From the NCBI RefSeq assembly GCF_030316135.1, contig NZ_CP128185.1, positions 1,736,001 to 1,800,000 of the forward strand: a DNA stretch of 64,000 nt. The letters are read 5' to 3'. Made by a program: the position numbers and the translations under genes. The notes under the pieces are model-generated. The model was not told the origin of the DNA. It worked only from the letters and a program-made list of their open reading frames with translations, and made no database searches. Source of the stretch: Aliiglaciecola sp. LCG003. Lineage in GTDB: Bacteria > Pseudomonadota > Gammaproteobacteria > Enterobacterales > Alteromonadaceae. Of this stretch, positions 1 through 64,000 are shown one piece after another (the stretch's first letter is position 1; every line of letters starts with the position of its first letter).

Positions 1-54
1 AAGTGCCACTAGGGTGGCGGCAAAACTGCGTAAGCGTAGCGATAACTTGATCAT
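1..54 (-). CDS. Sensor histidine kinase, N-terminal fragment cut by the window edge
   Basis: Reading the minus strand from position 54, an ATG opens a frame that stays open to the window edge and encodes MIKLSLRLRSFAATLVAL. Its ATG overlaps the TGA stop of the response regulator (ATGA overlap), the usual arrangement of a regulator-kinase pair. The residues look like the start of a first membrane segment. Only 18 codons are visible, so the kinase identity rests mainly on position after an OmpR-type regulator. It would be the cognate sensor of that regulator. Confidence 0.75.
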   Translation of the reverse strand, partial: MIKLSLRLRSFAATLVAL

Positions 55-725
55 AGTTCTCGATTAATTCGGTAGCCTCGGCCCCTTAATGTTTCGATGG
101 GCTTGAAATGCCCATCAGGATCAAGCTTCTTGCGTAAGCGTCCAACAAAGACTTCAATAACATTGCTATCTAAATCAAAATCTTGATCGTAAATGTGCTC
201 GGTTAATTCAGTTTTTGACACGATTTTTTGCGGATTGAGCAGCAAATACTCCAACACTTTATATTCGTATGCGGTGAGATCTAGCGGATTACCCGACACA
301 GTTACCTCTTCAGCTGTGGTATCTAATACTATGGGTCCTTTTTCAATCAACGGATTGGCTTGTCCTGCTGCTCGACGAATAAGGGCTTTAGCCCGCGCCA
401 GCAATTCTTCATTATGGAAGGGTTTAGTGAGGTAATCGTCAGCGCCTGCCTCTAATCCTTCAACTTTTTCTTGCCAGCGATCGCGGGCGGTAAGAATGAG
501 TATTGGGCAGGTTACCTTGTTTTTTCGCGCTTGCTGAATCACCTCAAAACCGTCCATAATGGGCAGGCCAATATCAATTATTGCCAAGTCATAAGGGTAT
601 TCATTGAGGAAATAGCTAGCCTTTTTTCCGTCATCTGCTAAATCAACACTGTAGCCATTATGCTGCAATAGTTGATCTAGTTGGGTGAGTAAGCGACTGT
701 CATCCTCTACCACCAAAATACGCAT
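51..725 (-). CDS. OmpR/PhoP-family response regulator
   Basis: A 224-residue two-domain response regulator. The receiver domain (about 1-115) has the acidic pair E7/D8-D9, the phospho-acceptor D51 in the IIDIGLP motif, T79 and K101 (LTKPF). The C-terminal winged helix (about 130-222) has the typical LTAYEYKVLEYLL start and the RGRGYR ending of OmpR-class DNA-binding domains. The gene sits between a PepSY protein upstream (1-nt TAATG overlap) and a kinase downstream (ATGA overlap), so the three form one operon. Overall pattern is PhoP/QseB-like; the sensed signal cannot be read from this sequence. Confidence 0.95.
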   Translation of the reverse strand: MRILVVEDDSRLLTQLDQLLQHNGYSVDLADDGKKASYFLNEYPYDLAIIDIGLPIMDGFEVIQQARKNKVTCPILILTARDRWQEKVEGLEAGADDYLTKPFHNEELLARAKALIRRAAGQANPLIEKGPIVLDTTAEEVTVSGNPLDLTAYEYKVLEYLLLNPQKIVSKTELTEHIYDQDFDLDSNVIEVFVGRLRKKLDPDGHFKPIETLRGRGYRINREL

Positions 726-1003
726 TATTTATCCTTACTACGTTGTTTGGTTACTTGCCCTGAACGCTTATCAACATCAACAGTGACCACCCGTCCGGAC
801 TTTTGTAACACTTTAACTTTGTATTTTGTTTTACTTTGATCCACCCTCAACACTCTACCTTTGGCTTGTTGTTGGGCCTTTTGCACGGCTTGTGCTTTGT
901 CGATTTCTGCATTACCGTTATTTTGAGCAGACACCTGGCCTGCAAATAGCAATGTCAGCAGTAATAAGAAAACATGTAAAGCCCATTTAGCCTGCATAAT
1001 CAA
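725..1003 (-). CDS. Small secreted PepSY-domain protein
   Basis: A 92-residue protein with an N-terminal signal peptide (hydrophobic run of leucines, cleavage likely after VSAQ) and a short PepSY-like module: a helix rich in A, Q and K followed by a strand pair that includes VLRVDQSKTKYKVKVL and VVTVDVDKRSGQV. It is predicted to be periplasmic. Its stop overlaps the start of the response regulator by one base, so it is co-transcribed with the two-component system. PepSY proteins beside regulator-kinase pairs are common in marine gammaproteobacteria and may modulate the sensor; that role is inference. Confidence 0.8.
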   Translation of the reverse strand: MIMQAKWALHVFLLLLTLLFAGQVSAQNNGNAEIDKAQAVQKAQQQAKGRVLRVDQSKTKYKVKVLQKSGRVVTVDVDKRSGQVTKQRSKDK

Positions 1004-1053
1004 AATTCTGTCCCAAAAATTAAATTGGCGTTTGTAATCAAATCTGATGATTT

Positions 1054-1563
1054 CTACCCAAGAGGTGGAACTCTAACACGTACCTTAATTTTGTCACCAG
1101 GATGATGCTGCATAAAGGTTTCATAAGCCTCACCGTGATAGCGGTATTTTACGTCATATCCTTTGATTTTTCTTACTTTTTTATTTGACTGGTAAACTGT
1201 CTCGCAACGTTCGACTATTTGGCTATTGTGATGGTCATGGTAGCCGCTGCTGCCGATTATTCCACCGACAAGGGCACCAGCAACTGTACTGGCACGGTTA
1301 TCTCCAATGATATTGCCGATTGCACCACCAATTACCGCGCCCGTAAGAGTCGAGCCGGTCCGGTGGCCAGAGTGTCTATTAGCATGTCGGCTTCTACGTT
1401 CAATGGGATAACATTGCTGCTGAGGCTGAGACACATAAACATAATGGTAGACTGGTTTTGCCTTTACCACTTTAGCGTAATCATAGTAGCTTTGAGCAAT
1501 CGCACTGCCAGTTGATAATCCTAGGGCAATAACAGCAAAGCTAATCAGTTTAAGTTTGTGCAT
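1054..1563 (-). CDS. Glycine-zipper 2TM (17 kDa surface antigen-like) envelope protein
   Basis: A 169-residue protein with a cleavable signal peptide (cleavage near SAIAQ). The centre carries a glycine-zipper hairpin (GAVIGGAIGNIIGD then ALVGGIIGSSG, about residues 75-107), the hallmark of the Rickettsia 17 kDa antigen / glycine-zipper 2TM family. It is followed by a C-terminal region with two cysteines flanking the zipper (CYPIE and CETVY) and a basic tail. It lacks a lipobox, so it is more likely a soluble or membrane-inserted envelope protein than a lipoprotein. It is a single gene 50 bp upstream of the PepSY operon; its function is not known. Confidence 0.85.
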   Translation of the reverse strand: MHKLKLISFAVIALGLSTGSAIAQSYYDYAKVVKAKPVYHYVYVSQPQQQCYPIERRSRHANRHSGHRTGSTLTGAVIGGAIGNIIGDNRASTVAGALVGGIIGSSGYHDHHNSQIVERCETVYQSNKKVRKIKGYDVKYRYHGEAYETFMQHHPGDKIKVRVRVPPLG

Positions 1564-1648
1564 GACATCTCTCCTTGTTAAGACTAGATGCCATCTTAGG
1601 TGAGAGAATCTGAACTTTAGCTGAATTGTTCGTTAATCAAAAGGTGGT

Positions 1649-2149
1649 TTAAGCGTTAGCTGCGAGCATATGGTTTTTTTGCAGTGGGTTGATGCAAGTG
1701 GCAGAAATAGATTTGTTTTTGTTGCTTGTATATATATGGACTTGTAAATCGACATTCTTAAGTTGGTGCCATAAATCGATATTATCTGCTTTGGGACAAA
1801 TAACCTGTTGTAAATACCGTTGCTGGACATCTGAGGCCAAGTCGAGTTTTTCCGGAATTTGAATATAGGCATTCACTTCACCGAATTTGGCATCCGCACC
1901 TTTATAGTGCCAACTCCCCACGCTAAATGCAGTATAGAACGTGCGATCTACTGTTGATAAGGTTGTCTTAGGAACAATATAGGTATCTGTATCGGCAAAT
2001 CGAACTATGTCGAGGTTAAGCACCTGAGAACAGGCTGACAATACTAATAATGCAGCACACAGCAGAGTGAGTTGTTTGCGCCAACGGAATATACCATGTC
2101 GAATGCCTGTCACGTTTTCAAGCCTTTCAAATCCTGTGTAAGTACGCAT
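1649..2149 (-). CDS. Putative lipoprotein of unknown function
   Basis: A frame of up to 166 residues with a hydrophobic segment ending in LSAC, a convincing lipobox, preceded by RWRKQ. The mature part starts at that cysteine. The ATG at 2149 leaves about 23 residues before the hydrophobic core, longer than usual, so the real start may lie further in, for instance at the GTG of the VTGIRHG segment. The mature part has two more cysteines and no motif I recognise. It is flanked by short gaps and appears monocistronic. Confidence 0.6.
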   Translation of the reverse strand: MRTYTGFERLENVTGIRHGIFRWRKQLTLLCAALLVLSACSQVLNLDIVRFADTDTYIVPKTTLSTVDRTFYTAFSVGSWHYKGADAKFGEVNAYIQIPEKLDLASDVQQRYLQQVICPKADNIDLWHQLKNVDLQVHIYTSNKNKSISATCINPLQKNHMLAANA

Positions 2150-2226
2150 CGGCTGAATTTACAAAAACTTGAGAGCTAACGGCGTTATTTATCGATATTT
2201 TTTAAGTTGCAAGACGTGAGATAGAT

Positions 2227-2246
2227 AGAGTAACGGTTGTTACTCT
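2227..2246. repeat. Perfect 8-bp hairpin over the arfB stop codon
   Basis: AGAGTAAC and GTTACTCT are separated by the loop GGTT. The hairpin spans the arfB stop codon and could close the trp-arfB transcript, but no U-run follows on the minus strand, so I do not call it an intrinsic terminator. Confidence 0.5.
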
Positions 2247-2662
2247 AAATCAACTTTTCTGCGCATAGTTTTTATTTTGGCTTGTTTCTTTTTACCTTCG
2301 ACCCGACGTATTTGTGACGATTTTGTCGGTTTGGTGGCACGCCGAGGTTTGGGCTTTTCACCGGCCTTTTGGATGATTTCTAATAATCGCGCAATCGCGT
2401 CCTCTTTATTCTGTTCCTGAGTGCGGTAACTCTGGGCTTTGATAATCAACACGCCATCATTGGTTAAGCGACTATCACGGCTGCTAAGTAAAGCCTCTTT
2501 ATAGTGTTCGGGTAATGATGAAGCTTGTATATCGAAGCGTAAATGGATCGCACTAGATACTTTATTAACATTCTGACCACCCGCACCTTGGGCGCGGATG
2601 GCTGTCATATCAAATTCGTCTTCAGCAATACTCACATAAGGCGTGATGCTTAGATTAGCCAT
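2240..2662 (-). CDS. arfB: Alternative ribosome-rescue factor ArfB (peptidyl-tRNA hydrolase)
   Basis: A 140-residue single-domain release-factor homologue. The GGQ motif at residues 28-30 (AQGAGGQNVNKV) hydrolyses peptidyl-tRNA, and the lysine/arginine-rich C-terminal tail (about 105-138) is the part that in ArfB/YaeJ enters the empty mRNA channel of stalled ribosomes. Length matches the family. It begins 2 bp after the YciI gene and so probably rides on the trp operon transcript. The window also holds tmRNA and smpB, the primary rescue system. Confidence 0.95.
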   Translation of the reverse strand: MANLSITPYVSIAEDEFDMTAIRAQGAGGQNVNKVSSAIHLRFDIQASSLPEHYKEALLSSRDSRLTNDGVLIIKAQSYRTQEQNKEDAIARLLEIIQKAGEKPKPRRATKPTKSSQIRRVEGKKKQAKIKTMRRKVDLE

Positions 2663-2664
2663 AG

Positions 2665-2964
2665 TTAAGGTAGCACCTTCTTGTAGGGTTTAACTGTGAC
2701 TTTAGCATAAACGCCTGCAGTGATGTACGGATCTGTGTCGGCCCACAATTGTGCTTCGGCTAAGCTGTCAAACTCTGCCACTATTAATGAGCCGGTGAAA
2801 CCCGCTTCACCGGGATCTTCGTTATCGATAGCTGGGCAAGGGCCGGCTAACACCAATCGACCTGCGGTCTTAAGTGCTTCCACACGCTGTAAATGAGCCG
2901 GACGGGATTGTTTGCGAAGCGGTAGGCTATTCTGTACATCTTCTGAATAAATAATGTATAGCAT
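2665..2964 (-). CDS. YciI family protein
   Basis: A 99-residue YciI-like protein: ferredoxin-like fold pattern with RPAHLQRVEAL near the N-terminus, GRLVLAGP in the middle, and WADTDPY before the last strand (VYAKVTVKPYKKV). The conserved His of PAHL and Asp of WADTDPY match the family pattern. The biochemical role of YciI proteins is poorly defined. It lies 9 bp after trpA and 2 bp before arfB, so it is probably the penultimate gene of the trp transcript. Rating reflects family, not function. Confidence 0.9.
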   Translation of the reverse strand: MLYIIYSEDVQNSLPLRKQSRPAHLQRVEALKTAGRLVLAGPCPAIDNEDPGEAGFTGSLIVAEFDSLAEAQLWADTDPYITAGVYAKVTVKPYKKVLP

Positions 2965-2973
2965 TAACTGTCC

Positions 2974-3780
2974 TTATTTATGCGTAGCGGCTTTCATCTG
3001 CTGAACAAACTCGCCTAATTCTTTTAACATTTTGCTGGGTTGGTCTAGGTTCTCTGCAATGATATTAACCGTTGCCGAGCCTGATATAGCACCTGCGGCA
3101 CCAGCTTTAATCGCCTCTGCAACTTGCGCTGGTTGAGATATACCAAACCCCAGCAGTGGGGGAGCCACTTCATAGCGGGTTAACTTACTGATTAACTCAT
3201 CAGCAGGTATCGTGGCGGCAGTTTCTGCGCCGGTTACACCCGCACGGCCAAGTAAATAGGTATATCCTTGGGATTTTTGACCAATCTCGGCAAGAGTTTC
3301 ATCACTTGCATTAGGCGGTGCAATCAAGATTTGTTGAATACCATTTGCTTTGGCCGCCGCAATGAACGGATCGGCTTCACGTAAAGGCACATCAGCAATC
3401 AAGATTGAATCAACACCTGACTCGGCTGCCAAGTGATAAAAATTCGGTAGGCCTTTTCTGACGACTAAATTGCTATATAACAAGAGGCCAATTGGTATAT
3501 CTTCGAACTGTTGGCGAATTTGCTTGATCACGTCAAAACAATCCGCAGGAGTGATTTTGTTTGCTAAGGCACGGATACTGGCATTTTGGATAGTAGTGCC
3601 ATCCGCAATAGGATCAGAATACGGAATACCCAGCTCTAACGCATCTGCGCCATTTTCAACTAACGTTTTGATAATGTTGAACGAAGTTTGTTTATCCGGA
3701 TCACCTAACATTACAAAGGGGACGAAAGCTCCTTGGTTGTCAGCCTTTAATTTTTCAAACATGTTGGCATAACGGCTCAT
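2974..3780 (-). CDS. trpA: Tryptophan synthase alpha chain
   Basis: A 268-residue TIM barrel that cleaves indole-3-glycerol phosphate to indole and glyceraldehyde 3-phosphate. The catalytic residues are in canonical positions: E49 in [11 protein letters not shown] and D60 in IADG. The phosphate-binding GFGIS and AISGSA segments are present toward the C-terminus. It overlaps trpB by 4 bp (ATGA), which fits translational coupling of the two subunits of the alpha2beta2 complex. Full length and intact. Confidence 0.98.
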
Positions 3781-4958
3781 TGCTGATCTCCTAGAATGCT
3801 ATGTACGTGGGCAAGATCTTTGTCTCCACGACCGGATAAATTTAGCACGATAATTGTGCCATCTTCTGCTTCTTCTGCCATATCAATGGCATAGGCTAAA
3901 CCATGTGCTGACTCTAGGGCAGGGATAATACCTTCCTTGCGAGCTAATAACTGAAACGCATTTAATGCTTCCGTATCTGTAACGGCGACATACTCTGCGC
4001 GGCCAATATCATGCAAGTATGCATGTTGGGGACCTACAGCAGGGTAGTCAAGTCCAGCTGAAACAGAGTAAGACTCTTCGATCTGTCCGTCAGCATCTTG
4101 CATGATATAACTATAGGCACCGTGTAATATACCTTTGCTACCGGTACAAATAGCTGCACCATGTTCGGCGGTATGCAGACCTTTACCCGCCGGCTCTACG
4201 CCGATTAAGCGCACACTGGGCTCGTCAATAAAATCGGCAAACATACCGATAGCATTAGAGCCGCCACCCACACAGGCCACTACTGCATCAGGCAAACGGC
4301 CTTCTTTTTCCATTATCTGTGCACGGGTTTCTTCACCGATCATGCGATGAAATTCGCGTACAATAGTTGGGAAAGGGTGAGGACCGGCAGCGGTACCCAA
4401 CAAATAATGTGCTTTGTCATAATTGGCTGACCAATCGCGCATGGCTTCATTTACTGCATCTTTCAATGTGCCAGAGCCTGCGGTGACAGGAATTACTTCA
4501 GCTCCCATCAAACGCATTCTAAATACATTTGGCGCTTGTCGTTCGACATCTTTCGCACCCATGTAAATTCTGGCTTTTAACCCCATCAAAGCACAGGCAA
4601 GTGCTGTGGCTACACCGTGTTGGCCCGCGCCGGTTTCGGCGATGACTTCTGTCTTACCCATGCGTTTGGTTAGCAATGCCTGTCCAAGTACTTGATTGGT
4701 TTTGTGCGCACCACCGTGGAGCAGATCTTCACGTTTAAGGTACAATTTAACCTTCGGGTTATTAACTAGATTGCGACTTAAGGTCATAGCCGTTGGACGG
4801 CCAGCATAATCTTTCAACAATCCCATGAATTCTGCTTGAAAATCTGGGTCTTGTTGAGCATCAATAAAGGCTTGTTCTAATTGATCCAAGGCTGGGATCA
4901 AAAGCTCAGGTACGTACATACCCCCGTAGTCACCAAATTTACTTGATAAGTTATTCAT
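3777..4958 (-). CDS. trpB: Tryptophan synthase beta chain
   Basis: A 393-residue PLP enzyme that condenses indole with serine. The PLP lysine is K86 in [11 protein letters not shown]; the phosphate-binding glycine loop GGGSNAIG lies near residue 230, and the C-terminal LSGRGDKD segment is intact. It overlaps trpA by 4 bp and follows trpCF after a 34-bp gap, the only sizeable gap between the biosynthetic genes of the operon. All family landmarks are present and the length is normal. Confidence 0.98.
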
Positions 4959-4992
4959 CTGATTCTCTTTTTAATTAAATTTATTATTAAGT

Positions 4993-6390
4993 TCATTTAA
5001 AGGTTCTAAGCGCGCTAAACGCTTGAGTAATTTTGTTGTGATCTTTAATTCCCGGCGCAACTTCCACCCCAGAGTTAATATCTATGCCTTGGGCAGGCGT
5101 GTTGGCGGCTAGGCTAATATTCTCTGGGGTAATGCCTCCAGCAACGAAGACCGAATTAGTTGCCGGTAGTTGGGATAACAATTGCCAATCGAATTGTTTT
5201 CCTGTGCCACCTGATTGATTACCTACCTTACAGTCGTAGACAATGCAGTCTAGGTTTCGAAAAACAGTCGGTGACAACAATTCTGTATCTCCAAAAGTTA
5301 CCGCTAGCGCTTTCCATATCTGGCAATGTTGGGGGAGTTGATCACGCAGTTCGTCTATAAAGGTTTGTTGTTCATTACCGTGCAACTGCACAGCAGATAA
5401 CTTCAAGGTGTTGGCATATTCAACAATCAAAGGGATTGTGGCATTGACAAATACACCGACATAAGCAAAAGGAACCGCGTTTACAATCTGCTTGGCTTTT
5501 GGGAGTGCTATCTTGCGAGGGGAGCCATCGGCAAATATTAAGCCCGCATAGAGTGCACCACTATCTTTAACGTGTTGCGCGTCTTCTATACAGGTGATAC
5601 CGCAAACTTTCACTGTTCCATAAAGCAGTTTTTTCACTGCACGGCTAATATTCTGTTCGGCCATGACAGAGCTGCCAACCAAAAAGCCATCAACCAGCGA
5701 TGCCAATCTTCGAACATCTTTATTGGTATAGATACCCGACTCAGAAATAATTAAGCATTGATGTGACGAGGCTTTTATCAAGGGAACCAATTTTTCGGTT
5801 GTCGCAAGGTCCGTGCTTAGGTCACGAAGATCTCGGTTATTAATACCAATGATCTTTGCACCCAAGGCAATTGCTCTGTGTACTTCAGTTTCGTTACTCA
5901 CCTCAGTTAATACGTCGAGTTGATATTGAGCAGCTAATTCAGCAAGTTGTTGATAGCTTTCATCATCTAGCACCGATAGCATCAATAAAACCGCGTCAGC
6001 ATGGTGATATCTGGCCAGATAAATCTGATAGGGGGCGACAAAAAAATCCTTATTGAGCACTGGCTGATGAACCCTATCACGCACATATTCCAGATACTCG
6101 AACTTACCTTGGAAATACTTTTCATCGGTAAGTACCGAAATACAGGCTGCGTAGGGTAAATATGCTTGAATAATTTCATCTAAATTGAAATCTTCGCGGA
6201 TCAGCCCTTTGGAAGGTGAGGCTTTTTTACATTCAAAAATAAAGCCAGCGTTAGGGTGTGCCAAAGCATCGTAAAAGCTTCTGTCCGAGGGTGTCAGTGT
6301 GCTGATAAACGACTCCAGCGGCAGTTGTTCTTTACGTTGGGACAACTCCTGATGTTTGTCAGCCACAATTTTTTCTAACACATTTGCCAC
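4993..6390 (-). CDS. trpCF: Fused indole-3-glycerol phosphate synthase / phosphoribosylanthranilate isomerase
   Basis: A 465-residue two-domain enzyme. Residues 1 to about 255 form TrpC (IGP synthase), with FIFECKKASPSKG near the N-terminus, VLNKDFF, and IISESGI. From about residue 258 the TrpF isomerase begins with VKVCGITCIEDAQ and ends with FVAGGITPENI and GIDINSGVE. The C-F fusion is the form typical of enterics and related gammaproteobacteria. It abuts trpD directly with no intergenic bases. Confidence 0.97.
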   Translation of the reverse strand: MANVLEKIVADKHQELSQRKEQLPLESFISTLTPSDRSFYDALAHPNAGFIFECKKASPSKGLIREDFNLDEIIQAYLPYAACISVLTDEKYFQGKFEYLEYVRDRVHQPVLNKDFFVAPYQIYLARYHHADAVLLMLSVLDDESYQQLAELAAQYQLDVLTEVSNETEVHRAIALGAKIIGINNRDLRDLSTDLATTEKLVPLIKASSHQCLIISESGIYTNKDVRRLASLVDGFLVGSSVMAEQNISRAVKKLLYGTVKVCGITCIEDAQHVKDSGALYAGLIFADGSPRKIALPKAKQIVNAVPFAYVGVFVNATIPLIVEYANTLKLSAVQLHGNEQQTFIDELRDQLPQHCQIWKALAVTFGDTELLSPTVFRNLDCIVYDCKVGNQSGGTGKQFDWQLLSQLPATNSVFVAGGITPENISLAANTPAQGIDINSGVEVAPGIKDHNKITQAFSALRTFK

Positions 6391-7422
6391 TTAGTTAACT
6401 CCTTGCTGACTGATGATTGCAGCAGATAGTATAGTTTCTAAAGCTCTACCCGATTGCATCGCATCAATGGCCATATCTGCGCCACGTTGGTAACTATCTA
6501 CTTTACCGGTCAATTTTAGTAGTGCGCCTGCATTAATTGCAATGGCAGCCTGATGGGCTTCTTGTCCTTGACCAGAGAGCACCCTCTCTATATGTGCTTT
6601 GTTCTGTTCTGGTTCACCGCCTTCAATACTTTTTAGTGAATGTTGCTGTAAACCAAACTCAGCTGGGGTCAGGGTGTATTGAGTAATTTCATCCTCCGCT
6701 AGCTCTGCAACCTGTGATGGACCATGTAAGGCTAATTCGTCCAAGCCACTGCCATGAACCACCAAGGCGTGTTTGTAGCCCAGTAAGCGTAACGTTTTCG
6801 CGAAAGGAAGCACAAATTTTGGCGCATATACACCTATCATCATATGAGTCGGCTTAGCCGGATTGGCTAAAGGTCCCAGTAAATTGAACAAAGTGCGGGT
6901 TTTTAGAGTTGTGCGCACAGGCATCGCATATTTGATCCCTGCATGATAATTAGGTGCAAATAAAAAACTCAGATTAGCCTGATCCAAACATTCACGGGCA
7001 GTCGCCGCACTCATGCCAAGATCCATTCCGAAAGTACGGAACAAGTCAGCAGAGCCCGATTTGCTCGATACACTGCGATTACCGTGTTTGGCCACTTTCA
7101 ATCCACAGCTTGCCGCTACTATAGCTGCTGCTGAAGAGATATTAATGGTGTTGTGACCATCACCGCCTGTGCCTACTATGTCGGCAAAATCATAGTCTGG
7201 GCGCTCAAAAGAGCTGGCATTTTCAATTAATGCGCCAGCTGCGCCGGCAATTTCATCTGGTGTTTCACCCTTTATTTTTAAAGCGGTGAGCAAAGATGAA
7301 ATGACAATGTCATTTAATTCGCCCTTTACGATTAAGGAAAACAGTGACTGACAGTCTTGCTGAGACAAGTTATGCCCTTGGTAGACTGATTCAAGATGGG
7401 TTCGAAGAAGGTCTTGATTCAT
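6391..7422 (-). CDS. trpD: Anthranilate phosphoribosyltransferase
   Basis: A 343-residue enzyme that transfers phosphoribose from PRPP to anthranilate. The PRPP-binding [14 protein letters not shown] segment lies near residue 85, followed by [15 protein letters not shown] and the anthranilate-binding region with [21 protein letters not shown]. It is a stand-alone TrpD, not fused to TrpG. It lies 2 bp after trpG and directly before trpCF in the operon. Confidence 0.97.
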
Positions 7423-7424
7423 AC

Positions 7425-8027
7425 TTATGCCTTTTGCGTCAGGTAATGGATGCTTTGGTCAAGCAACTGGCTACCTTGAGAGGTTAAAATGGATTCGGGA
7501 TGAAATTGGAAGCCTAACATCATGTCCTTGGTGTGACTAACAGCCATGGGGATATCATTGTACTGGGCGATCACCGGTAATTCAGGTGGCATATTGCTGG
7601 CCATGAGTGAATGGTATCGAGCAACAGGCAATGGGCTAGGCAAGTTAGCAAAAACGCCTTGAGCAGAATGATTAATATAGGATGCTTTGCCGTGCATCAC
7701 TTCGTCACTGCGCACCACGTCGCCACCATAAGACTGCACTATGGCCTGATGACCAAGGCAAATGCCCAAAACCGGGAAATGACCTTTAACTAGATTCAGT
7801 AGAGTTAACAAACAGCCTGCGTCTTTTGGTGTACCTGGGCCAGGTGACAATAACAAGACGACTTGGCTTGAATCAGATTGCTGCTGCATGCGTTTGAATA
7901 TCTTGTCTGCCGAGACAGAGTTGCGATATATGGTGAGCTCATGGCCTAAGCCTCTAAGCTCATCCACTAGGTTATAAGTGAAAGAGTCAAAATTATCTAA
8001 CAGGAAGACACTGATCGGCTTGTTCAT
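7425..8027 (-). CDS. trpG: Anthranilate synthase component II (glutamine amidotransferase)
   Basis: A 200-residue class I glutamine amidotransferase that supplies ammonia to TrpE. The triad is visible: C90 in [10 protein letters not shown] and H176/E178 in FQFHPESIL, with LSPGPGTP as the oxyanion-region motif. It overlaps trpE by 4 bp. A stand-alone class I domain directly after trpE fits TrpG; a dual role in p-aminobenzoate synthesis (PabA) cannot be excluded from the sequence alone. Confidence 0.95.
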
Positions 8028-9631
8028 GCTTGATTCTCCTGAGATAGAGTTGGAGTAACTGAAGCCAGAATGGCGCTGATAACAGCTTGTGCTTTGGCGC
8101 GAGTTTCATCCGCTTCGGCCTGCGGATCCGAATCATATACAACCCCTGCACCTGCTTGAATATACGCAACGTCATTTTTAACAAACGCCGAGCGGATCAC
8201 GATACAGGTATCCATGTCGCCATGACCGTTAATATAACCGACTGCACCGCCATAACTGCCTCGGCGCTTTTTCTCAACTTGACGAATTAGGCTGGCGGCA
8301 CTGACTTTAGGGGCACCGACTAAGGTTCCCATATTCATACAAGCGGCATAAGCATGTAACGCGTCCAAGTCATCACGAAGCTGACCTACCACGCGGGAGA
8401 CGAGATGCATAACGTGGGAATAACGATCTACTTTGAGCAAATCTTTTACATAACGGGTGCTGGGTTTGGACACTTTCGCCACATCATTACGGGCCAAATC
8501 AACTAACATGATATGTTCCGCTTTCTCTTTTTGGTCTTCACGCAGGTTCAGCTCTATACGACTATCCAGGTCAAGGTTGATGCTGCCGTCTGCATGTTTT
8601 CCTCTTGGTCGAGTGCCGGCGATAGGATAGATTTCTACTTGATTGGTTTGATGTTCATATTTTAAAGCTGACTCGGGAGAGGCTCCGAACATACTAAAGT
8701 CTTCATCTTGCAAGTAAAACATGTAGGGGCTGGGATTTTGTTTCTTTAGTTTGGCATAGGCAAGATAGGGATGGGGGCAGGGCAGACTGAAACTGCGGGA
8801 CGGCACCACTTGAAAGATATCACCTGCCAGAATGTGTTCCTTGAGATCCAGCACATCTTGTTTAAAGTGCTCATCGTCTTTGTCGACTTTAAGGTCACAC
8901 TCTATGGCTTCAATTTGCTGGGCAGGCAGCTCAGTGAGCGATTCAAGTTGGCCTAAGGTCTGTTCCATTTGCTGGCTAACAGCAAAATAACTATTGGCTA
9001 CATTTGCACCGCTAAAGACGCTATTAATCACTTCGGTTGTTTGCTTTTGATGGTCGATAACCAAAAGTGATTGAGCAAGGTAAAATACGAAATCTGGGCA
9101 GCTATTTTCACTCTCTGCTACGTCAGGTAATTTTTCGAAGCTAGCTAACAAATCATAGGCAAAGGCACCGCCTAAAAATAAATTCTGCGGATGTTCCCGC
9201 AAACAACGAATCCGCTTGACCATTAAACGCAATGCATCAAATACAGCAGGTGCTTTGAGACGCGCATCTTCGTCTAAGTCATCATTGGCAGGGGGGAAAA
9301 CTAAGGTTAAACTCAAACCATCAGCAGCTGATTGAGTCGTGACTGATGGGGGGCGGTGTAACAGAAATAGAGGAAGTAAAGATGCGCCATTGTCGTTCAA
9401 TGCCGTTATCTGCACAATTTGACCGTTGCAGACTAATTTTAATGCCGAATCGAGTAAGATTAAACTTTTTAAATTGTCTTTACTGTCGATTTCAGCTGAT
9501 TCGAGTAACAAGCAATTGGCTTTGTTGGCACATAATTGCTGAAACGCATTGAGTGGATCTTTAACATAGGGTCCTTGTCGGACGAGTGTCTCGGCGATAC
9601 CTGGTTGATCGCTTAATTGCGTTAAACTCAT
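8024..9631 (-). CDS. trpE: Anthranilate synthase component I
   Basis: A chorismate-using enzyme of 535 residues from the ATG at 9631. I chose this start because a GAGAAAG ribosome-binding site lies just upstream and because the frame farther upstream runs through the attenuator hairpin. The tryptophan feedback motif LLES is present near residue 40, and the catalytic domain is intact (IAGTRPRG, SRIELNLREDQKEKAEH, GTLVGAPKVSA and the C-terminal QAGAGVVYDSDP). It is the first structural gene after trpL and the attenuator. Confidence 0.97.
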   Translation of the reverse strand: MSLTQLSDQPGIAETLVRQGPYVKDPLNAFQQLCANKANCLLLESAEIDSKDNLKSLILLDSALKLVCNGQIVQITALNDNGASLLPLFLLHRPPSVTTQSAADGLSLTLVFPPANDDLDEDARLKAPAVFDALRLMVKRIRCLREHPQNLFLGGAFAYDLLASFEKLPDVAESENSCPDFVFYLAQSLLVIDHQKQTTEVINSVFSGANVANSYFAVSQQMEQTLGQLESLTELPAQQIEAIECDLKVDKDDEHFKQDVLDLKEHILAGDIFQVVPSRSFSLPCPHPYLAYAKLKKQNPSPYMFYLQDEDFSMFGASPESALKYEHQTNQVEIYPIAGTRPRGKHADGSINLDLDSRIELNLREDQKEKAEHIMLVDLARNDVAKVSKPSTRYVKDLLKVDRYSHVMHLVSRVVGQLRDDLDALHAYAACMNMGTLVGAPKVSAASLIRQVEKKRRGSYGGAVGYINGHGDMDTCIVIRSAFVKNDVAYIQAGAGVVYDSDPQAEADETRAKAQAVISAILASVTPTLSQENQA

Positions 9632-9688
9632 ATTATCTTTCTCAAGGTCAAAATATACTGCAAATGAAATCGTTTCGGGCAGATACGA

Positions 9689-9713
9689 AAAAGGCCCGTT
9701 AAACGGGCCTTTT
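9689..9713 (-). terminator. trp attenuator terminator (3:4 hairpin)
   Basis: On the minus strand AAAAGGCCCG pairs perfectly with CGGGCCTTTT around a 5-nt loop, followed by a run of Ts. It lies between the trpL stop and the trpE start and is the attenuation terminator. Arms are at 9704-9713 (first transcribed) and 9689-9698. Confidence 0.92.
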
Positions 9714-9764
9714 AAAACTATTTGTACAAATACAAACACTCACAGCCCGCTAGTTAGGGATGTG
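9689..9764 (-). promoter_or_regulatory. trp operon attenuator with alternative hairpins
   Basis: Three mutually exclusive RNA pairings can be read on the minus strand. Hairpin 1:2 pairs CACATCCC (9757-9764) with GGGCTGTG (9741-9748), with one mismatch. Antiterminator 2:3 pairs AGCGGGCT (9744-9751) with GGCCCGTT (9702-9709), including two wobble pairs. Terminator 3:4 is at 9689-9713. Region 1 begins immediately after the Trp codons of trpL, so a ribosome stalled there would mask region 1, free region 2 and favour the antiterminator. This is the classical ribosome-mediated attenuation layout, read directly from complementarity. Confidence 0.9.
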
Positions 9765-9809
9765 CCACCACCAATTTTTGTTTTCTGCTGTTTGGATGTT
9801 TGTGTTCAT
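9750..9809 (-). CDS. trpL: trp leader peptide with three consecutive Trp codons
   Basis: A 19-codon frame (ATG at 9809, TAG at 9750-9752) with asparagine-rich sequence and WWW at residues 13-15 (TGG codons at 9765-9773), ending HIPN. The tandem Trp codons lie directly upstream of attenuator region 1. This is the ribosome-stalling sensor of charged tRNA-Trp and controls the whole trp operon downstream. E. coli trpL has two Trp codons; here there are three. Confidence 0.93.
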   Translation of the reverse strand: MNTNIQTAENKNWWWHIPN

Positions 9810-9845
9810 ATTTATTAACTTGGGCTCAATTATCGTAAAGTCGAA

Positions 9846-9866
9846 AGATTAACGGTTAATTAATCT
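9846..9866. promoter_or_regulatory. Palindrome upstream of trpL (candidate operator)
   Basis: AGATTAA (9846-9852) and TTAATCT (9860-9866) form a perfect 7-bp inverted repeat around CGGTTAA, 37 bp upstream of the trpL start and between the divergent trp operon and rnm. Position and TTAA-rich symmetry would suit a TrpR-type operator, but it does not closely match the E. coli trp operator and I could not fix convincing -35/-10 boxes. Candidate only. Confidence 0.35.
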
Positions 9867-9975
9867 GATTATTTTTTGGTGTTTAACATATAATGCACCA
9901 GAGCCCCTATAGAAGAAAACAAATGGGCTGTTGTGTCAATAGATCAGGCTATAAAAAAGTTAAAATAATGGACCA

Positions 9976-10839
9976 ATGCGTTATATGATAGAACCTAAAA
10001 AAATCGACCTACATAGTCATAGTCATTATTCAGACGGGCATTTGTCGCCTGAAGAACTGCTGATGCGTGCGCATAATATGCAAGTAGATGTGTTGGCCCT
10101 GACAGATCATGACACTGTTCAAGGTATTGCAGAGTTGCTCGAATATCAGCAAGAGTACAAACGGGATTTGACCATAATTCCTGGCGTGGAAATTTCCACC
10201 TCTTGGCATGGTTTTGATATTCATATAGTGGGATTAAACGTCGATCATCAAGACAGTCTTTTGTTAGAAAGATTAGCTTGCCAATCCAAACGTAGGGAAG
10301 ATCGAGCATTAAAAATAGCTCACAAATTAGATAAAGCTGGCGTGCCTGGTATTTATGAAATTGCTAAGTCGCTGGCCGGAAAAGGCCAGATCACACGCGC
10401 TCACTTCGCTAGAGCGTTGATCAAGCAGCAAGCAGTGAGCGACATGGAGTCGGCCTTTAAAAAGTATTTAGGTAAAGGAAAGAAAGCCCATGTTAAGCCT
10501 GAATGGATCTCTTTTGAAGAAGCGATTCAATGGATTCAAGAAGCCGGTGGGCAAGCCGTATTAGCCCATCCTGGTCATTATGATATGACGGCTAAATGGT
10601 TACGTCGCTTGGTAGGTGAGTTTGCTGCGGCAAATGGCGACGGCATAGAAGCCAATCACCCCCATTTGGCTGCTACTAAGCGCCAATTGCTGGTGGAGTT
10701 AACATTGGAGCATAAGCTGCTTGCTTCCACTGGCTCAGATTTTCATTTTCCAAGTCGTTGGACTGAGTTGGGCAAAAATTTATCAGTTCCTGATAAGCTC
10801 ACACCGATTTGGCACAATTGGGCTAGCATTGCAGCGTAA
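9976..10839 (+). CDS. rnm: PHP-domain 5'-3' exoribonuclease (RNase AM, formerly YciV)
   Basis: A 287-residue PHP phosphoesterase. Metal-binding motifs appear in order: DLHSHSHYSDGH (about 11-22), LTDHD, PGVEIST, AHPGH near residue 197 and GSDFH near 258. In E. coli the orthologue matures the 5' ends of rRNA and has activity on short nucleotides. Its position divergent from trpL and upstream of yciO repeats the E. coli order, which supports the assignment. An internal ATG three codons in (9985) is an alternative start; a weak GGA lies before the first ATG. Confidence 0.92.
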   Translation: MRYMIEPKKIDLHSHSHYSDGHLSPEELLMRAHNMQVDVLALTDHDTVQGIAELLEYQQEYKRDLTIIPGVEISTSWHGFDIHIVGLNVDHQDSLLLERLACQSKRREDRALKIAHKLDKAGVPGIYEIAKSLAGKGQITRAHFARALIKQQAVSDMESAFKKYLGKGKKAHVKPEWISFEEAIQWIQEAGGQAVLAHPGHYDMTAKWLRRLVGEFAAANGDGIEANHPHLAATKRQLLVELTLEHKLLASTGSDFHFPSRWTELGKNLSVPDKLTPIWHNWASIAA

Positions 10840-10906
10840 GAAAAATCACATTTAGAATAGTTTTTAGTGCTGAATATCAGCCACACATACGGTTAAATAA
10901 GTTTTT

Positions 10907-11527
10907 ATGAGTCAGTATTTTTATATTCATCCAGATAATCCTCAGCAGCGTTTGTTACGTCAAGCGTGTGAAATTATTCGCAGTGGCGGTGTAGTGGTAT
11001 ATCCCACCGATTCAGGTTATGCCATTGGCTGCCAGATGGATGATAAAAACGCCCTTGAGCAGTTGTGTCGAATTCGTCAAATTGGCAAAGATCATAACTT
11101 TACTCTGATGTGCCGTGACATGTCAGAGCTTTCTATATATGCACGGGTAGATAACACTGCATTCAGGCTGATTAAAAATAATACCCCAGGGCCTTACACC
11201 TTTATTTTGAAGGCGACCAAAGAAGTCCCTAAGCGATTACAGAATCCAAAGCGTAAAACTATCGGTATCCGGGTGCCCAACAATGCCATTGCCTTGCAAT
11301 TGTTAGAGGAGCTTGGCGAGCCATTAATGTCAACTACGTTGATTTTACCCGGCGAAACTCAAGCTGAATTCGACCCTGATGATATTAGAGATAAATTAGA
11401 GCGTCAGGTTGAGCTTATCATCAATGGTGGTTATCTGGGCGAGCAACCTACTACGGTAATTGATATGTCCGAAGGTGATGTGGTGATTATTCGTGAAGGA
11501 AGTGGTGATAGCAGCGTGTTTGGTTAA
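10907..11527 (+). CDS. yciO: YciO, Sua5/YciO/YrdC family protein
   Basis: A 206-residue YrdC-fold protein. It shows GGVVVYPTDSGYAIGC near the N-terminus, the dsRNA/nucleotide-binding KDHNFTLMCRDMSEL segment, GPYTFILKATKEVPKRL and IGIRVPNN. Sua5/YrdC homologues make threonylcarbamoyl-AMP; whether YciO shares that activity in vivo is uncertain. It follows rnm in the conserved rnm-yciO order and precedes scpA by 6 bp, so it is probably part of the scpAB-rluB transcript. Confidence 0.95.
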   Translation: MSQYFYIHPDNPQQRLLRQACEIIRSGGVVVYPTDSGYAIGCQMDDKNALEQLCRIRQIGKDHNFTLMCRDMSELSIYARVDNTAFRLIKNNTPGPYTFILKATKEVPKRLQNPKRKTIGIRVPNNAIALQLLEELGEPLMSTTLILPGETQAEFDPDDIRDKLERQVELIINGGYLGEQPTTVIDMSEGDVVIIREGSGDSSVFG

Positions 11528-11533
11528 TTATTA

Positions 11534-12388
11534 ATGAAAGATACACAAGCACCTAAAGCGCCTATCCAGCAACCTTTGCCTTTGGCGTTCGTCAACGGCG
11601 AAGCTATGTTGGTCAAGCCGGAGGATCTATATATTCCGCCGGATGCACTGGAAGTTATTCTCGAAGCGTTCGAGGGGCCATTGGATTTATTGTTGTATCT
11701 TATCCGTAAGCACAAGTTTGATATTGTTAATCTACCGATTTTGCAAATTACCCAGCAATATATGCAATATGTAGAAGTGATGAAAGACTTAAAGCTAGAA
11801 TTGGCAGCTGAATATTTATTGATGGCGGCTATTTTAGCTGAAGTGAAATCGCGATTATTGTTACCTAAACGACCTGATGCTGAGGATGAAGAAGATGATC
11901 CTCGGGCAGAGTTGATAAGACGTTTACAAGAATATGAGGCGATTAAACTAGCCGCGCAGGAGATGGACGGCTTACCTCGGTTGGAAAGAGATGTGTTTGT
12001 TGCCCATGGGGTGCCCAGTGACAGTGTTGAACCTATCAAGATCCAACCGCAGGTTAATCTACAAGATGTGGTGTTGGCTTTTCAGTCCGTGCTTAAAAAG
12101 GTCAAAGCCTTCGAGCATCATCAAATCGCTCGAGAAGCGTTGTCGACCCGTGAGCGGATGAGTAAAATTCTGCAGCAATTGAGCAGTGATGGATTTAGCG
12201 ATTTTGAATTGTTGTTTACGGTGGATGAAGGAAAAGCGGGTGTGGTGGTGTCCTTTTTAGCCATTCTCGAGTTAGTTAAAGAACAGCTGGTGGAATTGGT
12301 GCAGGCCCACCCTCTGAGTCAAATACACCTTAAACTGCGCAGCATGAGTGACAGTGACGATACAGGTGAAGCTCTATGGCAAAGTTAA
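11534..12388 (+). CDS. scpA: Segregation and condensation protein A (kleisin)
   Basis: A 284-residue ScpA kleisin, the subunit that bridges the Smc dimer and binds ScpB. Landmarks are FEGPLDLLLYLIRKHKFDIVNLPI near residue 45 and EYLLMAAILAEVKSRLLLP, followed by an acidic linker (AEDEEDDPRAEL) and a C-terminal winged helix (ELLFTVDEGKAGVVVSFLAILELVK). The N-terminal 30 residues ahead of the core are somewhat long. It overlaps scpB by 13 bp, which fits coupled expression of the two partners. Confidence 0.95.
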   Translation: MKDTQAPKAPIQQPLPLAFVNGEAMLVKPEDLYIPPDALEVILEAFEGPLDLLLYLIRKHKFDIVNLPILQITQQYMQYVEVMKDLKLELAAEYLLMAAILAEVKSRLLLPKRPDAEDEEDDPRAELIRRLQEYEAIKLAAQEMDGLPRLERDVFVAHGVPSDSVEPIKIQPQVNLQDVVLAFQSVLKKVKAFEHHQIAREALSTRERMSKILQQLSSDGFSDFELLFTVDEGKAGVVVSFLAILELVKEQLVELVQAHPLSQIHLKLRSMSDSDDTGEALWQS

Positions 12389-13041
12389 CCGATGTGCAAT
12401 TAAAACAGTTAGTTGAAGCGGCGATTTTTGTTGCCGATGAGCCACTGACCAAAGAAAAACTGCAGGAGAGTGTGCTTGAAGGTCTCAAAATATCAAAAAA
12501 GCGTCTAGCGGACGCCTTAGCTGAATTGGTGCTGGATTACGCGCCTCGGGGTGTGCAGTTGGTAGAAGTTGCCTCAGGTTATCGATTTCAATCCATGGAC
12601 AGCTTGAGCCCTTGGTTGAGTAAACTTCGGAATGAGCAGGCGCCACGGTATTCCCGCGCTTTGTTAGAAACCTTGTCGCTGATTGCCTATCGACAACCCA
12701 TTACCCGTGGCGAGATAGAAGATGTGCGTGGCGTAGCGGTTAGTAGTCACACTATTAAGACCCTGACAGAACGTAGCTGGATTAAAGCTGTCGGGCATAA
12801 AGAGGTACCCGGAAGGCCAACTTTATATGCTACAACTAAAGAGTTTTTAGATTACTTTTCATTACAAAGTCTAGCTGATTTGCCGCCGATGCAAAACTTC
12901 GAAATGCTGTCAGACTCTCTCGAAACAGAGTCAGAAAAACAGTCTTTACCAGCAGAGCAAGCTACAATCATACAGGACTTAGATCCCAGTCAACCTGCTG
13001 TGATAGCAGAGACAGACATAAACAAAGAGCATTTACACTAA
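12376..13041 (+). CDS. scpB: Segregation and condensation protein B
   Basis: A 221-residue ScpB made of two winged-helix domains. The first covers about 1-80 ([14 protein letters not shown]) and the second about 85-170, with the conserved [23 protein letters not shown] and [16 protein letters not shown] segments. The last 45 residues are an acidic, low-complexity tail. It binds ScpA in the Smc condensin complex. It overlaps scpA by 13 bp and rluB by 1 bp (TAATG). Confidence 0.95.
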
Positions 13042-13895
13042 TGAGTGAAAAATTACAAAAAGTGCTGGCTAATGCCGGTAAAGGTTCTCGTCGCGAGATG
13101 GAGAAATGGATAGAGCAAGGGCGTATTTCGGTTAACGGTACCCTCGCCACTTTGGGCGATCGAGTGGAAGTTACCGATCAGATTCGGATCGATGGACACT
13201 TGTTGTCAATTCAGCAAGAAAAACCGGTCTGCCGAGTGCTGATGTATAACAAGCCAGAAGGTGAATTATGTAGCCGTAAAGATCCTGAAGGTCGTTCGAC
13301 GGTTTTTGATCGTCTACCCAAAATACAACATGGCCGCTGGATTGCGGTAGGCCGTTTGGATATCAACACCAGTGGATTATTATTGTTTACCAATGATGGT
13401 GAGCTTGCCAATCGATTGATGCATCCTAAGCATGAAGTGCAGCGGGAATACGCCGTTCGTGTATTTGGCGAAGTCGACAACAGTATGGTAAATAAGCTTA
13501 AAAAAGGCGTTGAGCTTGAAGATGGCATGGCTAAGTTTACCACTATCGCTCGTCGCCCTGGAGATGACGAAAGTCTGAATACTTGGTTCAACGTGACCTT
13601 ATCTGAAGGACGTAACCGAGAAGTGCGCCGTTTATGGGAATCACAAGGCGTACAGGTGAGCCGCCTAATTCGAGTCAATTACGGTGGCCTAGAGTTGCAT
13701 AAGCGCTTACCACAGGGCGGGTGGATGGAATTAGAGCTGCCAGAACTCAATACCTTGCGTAAATCAGTCCAGTTGCCCTATGAAACTGAAAGTCTGGTCA
13801 ACGAAAAGCGTAATAAATTAGATCATGTGAGGATCAGTCGTATGCGCCGTTCCGTAAAAAAACACAAAGTGAATAGCAAACGTAAAGCTGACTAG
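13041..13895 (+). CDS. rluB: 23S rRNA pseudouridine(2605) synthase RluB
   Basis: A 284-residue enzyme with an N-terminal S4 RNA-binding domain (about 1-60) and an RsuA-type pseudouridine synthase domain. The catalytic aspartate is D107 in [17 protein letters not shown]. The C-terminal extension is strongly basic ([14 protein letters not shown]), as usual in RluB. The one-base overlap with scpB and the scpA-scpB-rluB order are conserved in many proteobacteria. A rho-independent terminator follows 25 bp downstream. Confidence 0.95.
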
Positions 13896-13920
13896 TTATC
13901 TACTGATTATCCCAGACATA

Positions 13921-13955
13921 AAAATCCCGTCACTGTCGTAGACGGGATTTTTTTG
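13921..13955 (+). terminator. Rho-independent terminator after rluB
   Basis: AAAATCCCGTC (13921-13931) pairs perfectly with GACGGGATTTT (13941-13951) around a 9-nt loop, followed by further Ts. It lies between the convergent rluB and the MAPEG gene and also has a T-run on the minus strand, so it may serve both. Confidence 0.9.
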
Positions 13956-13975
13956 ATTGTAGGGGAACACAAAGG

Positions 13976-14359
13976 CTAGATTGAAATAACCAGTAAGCCA
14001 ATAGAGCAGATGAAACCCACTAGCCAAACAACACTTCTGAGTACATGAATATTGAACCAATAACAAAATGCATAGATGGTACGGGCAATAATAAACGTGA
14101 TGGCTAGATATTGGGCAATGTCGCCCACTTGATGGGTTACAATAGCAGCAAGTGCCCCAGGGGTGAACATGATCAGCGCTTCAAAACTGTTTTCATGCAC
14201 CGCTTTTGCTCGTCCACCAAATCCGCTGAGTTGACTCTGTTGGGCCCGCGGATGGCGGTTGTCGTAGCCCCCTTGTTGATTCATTGCAACGGCAAGTGGT
14301 GCTTTGAATAATATCGGCATGATTGTCGCTATTGCCAGGCAGATTAGAATTGTGGTCAT
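13976..14359 (-). CDS. MAPEG family membrane protein
   Basis: A 127-residue integral membrane protein with four predicted membrane segments. It carries the MAPEG pattern: R/Q-rich loop after the first helix (HPRAQQSQLSGFGGRAKAVHENSFEALIMF), the HENSFE motif, and the later ARTIYAFCYW segment. MAPEG proteins are glutathione- and eicosanoid-related in eukaryotes; the bacterial members of this short type have no settled substrate. It is monocistronic and convergent with rluB. Confidence 0.9.
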   Translation of the reverse strand: MTTILICLAIATIMPILFKAPLAVAMNQQGGYDNRHPRAQQSQLSGFGGRAKAVHENSFEALIMFTPGALAAIVTHQVGDIAQYLAITFIIARTIYAFCYWFNIHVLRSVVWLVGFICSIGLLVISI

Positions 14360-14727
14360 AATTTTCCTTAATCTAGTAAAATAGCTAGTTTGATTCAGGG
14401 TTAACCTGAGTAACTCAATGAGATAAAACCAATGGTTATGTTAGTAGTAACCCATCGGCTTTATTATGGATCATATTCAGCTACTCTAATACTATCCTCA
14501 ATGTAGAACAACATATTCATTTTTAAAGGAATTCTATATTTAAATCATGGTAAAGCTTGGTTGAGCATTAACCTTTGGGCAGGATTAATTATGTGTGCAG
14601 TTTGGTGAATAAAAAATGGCTGCCTTTAGACAACAATAAATGTTGAATAGACAGCCTAATGGCAGGGATATAACTCAGACCACTAATTTGGCTTAGCAAT
14701 CGTTAAGAATGTAGTGCGTGGGACGTC
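14360..14727. other. Intergenic stretch without genes
   Basis: AT-rich spacer upstream of the MAPEG gene and downstream of the lipoprotein gene. The only structure I see is the imperfect hairpin at 14618-14656. No open frame with a ribosome-binding site is evident. Confidence 0.5.
14618..14656 (-). terminator. Imperfect hairpin with T-run after the VNG-repeat lipoprotein gene
   Basis: On the minus strand GGCTG pairs with CAGCC and TCAACA with TGTTG around a TTTAT loop, with mismatches between the two stems. It is followed by ATTTTTTATT. It lies about 70 bp past the stop of the lipoprotein gene and plausibly ends its transcript. Confidence 0.5.
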
Positions 14728-15405
14728 TTATTCACCGTATTCAATGCTGACTTTTTTAAGCAATTGAGCATCGTCAATTTGTAATTCTACTTCTTGTCTT
14801 AAAATGATCTGACCATCAATAATCACGCCATTTTCAATTTTTAAAACGGGCAGGGTGCGAGGGGCTTTGCGTTGATTTCGGGTATAAAAGATTATGTCAC
14901 CTTGAATTTGTGAACCATCTTTGAGAATAATATCGCCATTGTACGTAGTGGTGTTGCCTGAAACGATAACGCCTGATAATTCGATGACGCCGTTGACATT
15001 CTCCACGTCACCGTCCACCCGAGAATGACTCGTTAGCCGAATACTGCCATTAACCGTTTCAACCGGACCTTGACTGTGAAAGTCTTGCTGGGCTTCTATA
15101 TCTCCATTAACTGTTTTGGCACTTTTAACGGTAACGTATTGACCCATGTCAATATCACCATTGACTGTGTCTACATTCCTAGCATTGACTGAATCAGCTA
15201 AATTGATGCTGCCATTAACTGAGCTTACGTTTGAAACGTGTTTGCCTTGGGATACATCAAGACCACCAAAAATACTACTTACGCCGTTTCCGTGGGTGTC
15301 ATCGCTATCATTACCAACATGGATAATACAAGCAGAAACAGAAAGAACTGCGGCACTGATGATGGCGGCTTTGCTGATTGATTTTATTAAGAATGAAGTT
15401 GACAT
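14728..15405 (-). CDS. Lipoprotein built from 18-19-residue VNG repeats (beta-helix/bactofilin-like)
   Basis: A 225-residue protein with a lipobox (LSVSAC, Cys26) and a short polar linker, then at least six tandem repeats of about 18-19 residues. Each is centred on V/Y-N-G-x-I (positions 63, 81, 99, 118, 137 and 155), with further degenerate GxI rungs after that. Such even spacing predicts a short right- or left-handed beta-solenoid, as in bactofilins and polymer-forming or DUF4097-type proteins. It would be anchored in the envelope. I recognise no catalytic residues. It is monocistronic; a hairpin with a T-run follows it. Confidence 0.75.
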   Translation of the reverse strand: MSTSFLIKSISKAAIISAAVLSVSACIIHVGNDSDDTHGNGVSSIFGGLDVSQGKHVSNVSSVNGSINLADSVNARNVDTVNGDIDMGQYVTVKSAKTVNGDIEAQQDFHSQGPVETVNGSIRLTSHSRVDGDVENVNGVIELSGVIVSGNTTTYNGDIILKDGSQIQGDIIFYTRNQRKAPRTLPVLKIENGVIIDGQIILRQEVELQIDDAQLLKKVSIEYGE

Positions 15406-15573
15406 TGTGTTCCCAAATCGTGATAAGTGTTGTTGAATTTAATTTAGATACTTTCACTTTAGCAGGACTCGGGCCAACTCTTAACATATTGAAATAAATA
15501 GATAAATTGTTGACACATGGCAAAGTGACAAAGTTGAATTAGTCAATCCAACGAACTTTTAGGTATTTAGACT

Positions 15574-16248
15574 TCAGATCTTGGTTATTTCAGCCTCCAA
15601 ACTAGCTGGTCTGTTAGTTGCGTCAGAATAGCTTTGATTAAACAACGAAATGTGTGGGTAAGCCTGACTGACGGCATCGAATATCTTCTCTACCGGCATC
15701 TCAGCAAAGCTGCCATGATCGGTCACATACTCCATATGCTTGTCACCCGATTGAGTGAAAGAGTGAAACAAGGAATCAGACTTTCCATCAAAATTCAGTG
15801 GCTGAATGTTGAACTTTTCACAGAGTGTGTGATTAAAAACAGGTGTGCATTTCACCCATTTATCATGCATATAAATTTCCGCGTAGCCATGCATAACAAA
15901 CAAATCAGTTTTTAACCAATCGATCAATTTGGGGCTAGAAAGGTGGTTGCGTACATCCCCCAATCCTATCCGAGCGGGAATTCCTAGTGCACGACTAACG
16001 GCAACCAATAAAGCGGACTTAGGTATGCAGTAGGCGCTATCATGTGTCGCGGCATAACTGGCTTTTAGTGCCTCGACGCCATCGCTAAAAGTGTAGGGAT
16101 TGTAGGCAATGTTGTCACGAATTAAATAATAAGCGGCAATAATTTTTTGATAGGGATCAGGCTCTTCAATACTTGAGATTAGAGACTGTATTGATGGATG
16201 AGAGTAATTAAAATATTCATTTTCTTGGAGATATTGAGAAAGATTCAA
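15574..16248 (-). CDS. Transglutaminase-like domain protein, catalytic Asp not conserved
   Basis: A 224-residue cytoplasmic protein with a transglutaminase core. C74 lies in SAYCIPKSALLVAVSRALGIPARI and H120 in FVMHGYAEIYM. The third triad position, normally an Asp after the tryptophan strand, reads WVKCTPVFN with Thr135 instead of Asp. Members with this TP(V/A)FN signature exist in the broader family, so this may be a subfamily feature rather than damage. Substrate unknown; protease or amidase activity on peptides is possible. The gene is monocistronic. Confidence 0.8.
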   Translation of the reverse strand: MNLSQYLQENEYFNYSHPSIQSLISSIEEPDPYQKIIAAYYLIRDNIAYNPYTFSDGVEALKASYAATHDSAYCIPKSALLVAVSRALGIPARIGLGDVRNHLSSPKLIDWLKTDLFVMHGYAEIYMHDKWVKCTPVFNHTLCEKFNIQPLNFDGKSDSLFHSFTQSGDKHMEYVTDHGSFAEMPVEKIFDAVSQAYPHISLFNQSYSDATNRPASLEAEITKI

Positions 16249-16334
16249 AACTTGGATCTCGAGTTGATTTTACACTGAGATCCAAGCATAACGGTTAAGT
16301 TAAATAGATAACAATAATTATAATTTATACTCTA

Positions 16335-17234
16335 TTATTTGTTATTTTTAGCCAGTAGGGTAATTAGGCTAGAGGTATCAAATCTCCCCCCACCATTAGC
16401 CTGTACTTGGCTATAGAATTGATCGACCAAGGCCGTAACTGGCAGATGTGCTCCGACAATACGTGCTTGGTCCAGCACTATGCCAAGATCTTTACGCATC
16501 CAATCTACGGCGAAACCAAAGTCGAATTTATTATCTACCATGGTGTGCGCGCGGTTTTCCATTTGCCATGATTGAGCAGCCCCTTTAGAAATTACCTCTA
16601 CTACGGCGTTGGGATCTAATCCGCTTTGTGTGGCAAAGTGCATAGCTTCTGATAATCCTTGCACAATCCCTGCGATGCATATTTGGTTAACCATCTTACT
16701 AAGTTGACCGTAGCCAACAGGCCCTAAGCGCTTTTGCATCTTAGCATAACAGTCAATTAATGATTCAACCTTGGTGTAGTCTTGTGGCTCACCACCTACC
16801 ATTACCGTGAGTTGGCCATTCTCTGCGCCAGCTTGACCACCTGATACGGGTGCATCTATGAAAGCAATGTGAGTTTTGGCAGCAATCTCAGCAAGTTCAA
16901 TGGCCACGGTCGCAGAGGTGGTGGTATGATCTACGAAAGTGCTTCCCTTTGGCATGGTTTGAAATGCCCCATTTTCAGCGGTTGTCACCGAGCGAAGATC
17001 ATCATCATTACCCACGCAGGCAAACACGACCTGTTGATCCTGTGCTGCAAGGGCTGGGGTTGCAGCAAGCTTACCGCCATATTGCGCCACCCACTTTTCG
17101 GCCTTCTCAACGGTACGATTGTATACGGTGACGTTGTGACCTGCTTTAGCAAGGTAGCCCGCCATGGGATAACCCATTACGCCTAAGCCGATAAAAGCAA
17201 TATTTTTTGCTTGATTGTTAGTAGTCACATTCAC
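16335..17234 (-). CDS. NAD(P)-dependent beta-hydroxyacid dehydrogenase (3-hydroxyisobutyrate / tartronate-semialdehyde reductase family)
   Basis: A 299-residue member of the 3-hydroxyisobutyrate dehydrogenase superfamily. The Rossmann motif IGLGVMGYPMAGYLAKAGH lies at 15-33, the substrate-binding motif DAPVSGGQAGA near 128-137, and the catalytic lysine is K180 in SKMVNQI. Substrates in the family include 3-hydroxyisobutyrate, tartronate semialdehyde and succinic semialdehyde; the sequence alone does not choose. It lies 35 bp after the glutamate-synthase-like gene on the same strand and may be co-transcribed with it. Confidence 0.9.
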   Translation of the reverse strand: MNVTTNNQAKNIAFIGLGVMGYPMAGYLAKAGHNVTVYNRTVEKAEKWVAQYGGKLAATPALAAQDQQVVFACVGNDDDLRSVTTAENGAFQTMPKGSTFVDHTTTSATVAIELAEIAAKTHIAFIDAPVSGGQAGAENGQLTVMVGGEPQDYTKVESLIDCYAKMQKRLGPVGYGQLSKMVNQICIAGIVQGLSEAMHFATQSGLDPNAVVEVISKGAAQSWQMENRAHTMVDNKFDFGFAVDWMRKDLGIVLDQARIVGAHLPVTALVDQFYSQVQANGGGRFDTSSLITLLAKNNK

Positions 17235-17268
17235 CTCATTTAATTTTCTGTTGGTCTATTGTTAGTTT

Positions 17269-18924
17269 TTAACCAGTTTTCTCATTGATAGTTTTAAGTC
17301 CGCTAGTACTTTCTACCACATAAACTTTTGGCATAAAGCATGCAGATGAAGATTCTTGCATTTCTTTTTTGAATTGTTGGGGGTAATCATCAGTTAATAA
17401 ACAGCCTACTGCTAGACTGGGATAAATCTCATCGTAGCGCTTGATCTCTGTTTCACTTGTTCGGCGAAAAATATGTCCGCGGTTGAGTTGACTGTGATCA
17501 CGCAATCCCGCGGAAGAGACTATATCTAAAGTGGCGTTGACTGTCTCAGCATGATAGCGCGCGACCCGTTGTGCTTTATCTTCCACCACCAAGCCTTTGG
17601 CCAAAGCACGCTTTTGAGTGGCTACACCGGTAGGACATTCATTGGTATTGCACACCAAAGATTGAACACAGCCTATCGCCATCATCATGCCGCGAGCGCT
17701 GTTACACATGTCGGCTCCAACCGCGATATTTTTGACTAGATGGAATCCGGTGAACGTTTTGCCACTGGCAATCACTTTTATGTCTTTCTTAAGGTCAAAT
17801 CCTTTTAAAATATCACAGACATAAACGAGGGCTTCACGAAGGGGCATACCTACTGAGTTGGAATACTCCAATGGCGCTGCACCCGTGCCCCCTTCACCGC
17901 CATCTACGGTAATGAAATCTGGTTTAATACCCGTTTCCACCATGGCTTTACAGATCGCTACGAATTCACTCCTTTGACCGATACAAAGTTTAAAACCAAT
18001 AGGTTTGCCATTTGATAAAGTTCGCAACTGCTCAATGAAGTCCATCATTTGTAACGGGGTGGAAAAGGCACTGTGCCCTGGCGGCGAATCCACTCGCGTG
18101 CCAGGTTCGACCAATCTGATACGAGCAATTTCAGCGGTATTTTTATCCGCAGGTAAAATACCACCATGACCGGGCTTAGCACCTTGGGAAAGCTTAATCT
18201 CGATCATTTTTATCGATGGCTCTATGGCCGTTTTTGCAAAGCTATTAGGGCAAAACGCCCCTTGCTGGGTGCGGCAACCAAAGTAGCCGGTGCCGATTTG
18301 CCATACCAAATCCCCGCCATGCTCTAAATGATAGGGACTGACACTACCTTCGCCAGTGTTATGATAAAAATTGCCTAATTTAGCGCCTTTATTGAGGGCA
18401 CGAATAGCATTGGAGCTTAAAGAGCCAAAACTCATGGCTGAAATATTGAAAACACTCGCTTCGTAGGGTTGCAGACAGGCGGGGCCACCGACTTTTACCC
18501 TTGGTTCAGCTTTATCAGAATCGTAATGTATGGCACCAATGGAGTGGCTTATCCATTCGTACCCCACTTCTTGAGTATTCAGTTTTGTACCGTAAGGTAG
18601 GGTATCTAATGCGCCTTTTGCACGCTGATAAATGACTGAGCGGAACATGCGATTCACTGGTGTTCCGTCGGTCTCTGATTCGAAAAGGTATTGTCTTACA
18701 AAGGGGCGGATATCTTCCATTAACCAGCGGCCATGGCCAACTACTGGATAATTTCTAAGCAATGCATGCTTGGTTTGAAAAATATCATAAAAGCCCACAA
18801 TAGTGATCGGCATTAGCAGTACTAGCAACCATAGTGTTTGCATCTGTATAAAACTGAAAAAAATCACTGTTGGCCAAGTAATTAAGCAAAAGAGGTAGAA
18901 AACATGGCGCATATTGAATTCCAA
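17269..18924 (-). CDS. Membrane-anchored FMN-binding glutamate synthase-like protein
   Basis: A 551-residue protein. Two hydrophobic segments occupy residues 8-50, followed by a glutamate synthase FMN-binding TIM-barrel domain (about 140-480). Recognisable stretches are FNISAMSFGSLSSNAIRAL, KPGHGGILPADK, TVDGGEGGTGAAP and the cysteine-containing CNTNECPTGVATQ, which resembles the glutamate synthase iron-sulfur cysteines. There is no amidotransferase domain, so it is not a complete GltB. Many such stand-alone proteins remain uncharacterised. An internal Met at residue 5 (18912) is an equally plausible start. Confidence 0.9.
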   Translation of the reverse strand: MEFNMRHVFYLFCLITWPTVIFFSFIQMQTLWLLVLLMPITIVGFYDIFQTKHALLRNYPVVGHGRWLMEDIRPFVRQYLFESETDGTPVNRMFRSVIYQRAKGALDTLPYGTKLNTQEVGYEWISHSIGAIHYDSDKAEPRVKVGGPACLQPYEASVFNISAMSFGSLSSNAIRALNKGAKLGNFYHNTGEGSVSPYHLEHGGDLVWQIGTGYFGCRTQQGAFCPNSFAKTAIEPSIKMIEIKLSQGAKPGHGGILPADKNTAEIARIRLVEPGTRVDSPPGHSAFSTPLQMMDFIEQLRTLSNGKPIGFKLCIGQRSEFVAICKAMVETGIKPDFITVDGGEGGTGAAPLEYSNSVGMPLREALVYVCDILKGFDLKKDIKVIASGKTFTGFHLVKNIAVGADMCNSARGMMMAIGCVQSLVCNTNECPTGVATQKRALAKGLVVEDKAQRVARYHAETVNATLDIVSSAGLRDHSQLNRGHIFRRTSETEIKRYDEIYPSLAVGCLLTDDYPQQFKKEMQESSSACFMPKVYVVESTSGLKTINEKTG

Positions 18925-19036
18925 GTATGAGTGGAGCCTTTAACATGCAGCATAAACTACAAGTTTGTGCCTATAAAACCAAGTGTTATCCATAAAAAAT
19001 TCAGATTTACCTTTGACAAATTTTAATCAAGCTAGG

Positions 19037-20356
19037 TTAAATACTCAGCCGTAAATTGAACCTTATTTCATCTACCAATGTTTTTGGCACATGGTGCTGC
19101 AGGGCCAGTTTACGCCATTGAGACACCTGTTCTATGGTGTGATCAATAAGGTGATCTACTTTTTGTTTAGTAAATAAAGCACTTATAGATTTAAAGGTGT
19201 AAAAGTCCTGACGATTAAAATTATCCCGCTTACCATTAATTGACATCCAATGACTATTTACCCATTTGCTACCGGGTTTGTAGCTATATGCCAAATCATA
19301 GGCAGGAGCTAGCTGCCATTGCTGATCACTATCAAATAGGAAAGACACGTTTTTCGCATGGTCATCATGATTTCGTGCTACTACATTGAAAATCATGCGG
19401 CGAAAAATTTGCTCTGCATCCTGAGCGGATAACTTTAATTGCCGAGCCACGTGAAATAGCTCTGCATAGGAGAAACTGCCAACCTGTTTATAGCTAACGT
19501 GGGCCATAGCGTTAAGCGTTTGAACGTGCACTTTTTGATTGCCTATTCTATCATATCGCTGAGTCACAAAATGGCGTCTATTCCCTTCGTTTAGCAAAGA
19601 GCAGGGCATCATGTCTATTCCGCAGTTTTTTGCCATTAAGTAATACACGTACTCCATCGCGCCGTAGCCCATAGGATCGCCAAAGGTTTGTTGATTTTGA
19701 TGGTGTTCACTGACACCATCAAATTTCATTAAATAGTGAGTAAAGCCCTCAGGTGCATCTGTTTGACCAGAGCGGACTTGAGTGAAATCTTGATTAAAGG
19801 CCAGCACTGCTTTGGGTCTTGCTCCACCGGCACTCATGCCGACTGACATTAATGCCATCATCGCTTGTTTGTCTTCTTGACCTGAGTCAGACAGGGAAAC
19901 TTCAAAATCAGCTCGTTGGTTAATAATCTCCTGAGCGATTTCAACTAAGGTGTCCACAGCGATTAGCTGAGATGAATTTAGGTTTTTGAGCCGTGTTGCA
20001 GGGGCATAGGTTAGCGCTCCCATGCCACGGGGACCGGTATATTTAAGTCTCTGAAGGGGGGTAATATCTTGTGGTGATTTCCCTTGGGCGGCAACCCAAG
20101 CGTTAATCACGGCATTACCGAAGTCATCAGGTAAGGAATCTGCAATTAAACCAGGTAAGCCTTTAAATGCCTCAAAATCGGCTTCTGGGAAGCTATAGAT
20201 AGTTTTTGATAAGGGCATTTTAAGTGGCGAGAGTTGAATACCGGTTTTAATAAAACTAGGATAATATTCAAAAGCCCCAAGTCGGGTTTGTTCATTGTAA
20301 CTGACCACACCGACTTCTTTTCCTTGGTAACTAACCTTAACTACCTCCATTACCAT
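19037..20356 (-). CDS. hipA: HipA-type serine/threonine kinase toxin
   Basis: A 439-residue HipA kinase. The N-terminal subdomain is followed by LIADSLPDDFGN, the glycine loop SAGGARPKA (175-183) in the region that carries the autophosphorylated serine in E. coli HipA, the catalytic ARNHDDHAKN motif (327-336) and the metal-binding DLAYS (354-358). In E. coli HipA phosphorylates GltX and halts translation; the target here is unknown. The gene overlaps hipB by 7 bp. An alternative ATG two codons in is equally plausible. All kinase motifs are intact, so the toxin should be active. Confidence 0.92.
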   Translation of the reverse strand: MVMEVVKVSYQGKEVGVVSYNEQTRLGAFEYYPSFIKTGIQLSPLKMPLSKTIYSFPEADFEAFKGLPGLIADSLPDDFGNAVINAWVAAQGKSPQDITPLQRLKYTGPRGMGALTYAPATRLKNLNSSQLIAVDTLVEIAQEIINQRADFEVSLSDSGQEDKQAMMALMSVGMSAGGARPKAVLAFNQDFTQVRSGQTDAPEGFTHYLMKFDGVSEHHQNQQTFGDPMGYGAMEYVYYLMAKNCGIDMMPCSLLNEGNRRHFVTQRYDRIGNQKVHVQTLNAMAHVSYKQVGSFSYAELFHVARQLKLSAQDAEQIFRRMIFNVVARNHDDHAKNVSFLFDSDQQWQLAPAYDLAYSYKPGSKWVNSHWMSINGKRDNFNRQDFYTFKSISALFTKQKVDHLIDHTIEQVSQWRKLALQHHVPKTLVDEIRFNLRLSI

Positions 20357-20664
20357 GATGGTTCATCCTGGTGTTCGTTTGTTTTGGTCCCCGATGCTCT
20401 GCGTCTTTTATTACCTTGACGTTTCTCTAGTTGAATGGGAGACGGTGGTTGGGGTGGCAGAAAGAGGTCCAAATGTCCCTGTAAACCCAATGCATATAGG
20501 ATAGCAACAAAGGTATCCAGTTGGGTTTTACCTTTTTCGGCGTTAATCACCGCTTTACGAGATATGCCCGCTTGGGTTGCCACATCTTGTTGAGTGAGAT
20601 CGAGGTTGAGTCTTGCCTGTTTGAGACGCTCACCTAAGGCTTCAACTGAATCTGTACTGTTCAC
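20350..20664 (-). CDS. hipB: HipB-type antitoxin, Cro/CI helix-turn-helix
   Basis: A 104-residue HTH_3 protein starting with GTG at 20664. The helix-turn-helix covers about 14-65 (LTQQDVATQAGISRKAVINAEKG). A proline-rich, then strongly basic C-terminal tail (KRRRASGTK) follows and is longer than in E. coli HipB. It should neutralise HipA and repress the operon. Three copies of a CTTAATRTTCRA-like repeat lie 25-96 bp upstream and are the likely operators. Confidence 0.9.
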   Translation of the reverse strand: MNSTDSVEALGERLKQARLNLDLTQQDVATQAGISRKAVINAEKGKTQLDTFVAILYALGLQGHLDLFLPPQPPSPIQLEKRQGNKRRRASGTKTNEHQDEPSW

Positions 20665-20688
20665 GCTGCACCCACTAAGTCCTATAAA

Positions 20689-20760
20689 TTAAACATTAAG
20701 TCAATATTGTAGCTTAATATTCGATATATGTCACATTATGATTCTTCGCTTAATGTTCAA
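20689..20760. promoter_or_regulatory. Three operator-like repeats upstream of hipBA
   Basis: A 12-bp motif occurs three times: CTTAATATTCGA at 20713-20724, CTTAATGTTCAA at 20749-20760, and in inverted orientation at 20689-20700 (TTAAACATTAAG on the plus strand). The outer two form an almost perfect inverted pair with one mismatch. Starts of the two direct copies are 36 bp apart. Location just upstream of hipB suggests HipB autoregulation through several bound dimers. Confidence 0.6.
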
Positions 20761-20957
20761 AATATGGAACTTATTTCGAGTAAAAGCCCTTAAAGTGCCA
20801 TTATGAGGACATTATGCGAGGGTTAACCAAATAGTTCCAAGCTGGTATGTCGACAATGAAATTCGGCGGTTGTTGTCTTGATGAGGCTAATATTACCCTT
20901 TTGACTTTTGTATGAAAATTAAACAGTATGGAGTGACACATTCCAACAGGTACCTTT

Positions 20958-21755
20958 ATGAAACCTTTACTTTTATCAGTTCTACTATTTACACCTATGA
21001 TCAATGCTTTGGCTGAGGAGAAGTGCGAGTTTCAGCATTGGCAAGAATATAAAAGTAGTACCTTATATCGAGACCAGACTAATACTGCCATTGCATTTAC
21101 ATCCAATATTATCCATTTGGACGCTGATGGGGCACCTAATGCTTATCACCCTGATGATATAGGCTTGCCCTGTGGAGGCTCTGGCCCCTTTAAAGGGTTG
21201 GATTGTCCTGCCAACGCGGGCTACCCCAAGTCTACTTGGTGGCCAGACGTACTGGTTAAAAGTCCAACTGATCCGACGGAGGCTTATACTCAGAAAGAGG
21301 GACAGTTTGCTGGATTTATGGTCTCCAAAACCGCTTTGATCAACGCAAACATCAGGGATGTTAGCGACCCAAATCGCTATGTTGATGCCACTACTATCCC
21401 TTACTTGGTGTACCCGGGGAAGTTCTACAAGCTCAAAGGCAGTGGAAAAATGGGCGACTTGGGCGTGGCTTATAATTTAGCAAATGGCCAGTCATCGGCC
21501 TTCGTTGTGGGGGATGTAGGACCGTCAAAAGCTGAATTGGGCGAAATGTCTATCCGCTTAGCTGAAACCTTGGGGGGGACCTCACCTAATCCCCGTACCG
21601 GGCAAGGAGCGCCGACTGGCATCATATTGTATGTGATCTTTCCGTTTTCCTCTGCGCGCTATCCGTGGCCTTTAACCATTGAACAAATTAACCTACAGGC
21701 CAATTCAATGCTTGATCAAATAGGAGGCATTGACGCGGTGAAGGGCTGCCGTTAA
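20958..21755 (+). CDS. Secreted GH75 (chitosanase)-like protein
   Basis: A 265-residue protein with a signal peptide (cleavage near ALAEE). The mature part has the features I associate with the GH75 chitosanase fold: an early DADGAPNAY segment, a mid-region GDLGVAY strand, and AFVVGDVGPSKAELGEMSIRLAETLG, which resembles the conserved GD-GP...GE(A/M)S core around the catalytic residues. Four cysteines could form disulfides. GH75 is best known from fungi, so the call needs a profile search. It is flanked by hipBA (divergent) and an OmpV-type gene; no other chitosan genes are nearby. Confidence 0.6.
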   Translation: MKPLLLSVLLFTPMINALAEEKCEFQHWQEYKSSTLYRDQTNTAIAFTSNIIHLDADGAPNAYHPDDIGLPCGGSGPFKGLDCPANAGYPKSTWWPDVLVKSPTDPTEAYTQKEGQFAGFMVSKTALINANIRDVSDPNRYVDATTIPYLVYPGKFYKLKGSGKMGDLGVAYNLANGQSSAFVVGDVGPSKAELGEMSIRLAETLGGTSPNPRTGQGAPTGIILYVIFPFSSARYPWPLTIEQINLQANSMLDQIGGIDAVKGCR

Positions 21756-21800
21756 TCTTGTTATCCAGCCAAAGCTAGCTGCGATCGTTTTACTGTCTTA

Positions 21801-21828
21801 GGCTATCTCGTTGTCACAGGAGATAGCC
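21801..21828. repeat. Perfect 9-bp hairpin after the GH75-like gene
   Basis: GGCTATCTC (21801-21809) pairs with GAGATAGCC (21820-21828) around a 10-nt loop, about 45 bp past the stop. No T-run follows, so a role as terminator is uncertain. Confidence 0.5.
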
Positions 21829-22030
21829 CTCTATTGTGCTAAAAGTATGATCCAACAGCAGACTTTCTAACGTACTTGCCCCTTACTAGTTTTATTACAT
21901 GGTTATCATCAGCCAACTACACCTCTGCGAATCTTAAACACTGCTGAATCTACCAAGAAACATGGTTAAAAGAGAGGGGCTGAAGATCTATGTGGCGTTT
22001 AACCGAACCTAACCCTAACCCTAACAGAAT

Positions 22031-22078
22031 GTTACAACTGGCTACCAAAACATTACACACTGTAACAGTCTAGCCAGT
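22031..22078 (+). promoter_or_regulatory. Interleaved inverted repeats upstream of the MipA/OmpV gene
   Basis: GTTACA (22031-22036) can pair with TGTAAC (22061-22066), and ACTGGCTA (22037-22044) with TAGCCAGT (22071-22078). The arms alternate a-b-a'-b', the topology of a pseudoknot or of two competing hairpins. Ends 60 bp before the start codon. It could also be two overlapping DNA operators. Confidence 0.35.
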
Positions 22079-22138
22079 AAGTTTTGATTAGACTGTTTTG
22101 GAAGGTCCAAACACAGATCAAAAATACAAAGGAATATT

Positions 22139-22891
22139 ATGAAAACACTTAATTATGTAAGTTTAGGGTTAGTGATGGCTTGTGTTTCCCTGTCGCACCA
22201 GGCACAAGCAACAGACGGGCAGTGGACAGTTGGCGCTGGTGTAATTGCAGTGGATAACCCCTATATCGGTGTAGACAGTCGAATTATGGCACTGCCTTTC
22301 GTTACCTACAAAAGCGAAAACCTAACCTTTAGAGGCTTTGCATTTGATTATAAGGTGATGCAGTACCAAGACTTGACATTTTCAATCATCTTGAAGCCCG
22401 GTGATGGATTTTTAGATAGCTCGGACTCTGATAACGAAGCAATCCGAGCGTTGTCAGATCGAGATCTTTCATACTATGCCGGTGTTAAGATGTCACACTC
22501 GAGTAAGTTAGGCAGTATAAGTGCTGCGGCCTCCCATGACCTATTGGGCAACGGAGATGGTTATATAATAGATGCTGATTATTCTTATCCCATTCATTTA
22601 GGCGAGAATGTGATGGTGGTGCCCACTATAGGCGTATCCTATAACAGTGCAGATGTGTCAAACTACTATTATGGTGTGGCCGCAGGTGAGTCTGATGTAT
22701 TCGACCAGTATGCTCTTAGTACAACGGTCAATGCTTATATTGGTTTAGTGGTGACTTACAAAATTGATAAAAACTGGTCAGTATCAGCAATGGCTAAGTA
22801 CACACAATTGGATAAAGATATTGAATACTCACCTATCATTGATGATCGTCAAAAAACGATGGGCTTGCTCTCGTTGAACTATCGGTTTTAG
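22139..22891 (+). CDS. MipA/OmpV family outer membrane protein
   Basis: A 250-residue outer membrane protein with a signal peptide (cleavage near AQATDG) and a C-terminal phenylalanine after alternating beta-strand sequence (LLSLNYRF), as expected for a barrel inserted by BAM. The N-terminal motif WTVGAGVIAVDNPYIGVDSRIMALPFVTY and the central YYAGVKMSHSSKLGSISAAASHDLLG are typical of MipA/OmpV. Family members act as scaffold for murein synthesis or as porin-like stress proteins. A GGAA ribosome-binding site precedes the ATG. It lies just upstream of the carbohydrate locus and could admit its substrates; that link is speculative. Confidence 0.9.
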   Translation: MKTLNYVSLGLVMACVSLSHQAQATDGQWTVGAGVIAVDNPYIGVDSRIMALPFVTYKSENLTFRGFAFDYKVMQYQDLTFSIILKPGDGFLDSSDSDNEAIRALSDRDLSYYAGVKMSHSSKLGSISAAASHDLLGNGDGYIIDADYSYPIHLGENVMVVPTIGVSYNSADVSNYYYGVAAGESDVFDQYALSTTVNAYIGLVVTYKIDKNWSVSAMAKYTQLDKDIEYSPIIDDRQKTMGLLSLNYRF

Positions 22892-22976
22892 GTGGTTCCA
22901 GCGCAATCTCAGCTTGATGAGTTGAATAAGGGTTATTAACCCCGAGGTTTGTTGGCATCATTAACAATATGAATAC

Positions 22977-23003
22977 GGGGGGTAGCAAAAATTGCTACCC
23001 CCC
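22977..23003. repeat. Perfect 12-bp hairpin between convergent genes
   Basis: GGGGGGTAGCAA (22977-22988) pairs with TTGCTACCCCCC (22992-23003) around a 3-nt loop. It sits between the convergent OmpV-type gene and the TIM-barrel gene. There is no T-run on either strand, but its stability could still block transcription or protect 3' ends. Confidence 0.6.
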
Positions 23004-23041
23004 TCACACCGTGGGTAGGATTTTTCTCAATGCAACGCTGT

Positions 23042-23932
23042 TTAACCAGCACGTAAAGCGGCGAGTGCTTTATAACCTTGCTGGATAGTTTGTAACTTGT
23101 TGTCCGTTTTATCGCGCTCAACAAAGAAGTGCTCGACACCGGCTAATTTGGATTGAGCAAAGATTACTTTGAAATCTATTGTTCCCGTACCTACATCCGC
23201 AAAATTACCTGCTTTATCCATATCTTTCACATGCCATAACTTAAAGCGTCCTGGGTACTGTTTAAAATACACTAAGGGGTCTTGCTGTGCTTTTACCATC
23301 CAGTATAAGTCCATTTCCATAGCCAACAGATTAGCATCTGTTTCATTCAGCAATACATCGAAGGGTAGTTGACCATTGCGCATTTCAAATTCAAACGCAT
23401 GGTTGTGGTAAGCCAGGGTTAATCCAGCCTTGCTGCACGCTGTTCCAATGATATTCAACCGCTCGGCAAGGCGCTTATAAGTATCTATATCTTTACCCCG
23501 TTGTTCTTCGCTCAAATAAGGCAGAACAACAAATTTATGACCTACCTCCAATGCGTGATCAATTACCCCGTTTACGCCATTGTCAAAGGTTTCTAAACTA
23601 ATATGGGCAGAAGGTGCGGTGAGGCCTTCCCCTTGCAGCAGTTTTCTTATTTCACTGGGTTTATGCTCAAAATAACCGGCAAATTCCAATTCTTTATACC
23701 CCACCGCGGCGACTAATTTTAAGGTCGCAGGCACACTCACCGCCATCATGTCGCGCAAGGTGTACAGCTGCAATCCAACTTTAGTCGGTGCGTTAGAGGC
23801 GAATGCCAAACTGCCAGGAAGCGCTGCCATCCCTAGGGTTGCCGCACTGACTTTCAGAAAGCGACGGCGATCTATAGGTTGCTTTGTCGTGGGCGTCGTG
23901 AAATTAATACTAGGTGGCAATGTGGCGGTCAT
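23042..23932 (-). CDS. Tat-exported xylose-isomerase-like TIM-barrel protein
   Basis: A 296-residue AP-endonuclease-2 / sugar isomerase-epimerase fold protein. A twin-arginine signal (RRRFLKVSAATLGMAALPG, residues 22-40) predicts export of the folded, metal-loaded protein. Metal ligands are visible in order: LAYHNHAFEFE, LAMEMDLYWM, LWHVKDM and HFFVERD. It follows the lacI-type gene after 46 bp on the same strand and is probably in its operon. Members in 3-keto-glycoside loci act as isomerases, eliminases or hydratases; which applies here is not readable from sequence. Confidence 0.88.
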   Translation of the reverse strand: MTATLPPSINFTTPTTKQPIDRRRFLKVSAATLGMAALPGSLAFASNAPTKVGLQLYTLRDMMAVSVPATLKLVAAVGYKELEFAGYFEHKPSEIRKLLQGEGLTAPSAHISLETFDNGVNGVIDHALEVGHKFVVLPYLSEEQRGKDIDTYKRLAERLNIIGTACSKAGLTLAYHNHAFEFEMRNGQLPFDVLLNETDANLLAMEMDLYWMVKAQQDPLVYFKQYPGRFKLWHVKDMDKAGNFADVGTGTIDFKVIFAQSKLAGVEHFFVERDKTDNKLQTIQQGYKALAALRAG

Positions 23933-23978
23933 TATCGTTCTCCATTTGCTGTTATATGCTGAGTATATTTGAAGCCAG

Positions 23979-24986
23979 TTAATTGACTGGCGCAGGACCT
24001 GTACTAGTTCTTACTATGAGTTCGAACGGCATAATCACTTTCGGGGCCTTGGTAATTTTTCCGGTGAGAAGATCAATGAGCAGAGACACAGCTGTCTGAC
24101 CAAACTCTTCAGCAGGCTGTGCGATTGTGGTTAATGGCGGATCACAAAAAGCGGAGAAAGAGATATCGTCAAAGCCTGCAATAGAGATATCGTTTGGGAT
24201 CCGCAAGCCAGCCTGTTTGAAGCATTGCATTGCACCAATAGCGGTTTCATCATTTTCGCAAAACACTGCAGTAGGACGGTCTTTACTGCTCAGTATTATA
24301 CTTGCCGCATCGTGACCTGACTGCAGAGTGAAATCTCCTGGATAGAGTAGTGTTTTGTCGAAGGCTAAATCGGCTTCGGCTAAAGCATCGCGATATCCGG
24401 CTAATCTTTGGCAGGTTAACGGACTCGATTGAGGGCCTTTTATCAAGGCTATTCTGGTGTGGCCTAATTCTATTAAATGCTGGGTCATCGCCTTTGCCGC
24501 AGCTCGATTATCTAATGTCACTACAGGACAATTGATATCGTCCAACACTTCACACACATTAACCATGGGCAACATGGTATCTCTTTTATCCATAGAAGCG
24601 TCAAAGGGATTGTAGGCGCGCAATTGGATCAAGCCATCCGCCTGGGAGGTTTGTACCATTTTTGCAAAGTTTGCCTCTATGGCTTCATCACCTAATGTGT
24701 TTCCTAGCAAAATGGAGTAGCCCCGTTCAGCCGCCACTTGTTGCATACCATTGATGACACGAGCAAAGAATACATTGGCAACGGTAGGTACCAACACCAC
24801 TATATTATGGGTTTTACCGGAGCGAAACTTGACCGCCATGAGGTTAGGTTTGTAACCGACTTCGGTCACTGCCGCCATCACCCTCTCACGAGTTTTAGGA
24901 GACACCCGTTCAGGTTGTTGAAGCGTTCTCGATACCGTAGCGACTGAGACACCTGCCATATCAGCTACTTGACGTATATTTGGCAT
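23979..24986 (-). CDS. LacI/GalR-family transcriptional regulator
   Basis: A 335-residue repressor with an N-terminal LacI helix-turn-helix (IRQVADMAGVSVATVSRTLQQ, about 4-24), hinge helix, and a periplasmic-binding-protein-like effector domain (RVINGMQQVAAERGYSILLGNT, ISIAGFDDISFSAF). It is divergent from the Gfo/Idh operon; the intergenic region contains two 14-bp sites that match the LacI-family consensus TGWAANCGNTTWCA in 13 of 14 positions. It therefore probably represses both itself and the oxidoreductase-transport operon until a sugar or keto-sugar binds. The effector is unknown. Confidence 0.93.
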   Translation of the reverse strand: MPNIRQVADMAGVSVATVSRTLQQPERVSPKTRERVMAAVTEVGYKPNLMAVKFRSGKTHNIVVLVPTVANVFFARVINGMQQVAAERGYSILLGNTLGDEAIEANFAKMVQTSQADGLIQLRAYNPFDASMDKRDTMLPMVNVCEVLDDINCPVVTLDNRAAAKAMTQHLIELGHTRIALIKGPQSSPLTCQRLAGYRDALAEADLAFDKTLLYPGDFTLQSGHDAASIILSSKDRPTAVFCENDETAIGAMQCFKQAGLRIPNDISIAGFDDISFSAFCDPPLTTIAQPAEEFGQTAVSLLIDLLTGKITKAPKVIMPFELIVRTSTGPAPVN

Positions 24987-25028
24987 ATGTGCTTTTTCCT
25001 AACCTGTGTCTGCTGTACAAAAATGCAA

Positions 25029-25042
25029 TGTAACCGTTATCA
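25029..25042. promoter_or_regulatory. LacI-family operator, site 1
   Basis: TGTAACCGTTATCA (minus strand TGATAACGGTTACA) matches the LacI-family consensus TGWAANCGNTTWCA at 13 of 14 positions. It lies about 43-56 bp upstream of the lacI-type start codon, a good place for autoregulation. Confidence 0.65.
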
Positions 25043-25105
25043 TTATTATAAAAATAATACCTTCGTTTAGATAAAAATCCACCAATAAATTAAATTTATG
25101 GCAAA

Positions 25106-25119
25106 TGATAGCGGTTTTT
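25106..25119. promoter_or_regulatory. Weak third operator-like site
   Basis: TGATAGCGGTTTTT keeps the left half and CG centre of the two stronger sites but loses the right half. It lies between them and could support looping. Low confidence. Confidence 0.3.
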
Positions 25120-25174
25120 TTAAACTAAATTTTAACAAGTTAGCCGAATAACAGGATTTTCAGGCTGAAATCCA

Positions 25175-25204
25175 TTGACACAATTAAATGTAATCCGTTA
25201 CATT
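25175..25204 (+). promoter_or_regulatory. Candidate promoter of the Gfo/Idh operon, overlapped by operator site 2
   Basis: A perfect -35 box TTGACA (25175-25180) is followed 18 bp later by TACATT (25199-25204), 4 of 6 matches to the -10 consensus. The operator TGTAATCCGTTACA (25189-25202, 13 of 14 matches to the LacI-family consensus and flanked by further symmetric As and Ts) covers the spacer and part of the -10, so a bound repressor would block RNA polymerase. Confidence 0.6.
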
Positions 25205-25268
25205 TTATAAAATGATTACATCTGTGTAACATAATTGTTAGCAAATGATAGTGAGTTAGGAGGCTAAT

Positions 25269-26426
25269 GTGACAGCAATCAAAAAAGTTCGTATGGGAAT
25301 GGTAGGAGGAGGAGAGGGGGCTTTCATTGGTGCTGTACACCGTCACGCTCTAGCTCTGGACGGACAAATTGAATTAGTTTGTGGAGCGTTTAGCCGCGAT
25401 CCTGATAATAATCAGCGCACTGGTGACAGTCTAGGTTTGGATGCGCAGCGGGTCTATTCATCATGGCAAGCGTTACTCGTCGCTGAGGCCGCCTTAGCGC
25501 CTCAAGACCGTATGGAAGTGTTAATAATTGTCACACCCAATCATCTTCATGTACCTATTTCAATCGCTGCGATAGAAGCTGGCTTCCACGTATTTTGTGA
25601 AAAGCCAGCAGCAGTATCACTTGAACAGGCGATCGAACTTAAATCTCGAGTCGACAAAAGTAATAAACTCTATGGATTAGCCCATACTTATCTTGGTTAT
25701 CCGATGGTTTGGCAAGCGCAAAATATGGTAGCGGAGGGACTGTTAGGCGACATACGTAAAGTGTATGTTGAATATCCTCAGGGTTGGCTTTCTGCTAATG
25801 AAGAAAGCCACAACAAACAAGCATCATGGCGCACTGATCCAAGTCAGGCTGGAGGCAGTGGTTGTATGGGGGATATTGGTACCCATGCCTTCGGACTTGT
25901 TGAATTTGTTTTACAGCAAAATGTCACTTCCCTTTGTGCAGACTTAAACACCCATATTGATGGACGCCGTTTAGATGATGATGGAGCCGCCTTTCTGCGC
26001 ACCGAAAAGGGCGCAAGTGGGGTGTTAATCGCCAGCCAAGTCTGTGCCGGTGTGGAAAATGGCTTAAAAATTAAAGTTTACGGCGATAAAGGCGGAATCG
26101 AATGGGAGCAAATGTCACCTAATTCTCTAGTGTATCGTCCGGTTGGTCAACCTTATCAAGTTCTTAGAGCTGGTCTTGGTCAGCCAGGTTTATGTACAGA
26201 GGCGCTCAACCGTTGTCGTACACCAGGCGGACATCCAGAAGGATATTTGGAAGCAATGGCCAATTTGTACGTGGATTTTGCCGCAGCAGTCAGAAAAGAG
26301 CTCGCAGGCAAAGCACCTGGCGTACCCGGGATAGACTCCGGTCTGCGTGGTATGGCTTTCATAGAAGCTATGTTGTCGAGTAGCAGCAGTGACACCAAAT
26401 GGCACCCTGTGCCACACAATGATTAA
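25269..26426 (+). CDS. Gfo/Idh/MocA-family NAD(P)-dependent oxidoreductase
   Basis: A 385-residue cytoplasmic oxidoreductase. The GTG start is set by a strong AGGAGG site 5 bp upstream; an ATG two bases earlier is followed at once by a stop. The Rossmann glycine motif is GMVGGGEGAFIGAVH near residue 9, the catalytic-lysine motif CEKPAAVS near 116, and GDIGTHAFGLVEF supplies the active-site His/Asp. It is the first gene of the operon and, in a keto-sugar pathway, would oxidise or reduce the C3 position of a sugar. Exact substrate unknown. Confidence 0.92.
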   Translation: MTAIKKVRMGMVGGGEGAFIGAVHRHALALDGQIELVCGAFSRDPDNNQRTGDSLGLDAQRVYSSWQALLVAEAALAPQDRMEVLIIVTPNHLHVPISIAAIEAGFHVFCEKPAAVSLEQAIELKSRVDKSNKLYGLAHTYLGYPMVWQAQNMVAEGLLGDIRKVYVEYPQGWLSANEESHNKQASWRTDPSQAGGSGCMGDIGTHAFGLVEFVLQQNVTSLCADLNTHIDGRRLDDDGAAFLRTEKGASGVLIASQVCAGVENGLKIKVYGDKGGIEWEQMSPNSLVYRPVGQPYQVLRAGLGQPGLCTEALNRCRTPGGHPEGYLEAMANLYVDFAAAVRKELAGKAPGVPGIDSGLRGMAFIEAMLSSSSSDTKWHPVPHND

Positions 26427-26471
26427 GATTAAAAGGTAGCTGATATTTAGCTGCTACACAGGAGAAAAACG

Positions 26472-27530
26472 ATGAGTGCGATTAAAGGGCCGGCTATTTT
26501 TCTGGCGCAGTTTATGGGTGATGAAGCTCCTTTTAATAGCTTGGAAGGCATCACCAAATGGGCTGGTTCGTTAGGCTATAAAGGTATTCAGGTGCCCACC
26601 AATGATAAGCGAATTTTTGATTTGGAATTGGCAGCAAGCAGCCAAGAGTATTGCGATAAAGTTATGTCAATTTGTGCCGAAGCCGGATTACAGATCACTG
26701 AGTTGTCTACTCATTTACAAGGTCAGTTGGTCGCCGTACATCCTGCATATGATGAACTATTTGATAACTTTGCTCCTGCTCATTTACACGGCAAACCCGC
26801 AGAACGCACTGAATGGGCCGTTGAACAGATGAAGTTGGCGGCGAAAGCCAGTCAGCGGCTAGGATTAAACGCTCATGCGACATTTTCTGGCGCATTTTTA
26901 TGGCATTTGGTTTATCCCTGGCCCCAGCGTCCAGCCGGTCTAGTTGAACAAGGCTTTGCGGAATTAGCCAAACGTTGGTTACCTATTCTGGATGCCTTCG
27001 ATGAGGTCGGAGTGGATGTGTGTTATGAAATCCATCCTGGTGAAGACTTGCATGACGGGGCTTCATTCGAGCGCTTTTTAACGGCGGTTGATAATCATCC
27101 TCGGGCAAATATTTTATTTGATCCTAGCCATTTTGTATTACAGCAATTGGATTATCTGGCGTTTATCGACCTGTATCATGAACGAATTAAAATGTTTCAT
27201 GTTAAGGATGCAGAATTTAACCCTAATGGCCGCTCAGGTGTATATGGTGGTTACCAAGATTGGGCTAATCGTCCCGGCCGTTTCCGTTCGTTAGGAGATG
27301 GACAAGTCGACTTTAAGGGTATTTTTAGCAAATTAACCCAGTATGATTTTAAAGGTTGGGCTGTGCTTGAATGGGAATGCTGCATAAAAGATTCAGCCCA
27401 AGGTGCGGCTGAAGGAGCACCGTTTATCGCTAGTCATATTATCACTCCTGCTGGTCGCGCATTTGATGATTTTGCTGGCGCAAAAAGTAGTGAAACTCGA
27501 AACCGTCGAATTTTAGGATTGGATGACTAA
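26472..27530 (+). CDS. Cytoplasmic sugar isomerase/epimerase-like TIM-barrel protein
   Basis: A 352-residue protein of the xylose-isomerase-like TIM-barrel fold without a signal peptide. Metal-ligand segments are VCYEIHPGEDLHDG, ILFDPSHFVLQQLD, IKMFHVKDAEFNPNG and AVLEWECCIKD, in the normal order. It is longer than the other two TIM-barrel proteins of the locus because of an insertion after the HVKD motif (YGGYQDWANRPGRFRSLGDG). This long type commonly sits beside Gfo/Idh genes. It follows the oxidoreductase by 45 bp and should act on the same cytoplasmic intermediate. Confidence 0.9.
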   Translation: MSAIKGPAIFLAQFMGDEAPFNSLEGITKWAGSLGYKGIQVPTNDKRIFDLELAASSQEYCDKVMSICAEAGLQITELSTHLQGQLVAVHPAYDELFDNFAPAHLHGKPAERTEWAVEQMKLAAKASQRLGLNAHATFSGAFLWHLVYPWPQRPAGLVEQGFAELAKRWLPILDAFDEVGVDVCYEIHPGEDLHDGASFERFLTAVDNHPRANILFDPSHFVLQQLDYLAFIDLYHERIKMFHVKDAEFNPNGRSGVYGGYQDWANRPGRFRSLGDGQVDFKGIFSKLTQYDFKGWAVLEWECCIKDSAQGAAEGAPFIASHIITPAGRAFDDFAGAKSSETRNRRILGLDD

Positions 27531-27585
27531 GTCATCGGCACTACAAGTGTCTAAGTAAGCTTTATCAAATGGAGTGTGTACAAGA

Positions 27586-28806
27586 ATGAATAATATAACA
27601 CTGCGCCTTAGTGTCATGATGTTCCTGCAATTTTTCATCTGGGGTGGCTGGTTTGTTACCTTGGGTACCTTTTTAGCCAACAACTTATCAGCTTCAGGCG
27701 GTCAAATAGGCATGGCCTTTTCAACCCAATCATGGGGGGCAATTATAGCGCCGTTCATTATAGGTTTAATTGCTGATCGTTATTTCAATGCTGAACGCAT
27801 ACTTGGGGTACTCCACTTGGTAGGCGCAGGGTTGATGTATTGTTTATATCAGGCTGCAGATTTTGATGCATTTTATCCGTTTGTTTTGGCTTATATGATT
27901 GCTTACATGCCGACGTTGGCACTAGTCAATTCAGTGTCATTTGCCCAAATGAATAATCCTTCTAAACAGTTTGGAAAAATTCGAGTATGGGGCACAGTAG
28001 GTTGGATAGTAGCCGGATTGGCTATCAGCTACGCATTTTCGTGGGATGCAAAACAAGCCATTGCAGAGGGTATGTTACGTAACACTTTCTTGTTATGTGC
28101 TGGGGCTTCACTAATTCTGGGATTATTTAGTTTCACCTTACCCAAAACCCCACCTAAAGCCAATTCAGAACGAGTAGGTTTGAAAGACATGTTAGGGCTT
28201 GACGCTTTGGCCCTGCTAAAAGACCGAAATTTTTTGATGTTCTTTATATCCTCGGTATTAATTTGTATTCCTCTGGCGTTTTACTATCAAAATGCCAATC
28301 CGTTTTTAACCGAAATAGGGGTTGAAAATGCGACCGGGAAAATGACCTTGGGGCAGATCTCTGAAGTGTTGTTTATGTTAGCGTTGCCAGTATTTTTAAA
28401 TCGCTTCGGGATCAAGATCACTTTGCTAATTGGTATGTTGGCGTGGGTGTTACGTTATGTGTTATTTGCCTACGGAAATGCCGATGGTAGTATGGTTTTA
28501 CTCCTAACAGGTATTGCGTTACATGGTATTTGTTATGATTTCTTCTTCGTATCAGGGCAAATCTATACTGACGCTAAAGCGGGCGAAAGAGTCAAAAATG
28601 CTGCTCAAGGCCTAATCACGCTGGCGACCTATGGTATCGGTATGTTGGTGGGTTTTTGGGTAGCTGGAAAAATAACCGACAGCTATACCCTTGAGAGCGG
28701 CCACAACTGGACTAACATCTGGTTATTTCCTGCTGCTTTTGCTTTCGTTGTTTTCATATTGTTTATGTTCACCTTTAAAAGTGAAAAGGTATCAACTGAT
28801 GAATAA
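27586..28806 (+). CDS. NupG-type MFS transporter (nucleoside:H+ symporter family)
   Basis: A 12-helix major facilitator protein of 406 residues from the ATG at 27586; a GTG four codons earlier (27574) is possible but the GGAG site is spaced better for the ATG. The opening SVMMFLQFFIWGGWFVTLGTF is highly characteristic of the nucleoside:H+ symporter (NupG/XapB) family. Placed between sugar-modifying genes, it more likely carries a sugar, keto-sugar or glycoside than a nucleoside; that substrate shift is inferred from context. It overlaps the next gene by 8 bp. Confidence 0.88.
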   Translation: MNNITLRLSVMMFLQFFIWGGWFVTLGTFLANNLSASGGQIGMAFSTQSWGAIIAPFIIGLIADRYFNAERILGVLHLVGAGLMYCLYQAADFDAFYPFVLAYMIAYMPTLALVNSVSFAQMNNPSKQFGKIRVWGTVGWIVAGLAISYAFSWDAKQAIAEGMLRNTFLLCAGASLILGLFSFTLPKTPPKANSERVGLKDMLGLDALALLKDRNFLMFFISSVLICIPLAFYYQNANPFLTEIGVENATGKMTLGQISEVLFMLALPVFLNRFGIKITLLIGMLAWVLRYVLFAYGNADGSMVLLLTGIALHGICYDFFFVSGQIYTDAKAGERVKNAAQGLITLATYGIGMLVGFWVAGKITDSYTLESGHNWTNIWLFPAAFAFVVFILFMFTFKSEKVSTDE

Positions 28807-29686
28807 TCCACGCAGAACGTTGCTCAAAGGCCTAGCCATTAGCAGCGCAGCCCTGGCCACGAATGTGTCAGTAAGTGGGATTGCCAATGCTAAAGCAGAA
28901 AAAACAAGCAAACTCAAAGGTAATATTAATCATTCCGTAAGTCGCTGGACCTATGGTGATCTTAGCATCGAAGAATTGTGTCAGACAGTAAAGGCACTGG
29001 GCTTTTCAGCTATCGATTTGGTGGGACCAGAAGATTGGCCAATGCTTAAAAAGTACGCTATTGATTCTTCAATGTGTAATGGCGCAGAGTTAAATCTTGT
29101 CGATGGCTGGATACACCCGCAATTTCATGATGAGTTAACTCGCAGGTATCTACGTCATATCGATTTAGTTGCTGAAGCTGGTTACAAAAACCTGATCTGT
29201 TTTAGCGGCAATGCACGAGGCATGAGCCGTGAAGAGGGTTTGAAAAATGCGGTGAATGGCTTATCACGTATTTTGCATCATGCTGAGCGTAAAGGCGTGA
29301 CGATACAAATGGAGCTTTTCAATAGCCGAGTGGATCATCCTGATTATATGGCAGATAACTCTGAATGGGGAATTTCACTGTGTAAAGCCCTAGGAACGGA
29401 AAGTTTTAAACTGCTGTACGACATTTACCATATGCAAATTAATGAAGGCGATATTATTCGCACGATCCAAAATAATCATCAATATTTTGGCCATTACCAC
29501 ACTGCAGGTGTACCGGGGCGGCATGAAATTGATGACACTCAAGAACTGTATTACCCGGCAATTGCTCGTGCAATAGTCGCAACAGGGTTTACAGGCGTAC
29601 TTGCACAGGAATTTATTCCAACACCTAAAGATCGGTCAGGCAAAATTGAATCATTGCGCAATGCGATTCAAATTTGTGATGTCTAA
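28799..29686 (+). CDS. Tat-exported hydroxypyruvate-isomerase-like TIM-barrel protein
   Basis: A 295-residue protein from the ATG at 28799, which overlaps the transporter gene by 8 bp. It begins with a twin-arginine signal (NPRRTLLKGLAISSAALATN). The mature domain resembles hydroxypyruvate isomerase (Hyi): IQMELFNSRVDHPDY, KLLYDIYHMQINEGDI and FGHYHTAGVPGRHEIDD, then LAQEFIPT for the last metal ligand. Export argues against a role on hydroxypyruvate and for a periplasmic sugar or keto-sugar substrate. It lies directly before the GMC oxidoreductase gene. Confidence 0.88.
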   Translation: MNNPRRTLLKGLAISSAALATNVSVSGIANAKAEKTSKLKGNINHSVSRWTYGDLSIEELCQTVKALGFSAIDLVGPEDWPMLKKYAIDSSMCNGAELNLVDGWIHPQFHDELTRRYLRHIDLVAEAGYKNLICFSGNARGMSREEGLKNAVNGLSRILHHAERKGVTIQMELFNSRVDHPDYMADNSEWGISLCKALGTESFKLLYDIYHMQINEGDIIRTIQNNHQYFGHYHTAGVPGRHEIDDTQELYYPAIARAIVATGFTGVLAQEFIPTPKDRSGKIESLRNAIQICDV

Positions 29687-29730
29687 AAACGAATTGAAAG
29701 CGCTTGGAAACAAGCGTTAAGGGGATACAT

Positions 29731-31416
29731 GTGGCAAATAATGAATATGACGCAATAGTCGTTGGCTCTGGGATCAGCGGCGGTTGGGCAGCTAAAGAGT
29801 TGACCGAAAAAGGCTTAAAAGTGTTGATGCTCGAGCGGGGCAAAAACATTGAACACATAAAAGATTACAAAAATGCGCATAAAGAGGCGTGGGACTATCC
29901 TCACAGAGATACCGCCACTGAGCAAATGAAACAAGATTATCCAGTGTTGAAACGAGATTACCCCTTAAACGAATCTACTTTCGGCATGTGGGCGAATGAG
30001 AAAGATGCCCCCTACGTTGAAAAGAAGCGATTTGATTGGTATCGCGGCTATCACGTTGGAGGACGTTCATTATTGTGGGGCCGCCAAAGTTACAGATTGA
30101 ACCCAGAAGATTTCATGGCGAATGCCAAAGAAGGTATCGCGGTTGATTGGCCTATACGTTATGAAGACGTAGCGCCTTGGTACGATTACGTAGAACGTTT
30201 TGCAGGTATCAGTGGTAATCGAGATGGCTTAGATGTGTTGCCTGATGGGCAATACCAACCTGCCATGATACTCAACTGTGTTGAAAAGGATGTGTCTGCT
30301 CGTATTCAAAAAGCCTACAAAGGCACTCGCCATATGATTTCCGGGCGCACCGCCAATATGACCCAAGCTAAACCCGAAGAAGGTCGGACAAGTTGCCAAT
30401 ACCGCAACAAATGTTGGTTGGGCTGTCCTTTTGGTGGCTATTTCAGTACTCAGTCCTCGACATTGCCTGCGGCTATGAAGACCGGCAACTTGACCGTGCG
30501 GCCATTTTCTATTGTAACCGAAATTTTGTATGACAAAGACAAAAAGCGCGCTACTGGCGTTGCCATTATCGATGCTGAAACCAATCAGACCTACGAATAC
30601 AAAAGTAAGATTGTGTTTGTAAATGCATCCTCATTTAATTCAAGTTGGTTACTAATGAATTCGGCCACTGATGTGTGGGAAGATGGTTTAGGTAGCAGCA
30701 GTGGTGAACTTGGACACAATGTAATGGATCACCATTTCCGTATTGGGGCCTCAGCGCAAGTTGAAGGTTTTGATGACAAATATACCTTTGGTCGTCGGCC
30801 CAGTGGTTTTTACGTACCAAGGTTCAGAAACTGGCATGATGATAAACGAGATTACTTACGCGGCTTTGGCTATCAAGGCGGTGCAAGTCGTCAAGGTTGG
30901 CGTCGAGATGTGGCCGAAATGGGCTTGGGCGCAAGCTTGAAAAATGCCATCAGTGAACCAGGGAATTGGCAAATTGGTATGACAGCCTTTGGCGAAATGT
31001 TACCGGATCATAGCAATCGCATTTACCTTAATCGCAACGTCAAAGACAAGTGGGGATTACCGGTGCTTGAAATGGATGTTGAGTTGAAGGAAAACGAACT
31101 GCGTATGCGTAAAGATATGCAGCAAGATGCGATTGATATGTTTGAAGCCGCCAATTTAAAAAATGTGCACGGTTTCGATGCATCCTATACACCCGGCATG
31201 GGTATTCATGAGATGGGAACTGCCCGAATGGGTCGTGATCCTAAAAGCTCAGTATTGAATGGTCATAATCAGGTGTGGGATGCGTTGAATGTATTTGTTA
31301 CCGATGGCGCCTGTATGACGTCTGCCTCTTGCGTTAATCCTTCTTTAACCTATATGGCGTTAACCGCCAGAGCAGCGAGCTTTGCGGTTGAAGAGCTGAA
31401 AAAAGGAAACCTGTAG
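29731..31416 (+). CDS. GMC-family FAD-dependent oxidoreductase with FAD-GDH-type iron-sulfur cysteine motif
   Basis: A 561-residue GMC flavoenzyme from the GTG at 29731, chosen because an AAGGGG site precedes it. The FAD motif VVGSGISGGWAAKEL is at the N-terminus; catalytic H493 lies in GIHEMGTARMG and N536 in ASCVNPSLTYMAL. C222, C228 and C232 form C-x5-C-x3-C, the pattern that binds a 3Fe-4S cluster in bacterial FAD-glucose dehydrogenase. It has no signal peptide and would be exported together with the Tat-bearing small subunit encoded 2 bp downstream. Likely substrates are sugars or glycosides, oxidised in the periplasm. Confidence 0.92.
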   Translation: MANNEYDAIVVGSGISGGWAAKELTEKGLKVLMLERGKNIEHIKDYKNAHKEAWDYPHRDTATEQMKQDYPVLKRDYPLNESTFGMWANEKDAPYVEKKRFDWYRGYHVGGRSLLWGRQSYRLNPEDFMANAKEGIAVDWPIRYEDVAPWYDYVERFAGISGNRDGLDVLPDGQYQPAMILNCVEKDVSARIQKAYKGTRHMISGRTANMTQAKPEEGRTSCQYRNKCWLGCPFGGYFSTQSSTLPAAMKTGNLTVRPFSIVTEILYDKDKKRATGVAIIDAETNQTYEYKSKIVFVNASSFNSSWLLMNSATDVWEDGLGSSSGELGHNVMDHHFRIGASAQVEGFDDKYTFGRRPSGFYVPRFRNWHDDKRDYLRGFGYQGGASRQGWRRDVAEMGLGASLKNAISEPGNWQIGMTAFGEMLPDHSNRIYLNRNVKDKWGLPVLEMDVELKENELRMRKDMQQDAIDMFEAANLKNVHGFDASYTPGMGIHEMGTARMGRDPKSSVLNGHNQVWDALNVFVTDGACMTSASCVNPSLTYMALTARAASFAVEELKKGNL

Positions 31417-31418
31417 CC

Positions 31419-32021
31419 ATGAATAGACGTGAAATACTTAAAATGATTGCCGCTGCAACCGGCACAGCATTTGTTGGTAGCAATGCACTAGCCTACGACA
31501 TGGTTCCCAAGGTGAAGTTGGCCGATACTGGTTTTTCAAAAGATGACGTGGCTTATTTAAACGAGATAGGCGAAACAATCATTCCTCGCACGGACACTCC
31601 CGGCGCGAAAGATGCCAATGTAGGCCTAACTATGGCCATAATGGTAGCAGATTGTTATAGCCAGCCAGCACGAGATGCATTTAAGCAAGGCATGGTGACG
31701 CTTAAACAAGCTGCCACTAATGCCTTTGGTAAAGATTTTTTGCTTTTAACCAGTGAACAGAAATTAACACTTTTGACTGAACTTGATGAAGAGGCAAAAC
31801 TTTATAATCAAAAAATGCACGAGTTAGCTGAGCAAAAAACTGAAGCTGAGTCGTCTGTTGAACGAGTGCCTCATTATTTTTCTTTGATGAAACAGTTGGT
31901 GTTATTTAGTTTCTTCACCTCTGAAATTGGTGCCAATAAGGTGCTTCGTTATGTTGCGATCCCAAGTCGTTATGACGGCGAGTTTCCCTACAAGAAGGGC
32001 GACCGAGCTTGGGCAACTTAG
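31419..32021 (+). CDS. Gluconate 2-dehydrogenase subunit 3 family protein (Tat small subunit)
   Basis: A 200-residue small subunit with a twin-arginine-type signal (NRREILKMIAAATGTAFVG, cleavage near ALAYD). The mature part has the family pattern YLNEIGETIIPRTDTPGAKDANVG and ends VLRYVAIPSRYDGEFPY. In FAD-GDH, gluconate and glucoside 3-dehydrogenases this subunit carries the GMC catalytic subunit across the membrane as a hitch-hiker. It starts 2 bp after the GMC gene. The third usual partner, a multi-haem cytochrome c, is not encoded in this locus. Confidence 0.92.
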   Translation: MNRREILKMIAAATGTAFVGSNALAYDMVPKVKLADTGFSKDDVAYLNEIGETIIPRTDTPGAKDANVGLTMAIMVADCYSQPARDAFKQGMVTLKQAATNAFGKDFLLLTSEQKLTLLTELDEEAKLYNQKMHELAEQKTEAESSVERVPHYFSLMKQLVLFSFFTSEIGANKVLRYVAIPSRYDGEFPYKKGDRAWAT

Positions 32022-32075
32022 TCTTTGAACCACTGTTTAATATTCAACCAGAATAATTGCGAAAAGGGAAAAGAA

Positions 32076-32855
32076 GTGAAAGATTGCAAAACAAAATATA
32101 GTAAAGGGTTATTACTCGCCGGATTGGTCGGTTTAATTAATAGCCATGCTGTGTCCGCGCAGGAAACCTTAGAGCCGTGGCAGCAAGCAGAAAAAACCGA
32201 AGTATGGGAGCCTGTTCCCGTTGCAGTTTCCACCACTGAAGGTCAGGCGCCCTCCGATGCGATAGTTTTGATTGGAAGCAATGGTCTAAATGCTTGGCAG
32301 GGCTTAGAAGGCGGAGAAGCGCCTTGGTCCCTGCAAAACAATGTTGTAACCGTAAAACCCGGAACCGGTGATATCAAAACTAAACAGAAGTTCTGTGATA
32401 TCCAATTGCATTTAGAGTGGCAAACCCCGACTGACGTAACCGATATGGAAGGGCAGCAACGCAATAACAGTGGCGTATTTTTGCAGCAACGATACGAAGT
32501 GCAAATATTAGATTCATACAACAATAAAACCTATCCGAATGGTCAGGCGGCAAGCATTTATAAGCAAACTATTCCATTAGTGAATGCGATGAGACCTGCA
32601 GGAGAATGGCAATACTACGACATTATTTTCACCGCCCCGCGTTTTAGTGGCAGTGAATTATCCCAACCCGGATATGTAACCGTGTTACACAATGGCGTGT
32701 TGGTGCAGAATCATGTGAAAATTCAAGGGAAAACTGAATGGATTGGCGCCCCCAGTTACCAGGCTCATGGCTGTGAACCGCTGCAACTGCAGGACCATGG
32801 AAATTTGGTTAGCTTTCGCAATATGTGGGTGAGGGAGCTGAACACAGCAAAGTAA
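32076..32855 (+). CDS. Secreted DUF1080 protein (3-keto-disaccharide hydrolase family)
   Basis: A 259-residue protein from the GTG at 32076, preceded by GGGAAAAGAA; a TTG 51 bp earlier is in frame but lacks a site. A signal peptide (cleavage near SAQET) predicts export. The mature part is a DUF1080 (PF06439) lectin-like jelly roll: LIGSNGLNAWQ, then FCDIQLHLEWQ, NNSGVFLQQRYEVQILDS and a C-terminal VSFRNMWVREL. The family includes enzymes that cleave 3-keto-glycosides. Its place right after the GMC dehydrogenase fits use of that enzyme's product in the periplasm. Confidence 0.9.
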   Translation: MKDCKTKYSKGLLLAGLVGLINSHAVSAQETLEPWQQAEKTEVWEPVPVAVSTTEGQAPSDAIVLIGSNGLNAWQGLEGGEAPWSLQNNVVTVKPGTGDIKTKQKFCDIQLHLEWQTPTDVTDMEGQQRNNSGVFLQQRYEVQILDSYNNKTYPNGQAASIYKQTIPLVNAMRPAGEWQYYDIIFTAPRFSGSELSQPGYVTVLHNGVLVQNHVKIQGKTEWIGAPSYQAHGCEPLQLQDHGNLVSFRNMWVRELNTAK

Positions 32856-32922
32856 CTTCCAACCAGTTAAGTAAACCTAGATTTAGCCTAGGTGGTGTTT
32901 GGTCTGGGGAACAGCAAACAAC

Positions 32923-32962
32923 AAGCGCCAAATGCCCGTGATTGACTGGGCATTTGGCGCTT
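32923..32962. repeat. Perfect 15-bp hairpin between the DUF1080 and aldo/keto reductase genes
   Basis: AAGCGCCAAATGCCC (32923-32937) pairs without mismatch with GGGCATTTGGCGCTT (32948-32962) around a 10-nt loop. No T-run follows. Placed 68 bp past the DUF1080 stop, it may attenuate transcription or stabilise the upstream mRNA. Confidence 0.7.
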
Positions 32963-33059
32963 AGCAGTCGGGTCGCTTTAATAGGCCCGAATTCAAAATG
33001 ATGTAAAAGCCATAGGTTTCATTAATCAAGCTATGGGTCACAAGGGAGCCAGTTTCGGC

Positions 33060-34061
33060 ATGTCAAATTATCAAGCCAGTCACAATCGTTATGAACAAAG
33101 TCGCTATTCAAAATGCGGGAACAGCGGCCTAAAACTGCCGTATGTCTCATTGGGTTTGTGGCACAACTTCGGTGGTCAAGATAACCAAAAAACTGCATTA
33201 GATATGTTGTTAAGGGCGTTTGATCTGGGTATTACTCATTTCGACTTGGCTAACAACTATGGGCCTCCGGCTGGTAGCGCGGAATCTTTTTTTGGCGAAG
33301 TGATTAGCGGTCCATTAAAACCTTATCGTGACGAACTCATCGTTTCCACCAAAGCCGGTTACGGCATGTGGCCTGGCCCATATGGTGATTGGGGTTCCCG
33401 TAAGTATCTGGTTGCCAGCCTTGACCAAAGCTTACAACGCATGCAACTCGATTATGTGGATATTTTTTATCACCACAGGCGGGATACCGATACGCCTTTA
33501 GAAGAGACCATGCAAACTCTGAGTGATATCGTGCGTAATGGAAAAGCCCTCTATGTTGGTTTGTCCAATTACAATGCCGCAGATTTATTGGAAGCCAATA
33601 GTATTCTTAGTAAGAGCGGTACACCGTGTATTGTTAACCAACCTAAATTTAGTATGCTGGATCGAACAATAGAACAGCAAGGGGTGCTTGATGCTGCCAA
33701 GTCGGCAGGGATTGGTACTGTGCCATTTTCGCCGCTGGCGCAAGGATTATTATCAAATAAGTATTTGAATGGAATTCCAAAGCACTCAAGAGCTAGCAAT
33801 CCCGATAGTTTTCTGCAATCTGAGCAGATAACCCAAGAAGTACTCAACAAGGTCACTTTGCTGAATGAGCTTGCTCAACAACGGGGGCAGTCTTTGCCGC
33901 AATTGGCGATTAGTTGGATCCATGCTAAACCATCAATTACCTCATGTATTATTGGAGCAAGTAAAGTCAGTCAAATTGAAGAGCTGGTCGCGACCCAACA
34001 TCAAGCGCCATTGACTGAACAAGAAATGAAAATGATAGATGTTATTTTAACGTCAGACTAG
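33060..34061 (+). CDS. Aldo/keto reductase (YghZ-like)
   Basis: A 333-residue NADPH-dependent reductase from the ATG at 33060; this start matches the length of E. coli YghZ and has AAGGGAG upstream, whereas the ATG at 33033 has no close site. The tetrad region reads HFDLANNYG, STKAGYG and FYHHR, and the NADPH-binding end reads SCIIGASKVSQIEEL. The LSLGLWHNFG-like segment is typical of the glyceraldehyde/methylglyoxal-reducing YghZ group. Within the locus it could reduce a keto or aldehyde product. Confidence 0.9.
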   Translation: MSNYQASHNRYEQSRYSKCGNSGLKLPYVSLGLWHNFGGQDNQKTALDMLLRAFDLGITHFDLANNYGPPAGSAESFFGEVISGPLKPYRDELIVSTKAGYGMWPGPYGDWGSRKYLVASLDQSLQRMQLDYVDIFYHHRRDTDTPLEETMQTLSDIVRNGKALYVGLSNYNAADLLEANSILSKSGTPCIVNQPKFSMLDRTIEQQGVLDAAKSAGIGTVPFSPLAQGLLSNKYLNGIPKHSRASNPDSFLQSEQITQEVLNKVTLLNELAQQRGQSLPQLAISWIHAKPSITSCIIGASKVSQIEELVATQHQAPLTEQEMKMIDVILTSD

Positions 34062-34119
34062 ACATAGGCAATGTCACTGCGTATTTTCATACTAAGTGAC
34101 ATGAATTTGAGGTGAAAAA

Positions 34120-34923
34120 ATGGTGCGGTTAGCCGGTAAGAGAGTATTGGTTACTGGTGCTGCGCAAGGAATTGGCCTAGCCATCGCCAAATTATTTTTA
34201 GAGTCTGCTGCAACCGTGGTACTGACGGATATTGACCATGATAAAGGCCAGCGAGCCGCTGAGAGATTAGCTGCAGGGGCGAGTTATCTTGCCCTCGACG
34301 TCAGTAATGAGAAACAGTGGCAAGATGTTTGTGACGTTATTTTGGCTAAATTTGCTGGCTTAGATATAGTAATAAATAATGCAGGGATAACTGGCTTTGG
34401 TCAAACCACAGGTCCTCATGACCCGGAAAACTTGCATATGGATTCTTGGCATCAAGTTCATCGTACAAATTTAGACGGCGTGGCGTTGGGTTGTAAATAT
34501 GCCATTCGTATGATGAAAACGTCAAAATCAGCTAGTATTATTAATATTTCGTCTCGTTCGGGTATTGTCGGCATCCCGGCTGCAGCGGCATATGCCGCCA
34601 GTAAAGCCGCCGTTAGAAACCATACTAAGTCAGTTGCTCTATATTGTGCAGAGCAGGGCTACCCAATTCGGTGTAATTCTATTCATCCAGGAGCTATTCT
34701 TACTCCTATGTGGGACCAAATGCTCGGTGAAGGAGACGCACGAGCAACCGCAATCGATGCAATTTCCTCTGACATTCCCTTAAAAAAAATGGGCCAACCA
34801 GAAGATGTGGCTTATGCCGCACTTTATTTAGCCTCGGATGAATCAAAGTACGTGACAGGTATCGAGTTAAATATTGATGGTGGAATACTTGCCGGCGCGA
34901 CGGCTGCGCCGCGGAAAGACTAA
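34120..34923 (+). CDS. SDR-family oxidoreductase
   Basis: A 267-residue classical short-chain dehydrogenase. The cofactor motif is TGAAQGIGLAIA near residue 11, the structural NNAG lies near 88, the catalytic serine is in NISSRSG and the catalytic YxxxK in YAASKAA. The aspartate after the second strand (VLTDIDHDKG) points to NAD rather than NADP. It lies 58 bp after the aldo/keto reductase and is the last gene of the carbohydrate locus. Substrate not predictable. Confidence 0.9.
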   Translation: MVRLAGKRVLVTGAAQGIGLAIAKLFLESAATVVLTDIDHDKGQRAAERLAAGASYLALDVSNEKQWQDVCDVILAKFAGLDIVINNAGITGFGQTTGPHDPENLHMDSWHQVHRTNLDGVALGCKYAIRMMKTSKSASIINISSRSGIVGIPAAAAYAASKAAVRNHTKSVALYCAEQGYPIRCNSIHPGAILTPMWDQMLGEGDARATAIDAISSDIPLKKMGQPEDVAYAALYLASDESKYVTGIELNIDGGILAGATAAPRKD

Positions 34924-35217
34924 TTAACGAAGTCGATGATATTGTCATTTTTGATGACCAATTCAAGACTTGATTTATGACTTGAAAAATCCGTAAGTCT
35001 TTGTTTTATATATAATGTTCTTCAATTCTGTTGATTGCGTATCTAATCAACTTTAGCCTTTATATTTATACCAGCCTGCTATATCCTTAGTTTATAAGCA
35101 ATCGGGAAACAAAAAACACTTCCGAATAGGCTCAAAGTAGCTTCTAAGCACCTACAATGTATAAGGTGTGATACGGATATTATCGAAGTGTGGTTTTAAT
35201 CGTGTTGGAGGTTTCCA

Positions 35218-35940
35218 ATGACAAAATTGCGATTACAATACAAAGTTTTTTTCTTGATGCTGATTTGCCAGTATAGCGTTGCACAACCTTTAAATTTTGC
35301 CTCGATTGAAAAATTGATCGAACAGGACATCGGCAGGTCAATCGTGCCTGTATTTTATCAAAAGCTCGGAATCGATATTTTGATCACACCTTTGCCAGCA
35401 GAGCGAGCGCAAAGGGAAGCTGTTAGTGGAGTAAAAGATGGCGAAATCATGCGCATTTGGAGTTATGGAGTTGAAAATCCTGATATGCTTAGAGTGCCAA
35501 CGCCTTACTATTTTGTAGAAACATCCGCGTTTATTGAGCGTGATTCGAATATTATTATCTTAGACAAATCTGACTTGGCTACCTACCGCGTGGCTAGGGT
35601 TAGAGGAGTAAAGCACACTAACAATATTACACAGGGGCTCTCACAAGTATTTGATATGAGTGATACTGAGCAAATGATGAAGTATTTATCTTCTGGGATG
35701 GTCGATGTGGTATTAACCAGTGCAATGGACGGTCAAAATGTGATTGAGCGCCTAGGTTACGAAAATATCAAACAAATTGAGCCCCCCTTAAGAACACTAA
35801 AACTTTATCATTACCTAAACAACAAACATAAGAACCTGTTACCGAAAATCGATGCGGTTATCCGCAACATGAAAGACAGTGGAGAGCTAGAAGCGTTAAT
35901 CTCTTCAGCTAAGTCACAAGTGCTAAATCAGTTACACTAA
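35218..35940 (+). CDS. Secreted solute-binding-protein family 3-like protein
   Basis: A 240-residue protein with a signal peptide (cleavage near SVAQP) and the fold pattern of family 3 periplasmic binding proteins: IDILITPLPAERAQREA, a hinge crossing (YFVETSAFI), then the second lobe with YRVARVRGVKHTNNI and VVLTSAMDGQNVIERLGY. No ABC permease is next to it, so it may be a free-standing sensor or a scavenged domain, as is common in Alteromonadales. GGAGG precedes the ATG. Ligand unknown; the amino-acid ABC role usual for the family is not supported by context. Confidence 0.8.
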   Translation: MTKLRLQYKVFFLMLICQYSVAQPLNFASIEKLIEQDIGRSIVPVFYQKLGIDILITPLPAERAQREAVSGVKDGEIMRIWSYGVENPDMLRVPTPYYFVETSAFIERDSNIIILDKSDLATYRVARVRGVKHTNNITQGLSQVFDMSDTEQMMKYLSSGMVDVVLTSAMDGQNVIERLGYENIKQIEPPLRTLKLYHYLNNKHKNLLPKIDAVIRNMKDSGELEALISSAKSQVLNQLH

Positions 35941-36142
35941 GCACTGGAATAAACCGCATAACTACTCAATTTCATAATATACCACCGGTAATTTAAATCT
36001 TTACTGATTAAACTACATGAAATAAATCGTTTAACTGTTTGCTATTACAAACACTGTTTTAATTGGTTCAGAAAAACTAGTATAAAGCCCGACCATGTGA
36101 GCATACTCCGTTTACGCACCCGCATTAAGATAAAGGTAGACT

Positions 36143-38263
36143 ATGGCAAACTATACAAGGATTGGCACAGCGTCTTTAAGACAAATACCCTTTGATTTCA
36201 AAGGGAATGTTGAGCGTGTTTTAATCGCTATTAAAAAGGCTCAAGACGCAGAAGTTAATCTTTTGCTCTTACCTGAGCTAGCTTTAACCGGATATGGTTG
36301 TGAAGACAATTTCACCTTTCAAGAATTTAATCAAGCATCAGAAGTCGCCTTGTACAAGGTTATTGAGCGATTTACAACGATAAATCATTCTTTTAAACAT
36401 TCTATGCTGGTCGCATTGGGTATGCCTCTTATGTACCCCGGCGGACAGATTTTTAACGCAATAGCAATATTTTCTCAGGCTGGTTTGCATGGTTTTTCGT
36501 GTAAACAATTTTTAGCTCGAAGTGGATTACATTACGAGCCGCGATGGTTTGAAAGGTGGGAGAGGGGGAAAGTGGTGCTTCATCCCAAATTCAAGGTGCC
36601 TATGGGGGATATTGTGGTAGATGCCGATGGTTTGCGTATTGGCTTTGAAACTTGTGAAGACTCCTGGATCAGCAATCGGCCTGGCAGAGATCTTTACCAA
36701 CGTAATGTAGACGTAATTTTAAACCCAAGCGCATCGCATTTTGCGGTGGGGAAGTATACCACAAGAGAACAATTTGTCAGAGAGGGTTCCCGAGCATTTG
36801 GTGTAGTCTATGCCTATGCGAATCTTAGCGGAACTGAAAATGGTACCAGCATATACGACGCGGGATGCTTAATTGCTTCTGAAGGGCAAATTATCTCTAA
36901 AGGTGACCGACTCAATGTTAAAGACGTGCTACTTAACCATACTTTAGTGAATATCAGTGCGAATCGGGTGAGCCGCATTGTAAATAGTGAATCAATTAAA
37001 AATGATGAAACCAATTCAGTCACCATCGCGATAAATTTAAGCCAGCAAAGTGAAGCGTTAAAAATTCTAAAGCTACACAAACAAGCGCAAAGTGCCAATG
37101 ATAATTTGCCAAACTTTTGGCATGGTTTACACGGCGACGATTTAGCTTTCACTGAGATTAGCTATGCTATTAGCAATGGTCTTTGGGATTGGATGATCAG
37201 AACTCGGACATCGGGCTTTGTCGTGAGTTTGTCTGGTGGCGCAGATTCTGGCTTAGTATCTACATTAGTATATTTGTCTCAACGCCTTGCTTTGCAACAG
37301 CTTGGTAGTAAGGTCTACTCCTCCAGAATAGCGCAATGTCTTTCTAGCTCAATTCCGCAACGACATGCAGGACAGGATAAGCTGAAATGGCTTAAACAAG
37401 ACATTATGCCGCTACTACTATGGTGTTTGTACCAAAGCACTGAAAACAGTTCGCAGACAACATTAAACGCAGCGCAGCAGGTTTCGAAGGAAATAGGGGC
37501 CCGATTTGATCATTGGGATATTCAGCCATTGGTGCAGAAATTTACGAATTTAGTCAATGGCTTATACTCCAACAATCCGCTAAGTTGGGAAAAAGATGAC
37601 ATTACGCTGCAAAATATTCAGGCACGTGCCCGCAGCCCGGGCATATGGATGATTGCCAATCGAGAAAACAAACTTTTGATTGCAACATCAAATTTATCTG
37701 AATCTGCATTAGGCTACGCCACTATGGATGGTGATACTTCGGGTGTCATTGCCGCCATCTCAGGCATTTCAAAAAGCACGATCCGTAAAATGAATCTGTG
37801 GCTGGAGAAAGTTGGTATGCCCATCCAATCGGATGCAGGATTTCAGCGAGTTCGATTGAATGAGCTCAAATGGATCAATCTACAACAACCCACGGCAGAA
37901 TTGAGGCCAGATGCTCAAACCGACGAAGAAGATTTAATGCCTTATGAGGTGTGTGACTTTATAATGGAATGTTATCTAGTTAAACAAATGTGGCCGAAAA
38001 GTATTCTAATTGAATTACTTATTACTGGTTATGGCAAAAAATATGATGTTAAGCAATTGGGCTGCTTTGTCGAGCGCTGGTTTAAACTGTTTTGTCGCAA
38101 CCCCTGGAAGCGTTATGGCACCAGAGCTGGCTTCCATATTGAGCAAATTTCCTTAGATCCTAAGACCTTTCACCGCTTTCCATTGTTGAATTCTGGATTT
38201 AGCGAGCCGCTGGAGCAGATGTGGAATTATATTAAAACTAATAGCACAGACGCTTCTGATTAG
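36143..38263 (+). CDS. nadE: Glutamine-dependent NAD(+) synthetase, long form
   Basis: A 706-residue two-domain enzyme that amidates deamido-NAD. The N-terminal nitrilase-type glutaminase has a complete triad: E45 (LPELALTGYG), K121 and C171 (FETCEDSW). The synthetase domain has the ATP loop SGGADSG (364-370), then NIQARARSPG, ATSNLSESALGY and PTAELRPDAQTDEEDL. At about 700 residues it resembles the long Mycobacterium / eukaryotic type rather than the roughly 540-residue bacterial type. It stands alone; the gene upstream is the solute-binding-like protein. Confidence 0.94.
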   Translation: MANYTRIGTASLRQIPFDFKGNVERVLIAIKKAQDAEVNLLLLPELALTGYGCEDNFTFQEFNQASEVALYKVIERFTTINHSFKHSMLVALGMPLMYPGGQIFNAIAIFSQAGLHGFSCKQFLARSGLHYEPRWFERWERGKVVLHPKFKVPMGDIVVDADGLRIGFETCEDSWISNRPGRDLYQRNVDVILNPSASHFAVGKYTTREQFVREGSRAFGVVYAYANLSGTENGTSIYDAGCLIASEGQIISKGDRLNVKDVLLNHTLVNISANRVSRIVNSESIKNDETNSVTIAINLSQQSEALKILKLHKQAQSANDNLPNFWHGLHGDDLAFTEISYAISNGLWDWMIRTRTSGFVVSLSGGADSGLVSTLVYLSQRLALQQLGSKVYSSRIAQCLSSSIPQRHAGQDKLKWLKQDIMPLLLWCLYQSTENSSQTTLNAAQQVSKEIGARFDHWDIQPLVQKFTNLVNGLYSNNPLSWEKDDITLQNIQARARSPGIWMIANRENKLLIATSNLSESALGYATMDGDTSGVIAAISGISKSTIRKMNLWLEKVGMPIQSDAGFQRVRLNELKWINLQQPTAELRPDAQTDEEDLMPYEVCDFIMECYLVKQMWPKSILIELLITGYGKKYDVKQLGCFVERWFKLFCRNPWKRYGTRAGFHIEQISLDPKTFHRFPLLNSGFSEPLEQMWNYIKTNSTDASD

Positions 38264-38419
38264 TATGAGCTGAATAACTTAGAAATAGCATATCCTATTT
38301 TTGTGTGATGGGTGGCAAGTCTAGAACTTGAAACTTGAGCGGGTAAAATGTTAACCTTTTTAGCTGAATTATTAATACATCAAGTATTAACGCGATATAA
38401 GGATATACATTTGAATTTC

Positions 38420-39343
38420 ATGACTACAAAAAAGTTATCCCTGATAATTATCAGTGCCTGTTTTATTTTCATCTCAAATGCAAAAGCCGGAGTTTCAAAT
38501 TGGGTTGATTTCGAATTATCTGGTGGGCATGTGAAAGTTCCTGTAGAAATTGGTGGCAACAGTGGCTACGCCATTCTAGATAGTGGGGCACAGCTTAACG
38601 GTATCAATAAGAGTTTTATTTTTAAGCATAAACTCGAGTTCAACAAAGGCCGAAAAGTAAAAGTGAAAGGTATTTATGGTGTTGAGAGACGACAAAATTT
38701 CTCATCCGTTGAAGTATCAATGTTTGGCCAAAATCTACCCTTCGACTCATTCACAGAGCTATCACTTGGGCATTATAAAAACGCGATTTTGCTCGGCGCG
38801 CCCTTCTTCTCAGCCTTTATTGTTCAAATTGATTATCCCAACAGTAGGCTTAGGTACATGTCGAGAGATGCGATAGATCTGAGTGAGATAAAAAATGTCA
38901 CTATGACCAAGCAAAAAGGGTCTGGTATGCCAATTGTTAAGATCGACATCAATAACGAGAAATCAACATGGTTGATACTCGACACTGGTAATAGTGGCGG
39001 TGTTATGCTCGAACGAAACGCTGCTAAGCGATGGATTGGTAAGTACGCAACCAGTGCTAGTGTGGCTTTTGGTGCCAATAGTATGGGGTTCAACGAGTCA
39101 TTTCGTATACCTAAAGTGCAATTTGGCCCCTATACTCTGGAAAATGTGTTGATTAATGTGCCAGCAGAAGGGCAAAGGTCTCAAGTAGGCAGCCGTTACG
39201 AGAGTTCAGAATCACGTATAAAGGGGAAAAAAGTAGAAGGTTTACTGGGTTTTGATCTTCTACAACACTTTGTCTTAACCCTTGATTACACCAGCGGGAG
39301 CGCTCACATTGCCGCTCCAGTTAGCGAGGGGACAGGGCAGTAG
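38420..39343 (+). CDS. Secreted bilobal retropepsin-like aspartic protease
   Basis: About 308 residues from the ATG at 38420. A TTG at 38411 has a better-spaced AAGGAT site, and an ATG at 38348 is also in frame, so the start is uncertain. A signal peptide (cleavage near SNAKAG) is followed by two aspartyl-protease motifs, ILDSGA (Asp54) and ILDTGNSG (Asp188), one in each lobe. Each is followed by a flap-like segment and a LLGAPFF or LLGFDLL motif at the lobe end. Two active-site aspartates in one chain means a pepsin-like arrangement without dimerisation. Target unknown. Confidence 0.82.
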   Translation: MTTKKLSLIIISACFIFISNAKAGVSNWVDFELSGGHVKVPVEIGGNSGYAILDSGAQLNGINKSFIFKHKLEFNKGRKVKVKGIYGVERRQNFSSVEVSMFGQNLPFDSFTELSLGHYKNAILLGAPFFSAFIVQIDYPNSRLRYMSRDAIDLSEIKNVTMTKQKGSGMPIVKIDINNEKSTWLILDTGNSGGVMLERNAAKRWIGKYATSASVAFGANSMGFNESFRIPKVQFGPYTLENVLINVPAEGQRSQVGSRYESSESRIKGKKVEGLLGFDLLQHFVLTLDYTSGSAHIAAPVSEGTGQ

Positions 39344-39557
39344 TAGATTTTCAAGTCCGTAATTTCATTTGTATTTGAAAAAGTATAGGTTTTATTCTAG
39401 CTTTGTTATGTCCAAGGGGTTGGGTGATTTTCATTTCGCTCCTAGTATTTGGATACAAATAATGGAACAGTTTTCAAATACTAGGTAAGTTGAGACACAG
39501 AGTGCTTGGAGTATATAGGCCTGTTGTGTCCCTTAGGTTAGTAAAACAACAGCCAAT

Positions 39558-39603
39558 AAAAAACCCGCGAAAACCGTTATTGATTAGGTTTTGCGGGTTT
39601 TTT
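39558..39603. terminator. Bidirectional rho-independent terminator of ssrA and the aspartic protease gene
   Basis: AAAAAACCCGCGAAAACC (39558-39575) pairs with GGTTTTGCGGGTTTTTT (39587-39603), with a single bulged G. T-runs occur on both strands. It lies 23 bp past the tmRNA 3' end on the minus strand and 215 bp past the protease gene on the plus strand. Confidence 0.92.
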
Positions 39604-39625
39604 CGATTCTATTCGAATCTATAAT

Positions 39626-39985
39626 TGGTGGAGCTGGCGGGACTTGAACCCGCGTCCAGAAAGCTTCAACCGTTGGTACTACATGCTTATTTTGTCATTT
39701 ATTTAACTAATTCGAACTCCGACAAACAGGATTTCTCATAGCTTTCCCGATACTATTTCGCGGTTCAACCTCGGACAAGTTTCCCTCGCTATTCTATTAG
39801 TATGACCTTCCAAACCTTCACGAATAGAATACGGCTGAAGTGGAAGGGCCTATACAGGTTATTAAGCTGCTAGTGCGTAGTTTTCGTCGTTTGCGACTAT
39901 TTTTTTGCGGCTGTTTAAAGAGGCAAACCGCACCTCTGCATGCACCTAAGGCATCCCGAATCCTGTCGAATCCAAAATCAGCCCC
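39626..39985 (-). ncRNA. ssrA: Transfer-messenger RNA (tmRNA)
   Basis: On the minus strand the gene starts GGGGCTGATTTTGGATTCGA at 39985 and ends with the tRNA-like 3' half, GTTCAAGTCCCGCC followed by AGCTCCACCA at 39626. The tag frame at 39862-39894 encodes ANDENYALAA followed by TAA, the typical gammaproteobacterial proteolysis tag. Length is 360 nt. With SmpB, encoded 1.6 kb away on the same strand, it rescues stalled ribosomes. The terminator at 39558-39603 closes the transcript. Confidence 0.98.
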
Positions 39986-40341
39986 AATGTGTAACCTAAA
40001 TAGATGCAAACCTTCTATTTAGTATTCTGGCAGTATACCACAACTGTTACTAGCAAATACAATGGGTCGTATAAAATTCTTTTAAAACAACAGTTTTGTT
40101 GATTTGTTGAGCAATATCTCGATAAATTAACCGTGATACTAGATTGCTCAGAACAGTTAGAGCTAAATACCGTCAGTTCTGCCAATTTCACTTACTAAAT
40201 CAAAACATAAATTTACAAGCTGTTGTTGGCGTTAATGCCACCGATATGTTCATCGATTAGCTGAAAGTAAGACCTTATATTGGACTAAAAGTTCACTTAA
40301 AGGTTAATCTTACATTATTAAAGTTTTTATAATGGTACAAA
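39986..40341. other. Intergenic stretch with the ssrA promoter
   Basis: Holds the ssrA promoter at its left end (see the separate entry) and an AT-rich leader before the old-yellow-enzyme gene. A TATAAT hexamer at 40328-40333 is only 8 bp before that gene's ATG and has no good -35, so I do not call it a promoter. No gene seen. Confidence 0.5.
40032..40037 (-). promoter_or_regulatory. ssrA promoter, extended -10 element
   Basis: On the minus strand TGGTATACT provides an extended -10 (TATACT) 46 bp upstream of the mature tmRNA 5' end, leaving a 5' precursor to be processed. A TTGTAT lies 19 bp further up and is a weak -35. Confidence 0.6.
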
Positions 40342-41580
40342 ATGACAAGCAAAATATTTGATAGCTATACATTGCCAAGTGGCTTAACCGTTAAAAATCG
40401 ATTAGTAAAAGCGGCAATGGAAGAGAACTTAGCCAATGAGCAGCAACAGCCAGACCAAGCATTGTTTAACTTATATCAGGCTTGGGCGCTAGGCGGAGTC
40501 GGGTTAATAATAACCGGTAACGTAATGATAGATCACCTAGCAATGACCGGTCCTGGCGGTCTTGCCCTTGAATGTGATACGCCTCTTGAGCCTTTTAGCA
40601 AATTGGCTGAAGTAGCCAAGCAAAATAACACTAAAGTGTTAATGCAGATTAATCATCCTGGTCGGCAAGTATTTAAAAAAATGGGTGGTAAAGTGCTGTC
40701 ACCATCTGACGTTGCACTCAATATGGGTAAGCACTCAGGGTTGTTTGGCCATCCCAAAGCTATGACAATAGATGAAATAAGAGATGTGCAGGCACGTTTT
40801 ACAGCCACAGCTGTGAAGGCGCAAGAGGCCGGTTTTGATGGAGTTGAAATTCACGCTGCCCATGGTTATTTGTTAGCACAATTTTTATCACCTCTTAGCA
40901 ACAAGCGTGAAGACGAGTGGGGCGGTAGTATCGAAAATCGGGCTCGTTTGCTGCTTGAAGTGGTTAAGTCTGTGCGAAAAGCATGCGGCGCGGATTTTAC
41001 CGTTGCGGTCAAACTTAATTCCGCTGATTTTCAGCGCGGTGGCTTTGATGTCGATGATGCGCTAGTGGTGGTGAAACTGCTCGAGCCCTTGGCCGTTGAT
41101 TTTGTCGAGTTATCTGGCGGCAGTTACGAAGCGCCTGCCATGCAAGGGCGAACGGCGGATGATAGAACCTTGGCTCGCGAAGCCTATTTTATCGAGTTCA
41201 CCGCGAAAATAGCTGCTCAAACCAGTATGCCTATCATGACCACCGGTGGTATCAAGCGCCTACCTGTTGCACAACAAGTACTCGATTCTGGTGCTCAATT
41301 AGTTGGGCTGGCATCAGCAATGGCCTATACCCCTGATTTACCCAATCATTGGCAGGCCGTTCCGGGGATTGTTGGTACTATTCCATCAGTGAGCTGGAAA
41401 GACAAAACCCTAAGTGGCTTGGCAAACATGGCGATGGTAAAGCGCCAACTGAGAAGATTGGGAAGTGGTAAAGCGGTGAAGTTTGATGCTTCCCCGTTAT
41501 TTTCATTGATTTTCGACCAGGTAAGAGCAGCCAAATTAACCAAGCGCTATCGCAATCACTTCAAAGGAGAAGTGAACTAG
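40342..41580 (+). CDS. NADH:flavin oxidoreductase / old yellow enzyme family protein
   Basis: A 412-residue FMN TIM-barrel ene-reductase homologue. Landmarks are NRLVKAAMEENLAN near the N-terminus, MQINHPGRQ, VEIHAAHGYLLAQFLSPLSNKREDEWGGSIENRARLL split across the active-site helix, and TTGGIKRL near the phosphate site. The C-terminal 60 residues (NMAMVKRQLRRLGSGK) extend past the barrel as in the NADH oxidase-like subgroup. No iron-sulfur domain follows, so it is the short single-domain type. No recognisable strong ribosome-binding site precedes the ATG. Substrate unknown. Confidence 0.92.
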   Translation: MTSKIFDSYTLPSGLTVKNRLVKAAMEENLANEQQQPDQALFNLYQAWALGGVGLIITGNVMIDHLAMTGPGGLALECDTPLEPFSKLAEVAKQNNTKVLMQINHPGRQVFKKMGGKVLSPSDVALNMGKHSGLFGHPKAMTIDEIRDVQARFTATAVKAQEAGFDGVEIHAAHGYLLAQFLSPLSNKREDEWGGSIENRARLLLEVVKSVRKACGADFTVAVKLNSADFQRGGFDVDDALVVVKLLEPLAVDFVELSGGSYEAPAMQGRTADDRTLAREAYFIEFTAKIAAQTSMPIMTTGGIKRLPVAQQVLDSGAQLVGLASAMAYTPDLPNHWQAVPGIVGTIPSVSWKDKTLSGLANMAMVKRQLRRLGSGKAVKFDASPLFSLIFDQVRAAKLTKRYRNHFKGEVN

Positions 41581-41589
41581 TAAAGAGCA

Positions 41590-41615
41590 AAAGCCTAATG
41601 TCTTAATTAGGCTTT
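41590..41615. terminator. Hairpin between convergent genes, overlapping the smpB stop
   Basis: AAAGCCTAAT (41590-41599) pairs with ATTAGGCTTT (41606-41615) around GTCTTA. T-runs are short (CTTTAACTTT on the plus strand, CTTTTGCTC on the minus). It includes the smpB stop codon and probably ends both transcripts. Confidence 0.7.
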
Positions 41616-42086
41616 AACTTTCATCATCCGTTCTTTTTGTCGTGCCCAATCTCGGTCTTTTACTGTGTCACGCTTATCATGGGCATCTTTACCTTTAGCC
41701 AAGTAGATTTCTACTTTGACCCAGCATTGGCTCCAATACATCGCTGTGGCCACAATTGAGTAGCCTTGGCGCTCTCTTGCACCAATGAGTCGATCCAATT
41801 CACGGCGATGCAATAACAGCTTTTTATTTCTGTCTGGATTGCACACAACGTGTGATGAAGCTTGATTTAATGGTGTTATTTTACAGCCATGCAAATAGGC
41901 TTCACCATTTTGGATAAAGACATAACTATCCGTCAAGTTTACCTTGCCTGCGCGGATCCCTTTTACTTCCCAGCCTTGCAATTCTATACCTGCTTCGATT
42001 TTATCTTGCAGGTGAAATTCATGGCGGACTTTTTTGTTCAAAGCAATAGTGTTGCTTTGATTAGATTTTGACTTCTTTTTGTTCAT
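41607..42086 (-). CDS. smpB: SsrA-binding protein SmpB
   Basis: A 159-residue OB-fold protein that binds the tRNA-like part of tmRNA and positions it in the stalled ribosome. It starts with a lysine-rich stretch, then [38 protein letters not shown] divided over the first strands, LHGCKITPL, and the C-terminal [17 protein letters not shown] tail that enters the mRNA channel. Family length and motifs are complete. Divergent from ratA, 128 bp away, which is the usual arrangement in gammaproteobacteria. Confidence 0.97.
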
Positions 42087-42214
42087 AGCGGGGGATTATA
42101 TCAGGCGTAATAAATTTGTCTGCACCTGTTGATAAAAATAGTTGAAATTGAAAACCTTATGGCATTTTATGATAAACTTTTAGCAATTTTAAATACTTTC
42201 CCCTAGGAGATTGA

Positions 42215-42646
42215 ATGGCGAGTATTCATCGAAGTGCTCTGGTGGCCTTTAGCGCCGAGTCGATGTTTGATTTGGTTAATGACGTTGAGGCTTATCCGGC
42301 GTTTTTGCCTGGCTGTGCGCAAACAAAAGTATTAGAGCAGGACGAAAATTCGATGAAGGCGGCATTATTGATATCTAAAGCCGGTGTAAAGCAGTGGTTC
42401 ACCACTCACAATGAATTAGCCCGCGGCCAATTTATTAATATGAGTCTAGTTGAAGGGCCTTTTTCCCATTTACAAGGCGGCTGGATGTTTACTGCGTTGT
42501 CAGATGATGCTTGTAAAATTGAACTCAAGTTGGATTTTAGTTTTTCAAGCAAGTTGGCTGAAATGGCGTTTGGCAAGGTATTTAATGCCATTGCAACTAA
42601 CATGGTGAATGCATTTACTGCGCGAGCCAAAGAGGTGTATCAATGA
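42215..42646 (+). CDS. ratA: RatA, START/COQ10-like protein
   Basis: A 143-residue START-like protein of the COQ10/RatA group. The N-terminal strand ([30 protein letters not shown]) is highly typical, and the C-terminal helix ([20 protein letters not shown]) closes the lipid-binding cavity. In E. coli RatA was reported to block 70S assembly, while homologues bind ubiquinone (COQ10); both roles have been proposed. AGGAG precedes the ATG. It overlaps rnfH by 4 bp (ATGA). Confidence 0.93.
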
Positions 42647-42975
42647 CAGATAGCCAAATAACCATTGAAGTTGCCTACGGCCTACCTACTAAACAAGCTT
42701 TGCTTAAAGTTGTGGTAGAACAGGGCACAACTGTAGAGCAAGCCATTCAAGCGTCAGGTGTAATGCGTCGTTTCCCAGAAATAGATTTAACCAGCAATAA
42801 AGTGGGTATTTGGAATCGTACCTGTAAATTAACTGATTTCCCCAAACACGGAGATCGAATTGAGATTTACCGGCCGCTAATCGCTGACCCTAAAGAAGTG
42901 CGCCGTAAACGCGCCGAAAAAGCCAAAGAAGAGGGGCGGGCCGACAAAGTAACCGGTGGACGAGTGAAATCGTGA
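42643..42975 (+). CDS. rnfH: RnfH family ubiquitin-fold protein
   Basis: A 110-residue RnfH (UPF0125) protein with the beta-grasp pattern [20 protein letters not shown], then [17 protein letters not shown] and the signature [22 protein letters not shown]. It ends in a basic tail. Often paired with ratA as here, with which it overlaps by 4 bp. Its function is not settled; it was once proposed as the RatA antitoxin partner and named for rnf-operon linkage in other species. Confidence 0.93.
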
Positions 42976-43038
42976 AATCCTTTGCAACTCACCTTGTTGT
43001 TAAATTCTGCCTTAGAAGTAATTTAAGTAACTTTAATT

Positions 43039-43962
43039 ATGTATGACCAGTTACATAAAAACACACCATGGAAGCCAACTCGTTGGATTGCTGTGATCTT
43101 AGGTGTGTTTTTACAACCTGTCGCTTTACTATATGTTGGTAAAGGGAAATGGTTTCTTGTATGTCTGTTTAGCTTAAGCGTAAGTTTAGTTGTAGCTATT
43201 AGCTATTTTGACGCTAACGCTTTTAGATATATTACGTTTGCGATAGCAATTTCATTCGGAATAATTGGCTATATTCTCGCTAAAAACTATCAACAAATAA
43301 AACGCCCCTGGTATTCTAAATGGTGGGGGATAGTTTGTAGTGTATTACTTTTTTATATAACCATATTTTTATTTCGCTCATTCTTGTATGAATCCTTTGT
43401 CGCTCCGTCTGGGTCAATGTTGCCTACCTTGAAGCCAGGTGATTATCTTTTGGTTAAAAAGTGGGGGTATGGCAAGTACGGTAGTTATGGGGTGAGCTTA
43501 TTCGAATCTGAAAAAACGCAAAAACTACAGCGTGGTCAGATTATTGTATTTGAATACCCACATGATACATCATTGGATTATGTCAAACGAATTGTCGGCT
43601 TAGAAGGTGATGAAGTTTGGTTAGTAGGCAAAGAATTAGTGGTCTTGGGCGCAAACTCAACAGATAAAACAACAAGCCTGTCCACACAGCACGCTAGGGA
43701 TGATTTTGAATTTAACACATTTAATTTTCAACAGGCTGAAGAGTCCTTAGATAAGAGTACTTATGAGATAATATTCATCCCCAAAAAGGTTGACAAAATA
43801 TCTGCTTATTTCCCCCAAGCTGGCACTGAACTGAATCAATGGATAGTACCCGCTGGTCATGTATTCGTTATGGGTGATAATAGAGATAATAGTCTCGATA
43901 GTCGGTATTTTGGTTTTGTGCCGTTAGAAAATATTAAAGGCCCAGTGGTACTGGTCTGGTAA
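43039..43962 (+). CDS. lepB: Signal peptidase I with extra N-terminal membrane segments
   Basis: A 307-residue S26 signal peptidase. The catalytic serine is S126 (APSGSM) and the general-base lysine K183 (LDYVKRIVG); box E reads VMGDNRDNSLDSRYFG. Ahead of the catalytic domain are four hydrophobic segments (about 16-32, 37-55, 62-82 and 95-115) instead of the one or two of canonical LepB. It is not next to lepA, rnc or era, so it is probably a second, specialised copy rather than the housekeeping enzyme. It cleaves signal peptides at the outer face of the inner membrane. Confidence 0.88.
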   Translation: MYDQLHKNTPWKPTRWIAVILGVFLQPVALLYVGKGKWFLVCLFSLSVSLVVAISYFDANAFRYITFAIAISFGIIGYILAKNYQQIKRPWYSKWWGIVCSVLLFYITIFLFRSFLYESFVAPSGSMLPTLKPGDYLLVKKWGYGKYGSYGVSLFESEKTQKLQRGQIIVFEYPHDTSLDYVKRIVGLEGDEVWLVGKELVVLGANSTDKTTSLSTQHARDDFEFNTFNFQQAEESLDKSTYEIIFIPKKVDKISAYFPQAGTELNQWIVPAGHVFVMGDNRDNSLDSRYFGFVPLENIKGPVVLVW

Positions 43963-43991
43963 ATAAATGATTTAATAAAGAAGGTTAATTG

Positions 43992-44984
43992 ATGGCCATT
44001 CAATGGTATCCCGGGCATATGCATAAAGCCCAGAAAGAAATAAAAGAAGTACTTCCTAGTGTGGATTTATTGATAGAAGTACTCGATGCTCGGATCCCGT
44101 ATTCCAGTGAAAACCCCGCTATTGCACAATTGCGCGGGGATAAGCCTTGTATCAAGGTGTTGAGCAAAACCGATTTGGCTGATCCTGAGTTAACCAGCCA
44201 ATGGCAAGCATACTTAGAACAAGAAAAAGGCGTTAAAACCTTTCCAACTACCACTGAGCAGCCCGCTAAAATCAAACAAATTGTCGACTTGTGCCGCAAG
44301 ATGTTACCTGAAAAAGATGCCAGCATTAAATCAATCAATACCATGATTGTCGGTATTCCGAATGTTGGCAAGTCGACTTTGATAAACACCTTGGCTGATC
44401 GGATCATTGCTCAAACCGGCAATGTGCCTGCGGTTACGAAATCTCAGCAAAGAATTAATATAGGCAGTGGTATCGTGTTATTTGATACCCCAGGAATCTT
44501 GTGGCCAAAAATCGAGAATCCTAATAGTAGTTATCGGCTGGCAGCGTCAGGGGCGATTAAAGATACGGCAATGGATTACGAAGATGTAGGCTTTTACGCT
44601 GCAGACTATCTAATCAAAGCCTATCCAGAGCTGATGAAAGAGCGATTCAGTTTAGATTATATTCCCGAGACGGAAATAGAGTTTCTAGAAGCTGCAGCGG
44701 GTAAACGTGGTGCCTTACGTGCAGGCGGAAGAGTTAATTTACATAAAATATGTGAAGTGCTGATCAATGAATTACGCTCCGGCAAACTAGGCCGTATTAC
44801 TTTAGAAACACCGGCCATGGTCGAACAAGAAAAACGCGAGGTGGCCGACGCACATGCCGCCAAAGAAGCAGAGAAAGAACAACGTAAGCAGCGTTTTAGA
44901 GAAGGCTCAGAGACCCCAACAAAGCGGGATTTAAAAGAAGACAAACCACGTAGTAGTTCAAATCGTAAAAAGCGCAGAAGATAG
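43992..44984 (+). CDS. rbgA: Ribosome biogenesis GTPase YlqF/RbgA
   Basis: A 330-residue circularly permuted GTPase. The motifs run in permuted order: G4 as LSKTDLAD near residue 60, then G1 GIPNVGKSTL near 121, then G3 DTPG. The start IQWYPGHMHKA is the family hallmark, and the ATG at 43992 has AAGG upstream. The C-terminal domain ends in a long basic tail (KEKEQRKQRF to KKRRR), longer than in Bacillus RbgA. It acts in late 50S assembly. It overlaps the next gene by one base. Confidence 0.93.
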   Translation: MAIQWYPGHMHKAQKEIKEVLPSVDLLIEVLDARIPYSSENPAIAQLRGDKPCIKVLSKTDLADPELTSQWQAYLEQEKGVKTFPTTTEQPAKIKQIVDLCRKMLPEKDASIKSINTMIVGIPNVGKSTLINTLADRIIAQTGNVPAVTKSQQRINIGSGIVLFDTPGILWPKIENPNSSYRLAASGAIKDTAMDYEDVGFYAADYLIKAYPELMKERFSLDYIPETEIEFLEAAAGKRGALRAGGRVNLHKICEVLINELRSGKLGRITLETPAMVEQEKREVADAHAAKEAEKEQRKQRFREGSETPTKRDLKEDKPRSSSNRKKRRR

Positions 44985-45370
44985 TGAAATCCTGCAATCA
45001 GTGTGGCAAGTGTTGTGTAAAATACAGTGACGGTGGTTTATCGGTCACGGAACAAGAAATCGATATGTGGGTGCTCTTTCGTCCTGATATCGTCGATTAT
45101 GTCAAAAATGGCAAAATTTGGCATCAACCCAAATCCGGAGAAGCCATCACACTTTGTCCTTGGCTTCGCATCGATGCAAAAAGCAAACTGTATACCTGTG
45201 ATATCTACTTTGACCGACCCGATGATTGCAAATATTACCCAGTCACCATTGCGCAAATGGTTGATGATGAATGTGAAATGCTTGAGGACGGTGACTTGGT
45301 TAATGTTCCCAAAGCACAAAAGGCATTAGATATCCTGATGCAAGATAGTCGACCTCCAATGGAGCGTTAG
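44984..45370 (+). CDS. YkgJ-family cysteine cluster protein
   Basis: A 128-residue protein starting at a GTG that overlaps the last base of the rbgA stop codon, so the two are coupled. The N-terminal CNQCGKCC and later CPWL, CDIYFDRPDDCKYYP segments provide a cysteine set typical of YkgJ-type metal or iron-sulfur proteins. The C-terminal half is acidic. The biochemical role of the family is unknown; link to ribosome assembly is only by neighbourhood. Confidence 0.9.
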   Translation: MKSCNQCGKCCVKYSDGGLSVTEQEIDMWVLFRPDIVDYVKNGKIWHQPKSGEAITLCPWLRIDAKSKLYTCDIYFDRPDDCKYYPVTIAQMVDDECEMLEDGDLVNVPKAQKALDILMQDSRPPMER

Positions 45371-45391
45371 CCACCAAGGCGTTAGATCTGA

Positions 45392-45985
45392 ATGAAAAAA
45401 TTCTACTTCCCCTATTTTTCTATTTTTATTGCCCTTGCTACCTTCATATTTTCCTGCTACGTGGCCTATCAAATCAGTGGTTCCTTGTGGGGAAAAGCCA
45501 GGATTATCTATTTAGCCGACTACGGTGGAATTAACCTAGGAGCATTGCACAGCTTAGCGTTGTGGAAGCTTTTCAGTTGCCAATTAATTCATGTTCATCA
45601 AAGCCATATGTTGCTGAACGTTTTGACCATGCTGATGCTAGCGAGTTTAATCGAACGAAAAGTCGGTGCAGTGCAGACGTTTGCCATCTGGTTTGTAGCC
45701 GGTGTGGCAGGCACAATATTTTCAAGTGTATTCACACCAGCTCCATGGGATCTTGGAACCGGAGCATCTCAAGCTGTGCTAGGGTTTGCTGGGTATGCAG
45801 TGGTGCTTAGTTATAGCAGTTTTGAGCCATCTAGATGGCTCAAATTGGCAGTTTTTATCGCCATTATCCCTGCGCTATATTTAGATGTTAACAGCGTAGG
45901 CTATGCCAAGCCTGGCCATGTGTTAAGTTTCGTGATTGGTTTGATCATGGCACTGCTTTATCTAAATAAACGTAAACCAGCATGA
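45392..45985 (+). CDS. Rhomboid-family intramembrane serine protease
   Basis: A 197-residue membrane protein with six predicted helices. The catalytic dyad is S126 in GTGASQAVLGF and H176 in KPGHVLSF, and the oxyanion HxxxN motif is H72-N76 (SHMLLNVL). This matches an ordinary active rhomboid; a rhombosortase would usually show a GxSxxLHG-type site. It follows the YkgJ gene by 21 bp and could be co-transcribed. Substrate unknown. Confidence 0.88.
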   Translation: MKKFYFPYFSIFIALATFIFSCYVAYQISGSLWGKARIIYLADYGGINLGALHSLALWKLFSCQLIHVHQSHMLLNVLTMLMLASLIERKVGAVQTFAIWFVAGVAGTIFSSVFTPAPWDLGTGASQAVLGFAGYAVVLSYSSFEPSRWLKLAVFIAIIPALYLDVNSVGYAKPGHVLSFVIGLIMALLYLNKRKPA

Positions 45986-46010
45986 CGTTGGTAACCCGAT
46001 TGAGCAATAT

Positions 46011-47261
46011 CTAATGTTCTAAATGGGTAAAGAACTTGGCAAAGAGCTTACTGACGGTGGCTTTATTTAGCGGTTTTATGATGTAACCTTTAGCGCCCCT
46101 TTCTAATGCATTTGCCACTGTTGATTTGTTCTTATTCCCCGAGAGCATAATAATTGGTGTATCCTGGTTCAAGCTATCGCCAGACGTTGATTGGTCAACG
46201 ATGTAGATACCATTGGTATCCGGTAGGTTGACATCCATCAGCACCAGATCATATTTTTTGCTGGTTAGACATGCAAAAGCAAGCCTTCCCGTATTCGCAG
46301 TTTCTATGGTGATGGCAAAATTAGATAACAGCTTTTGCGTCAGTTGCATGCTGATAACATCATCTTCCACCAACAAGATAGAGGGACGGCTACTTTTTTC
46401 TTTTAATAATTCTTCAGGATCAACATCTTGTTGATACAAGCGGTTAAATTCGTAGGACTGTTTGGTTTTTTCAGCTTTGACGGAAGTAGATACAGCGGCA
46501 CTCGGGCTAGTAACCTCCTCTTTACTCGACGGGTTTTGCTGTTCAATGTTGAGTGATTGTTCAAGCAATTGGATAGCTTTGTCTTGCAAGCGCAGTAACT
46601 CTGGCCGTATGGAGTCAGAACGGATCACCGAAAGGGTTTCTTTTAGTTTGTTGATATCCAGTTTTACCGGCTGATTTTGTTGGATTTTGAATGCGGCTGA
46701 GGCTAAGGCATTTTCTATCTCTATCACACTATGTTCAAATTCACTTTTAATTGCAGTCTTACGCTGCAATCCTTTTAAAACAGATTTCTTCAGTTTGTCA
46801 TCAAATCCATCTATTTGTTCTTTATACTTTGCGCTAGATGCTTGTGAATCGCTGAGTTTTACGCCTAACTCAATAAATAAATGTTCGCAAATTAATAGAA
46901 TGCGATGCATTTCGTATACAGGCCGAGACACCATGAAATCATCAATGATCCTTGCTTTATAGGCTTCATAGGCACTTTGTTCGCATTGTCTTGGGATAAG
47001 ACTAACGACTCTATGCTCACAAATATCATAGTCGGCCACAGCATCTAAAGAGCGATAATAGCTTTGCAGGCTCTTTTCTAGGGTATCTCCAGTCATTAAA
47101 AATATTTTTGAGGTCTTATCGACTAGGTGCCGACAAACTTCTTTCAATAATTTACAGACGCTAACATGGGCAAAATGCTTTTTGAGCACTTGTATTACCA
47201 ATTCATCACTTTCAACATCGGTAACGAACAATACAATAGAGTTTTCGCTGTTTTTAATCAT
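46011..47261 (-). CDS. Response regulator with C-terminal receiver and N-terminal degenerate receiver
   Basis: A 416-residue cytoplasmic protein. The C-terminal receiver (about 293-412) is complete: E299/D300-D301, phospho-acceptor D343 (LVLMDVNLP), S374 and K397 (YIIKPLN). Residues 8-125 have the strand-helix rhythm of another receiver, with KIFLMTGDT at the third strand and SRPVYEMHRI where the KP motif would be, so that domain is probably a non-phosphorylated pseudo-receiver. A helical linker (140-245) separates them. It has no output domain. It starts 1 bp after the hybrid kinase gene ends and is its likely partner. Confidence 0.85.
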   Translation of the reverse strand: MIKNSENSIVLFVTDVESDELVIQVLKKHFAHVSVCKLLKEVCRHLVDKTSKIFLMTGDTLEKSLQSYYRSLDAVADYDICEHRVVSLIPRQCEQSAYEAYKARIIDDFMVSRPVYEMHRILLICEHLFIELGVKLSDSQASSAKYKEQIDGFDDKLKKSVLKGLQRKTAIKSEFEHSVIEIENALASAAFKIQQNQPVKLDINKLKETLSVIRSDSIRPELLRLQDKAIQLLEQSLNIEQQNPSSKEEVTSPSAAVSTSVKAEKTKQSYEFNRLYQQDVDPEELLKEKSSRPSILLVEDDVISMQLTQKLLSNFAITIETANTGRLAFACLTSKKYDLVLMDVNLPDTNGIYIVDQSTSGDSLNQDTPIIMLSGNKNKSTVANALERGAKGYIIKPLNKATVSKLFAKFFTHLEH

Positions 47262-47262
47262 G

Positions 47263-49911
47263 CTATTTATACTGCTCTGTTAAATAATTAATCAGTTCGT
47301 CAATTAAAGATCGCGTTGTTATCCATAGGCTTAGAATATCCTCGGATGTTAATTCTGCATTGCATTGTGCTTCAAGTTTTTCACAATATAGGCTGAGTTG
47401 GCGGGCTCCAACAATCATAGAGCTACTCTTTAAGCTATGGGCAAGCTTCCCCAATACAAGCCAGTTTTGGGTATTAGCCGCCATATTCATTTCGGCGAAT
47501 ACCTTGTTTAAATTTATGGCAAATTGTCGAAGATATTGAGTTTCTTCGTTTTTATCAAGCTTTCCTGCAATTTCATACAAGCAATTTAAGTCAATAACAG
47601 CGTCATTATCATACTCGGTTAAATCCTCCTCAAACTCAGATTCATCGATAAAGAAATCGCTATCAATAATCACTGCATTAGCAGTTGTAGATGTAACCTT
47701 GGTCGTTGAGGCAGAGGCCGGAATTGTATCGGACTTTTTAATGGATTCGCAGTAATGCTTAATTAAACTTGAGAGCTCTTTAAGTATCAGCGGCTTCATG
47801 AGTATTTTATCTGCACCAGCGGCTAAACATTCGTCTCTACAGCGCTGGGTTTTGTCCGCTGTCAGAATGATCATTGTGGCTGGGCTTCTATTTTCAGCCT
47901 GCTCGCACTCTCGCAAAATACTAATTAATTCGGCGCCTGAAACCCCAGGCATCTGAAAGTCACTAATGACCAAGTCAAAATGTTGTTGTTCAAAAAATAT
48001 CATTCCATCTTCAGCTGACATTGCAAAATTTGCTTCAATTTTGAGGGTTTCAAATTGGCGTTTAAGCACATACATATTATCTTCATTGTCTTCAACTACC
48101 AAGGCTCTGATGGTTGAGCTAGGCTGGATCGGTGCAATGAAAATGGCATCTTCAATTTGTTGTGCTTTTTGACGTCCGTTTAATAGCAACATCAACTCTT
48201 CTAAACGAAGTGGGGTTCGGTGAACCTCAATATATTTAGTCTGATCATGCTCATCTATAGTGTCTTTGATAAGTGCCATTTGGGATTGACTAAGGTGTTG
48301 ATAATCATCATTTTGTTGCAAAATCTGGGGGTTGATACAGAATATTTCATGTTCTTTTAGGGTGTGGGGAAGGGCCTCATAGTATTGGGTTGAAAACTGA
48401 AGGATTTCAGCATACATAGTTAAAACCTGATGAAATCCTCTATCGTTACTACTGACTATGCGATCACCAGCTTTAGGTATAACTAAATCTGTCAACTCAC
48501 AGGGACCGCAAGCTTCCAAAGGTAACTGCACGATAAACTCTGACCCTTCTCCTAGGTTACTGTTGACATAAATATCTCCTTTCATGAGTTGGCATATTTT
48601 ATGACAAATGCTTAGCCCTATGCCTGTTCCGCCATATAAACGGTGAATGGATTGATTGGCTTGGGAAAATCGCGCAAAGATAGCCGTCTGTTCGGATTTT
48701 GCTATGCCTATTCCGTTATCTTTGACACTAAATTCACAGTAGCCTGTCAGCTCATTCTGGGTAACTTGTAACATTAGCGTTGGCTGAGGGTTTTGATTAA
48801 ATTTCAGTCCATTGCTGATTAAGTTGGAGAGTACTTGATCTAATCTTACATCATCAACTCGCACCTCTTTAGGTAACTTGGGATCCAAAAATAGCATCAA
48901 GTCAATGTCTCTGGTTTTAGCCTGTCCGCTGAAATTTTCAATGATGGATTCGCATAGTTTGCGCAAGTTTGTTCTAGTGGTAAGGAGTTCGACTTTTTGA
49001 GCATCGAATTTGGTGAAATCTAGCACATCATTGACTAGTCGCAGTAACGAAGCGGCACTTTGGCGCATGCGTTTAATATATTCATGTGAACTGAATATCT
49101 GATCAAGCATACACAAGTCGACCAATCCAATAATGGCATTTAATGGTGTGCGCACTTCATGACTCATCGCCGCCATAAAATTACTTTTGGCCTTGCTCAA
49201 CTCAGTGGCTTCTTGAAAAGCGCTTTCCAGTTGTTCATTGAGTTCTTTAAATTTGGATTCATTGATAAACAGTCCAATCCTTTCGCTACTTAAGGTAATG
49301 CTGTCTCTATATTGATAAAATTGACCGTTGGGTAAGGTAAAGGAGGCAGAAAATGACTCTTTGCAATTATGCTTCTTGCGCAATAAACGAAATACTTTTT
49401 GTTGCAACCTTAGCTCTTGGGGAAAAATGTATTGAACTATTTTGGTAATAATCCCCAGCACATTCATATCCTCTTCAACTGCATCACGCACAATCGGAAA
49501 GATAGTTTGAAATTGCTCATTGGTTAAATCAATCATCCCGTCATGATCACAGATGATAATAGCATCTGACATCTGATCTATGGCACTCACAAGGTTATGG
49601 TAACGTTTTGCAAGTGCAGAGGGTTTGGACGAAGCGATCTTTATTAAACTCCTGCCATGGGCCATTGGCATGGCGGTAAGTAATTTTTCGGAACTGCCTA
49701 AATGCCAATAAACCAGCTCTTGATCACCAAATAGCAAGGGTTTTGCTTGTTTAAGCAATGAGTCGGTTTCATTCATTAACAGCGTGTCTTGGCAAAAGGC
49801 CTTGTTTAATGAAACTAAATTACCGATTTCATCAACCACCATTACGGGATGTTTAAACAGGTCAATTAGTGATTGTCCCTGAGCTTGGTCAATTACATTC
49901 TGTGTACTCAT
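47263..49911 (-). CDS. Hybrid sensor histidine kinase with receiver and HPt domains
   Basis: An 882-residue soluble phosphorelay kinase. Order of domains: two PAS-like regions (about 15-80 and 105-215), HisKA with H251 (MSHEVRTPLNAI), HATPase (N-box NLISNGLKF, DNGIGIAKS, GGTGIGLSI), a degenerate receiver (about 475-580, ending HRTPLRLEELMLLL), a true receiver (600-720, D651, K706) and an HPt domain with H825 (KLAHSLKSSS). No membrane helix is seen, so it senses a cytoplasmic signal or acts with another receptor. Co-transcribed with the response regulator; divergent from the EAL-HDOD gene. Confidence 0.9.
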   Translation of the reverse strand: MSTQNVIDQAQGQSLIDLFKHPVMVVDEIGNLVSLNKAFCQDTLLMNETDSLLKQAKPLLFGDQELVYWHLGSSEKLLTAMPMAHGRSLIKIASSKPSALAKRYHNLVSAIDQMSDAIIICDHDGMIDLTNEQFQTIFPIVRDAVEEDMNVLGIITKIVQYIFPQELRLQQKVFRLLRKKHNCKESFSASFTLPNGQFYQYRDSITLSSERIGLFINESKFKELNEQLESAFQEATELSKAKSNFMAAMSHEVRTPLNAIIGLVDLCMLDQIFSSHEYIKRMRQSAASLLRLVNDVLDFTKFDAQKVELLTTRTNLRKLCESIIENFSGQAKTRDIDLMLFLDPKLPKEVRVDDVRLDQVLSNLISNGLKFNQNPQPTLMLQVTQNELTGYCEFSVKDNGIGIAKSEQTAIFARFSQANQSIHRLYGGTGIGLSICHKICQLMKGDIYVNSNLGEGSEFIVQLPLEACGPCELTDLVIPKAGDRIVSSNDRGFHQVLTMYAEILQFSTQYYEALPHTLKEHEIFCINPQILQQNDDYQHLSQSQMALIKDTIDEHDQTKYIEVHRTPLRLEELMLLLNGRQKAQQIEDAIFIAPIQPSSTIRALVVEDNEDNMYVLKRQFETLKIEANFAMSAEDGMIFFEQQHFDLVISDFQMPGVSGAELISILRECEQAENRSPATMIILTADKTQRCRDECLAAGADKILMKPLILKELSSLIKHYCESIKKSDTIPASASTTKVTSTTANAVIIDSDFFIDESEFEEDLTEYDNDAVIDLNCLYEIAGKLDKNEETQYLRQFAINLNKVFAEMNMAANTQNWLVLGKLAHSLKSSSMIVGARQLSLYCEKLEAQCNAELTSEDILSLWITTRSLIDELINYLTEQYK

Positions 49912-50099
49912 GTATCTACTTATAATTTAGGGAATATGACGTTTACAACAGTATAGACTAGAATAATAATGGGTTAGTTAATATGCCCTTGTACAACTAA
50001 TATAGATTATTAATAATTTTTCTAATGCGATACAATAGCCACAATATAGCTTTGTCCATGACTACAATTAGTCGACCAAATCATCAGGAGTTTTACAGC

Positions 50100-51323
50100 A
50101 TGGAGCAAACCGTCTTACTTGCAAGACAGCCGGTTTTTGATGTTAACAATCGCATGTTTGCCTGTGAAATTCTGTATCGCGGGACCTTGTTGGAATCACC
50201 CGAAAAGAATCGTAATTCTCAAGCTACCCGAGAGGTGTTGGTTAACGCCTGTACCAGCGTGTTAAATGACAACATCAATTTAGGTTTACCGATGTTGATA
50301 AATATCGATGAAGAATTCTTGTTAAGCGACCAGTTTTTTCCTGTGGCCCCCCAGAACCTTATCTTTGAGATTTTAGAAACGGTGCCAACCACCGAGGAAA
50401 TATTGAATAAAATTAGAATGTTAAGAAGACAGGGGTTTGAGTTTGCCTTGGATGATTATGTCCTAGAGTCGTCAAAGATACCGTTTTTCAAATATCTTAA
50501 AATAATCAAAGTAGATATTTTAGCCGTCAATATGCCAGCCCTGAAAAAGGTAATGACCAAGCTAAAAAGCACAGGTTGCATGTTGCTGGCCGAAAAAGTT
50601 GAAAGTTTAGAAGTTTATGAAGAGTGTAAAGCCTTAGGGTTTGATCTCTTTCAAGGCTATTATCTAGAGCGCCCAACACAGGTGGAAGGCAAAAAGATCG
50701 GTGCAAGTCAGCAGACTGCGCTACGTTTGGTCTCAGAGCTAAGTCGTCAGGATATTGAAGTGGCAGAGGTGGCTGAACTGATCTCTCAAGATCCGATCCT
50801 AACCTTGAAGATATTGTCATTAATCAACTGCCCACTCTATCAGCTGGTCAGAGATGTCAATTCTGTCAGAGACGCAGTTATCATTCTTGGCCTAAGAGTG
50901 GTTAAACAATGGGCGATGATTTTGACTCTAGTAGCAGAATCTAATCGCCCACTTGAATTGTTTCGAACCTTATTAACTAGGGCAAAAACCCTAGAGTTAT
51001 ATAGCCAAACAAAGTCAGATCAACAACATAAATTGGATGCCTCTGAGTGCTTCTTAGTGGGCATACTTTCCGGTATTGATGCGGTGTTAGAGGCAAGCTT
51101 AGAGAACATTCTTGAACATTTGAAACTAAACCAAGAGATTAAATTGGCGCTATTATCGCAAAACAATGATCTGGGTATTATGCTTAAAAATAGCATTGGC
51201 ATTGAACGCTTCGACAGTCATATTTTCGAGACGTTATCCAATCAAGAAATATGCAGCTACAATCGATGTTATCGTAAAGCCCTTGCATGGGCCGACGAAG
51301 TTTTGAGTTATCTACCTGCTTAA
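50100..51323 (+). CDS. EAL-HDOD signalling protein (degenerate EAL)
   Basis: A 407-residue YuxH-type protein. I place the start at the ATG at 50100, which has CAGGAG upstream and begins MEQTVLLARQPVFDVNNRMF, the typical family N-terminus. The EAL domain covers about 1-195; its signature reads EIL instead of EAL (residues 23-25) and the DD(F/Y) site is ALDDY, with KVDI and LAEKVES following. The change from EAL suggests weak or no phosphodiesterase activity. HDOD follows (about 200-390). It is divergent from the hybrid kinase and may be its output or share its signal. Confidence 0.88.
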   Translation: MEQTVLLARQPVFDVNNRMFACEILYRGTLLESPEKNRNSQATREVLVNACTSVLNDNINLGLPMLINIDEEFLLSDQFFPVAPQNLIFEILETVPTTEEILNKIRMLRRQGFEFALDDYVLESSKIPFFKYLKIIKVDILAVNMPALKKVMTKLKSTGCMLLAEKVESLEVYEECKALGFDLFQGYYLERPTQVEGKKIGASQQTALRLVSELSRQDIEVAEVAELISQDPILTLKILSLINCPLYQLVRDVNSVRDAVIILGLRVVKQWAMILTLVAESNRPLELFRTLLTRAKTLELYSQTKSDQQHKLDASECFLVGILSGIDAVLEASLENILEHLKLNQEIKLALLSQNNDLGIMLKNSIGIERFDSHIFETLSNQEICSYNRCYRKALAWADEVLSYLPA

Positions 51324-51373
51324 GGATTAACTGTTTTATTTCAGTTAACCCAAGTTTGAAGGGGAACCCGCCT

Positions 51374-52186
51374 TTAATATTTTCTTCGTTGTAAACCCGT
51401 TTCGGCTAAAATTTTGGCGGACATTTCTTCAATTGAAAACTTGGTACTGTTGAGAAAGGGGATTTTTTCCTTTCGGTAAAGGTTTTCAACTTCTCTTAGT
51501 TCCATTCGGCATTGTTGCATAGATGCGTAGCGGCTGTTTGGGCGACGCTCAGAACGAATTTGATGTAACCTTTCTGGCATGATGGTCAGGCCAAACAGTT
51601 TCTTTTTGAAACGCTTAAGGGCAGGGGGAATTTTTAGTACGTCGCCCATATCTTCTTCAGTGAAGGGATAATTTGCTGCTTTTATGCCGTATTGTAATGC
51701 TAGATAAAGGCTAGTTGGGGTTTTGCCTGAGCGAGAAACCCCACACAAGATAATATCAGCCTCATGATAATCTTTAACATTTGAACCATCATCGTTGGCA
51801 AGGGCATAGTTAACCGCATCAATTCGAATATCATAGGTTTTTTCATGAATACTATGGGTACGATGTTTTTCCGGCATCGAAGGCACACCTAAAGCCTTTT
51901 CTAAGGGCGCTACAAACTGATCTAAAAAGTTATAATTAATCCCCACAGACTTAGATATCATTTTACGAACATCGGTATTTACGATGGTATAGAAAACTAA
52001 AGGTCGTTGGCCGCTTTCACGAAAACTTTCAGAAATTTTCAATAACACTTTTTCGGCCTGTTGTTCAGTTTCTACGAAAGGAATAGTTTGATGTTTGAAT
52101 TCTACGGTGAAAAGAGACAGCAAAGCGTGGCCGAACACCTCTGCTGTAATGGCTGTACCATCGGATATATAAAAAGCTGAGCGCAC
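51374..52186 (-). CDS. ppsR: PEP synthase regulatory protein PpsR (kinase/pyrophosphorylase)
   Basis: A 270-residue DUF299 protein that inactivates PEP synthase by ADP-dependent phosphorylation of a threonine and reactivates it by phosphorolysis. The P-loop is GVSRSGKTPTSLYLA near residue 150, and the N-terminal FYISDGTAITAE matches the family. It is divergent from ppsA, its target, with 212 bp between. A perfect HexR-type palindrome lies 20 bp upstream of its start. Confidence 0.95.
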   Translation of the reverse strand: MRSAFYISDGTAITAEVFGHALLSLFTVEFKHQTIPFVETEQQAEKVLLKISESFRESGQRPLVFYTIVNTDVRKMISKSVGINYNFLDQFVAPLEKALGVPSMPEKHRTHSIHEKTYDIRIDAVNYALANDDGSNVKDYHEADIILCGVSRSGKTPTSLYLALQYGIKAANYPFTEEDMGDVLKIPPALKRFKKKLFGLTIMPERLHQIRSERRPNSRYASMQQCRMELREVENLYRKEKIPFLNSTKFSIEEMSAKILAETGLQRRKY

Positions 52187-52206
52187 TACAATTCCTTAAC
52201 AAATGT

Positions 52207-52221
52207 TGTAATTTTATTACA
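52207..52221. promoter_or_regulatory. HexR-type operator between ppsR and ppsA
   Basis: TGTAATTTTATTACA is a perfect palindrome (6-bp arms, TTT centre) and fits the published HexR consensus TGTAATnnnATTACA of Shewanella and related gammaproteobacteria, where ppsA is a known HexR target. It lies 21-35 bp before the ppsR start and 178-192 bp before the ppsA start. Confidence 0.75.
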
Positions 52222-52398
52222 GAAAGAAATTAAATTTTACTTTCTTGTTTACACCATTCTAAAATCTCTGACGCAAAAAGCCAGAAGGTGAACACAATTA
52301 AATTTCCGCACCAATCTGAAGACTTATTTTGCATTAAACAAAACGATTTTAAACGCTAATTTAGCGCGTATCTGAACATAATGTAGAGGGCAACAATA

Positions 52399-54768
52399 GT
52401 GCAAGAATATGTACTTTGGTATGAGCAATTGGGGATGGATGATGTAAGTCGTGTCGGCGGCAAAAATGCATCATTGGGTGAAATGATATCTAACCTTGCC
52501 AGCGCAGGAGTTCAAGTTCCAGGAGGATTTGCAACTACCGCTTATGCATTTAATGAATTTTTAGAACAAAGTGGATTAGAAGCTAAAATACATAAAGTGC
52601 TAGATGCACTTGATGTGGAAGATATTGCCGCGCTTAATGAAGCCGGGGCAACGATTCGTAATTGGATTATTGAAACGCCTTTCCAACCTAAATTAGAACA
52701 AGAAATTAAAACTGCTTTTGAAAAGTTGCAGGGTGACGCAGGTGATCAAGCTTCTTTTGCGGTACGTTCATCTGCCACTGCAGAAGATATGCCTGACGCC
52801 TCCTTTGCCGGCCAACAGGAAACCTTCTTAAATGTAAAAGGCTATAGATCGGTTTTAGTCGCTATCAAGCATGTGTTCGCATCTTTGTTTAATGACCGTG
52901 CCATCTCTTATCGTGTTCACCAAGGTTATGACCATAAAGGTGTAGCCCTGTCTGCTGGTATTCAGCGAATGGTGCGCAGTGACGTAGCATCCTCCGGCGT
53001 AATGTTCACCATAGATACTGAATCTGGTTTCGAAGATGTGGTATTTATCACTTCATCTTACGGTTTGGGTGAAATGGTGGTTCAAGGGGCGGTTAACCCT
53101 GACGAATTCTATGTGCATAAACCAACATTAGATCGTGGCTTTCCCGCTATTGTGCGCCGCAATCTAGGGAGTAAATTAATCAAAATGATTTACTCTGAAG
53201 ACACTTCCCATGGTAAGCAAGTTGATATTGTCGATGTTGACAAGAGTCAAAGTATGTCTTTTTCTATCAATGATGAAGAAATCATGGATCTGGCCCGTCA
53301 AGCGCAAATCATTGAAAAGCATTACCAGCGTCCGATGGATATTGAATGGGCAAAAGATGGAACTGATGGCAAGCTTTATATCGTTCAAGCTCGCCCAGAG
53401 ACTGTGCGCTCCCGTGAAGATATCCAGGTAATTGAGAGCTTTCAGTTAAAAGGTAAAGCGAAAGTGGTTACTGAAGGTCGTGCCATTGGTCATAAAATCG
53501 GTGCAGGTGTAGCCAAAGTGCTCGGCTCGATTGATGAAATGGGCAAAATCCAACCGGGGGATGTATTAGTTACTGACATGACAGACCCTGACTGGGAACC
53601 TATCATGAAAAAAGCCTCGGCGATTGTCACCAACCGTGGTGGTAGGACCTGTCACGCCGCAATCATCGCTCGTGAACTAGGGATCCCTGCTGTGGTGGGT
53701 TGTGGGAATGCGACCCATAGTATCGAAACAGGCGATATCATCACAGTGTCTTGTGCCGAAGGCGATACCGGTTATATATATGATGCCAAATTAGATTTTG
53801 ACGTTGTAACATCACGTATTGATTCGATGCCAGAGATCCCTTTAAAAGTCATGATGAACGTGGGTAACCCTGATCGTGCTTTTGATTTCGCCCGTTTACC
53901 CCATTCAGGGGTAGGCTTAGCGCGCTTAGAATTTATTATCAATCGTATGATTGGTGTGCATCCCAAAGCCTTGCTAGATTTTGACAATCAAGATGACGAA
54001 CTAAAACAAGAGATTTCGGAAATGATGGCCGGCTATGCTTCTCCTGTTGAGTTTTATATTGAGAAATTGGTTGAGGGTATCTCGACGATCGCGTCTGCAT
54101 TTTCTCCAGAGAAAGTCATCGTTAGAATGTCAGACTTCAAATCAAATGAGTACTTCAATTTGGTTGGCGGCTTTCAATATGAGCCGGACGAAGAAAACCC
54201 AATGTTGGGTTTCCGCGGAGCCAGTCGTTATATTTCTGAAGATTTCCGTGAATGTTTTGCCCTCGAATGCGAAGCCATTAAACGAGTCAGAAATAAAATG
54301 GGTCTAACGAACGTTGAAATCATGATCCCATTTGTGCGCACACTTGGTGAAGGCGAGAAGGTGATTGAACTTCTTGCAGAGCAAGGTTTGGTGCGTGGCG
54401 AGAATGGCCTGCGGGTTATCATGATGTGTGAATTGCCGTCTAACTGTTTGTTAGCCGATCAATTCCTCGATATTTTTGATGGCTTCTCTATTGGTTCAAA
54501 TGACTTAACTCAGTTAACTCTTGGTCTTGATAGGGATTCGGGTTTGATTGCTCATTTATTTGATGAGCGAGATCCTGCGGTTAAAGCACTGTTGAGCATG
54601 GCAATTAAAGCGGCCAAGAAGCGTGGTAAATATGTAGGCATCTGTGGGCAGGGACCATCTGATCATGAAGATTTGGCTGCATGGTTGGTAGAGCAGGGCA
54701 TCGACAGTGTCTCGCTTAATCCTGATACCGTAGTCGAGACTTGGTTATATCTAGGCGAAAAGCACTAA
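52399..54768 (+). CDS. ppsA: Phosphoenolpyruvate synthase
   Basis: A 789-residue enzyme that makes PEP from pyruvate and ATP for gluconeogenesis. It starts with GTG at 52399, preceded by GAGGG. Domains: the ATP-grasp nucleotide domain (1 to about 340, with [19 protein letters not shown]), the phosphohistidine domain with [21 protein letters not shown], and the PEP/pyruvate barrel ending near [15 protein letters not shown] and [12 protein letters not shown]. Full length. The divergent ppsR gene encodes its regulator. Confidence 0.98.
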
Positions 54769-54789
54769 GCTTTACCATTTTTGAGTTTC

Positions 54790-54817
54790 AAAAGGCCATC
54801 ATCTTATGGCCTTTTTT
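54790..54817 (+). terminator. Rho-independent terminator of ppsA
   Basis: AAAAGGCCAT (54790-54799) pairs with ATGGCCTTTT (54806-54815) around CATCTT and ends in six Ts. It starts 21 bp after the ppsA stop. Confidence 0.93.
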
Positions 54818-55054
54818 ATTACTGCAACCTGATAGCGCTCATTGGTGACCTTAACCTTCATGGTTGATGTGTTAGCAAGGGCTGCAACTCTCAAATTGCC
54901 GTTGCTACTGCAATTGGGTTGAGTGTTGGATAGGATTTCCGTGCTTCCATTTTCAGCGGTGTGCAGCTTGATGAGGCAGCTAGCTTGCTACTAATATCCT
55001 TACCATTAATGTTGTTTAGAAGAAAGTCTAGATAGTCACTATGTCTGTAAACGT

Positions 55055-55081
55055 AAAATGCCGCTCTAGAAGCGGCATTTT
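55055..55081 (-). terminator. Rho-independent terminator of the small membrane-protein gene
   Basis: AAAATGCCGCT (55055-55065) pairs with AGCGGCATTTT (55071-55081) around CTAGA. T-runs flank it on both strands; on the minus strand it lies 23 bp past the stop of the small gene. Confidence 0.85.
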
Positions 55082-55104
55082 TGATCTTTATCGATGAAAA
55101 AATA

Positions 55105-55323
55105 TTAGCGTAGGCGACGGTTTAGCATTAATCGGTCTAATTTGCGTGCCCCTGATGCCATCATAGATTGGCACTTACGCAACCAATTCCTAGCGACGGG
55201 TAAATCGTAACTTAATACCACAAGACCGCTCAATAAAAATAGAGACGAGCCGGGCAAGATGGCAAAGACGACGCCTGCAGCCGTTAAGATTGCGCCCAGT
55301 GTGATACGCATATACTTGATCAT
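55105..55323 (-). CDS. Small two-helix membrane protein (PGPGW-like)
   Basis: A 72-residue protein with one long or two short hydrophobic helices (MRITLGAILTAAGVVFAILPG and SLFLLSGLVVLSY) separated by a PGSS turn, then a basic C-terminus (ARNWLRKCQSM to MLNRRLR) likely in the cytoplasm. The pattern resembles the putative PGPGW transmembrane family, though the motif here is PGSSLF. Function unknown. Monocistronic, with its own terminator at 55055-55081. Confidence 0.7.
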   Translation of the reverse strand: MIKYMRITLGAILTAAGVVFAILPGSSLFLLSGLVVLSYDLPVARNWLRKCQSMMASGARKLDRLMLNRRLR

Positions 55324-55463
55324 TGGTGTTATCTTCCTTTTAAACCAGCTTGATTCAACATAGATATTATTTGTCGATGTACGGCATAGTATAGCTAAAA
55401 AGGTATTTCAGTGTGTATTTCCTTGTAACAAGGTATGTGTAGAGCCTGTAGCTGAAAAAAGAG

Positions 55464-56402
55464 CTAACTAAGATGACTCACAGATGACGCTGCGTGGATA
55501 TGACTTCCAGAGCTACCGTATTTATCTGACACACAGGCTTTTAGGACCTGGATATAGTTTTTAGCAATACAATTATAGCCGTCATACATGCCCCGTTGTT
55601 TAAAAAGTGCATGGGCTTTGTTTAAATTTTGCGCGGGAATATTTTGATGGATGTGGTGTTCAAGGTGGTAGTTAACATTGTTTGGCGCCACCAATAACCG
55701 CTCCAAAAGATTGGCATAGGTGGTTCGTGTGTTCATACGAGGATCTTTATCCAAACTTTCTGGCACAGCACCATGTTCACCCATAATACGCAATCGGCTC
55801 ATCAGTGGGTAAAAGAACACATAAGCACACCAAAAAATGCTATAGGCCAGTAGTTCATCCATCCCTATCAAAATGAATAGCAGGCCAGTGTGCAATATTA
55901 GCGAAGGTAAACGTTTTTGCCAATTCGAGACCTTTATTTGATAAACCAGCTCTTTTATCCCGTTGATACCGCTGATATCTCTGAATAATTTTCGTTTCAT
56001 ACTAGCTCGCGTCGCAGGATAATTTTGCACAAAAATACGATCAGGATCCTTTTCAGTGCCAGCCAACTGATGATGGCGCAAATGCCCTTTTCGAAATTCA
56101 TCAAAATCAACTAAGATTAATCCGCCGAGCAACCAACGACCTACGGCTCTGTTAAGCCAAGCCGACTTGAACAAGGTCCCGTGCCCCGCGTCATGATTAA
56201 GGATGGCAATACCCAAAATTCGCCCAGCGATGATGCATGCTGCCAGTATATAAGTCAGAACATTAGGGAATAGTATGAACACTAGCAAGGCGGCACTAAT
56301 CAATGCATAATTCACTAGAACACGGTACCATCCAACAGCATTAGAGGATTGGCACAGAGTCTTCATTTCTTCAGATGTAACAAAGTCAGATAGTCGCAAC
56401 AC
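55464..56402 (-). CDS. Membrane fatty acid desaturase family protein
   Basis: A 312-residue di-iron membrane enzyme with four or more helices. All three histidine boxes are present: H70-H74 (NHDAGHGTL), H107-H110-H111 (HLRHH) and H246-H249-H250 (YHLEHH). These ligate the two irons that activate oxygen. It could desaturate acyl lipids or hydroxylate a related lipid; the boxes do not decide. It is divergent from a PaaX-family regulator gene with a 79-bp shared promoter region holding an inverted repeat, which suggests that regulator controls it. Confidence 0.88.
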   Translation of the reverse strand: MLRLSDFVTSEEMKTLCQSSNAVGWYRVLVNYALISAALLVFILFPNVLTYILAACIIAGRILGIAILNHDAGHGTLFKSAWLNRAVGRWLLGGLILVDFDEFRKGHLRHHQLAGTEKDPDRIFVQNYPATRASMKRKLFRDISGINGIKELVYQIKVSNWQKRLPSLILHTGLLFILIGMDELLAYSIFWCAYVFFYPLMSRLRIMGEHGAVPESLDKDPRMNTRTTYANLLERLLVAPNNVNYHLEHHIHQNIPAQNLNKAHALFKQRGMYDGYNCIAKNYIQVLKACVSDKYGSSGSHIHAASSVSHLS

Positions 56403-56407
56403 ACTAT

Positions 56408-56443
56408 TTACCTATTTATATGAGCTAGATGTAATATAGGTAA
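56408..56443. promoter_or_regulatory. Inverted repeat in the desaturase / PaaX-type intergenic region
   Basis: TTACCTAT (56408-56415) and ATAGGTAA (56436-56443) are perfect inverted copies with a 20-bp spacer, placing them 28 bp apart centre to centre. They lie between the two divergent start codons and are a candidate operator for the PaaX-type protein. Confidence 0.5.
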
Positions 56444-56481
56444 TTTATAACAAAAAATAAATAAAAAGAAAGTATTTAGTT

Positions 56482-57309
56482 ATGTTTTTAACTTATGACA
56501 TTGCCCAACAGAAGTTAGTCGCCGATAGTGCAGACAAAAAAATATTGGAATTTTTGAGTGCCATCAGAGGTTTTCAGAATGACCAAATGAAAAGTTTGAA
56601 TGCAAAACAACTGCTTATAATCGCACAAAGGCTTGGTTTGACTGAAGCTTCAGTCCGCATGGCACTCTCAAGGCAGACCAAACAAGGCAAGTTACTGCGG
56701 GTTAAAGGCCGCTATATGTTGGCCAGCAGTCAAAAAGAATATTTATTGCCACGATTTTGGTTAGACATTAAATCGCGATCTATTGATTGGCAAGGTGATT
56801 GGTTGCTGGTAAACGTAGCATCACAAAAGTTGGGAGCGACTGTGTCACGCAGACTATCTGTCAAAGCAGAGCTTTTAGGTTTAAAATACATACCCGCGTT
56901 AGGGTGGATCAGGCCTAATAATCTACTTAATTTGCGTGAAGAAGTACTCTATCATTTTCAACAATTTGTTGATGAATCGAATATCCTGATTGCTCAATTG
57001 GCTCACATTAGCCCCGAATGGGAGCAGCAATTTTGTTCAAATTGGTCACCGCAGGCATTGAACCAGTTCTATCAAAACAGTGTCAAGTTCATGCAGACCG
57101 AGATAAGCAACATGACCAATCTCGACGATGACCAAGTGTTGATTAGAAGCTTTACTATTGGTCGGCTATTGGTGGAATATTTATCCAAAGACCCTTGGTT
57201 ACCCGAGCGGTTAATTGATTTACAAGCACGCTCAGAATTAGTTAATGAGGCAAGCAAACTCTACCAGCTAATCAAGCCTGCATGGATGAACGTTTTGGTA
57301 AACCGTTAA
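56482..57309 (+). CDS. PaaX-family transcriptional regulator
   Basis: A 275-residue regulator. The N-terminal winged helix (about 38-85) contains LGLTEASVRMALSRQTKQGKLLRVKGRY, very close in pattern to PaaX. A central domain follows (WQGDWLLVNV) and the C-terminal DPWLPERLIDLQARSELVNEASKLY resembles the PaaX C-terminal domain. E. coli PaaX represses phenylacetate catabolism and binds phenylacetyl-CoA. No paa genes are present here, so an acyl-CoA effector and control of the divergent desaturase are more likely; that is inference. Confidence 0.87.
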   Translation: MFLTYDIAQQKLVADSADKKILEFLSAIRGFQNDQMKSLNAKQLLIIAQRLGLTEASVRMALSRQTKQGKLLRVKGRYMLASSQKEYLLPRFWLDIKSRSIDWQGDWLLVNVASQKLGATVSRRLSVKAELLGLKYIPALGWIRPNNLLNLREEVLYHFQQFVDESNILIAQLAHISPEWEQQFCSNWSPQALNQFYQNSVKFMQTEISNMTNLDDDQVLIRSFTIGRLLVEYLSKDPWLPERLIDLQARSELVNEASKLYQLIKPAWMNVLVNR

Positions 57310-57455
57310 AATCAATAACCCTTAAACCTAGCAGTGGATGAAAATTAATAACCACTGAGGTGATATATACATTTCGAACCATTTGCTGGTTGGCAGTAAT
57401 AGCTTTGATTGTGCTAATCGGTATAATACGACCATTCGATCAAATCAGTTAAGTT

Positions 57456-60400
57456 GTGGCGATGTTACCAAGTCTTGACCCTCGAGCTCTTCTAGAACAA
57501 CAGTATCAAACATTCTTAGACGCTTTGGCAGAAGCTGGATTCAAAGGGGATATTGAAACCGGTTATTCAAACCGTCTTGCGGTGGCAACTGATAACTCGA
57601 TCTATCAAAAATTACCCCAAGCCGTTATTTTGCCTAAATCTACTGAAGATTTGTGTTTAATTGGTCGAGTAGCGAATCAATTTAACAGTGTGAAATTCAG
57701 TGCCAGAGGCGGGGGTACAGGTACTAACGGTCAATCTCTGACCAGTGGAATTGTTGTTGATGTGTCTAGACATATGAACAACATTTTGGAAATCAACTCG
57801 CAGCAGGGCTGGGTTAGAGTTCAAGCCGGTGTAGTAAAAGATCAACTCAATGATGCACTCAAACCTTTAGGTTTTTTCTTTGCCCCCGATTTATCCACCA
57901 GTAACAGAGCCACTATTGGTGGCATGATTAGTACTGATGCGTCAGGGCAAGGTTCCTTGGTGTACGGCAAAACCAGCGATCATGTGCTTGGCCTCACGTC
58001 GGTTTTAGCCGATGGCACCTTGTTGTGCAGTGAACCCACTGCAATTGCAGATAGCAAGTTATTAGCCGAAGGAGAGGGGCGCGTAGCGCAAATAACCAAA
58101 CAATTATTAGATACCTGTGTAGGAATGCGTGAAGAAATAATAGCCAAATTTCCGCGCCTAAATCGGTTTCTTACCGGTTATGATTTAGAGCATACCCTGA
58201 GTACTGACCTATCTACCCTTGATATCAGTCGTATTATTACCGGCTCAGAAGGCTCTTTAGCCTTTGTTGCTGAGGCAAAACTTAATATAACCCCGATTGC
58301 AAAGCACACCGCTTTAGTAAATATTAAGTATGATTCATTTGAATCAGCCCTTCGTCATGCGCCCCATATGGTGGCAGCCAACGCCACATCAGTTGAGACA
58401 GTAGACAGCAAGGTACTCAATCTAGCCAGACAAGACATAATTTGGCACTCGGTGAAAGATTTAATTGAAGATGTACCAGGCAAAGAAATGCTTGGCCTGA
58501 ATATGGTTGAGTACAACAGTAATAATCAAGCCGAAATTGAATTGAAGATTGCCCAATTGAGTCAAAGCTTAGAGCGTTCTGCGGAGAAGGGCGAGCATGG
58601 CGTTATCGGTTTTCAACTCACCTATGATACATCTGAAATCAGTAAAATTTACGCTATGCGTAAAAAGTCTGTGGGTCTATTGGGTAAAGCAAATGGTTGG
58701 CAAAAACCAATCGCCTTCGCTGAGGATACCGCGGTACCGCCAGAAAATTTAGCCGACTTTATTATGGAGTTTCGCGCGCTGCTTGATGAAAAAGGATTGC
58801 ATTACGGAATGTTTGGTCATGTCGATGCCGGGGTGTTGCATGTTCGCCCAGCACTGGATATGTGTGATTTAGAACAGCAAAAAATGATGCAGGAAATTTC
58901 AGACGAAGTCGTCGCACTAGTGGCTAAATATGGCGGCCTAATGTGGGGCGAACACGGTAAGGGCTATCGTAGCGAATATGTACCGGCCTTTTTTGGTGAG
59001 GTGCTATATACCGAACTGCGTAAAATTAAAGGCGCCTTTGACCCGTATAATAAAATGAATCCCGGCAAAATATGTACTCCACTTGATTCAGACGAAACCG
59101 TCGTAAAAGTGTCTGATTTAAAAAGGGGGGATTTAGACAGGCAAATACCCATTCAGGTGCGTAATGCTTTTGAGCCGGCGATGAGCTGCAACGGAAATGG
59201 CCTGTGTTATAACTATGACACCACATCTCCTATGTGTCCCTCTAGCAAAATTACCAAGGATCGCCGCCATAGTCCAAAAGGGCGGGCAGGCATGATTCGA
59301 GAATGGCTTAGGTTATTGAGTCAAAATAATGTAGATGTGATTGAGCTAGAAAAAAATGAGCAGCCATTGTCTTGGTTTGAACGAATGCAAAACACTCGGT
59401 TTAAAACAAAGCATGTTGATTTTTCACATGAAGTTTTAGAGGTGATGGAAGGCTGCCTTGCCTGCAAAGCTTGTGCGAACCAGTGTCCGGTGAATGTTGA
59501 TGTTCCCAGTTTTCGTGCCCGCTTTCTAGCAATGTACTATCAGCGGTATTTGCGTCCCGCTAAAGATCACCTGGTGGCCAATATAGAAATCATGGCACCA
59601 CTGATGGCTAAAGCGCCTGCTATAATTAATTTATTCCAACGCCAGAGTTGGCTGCAAAAGCTTATTAAGCGCAGTGTTGGCTACGTCGATGCGCCGTTAT
59701 TATCAAATCCACCTTTAGCTAGTCGTTTGTCGAATAAACTGCTGATGCCTTTTGATATGCATACCCTTAGCAATTTATCTGCTCAACGCAAAGCAAAAAC
59801 TATCCTAATCGTTCAAGATCCATTCACTAGTTTTTACGAAGCTGAGGTGGTGGAGGATTTAATTTTATTCTTAGATAAACTTGGGTTTAATCCGGTCTTA
59901 TTGCCATTCAGACCTAATGGTAAACCACAACACGTCAAAGGCTTTTTAACGAGATTTGCTAAGACCGCGGCCAATACTGCGCAATTTCTAAATCAAGTGA
60001 ATGAGTTGGACATTCCGATGGTCGGTATCGACGGCTCTTTAGTATTGTGTTACCGCGACGAGTACGCAAAAATACTAGGGACTAAAAGAGGTGAATTTAA
60101 GGTTCAACTAGTCAATGAATGGTTGGTTCAACAGCACCCTTTAATTGAATCGTTTTTGCATGAACAGCAACTTAGCCAGTCAACAAGAGAGTTTACGCTC
60201 TTGTCCCACTGTACTGAGAAAACAGCCGTACCGGTTAATGACGCCCAATGGAAAACAATTTTCGCATGGTTTGGTTTAACGGTTAACGCCAAGGCAGTAG
60301 GCTGCTGTGGAATGGCTGGTACCTTTGGCCACGAACTATCCCACTACCAAGAATCACAAGGTATTTATAACTTGAGTTGGAAGGGGGCGGTTGAAACAAC

Positions 60401-60515
60401 AGATAAAGATACAATATTAGCTACAGGATACTCTTGTCGAAGTCAGGTAGCGCGGTTCGAATCGTTCAAGCCCTGTCATCCAGTGCAAGCATTGTTAAAT
60501 TACATACAAGAATAA
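57456..60515 (+). CDS. ydiJ: FAD/iron-sulfur oxidoreductase YdiJ (D-2-hydroxyacid dehydrogenase family)
   Basis: A 1019-residue protein, nearly the length of E. coli YdiJ. The N-terminal FAD domain has SARGGGTGTNGQSLTSG and a GlcD-like C-terminal oxidase region (YGMFGHVDAGVLHVRP). A cysteine-containing middle (CNGNGLCYNYD, MCPSSKIT) is followed by CLACKACANQCPVNVDVPSF, a 4Fe-4S ferredoxin-type site. The last part carries SHCTEK and VGCCGMAGTFGHE, a CCG-type iron-sulfur domain. YdiJ oxidises D-2-hydroxyglutarate-type acids. Start is the GTG at 57456 or the ATG at 57462; neither has a strong site. Confidence 0.93.
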   Translation: MAMLPSLDPRALLEQQYQTFLDALAEAGFKGDIETGYSNRLAVATDNSIYQKLPQAVILPKSTEDLCLIGRVANQFNSVKFSARGGGTGTNGQSLTSGIVVDVSRHMNNILEINSQQGWVRVQAGVVKDQLNDALKPLGFFFAPDLSTSNRATIGGMISTDASGQGSLVYGKTSDHVLGLTSVLADGTLLCSEPTAIADSKLLAEGEGRVAQITKQLLDTCVGMREEIIAKFPRLNRFLTGYDLEHTLSTDLSTLDISRIITGSEGSLAFVAEAKLNITPIAKHTALVNIKYDSFESALRHAPHMVAANATSVETVDSKVLNLARQDIIWHSVKDLIEDVPGKEMLGLNMVEYNSNNQAEIELKIAQLSQSLERSAEKGEHGVIGFQLTYDTSEISKIYAMRKKSVGLLGKANGWQKPIAFAEDTAVPPENLADFIMEFRALLDEKGLHYGMFGHVDAGVLHVRPALDMCDLEQQKMMQEISDEVVALVAKYGGLMWGEHGKGYRSEYVPAFFGEVLYTELRKIKGAFDPYNKMNPGKICTPLDSDETVVKVSDLKRGDLDRQIPIQVRNAFEPAMSCNGNGLCYNYDTTSPMCPSSKITKDRRHSPKGRAGMIREWLRLLSQNNVDVIELEKNEQPLSWFERMQNTRFKTKHVDFSHEVLEVMEGCLACKACANQCPVNVDVPSFRARFLAMYYQRYLRPAKDHLVANIEIMAPLMAKAPAIINLFQRQSWLQKLIKRSVGYVDAPLLSNPPLASRLSNKLLMPFDMHTLSNLSAQRKAKTILIVQDPFTSFYEAEVVEDLILFLDKLGFNPVLLPFRPNGKPQHVKGFLTRFAKTAANTAQFLNQVNELDIPMVGIDGSLVLCYRDEYAKILGTKRGEFKVQLVNEWLVQQHPLIESFLHEQQLSQSTREFTLLSHCTEKTAVPVNDAQWKTIFAWFGLTVNAKAVGCCGMAGTFGHELSHYQESQGIYNLSWKGAVETTDKDTILATGYSCRSQVARFESFKPCHPVQALLNYIQE

Positions 60516-60533
60516 TAACTAAATAGGAATTTT

Positions 60534-60968
60534 ATGACAGAACAAACTTCGCAAATGAGCAAAGAAGAAATGGGGCAATGGGTCCGTTCACAGTTTCAGC
60601 GCGCCAATAAACATTTGGCTGAAAATGGTATAATTTTTGATTCTGTGGTGACTGAAGAAAGTCGATATTTAGCCCCGGTAGTCGCACTTTGGAAAATTAA
60701 AACCACAGATAATCGCTATTACTGGGTTATAAGCGGTGATTTACCCGTCGATTTTATGCCCTACGAAAACGAAAAAAATGCCCGTGATGTGCTGCGCCGT
60801 TTTTCTTTCAGTTGGCAGCTCAAAGCGGAGAATTTACAAAATAGTGATAGTCTAGATCAAACCCAAAAGGACTTCTGTGACTTACTTGTTTCACGGGCCG
60901 AGGGTTTGTATCAAATGTACGAAAAAGAATCCTTATGGCAAGAAGTGCCAGGGGGAAAGTCGAAGTAA
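60534..60968 (+). CDS. DUF4826 family protein
   Basis: A 144-residue cytoplasmic protein with a tryptophan-rich core (VVALWKIKTTDNRYYWVISGDLPVDFMPYENEKNARDVLRRFSF split over two strands and a helix). I recognise the DUF4826 pattern but no function is known. It starts 18 bp after ydiJ, so the two are likely co-transcribed, which suggests a role linked to YdiJ activity. The C-terminus is lysine-rich. Confidence 0.85.
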   Translation: MTEQTSQMSKEEMGQWVRSQFQRANKHLAENGIIFDSVVTEESRYLAPVVALWKIKTTDNRYYWVISGDLPVDFMPYENEKNARDVLRRFSFSWQLKAENLQNSDSLDQTQKDFCDLLVSRAEGLYQMYEKESLWQEVPGGKSK

Positions 60969-60982
60969 AAGGCAAATGTAAG

Positions 60983-61029
60983 CACCTCCAATTAATGCTT
61001 CTGACGATTTGGGCGTTAATTGGGTGGTG
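60983..61029. repeat. Imperfect inverted repeat between convergent genes
   Basis: CACCTCCAATTAATGC (60983-60998) pairs, with three irregularities, with GCGTTAATTGGGTGGTG (61013-61029). It lies between the DUF4826 gene and roxA, which converge. No T-run follows, so a terminator role is unproven. Confidence 0.45.
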
Positions 61030-61114
61030 ACTTTGGCAGATCTTACCGACAAAATTTGTATTCCTATTCGACTATGCCGTCGGGTTGAGCTTATGTTGCA
61101 CAACCGCTTTGACT

Positions 61115-62275
61115 TTATTCCTGCTGTTCAAACCAGCCCCCCGCATTCACTAATTGAGATAAAAACTGGCTGAAGAAGACATCTTCATTGAGCTTGAGTA
61201 GGTGATGTCTGTCTAGATACTCTAGTTCAAGCATTGTTGTGGCTTGGGCCAATTGTAGGTCGCTTACCACAATCTTATGTTGGTTTACCCATATCAGATG
61301 TCGCTGCGAATCCTCATTTTGGTCTTTGAGAATGACAACTCTGCGATCAGGACTTGGCCAAAATTGAACGTCACACTGAAGCAAATGTTCGATTTGTTGT
61401 GGGGTAAACTCATCATCCTTACCTATTGATTCGTTTGTGTCTACCTGACTAGTAAAAAAGTGGCCTAAAAAGTCATCAAAGTGGGATGAATTGAGCATGG
61501 CTTGGCACATGTTCCGCAGCCGTTGCTTTTCTAACTGGGATAATTCGAATTGATTAGCCCGGACTTGTAAATCAGGATCAGTATAGCGTTGTTGAAATAG
61601 GTTATGCTCCTGTGCAAAATCGGCTAGTCCAAGTAACAACTCTTGTTGGGTTGGAGCCCTAAGACCAACTGAATAATTTAAACACTCTGATAAAGCCACG
61701 CCATTATGGGGAAATCCTGGGGGAATATAAATGATATCTCCAGGGTGAAGTACTTCATCGATAATAGGTTTGAAACCACTAATCTGAGTTAAGTCTTTAC
61801 TCGGGTATATACAGGGGTAATCACCTAGTGGACCAACTTGCCAGCGGCGTTGACCTTTACCTTGGACAATAAATACATCATATTGGTCTAGGTGAGGACC
61901 GACGCCTGCTCCCTCAACTGAAAAACTGACCATCAGATCTTCAACTCGCCATTTGGGGATGAAGTTAAACGCATTTAACAGCGCTTCAGCTGGCGTTAAA
62001 TACTGATCTACACCTTGGACCAATAAAGACCATGCACCTATGCAGTGCTGTTCAAAATCCTCAATAGGACCCTGTTGTACCGTCCATTTATCACCTTGAT
62101 TGACAACTATTCTAGAATCTACCATTTCCTCTTGGGCTAAACCGGCTAATTCGTTTTCATCAAGAGGATCAATAAAATCCACAAAGCCATTGCGGATAAT
62201 TACTGGCTGCTTCTGCCAATATTGATCCAGGAATTGTTGGGGATCTGCCAAGTTTAGTAAGTATTTCAATTGCAT
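61115..62275 (-). CDS. roxA: Ribosomal protein uL16 arginine 3-hydroxylase
   Basis: A 386-residue JmjC-type 2-oxoglutarate oxygenase, formerly YcfD. The Fe(II) ligands are H128 and D130 (GPHLDQYDVF) and H190 (PPGFPHNGVAL) on the cupin core. The C-terminal half forms the dimerisation and winged-helix parts. In E. coli it hydroxylates an arginine of ribosomal protein L16. It is convergent with ydiJ-DUF4826 and appears to be a single gene. Confidence 0.95.
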   Translation of the reverse strand: MQLKYLLNLADPQQFLDQYWQKQPVIIRNGFVDFIDPLDENELAGLAQEEMVDSRIVVNQGDKWTVQQGPIEDFEQHCIGAWSLLVQGVDQYLTPAEALLNAFNFIPKWRVEDLMVSFSVEGAGVGPHLDQYDVFIVQGKGQRRWQVGPLGDYPCIYPSKDLTQISGFKPIIDEVLHPGDIIYIPPGFPHNGVALSECLNYSVGLRAPTQQELLLGLADFAQEHNLFQQRYTDPDLQVRANQFELSQLEKQRLRNMCQAMLNSSHFDDFLGHFFTSQVDTNESIGKDDEFTPQQIEHLLQCDVQFWPSPDRRVVILKDQNEDSQRHLIWVNQHKIVVSDLQLAQATTMLELEYLDRHHLLKLNEDVFFSQFLSQLVNAGGWFEQQE

Positions 62276-62344
62276 GATTATATCAATCCTGGGTTATATG
62301 AGCCGGTATTCTGGGCAATATGCGCCAGCCTAACTTGCCGATAA

Positions 62345-63577
62345 TTAAGCTGACAGAACATAAACATCAATTGTACCAAGGCCTTTGGCATTAATCTTTG
62401 TTTTGGGCTCAAAAGCTAATAAATGATTGGATAGCTCATAGGTGGACTGGCAAACTTGGATGCGATCAATTTGACCATTGCTCTCAATTCTGGCGGCTCG
62501 ATTGACAGTGTCTCCCCACACGTCAAAAGCATAACTATTACGTCCGACGATGCCGCAAATTAACGTACCTGTGGCGATGCCAACCCGCACTTCCAGTTGA
62601 ATGTTGAGCTGTTGATTGGTTTTTTGCACACTGGCCAGCAGGGCCATGGCCCCGCGGCAACACGTTATTGATGGGCAAGCTTGCGCCTCCAGCACACCAC
62701 ATACCGCCATATACTGATCGCCATTTGTTTTAATTTTCTCGAGACCATGTTGTAGCGCTAGGGTATCAAAATTTTGATATAGGGTATCTAACACCTTAAT
62801 CAATTTTTGCTTATCAGTGTTGTGACAAAACTGAGTGTAATCAACAATATCGATAAATAGCACACTGCCAAAGTGATATTGTGCCGGTATTGATGTATTC
62901 ACCTTATGGGAGGAATCGAGTAATTTATTAATAATGCGCTCTGGTAGGGTTTTAAATAGCACCTGATGTATTTTTGCTTTGTGATGTGTTGCTCTTGAAT
63001 AGGCTAGACGATGATTTTGATGCACTAGCGTGCAAGATATTAACGCGGCTAAAAACAAAAATAGTGTGTTACCTAGGGTTAATATGGTTTCTTCTATTGT
63101 TACACCGTTGTTTTTTTGTAGCCTGTTCAGCCAATAAAATTCCAAGCCGCAATAACAACAAAAGTAGATAAATAGGTTTATCCTTACTTGACGATACTCC
63201 CATGCTTGGTACAAAAAGGGGCTGACAAAAAGGGCCACTAAAAAGAAAAAATGAAAGTGTAGGTTCGTTTTCCACGCCAAACTGGAAACAGATATTAAGG
63301 AAATGTAAGCCAACATAAATAAGGCTCGACCGCTTAGAAAGTGGCCGTATTTATTGAGCAATAAGACTGAAAAAAAGAGCGGTATGTGGATACATGAATT
63401 TAATAATACCCAGATACCACTATATTGCCAAAACCAACCAATTAGTGGTAACTGCGCGATGAGTAGCACATTGATCATCAAAACCAATATATTGATAATT
63501 TTTAGAGGGCTAATATCATCTAAATGATTAGTGTCTACGCCTAAAAAGGCAATGTATTTGAACCATTTTTTGAACAT
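62345..63577 (-). CDS. Membrane-anchored class III adenylyl cyclase
   Basis: A 410-residue protein. Six hydrophobic helices (about residues 25-195) are followed by a class III cyclase domain (about 235-405). The metal-binding FIDIVDYTQF, the substrate-specifying LEKIKTNGDQYMAVCG (Lys as in ATP-using cyclases) and the transition-state WGDTVNRAARIE motifs are intact, so it should make cAMP from ATP. Gene is monocistronic between roxA and cdd. The signal read by the membrane part is unknown. Confidence 0.9.
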   Translation of the reverse strand: MFKKWFKYIAFLGVDTNHLDDISPLKIINILVLMINVLLIAQLPLIGWFWQYSGIWVLLNSCIHIPLFFSVLLLNKYGHFLSGRALFMLAYISLISVSSLAWKTNLHFHFFFLVALFVSPFLYQAWEYRQVRINLFIYFCCYCGLEFYWLNRLQKNNGVTIEETILTLGNTLFLFLAALISCTLVHQNHRLAYSRATHHKAKIHQVLFKTLPERIINKLLDSSHKVNTSIPAQYHFGSVLFIDIVDYTQFCHNTDKQKLIKVLDTLYQNFDTLALQHGLEKIKTNGDQYMAVCGVLEAQACPSITCCRGAMALLASVQKTNQQLNIQLEVRVGIATGTLICGIVGRNSYAFDVWGDTVNRAARIESNGQIDRIQVCQSTYELSNHLLAFEPKTKINAKGLGTIDVYVLSA

Positions 63578-63660
63578 TGGCGATCCTTTGCCAACTACTT
63601 GTAATCTAATTCAAAACTAGCACACCGCTTGGATTAAGCTACTGTCCTTTACGTACAGTT

Positions 63661-63999
63661 TTAATCTAATTCAAAGGCAAATGGTAACAATTCAGCGATA
63701 CTAAGGGTCTTCGTCCTACCGTTTTTATCGCTCATTATTATCTGCGTGTCAGAATCGGAGAATTCCTTTATTTTTTGTCTGCAGCCGCCACAGGGAGGGC
63801 AAAATTTATCAATCGGACTGGCAATGACGATTTTAGAGATTTTCTTACCACCTGCGACTATCATTGCCGAAATGGCACTCGCTTCTGCGCATTGGCCCAG
63901 TGGATACGCCGCATTTTCCACATTGCAGCCAGCATAGGTTTCATTATTGTCAGCCTGCAAGGCAGAACCGACCTTAAATCCTGAGTAAGGGGAGTAAGA
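63661..63999 (-). CDS. cdd: Cytidine deaminase, N-terminus cut by the window edge
   Basis: The frame continues past the in-frame TTG at 63960 to the window edge and reads SYSPYSGFKVGSAL before QADNNETYAGCNVENAAYPLG, so the true start lies outside the window. Zinc ligands are the Cys of QCAEAS, with E as proton shuttle, and the two cysteines of PPCGGC. Three cysteine ligands define the small tetrameric type (about 130 residues). It deaminates cytidine and deoxycytidine for pyrimidine salvage. The C-terminus is complete. Confidence 0.93.
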   Translation of the reverse strand, partial: SYSPYSGFKVGSALQADNNETYAGCNVENAAYPLGQCAEASAISAMIVAGGKKISKIVIASPIDKFCPPCGGCRQKIKEFSDSDTQIIMSDKNGRTKTLSIAELLPFAFELD

Positions 64000-64000
64000 A

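Follow-up and report, generated by a model that had tools for sequence, protein, structure and literature searches.

Gene content and organization of the locus

Within a 64-kb window of Aliiglaciecola sp. LCG003 (the whole stretch of DNA analyzed), all eleven ORFs named by the initial annotation were found at 23042-34923. Pfam and NCBIfam profile searches of each protein, which that annotation had proposed as a check, agree with the ORF list and recover the families that it gave: AP_endonuc_2 (three proteins), LacI, Gfo/Idh/MocA, Nuc_H_symport, GMC N and C, Gluconate_2-dh3, 3keto-disac_hyd, Aldo_ket_red, and adh_short. Among the eleven proteins there is no Pfam match to any glycoside hydrolase or TonB receptor family, again as annotated.

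The system proper spans 23042-32855. On the minus strand it holds a Tat-exported xylose-isomerase-like TIM barrel (TIM1) and a LacI-family regulator; on the plus strand follow a Gfo/Idh/MocA oxidoreductase, a cytoplasmic TIM barrel (HYD), a NupG-type carrier, a second Tat-exported TIM barrel (TIM2), a GMC flavoprotein with its small subunit, and a DUF1080 protein. Across all 4.41 Mb of the genome, PF06439 and PF13618 are each matched once; PF01261 has three matches above cut-off, all inside the cluster (a fourth, below cut-off, lies elsewhere), a concentration greater than expected by chance. The aldo/keto reductase and the SDR lie at 33033-34923, beyond a 177-nt gap.

Probable periplasmic oxidation and cleavage

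The GMC protein (PF00732/PF05199) is encoded at 29731-31416 on the plus strand; the listed start, TTG 29704, is probably too early, and GTG 29731 better fits the starts of its relatives. It aligns to the large subunit of fructose dehydrogenase, including a C-x5-C-x3-C motif. Its GMC domains have no signal of their own (36/36 rows scored), and it is paired with a Gluconate_2-dh3 subunit carrying a Tat signal (31419-32021, plus strand; PF13618, E 5.5e-33), which would carry the GMC subunit outward. The two proteins probably form a periplasmic glycoside 3-dehydrogenase. The C3 position is taken from gene context, because among solved structures those of fructose and glucose dehydrogenases come closest (best 135 bits).

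No CxxCH ORF of at least 70 codons occurs anywhere in the 64-kb window, and in a genome-wide profile search no cytochrome c match (PF00034 or PF13442) fell within it. A linked third, cytochrome subunit of the LacABC type (we take Caulobacter LacC to be a cytochrome c) is thus not found at the locus. By contrast, a CxxCH ORF follows HYD in 15 of the 16 Bacteroidota loci that have a GMC gene.

Two proteins are candidates for cleavage. The DUF1080 protein (32076-32855, plus strand) matches PF06439 with 130.3 bits against a Pfam cut-off of 26.8 (E 1.1e-37) and 4qhz with E 1.4e-72. Its listed start, TTG 32025, is probably too early; GTG 32076 fits the starts of relatives and is followed by a hydrophobic, Sec-like N-terminus, as read by eye. 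The other candidate, TIM1 (23042-23932, minus strand; PF01261), shows a twin-arginine N-terminus, as do TIM2 and the small subunit, although its TAT_signal score (21.1 bits) is slightly below the cut-off of 22.7. Its PDB matches are 8tcd/8tcs/8tct and 8bvk (AtOGE). In the fold search, the Alistipes and Bacteroides 3-keto-beta-glucopyranoside-1,2-lyases AL1/BT1 (8tcd, 8tcr, 8tct) occupy ranks 1-4, uncharacterized Parabacteroides proteins ranks 5-7, and AtOGE ranks 8-9. TIM1 shares the AL1/BT1 fold with a TM-score to target of 0.79-0.82, although identity in the fold alignment is just 26-29%.

The putative active site is well preserved. Counted by eye, TIM1 residues E83, H110, H176, H178, E206, D208, H234, and E272 correspond to AtOGE E39, H66, H132, H134, E161, D163, H189, and E233, and all eight are invariant or at least 90% conserved among 46 sequences. 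The AtOGE metal ligands and catalytic histidine (H132, D163, H189, E233, and H134; roles as given in PMC10628242) correspond to TIM1 H176, D208, H234, E272, and H178, all invariant in these sequences save E272, which is conserved in at least 90%. TIM1 is thus a homolog of 3-keto-glycoside 1,2-lyases that probably acts by elimination rather than hydrolysis, and these matches make elimination a likely mode of cleavage beside DUF1080.

The initial proposal that the Tat-exported TIM barrels cleave the oxidized glycoside fits what was found for TIM1. The nearest matches of TIM2 are epimerases and isomerases of ketoses and 3-keto-sugars, with several families matching about equally. For TIM2 (28799-29686, plus strand; PF01261) the likeliest start is ATG 28799, which lets its gene overlap the carrier gene's end by 8 nt. 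Its fold matches include psicose 3-epimerase, Escherichia coli YcjR (a 3-keto-D-glucoside 4-epimerase, 6wn6), and 3ngf. It shares the YcjR fold with a TM-score to target of 0.75-0.76 and a profile E of 2.1e-8, but identity is 18%, and psicose 3-epimerases and 3ngf match equally well or better. Among 27 sequences the site residues E172 and D208 are invariant and H234 and E271 are at least 90% conserved. Of 14 genomes, 12 have TIM2 immediately ahead of a GMC gene. Most likely, though on slender grounds, it is a periplasmic epimerase or isomerase acting on a 3-keto-glycoside or 3-keto-sugar.

Proposed import and cytoplasmic steps

The carrier (27574-28806, plus strand) belongs to the Nuc_H_symport family of MFS transporters, scoring above the Pfam cut-off (PF03825, E 9.3e-126) and below that of the NupG nucleoside permease (TIGR00889, 414.5 versus 446.1 bits). 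It was found in 24 of the 80 related loci described below, 22 of which also have GMC. Probably it imports the cleavage product, either a 3-keto-sugar or the glycal. The latter, 2-hydroxy-3-keto-glucal, is a reactive unsaturated ketone. The glycal need not be the sole imported species: it could already be hydrated outside, since one Bacteroides thetaiotaomicron lyase is described as hydrating the glycal besides carrying out the elimination (PMC13273386), and LgdB2 is likewise described as performing both reactions (PMC7676230). A limited literature search found neither 2-hydroxy-3-keto-glucal nor 3-keto-glucose described as cargo of the NupG-type family.

HYD (26472-27530, plus strand) matches Agrobacterium tumefaciens 8ro4 (AtHYD, a name taken from the title of the entry) with 583 bits over its full length, residues 1-350; the runner-up, 2zds, scores 162.5 bits and IolE (3cny) 46 bits. 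By this homology, far above that to other TIM barrels, HYD is a cytoplasmic 2-hydroxy-3-keto-glucal hydratase homolog of the AtHYD type. It is 89% identical to the Paraglaciecola polaris copy, and seven copies from the same genus are 70-74% identical. The Gfo/Idh/MocA enzyme (25269-26426, plus strand) is probably the 3-keto-glucose reductase; its gene lies less than 400 nt from HYD on the same strand in 59/80 loci. The aldo/keto reductase and SDR, considered as pathway reductases, have no counterpart of at least 150 bits in any of the 80 loci (the one aldo/keto reductase match, in Alteromonas profundi locus L007, reaches 64 bits), and it is Gfo/Idh that adjoins HYD; the aldo/keto reductase and SDR are probably unrelated to the pathway.

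Conservation and export signals across related loci

The 80 loci were collected around HYD, so that its occurrence in all of them follows from the design of the set and says nothing for or against a role; Fisher tests of co-occurrence on this set ignore genome relatedness and are rough guides only. The co-occurrence survey suggested with the initial annotation recovered the nine genes in six related loci with their order unchanged; Halomonas and the gammaproteobacterial loci L137, L138, and L140 have the set in a different arrangement. In genomes of the same genus HYD and the GMC block occupy separate places, suggesting that the blocks can work separately; in one of these (G144) no TIM2 lies near the GMC block. 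HYD-Gfo pairs first appeared often to have no exported partner (24 of 51 loci with full flanks). This count was revised, leaving 14 of the 24 after a profile search, because the single-sequence search had overlooked divergent PF06439 proteins, found by Pfam in two loci, and we draw no conclusion from it.

To score export signals we used a simple rule of our own in place of a trained predictor; its result for the NupG-type carrier, covering first residues only, is meaningless. Signals were scored in 44/45 TIM1, 26/27 TIM2, and 15/16 DUF1080 proteins, and a Tat motif in 21/21 small subunits (the homologs that passed the filter). By comparison, signals were scored in 1/80 HYD and 0/18 LacI sequences. 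The split between two compartments, initially considered unusual, is thus usual in these loci, and a periplasmic version has been reported for lactose use in Caulobacter (PMC9007349).

Regulator and candidate operator

The LacI-family protein (23979-24986, minus strand; PF00356, PF13377) is CytR-like, CytR being its best NCBIfam match, below cut-off. Ahead of the Gfo/Idh gene, at 25175-25204 on the plus strand, a promoter-like site (TTGACA-18-TACATT) is overlapped by the palindrome AATGTAA-N4-TTACATT (25187-25204). Such promoter sites number 22 against 24.5 expected in a promoter scan, so the promoter alone is no proof. The palindrome core occurs once in the window against 0.13 expected and precedes Gfo in seven of eight related loci, the eighth having one mismatch; in Halomonas (L014) it stands ahead of both halves of the split cluster. 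This conserved palindrome is probably the LacI operator. Across the genome the operator pattern matches four places, against one for a reversed-pattern control. We considered a wider LacI regulon and rejected it, judging the three other places unrelated or part of a separate regulon: one (L121) falls where a series of coding ORFs begins, and two GCGC-centered ones precede genes for a TonB receptor and a GH1 protein, which have their own LacI gene nearby.

A proposed pathway and its alternatives

We consider it highly probable that the locus is a nine-gene module under LacI control that degrades glycosides oxidatively and without a glycoside hydrolase. The data show homology, active-site conservation, gene linkage, simple-rule export signals, and the conserved palindrome; all reactions in this organism, the substrates, and the carrier's cargo are inferred. 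The GMC/small-subunit pair, exported folded by Tat, would oxidize the glucoside at C3 in the periplasm, its electrons probably passing to an acceptor encoded elsewhere, presumably a cytochrome c. TIM1 would then split the 3-keto-glycoside by beta-elimination, yielding 2-hydroxy-3-keto-glucal, and/or the DUF1080 enzyme would cleave it, while TIM2 may act in the same compartment on the 3-keto-glycoside or 3-keto-sugar. The carrier would bring in the released 3-keto-sugar or its glycal; in the cytoplasm HYD would add water to 2-hydroxy-3-keto-glucal, and the resulting 3-keto-glucose would be reduced to glucose by the Gfo/Idh enzyme. Each stage of the pathway drawn in the initial annotation (periplasmic oxidation at C3, cleavage by exported proteins, import, and reduction in the cytoplasm) fits these findings, two of its TIM barrels can be named more precisely, and the aldo/keto reductase and SDR of the annotated locus are probably unrelated. 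Several points count against the pathway: no electron acceptor is linked to the cluster, the GMC protein is closest among solved structures to fructose and glucose dehydrogenases, and HYD and the GMC block stand apart in same-genus genomes.

Different arrangements of the same enzymes were weighed. DUF1080 could perform the main cleavage, with TIM1 and HYD a side route for some substrates: a DUF1080 protein is described as important for lactose use in Caulobacter, where periplasmic hydrolysis was proposed (PMC9007349), and of the 80 loci around HYD, 44 have a DUF1080-like ORF in the flanks and 34 have TIM1. We regard this as unlikely, since TIM1 retains the full lyase site and 26 of its 34 loci also have the small subunit. 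Alternatively, oxidation alone might be periplasmic, the carrier importing the intact 3-keto-glycoside for cleavage inside, as in Agrobacterium. AtOGE (8bvk) indeed begins at its catalytic core, aligned from chain residue 9, leaving no room for a signal; at L139, a locus of alphaproteobacterial type from within the same phylum, the TIM1 and TIM2 homologs have no signals visible by eye, and a search of it found no small subunit or DUF1080. However, TIM1, TIM2, and DUF1080 carry export signals here and in nearly all scored relatives, which argues that the cleaving enzymes lie outside the cytoplasm and makes this order improbable. Most improbable is that the cluster serves another polyhydroxy compound (inositol, gluconate, or uronate), its likeness to glucoside pathways being general to the superfamilies. 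In NCBIfam the cluster does match myo-inosose dehydratase IolE, IolG, and hydroxypyruvate isomerase, but always weakly and far below cut-off; HYD is far closer to AtHYD than to IolE, and the characterized best matches of TIM1 are keto-glucoside lyases, its other strong ones being the Parabacteroides proteins.

Within the preferred pathway, periplasmic cleavage followed by import, we tentatively advance, as a rather unlikely joint proposal, that TIM2 is a new exported, GMC-coupled 3-keto-glycoside epimerase and that the carrier imports 2-hydroxy-3-keto-glucal or 3-keto-glucose. If so, TIM2 would convert 3-keto-glycosides of galacto, manno, or another configuration to the gluco form, and one lyase and one hydratase could serve many glycosides. 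The role of TIM2 and the identity of the 3-keto intermediate crossing the inner membrane are now directly testable in a compact genetic system whose every step can be deleted. The locus would give Alteromonadaceae an oxidative, hydrolase-free route of glycoside breakdown in which the order of compartments is clear and a regulator and operator are likely; should intermediates leak, the pathway would matter for cross-feeding of 3-keto-sugars as well.

Comparison with known systems

Other bacteria are already known to have a pathway of this kind. In the comparison with A. tumefaciens we take GlycDH to be a GMC-type dehydrogenase. The reaction order, the homologous lyase and hydratase (8bvk, 8ro4), and the Gfo/Idh reductase are common to that operon and our locus. 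Its published account lists a GlycDH homolog, the eliminase AtOGE, the hydratase AtHYD, and a Gfo oxidoreductase, with the eliminase demonstrated biochemically and the hydratase on preliminary evidence; for expression, GlycDH was paired with a TAT-signal protein of Rhizobium sp. GIN611 (PMC10628242). In contrast to our locus, AtOGE has no export signal, and the account of the operon does not describe DUF1080, a NupG-type carrier, or TIM2 (PMC10628242).

The levoglucosan system of Bacillus smithii (LgdA/B1/B2/C) likewise proceeds by oxidation, elimination, hydration, and reduction, with a dehydrogenase, two isomerase-like proteins, and a Gfo/Idh reductase, as here (PMC7676230). It differs in its NAD-dependent first step and the ABC transporter in the cluster, and GMC, DUF1080, and an exported lyase do not figure in its description (PMC7676230). 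The lactose locus of Caulobacter crescentus is described as comprising LacABC, the DUF1080 proteins CCNA_01705 and CCNA_01698, a transporter, two sugar epimerases, and a reductase (PMC9007349). Its third dehydrogenase component, LacC, sets it apart from our locus, where the window holds no cytochrome. Compared by description, both loci combine a periplasmic dehydrogenase, an exported DUF1080 protein, a transporter, two epimerase-annotated proteins, and a reductase, and clusters akin to that of Caulobacter are cited in Halomonas titanicae, Algoriphagus, and Indibacter (PMC9007349).

Gene content and layout of the cluster

The ORFs and coordinates of the initial annotation were borne out in the window, and profile searches upheld the protein families assigned to the cluster ORFs. 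When the whole genome was searched by profile, PF06439 and PF13618 had one match each and PF01261 had three above cut-off, all within the cluster. The genes from the Gfo/Idh/MocA oxidoreductase (Gfo) through the DUF1080 protein lie on a single strand. By the listed starts, neighbouring genes are 2-45 nt apart or overlap by 8 nt; later GTG starts widen these gaps to at most 54 nt. Behind DUF1080, after a gap of 177 nt, comes an aldo/keto reductase and SDR pair (33033-34923, + strand), which is without counterpart in related loci (0 for either gene in the best 80 of at least 592 loci, at the thresholds used) and is probably a unit unrelated to the cluster. The cluster is also adjoined by a gene for a MipA/OmpV family outer-membrane protein (22139-22891, + strand), which could assist entry but lacks a counterpart beside any of the eight related loci examined. 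A HipA-like kinase and its small HTH partner (19037-20664, - strand) form a HipBA-type toxin-antitoxin pair.

Identities of the enzymes

The cytoplasmic hydratase homologue HYD (26472-27530) matches the 2-hydroxy-3-keto-glucal hydratase of PDB 8ro4 with 583 bits across residues 1-350. The Tat-exported TIM barrel TIM1 (23042-23932) matches 8tcd, 8tcs, 8tct and 8bvk in sequence, and the fold of its AlphaFold model (mean pLDDT 88.4) matches the AL1 and BT1 3-keto-beta-glucopyranoside-1,2-lyases and the Agrobacterium tumefaciens eliminase AtOGE. By an alignment counted by eye, AtOGE E39/H66/H132/H134/E161/D163/H189/E233 correspond to TIM1 E83/H110/H176/H178/E206/D208/H234/E272, and these eight TIM1 residues are invariant or at least 90% conserved across 46 aligned sequences. 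According to the AtOGE study (PMC10628242), H132, D163, H189 and, weakly, E233 are metal ligands, H134 is catalytic, and in the other subunit E39, H66 and E161 bind a shifted metal. For DUF1080 the match is 4qhz (E 1.4e-72), described as a putative glycosyl hydrolase, and the best match of Gfo is 3v5n, an oxidoreductase without stated substrate. The fructose dehydrogenase large subunit aligns with the GMC flavoprotein over the GMC length, and in this alignment the GMC protein keeps the C-x5-C-x3-C motif, which we take to be a 3Fe-4S site.

Related loci and modularity

A HYD-based scan, from which the best 80 of at least 592 loci were kept, recovered the order TIM1-LacI-Gfo-HYD-NupG-TIM2-GMC-small subunit-DUF1080 of the window in Paraglaciecola, Marisediminitalea and Alteromonas (L002, L003, L004, L005 and L007) and in a gammaproteobacterial MAG (L009); in L002 and L009 the cluster has a TonB receptor at its flank. 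Halomonas L014 carries the same nine genes rearranged, and Rheinheimera L006 retains LacI-Gfo-HYD-NupG with no close TIM1, TIM2 or small subunit. Among the 80 loci, which take in some cut off by contig ends, and at the thresholds used, Gfo is present in 64, TIM1 in 34, GMC in 28, TIM2 in 27, the small subunit in 26, NupG in 24, LacI in 14, and DUF1080 in 16 by single sequence or 44 by profile. TIM1, GMC, small subunit, NupG, TIM2 and DUF1080 are all present in 11 of the 51 full-flank loci, Mucilaginibacter, Luteibacter and Halomonas included. On Phyllobacterium and Azospirillum plasmids (L087 and L091), hydratase and Gfo genes adjoin an ABC transporter for sugars. The incomplete PLSDB gene tables list neither a second isomerase-type lyase nor GMC or DUF1080 alongside; imported 3-keto-sugars may feed these sets.

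Homologues of TIM2 (28799-29686), the second Tat-exported TIM barrel, occur in 14 of the 398 Pseudomonadota genomes sampled (own included), and in 12 of the 14 a GMC gene follows directly. Two genomes speak against a fixed coupling: one (G067) has TIM2 with GMC absent within about 9 kb either side, and another of the same genus as ours (G144) has GMC-small subunit-DUF1080 without nearby TIM2. Two more same-genus genomes (G183 and G009) hold a TIM2-GMC-small subunit-DUF1080 block separate from HYD. HYD homologues were found in 84 of 196 family genomes, and at 24 of 37 GMC places (at least 73% identity, own included) HYD shares the contig at a distance of no more than 15 kb. The TIM2 model (mean pLDDT 83.4) is matched about equally by psicose 3-epimerase, YcjR and 3ngf; our best guess, weakly held, is that TIM2 may be an epimerase or isomerase acting on a 3-keto compound.

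Regulation

The palindrome AATGTAATCCGTTACATT (25187-25204) overlaps a promoter-like site, of a kind that turns up no more often in the region than chance predicts (22 found versus 24.5 expected). The core pattern of the palindrome is found a single time in the window (0.13 expected) and precedes Gfo in 7/8 relatives; the L002 copy has one mismatch. In Halomonas L014 a second copy precedes the TIM1-TIM2-GMC half. This conservation before Gfo and the second copy in L014 support a single predicted LacI regulon covering the nine genes, with LacI as the presumed binder. Elsewhere in the genome (L122, about 92.5-108.5 kb), a conventional set of TonB receptor, tryptophan halogenase family protein, GH1, MFS sugar carrier and its own LacI carries two ATGTAAGCGCTTACAT sites.

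Electron acceptor

No CxxCH ORF of at least 70 codons was found in the window, and the genome's matches to the cytochrome c families PF00034 and PF13442 all lie elsewhere. A CxxCH ORF lies near the GMC gene in 17 of the 28 loci with GMC. Fifteen of the 16 Bacteroidota GMC loci have one, placed after HYD (directly so in 13), and all four scanned were Cytochrom_C above cut-off. The non-Bacteroidota GMC loci have one in 2 of 12; the ORF in L002 is antisense, and that in L018 has no Pfam match. In four Bacteroidota loci (L072, L055, L041 and L077) the hydratase gene is immediately followed, at about 11.03-11.5 kb, by a small gene for cytochrome c (PF00034). The Bacteroidota cytochrome c after the hydratase gene is a candidate linked electron acceptor, without equivalent in the window.

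Compartments and comparison with known pathways

We scored export signals by a simple rule, counting only rows that passed coverage and score filters. TIM1 homologues gave 41 Tat and 3 Sec signals (n = 45), TIM2 homologues 23 Tat and 3 Sec (n = 27), the small subunit Tat in 21/21, and DUF1080 12 Sec, 2 lipoprotein, 1 Tat and 1 unclear (n = 16). The controls were signal-free in 79/80 for HYD (one scored Sec), 62/64 for Gfo (two unclear), 18/18 for LacI and 36/36 for GMC. The scores of the exported proteins against these controls indicate that most of these loci are predicted to oxidise and cleave outside and to hydrate and reduce inside; the two-compartment split had been considered unusual, and is instead the norm here. 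Unlike nearly all scored TIM1 homologues, AtOGE has no export signal, and in L139, from another class of the same phylum, where the small subunit was not found, the TIM1 and TIM2 homologues are without visible signals. Judged by these signal-free proteins, a predicted inside version of the pathway exists as well.

A literature search for at least four of a set of terms (3-keto, glycoside, periplasmic, sugar phosphate isomerase, nucleoside permease and PF06439) returned PMC9007349 alone, most subscription papers lying outside the search. The same reaction sequence has already been published for levoglucosan (PMC7676230) and for A. tumefaciens glucosides (PMC10628242). The reaction sequence is therefore already known, and the parts of this locus that may be new are TIM2 and the cargo of the NupG-type carrier.
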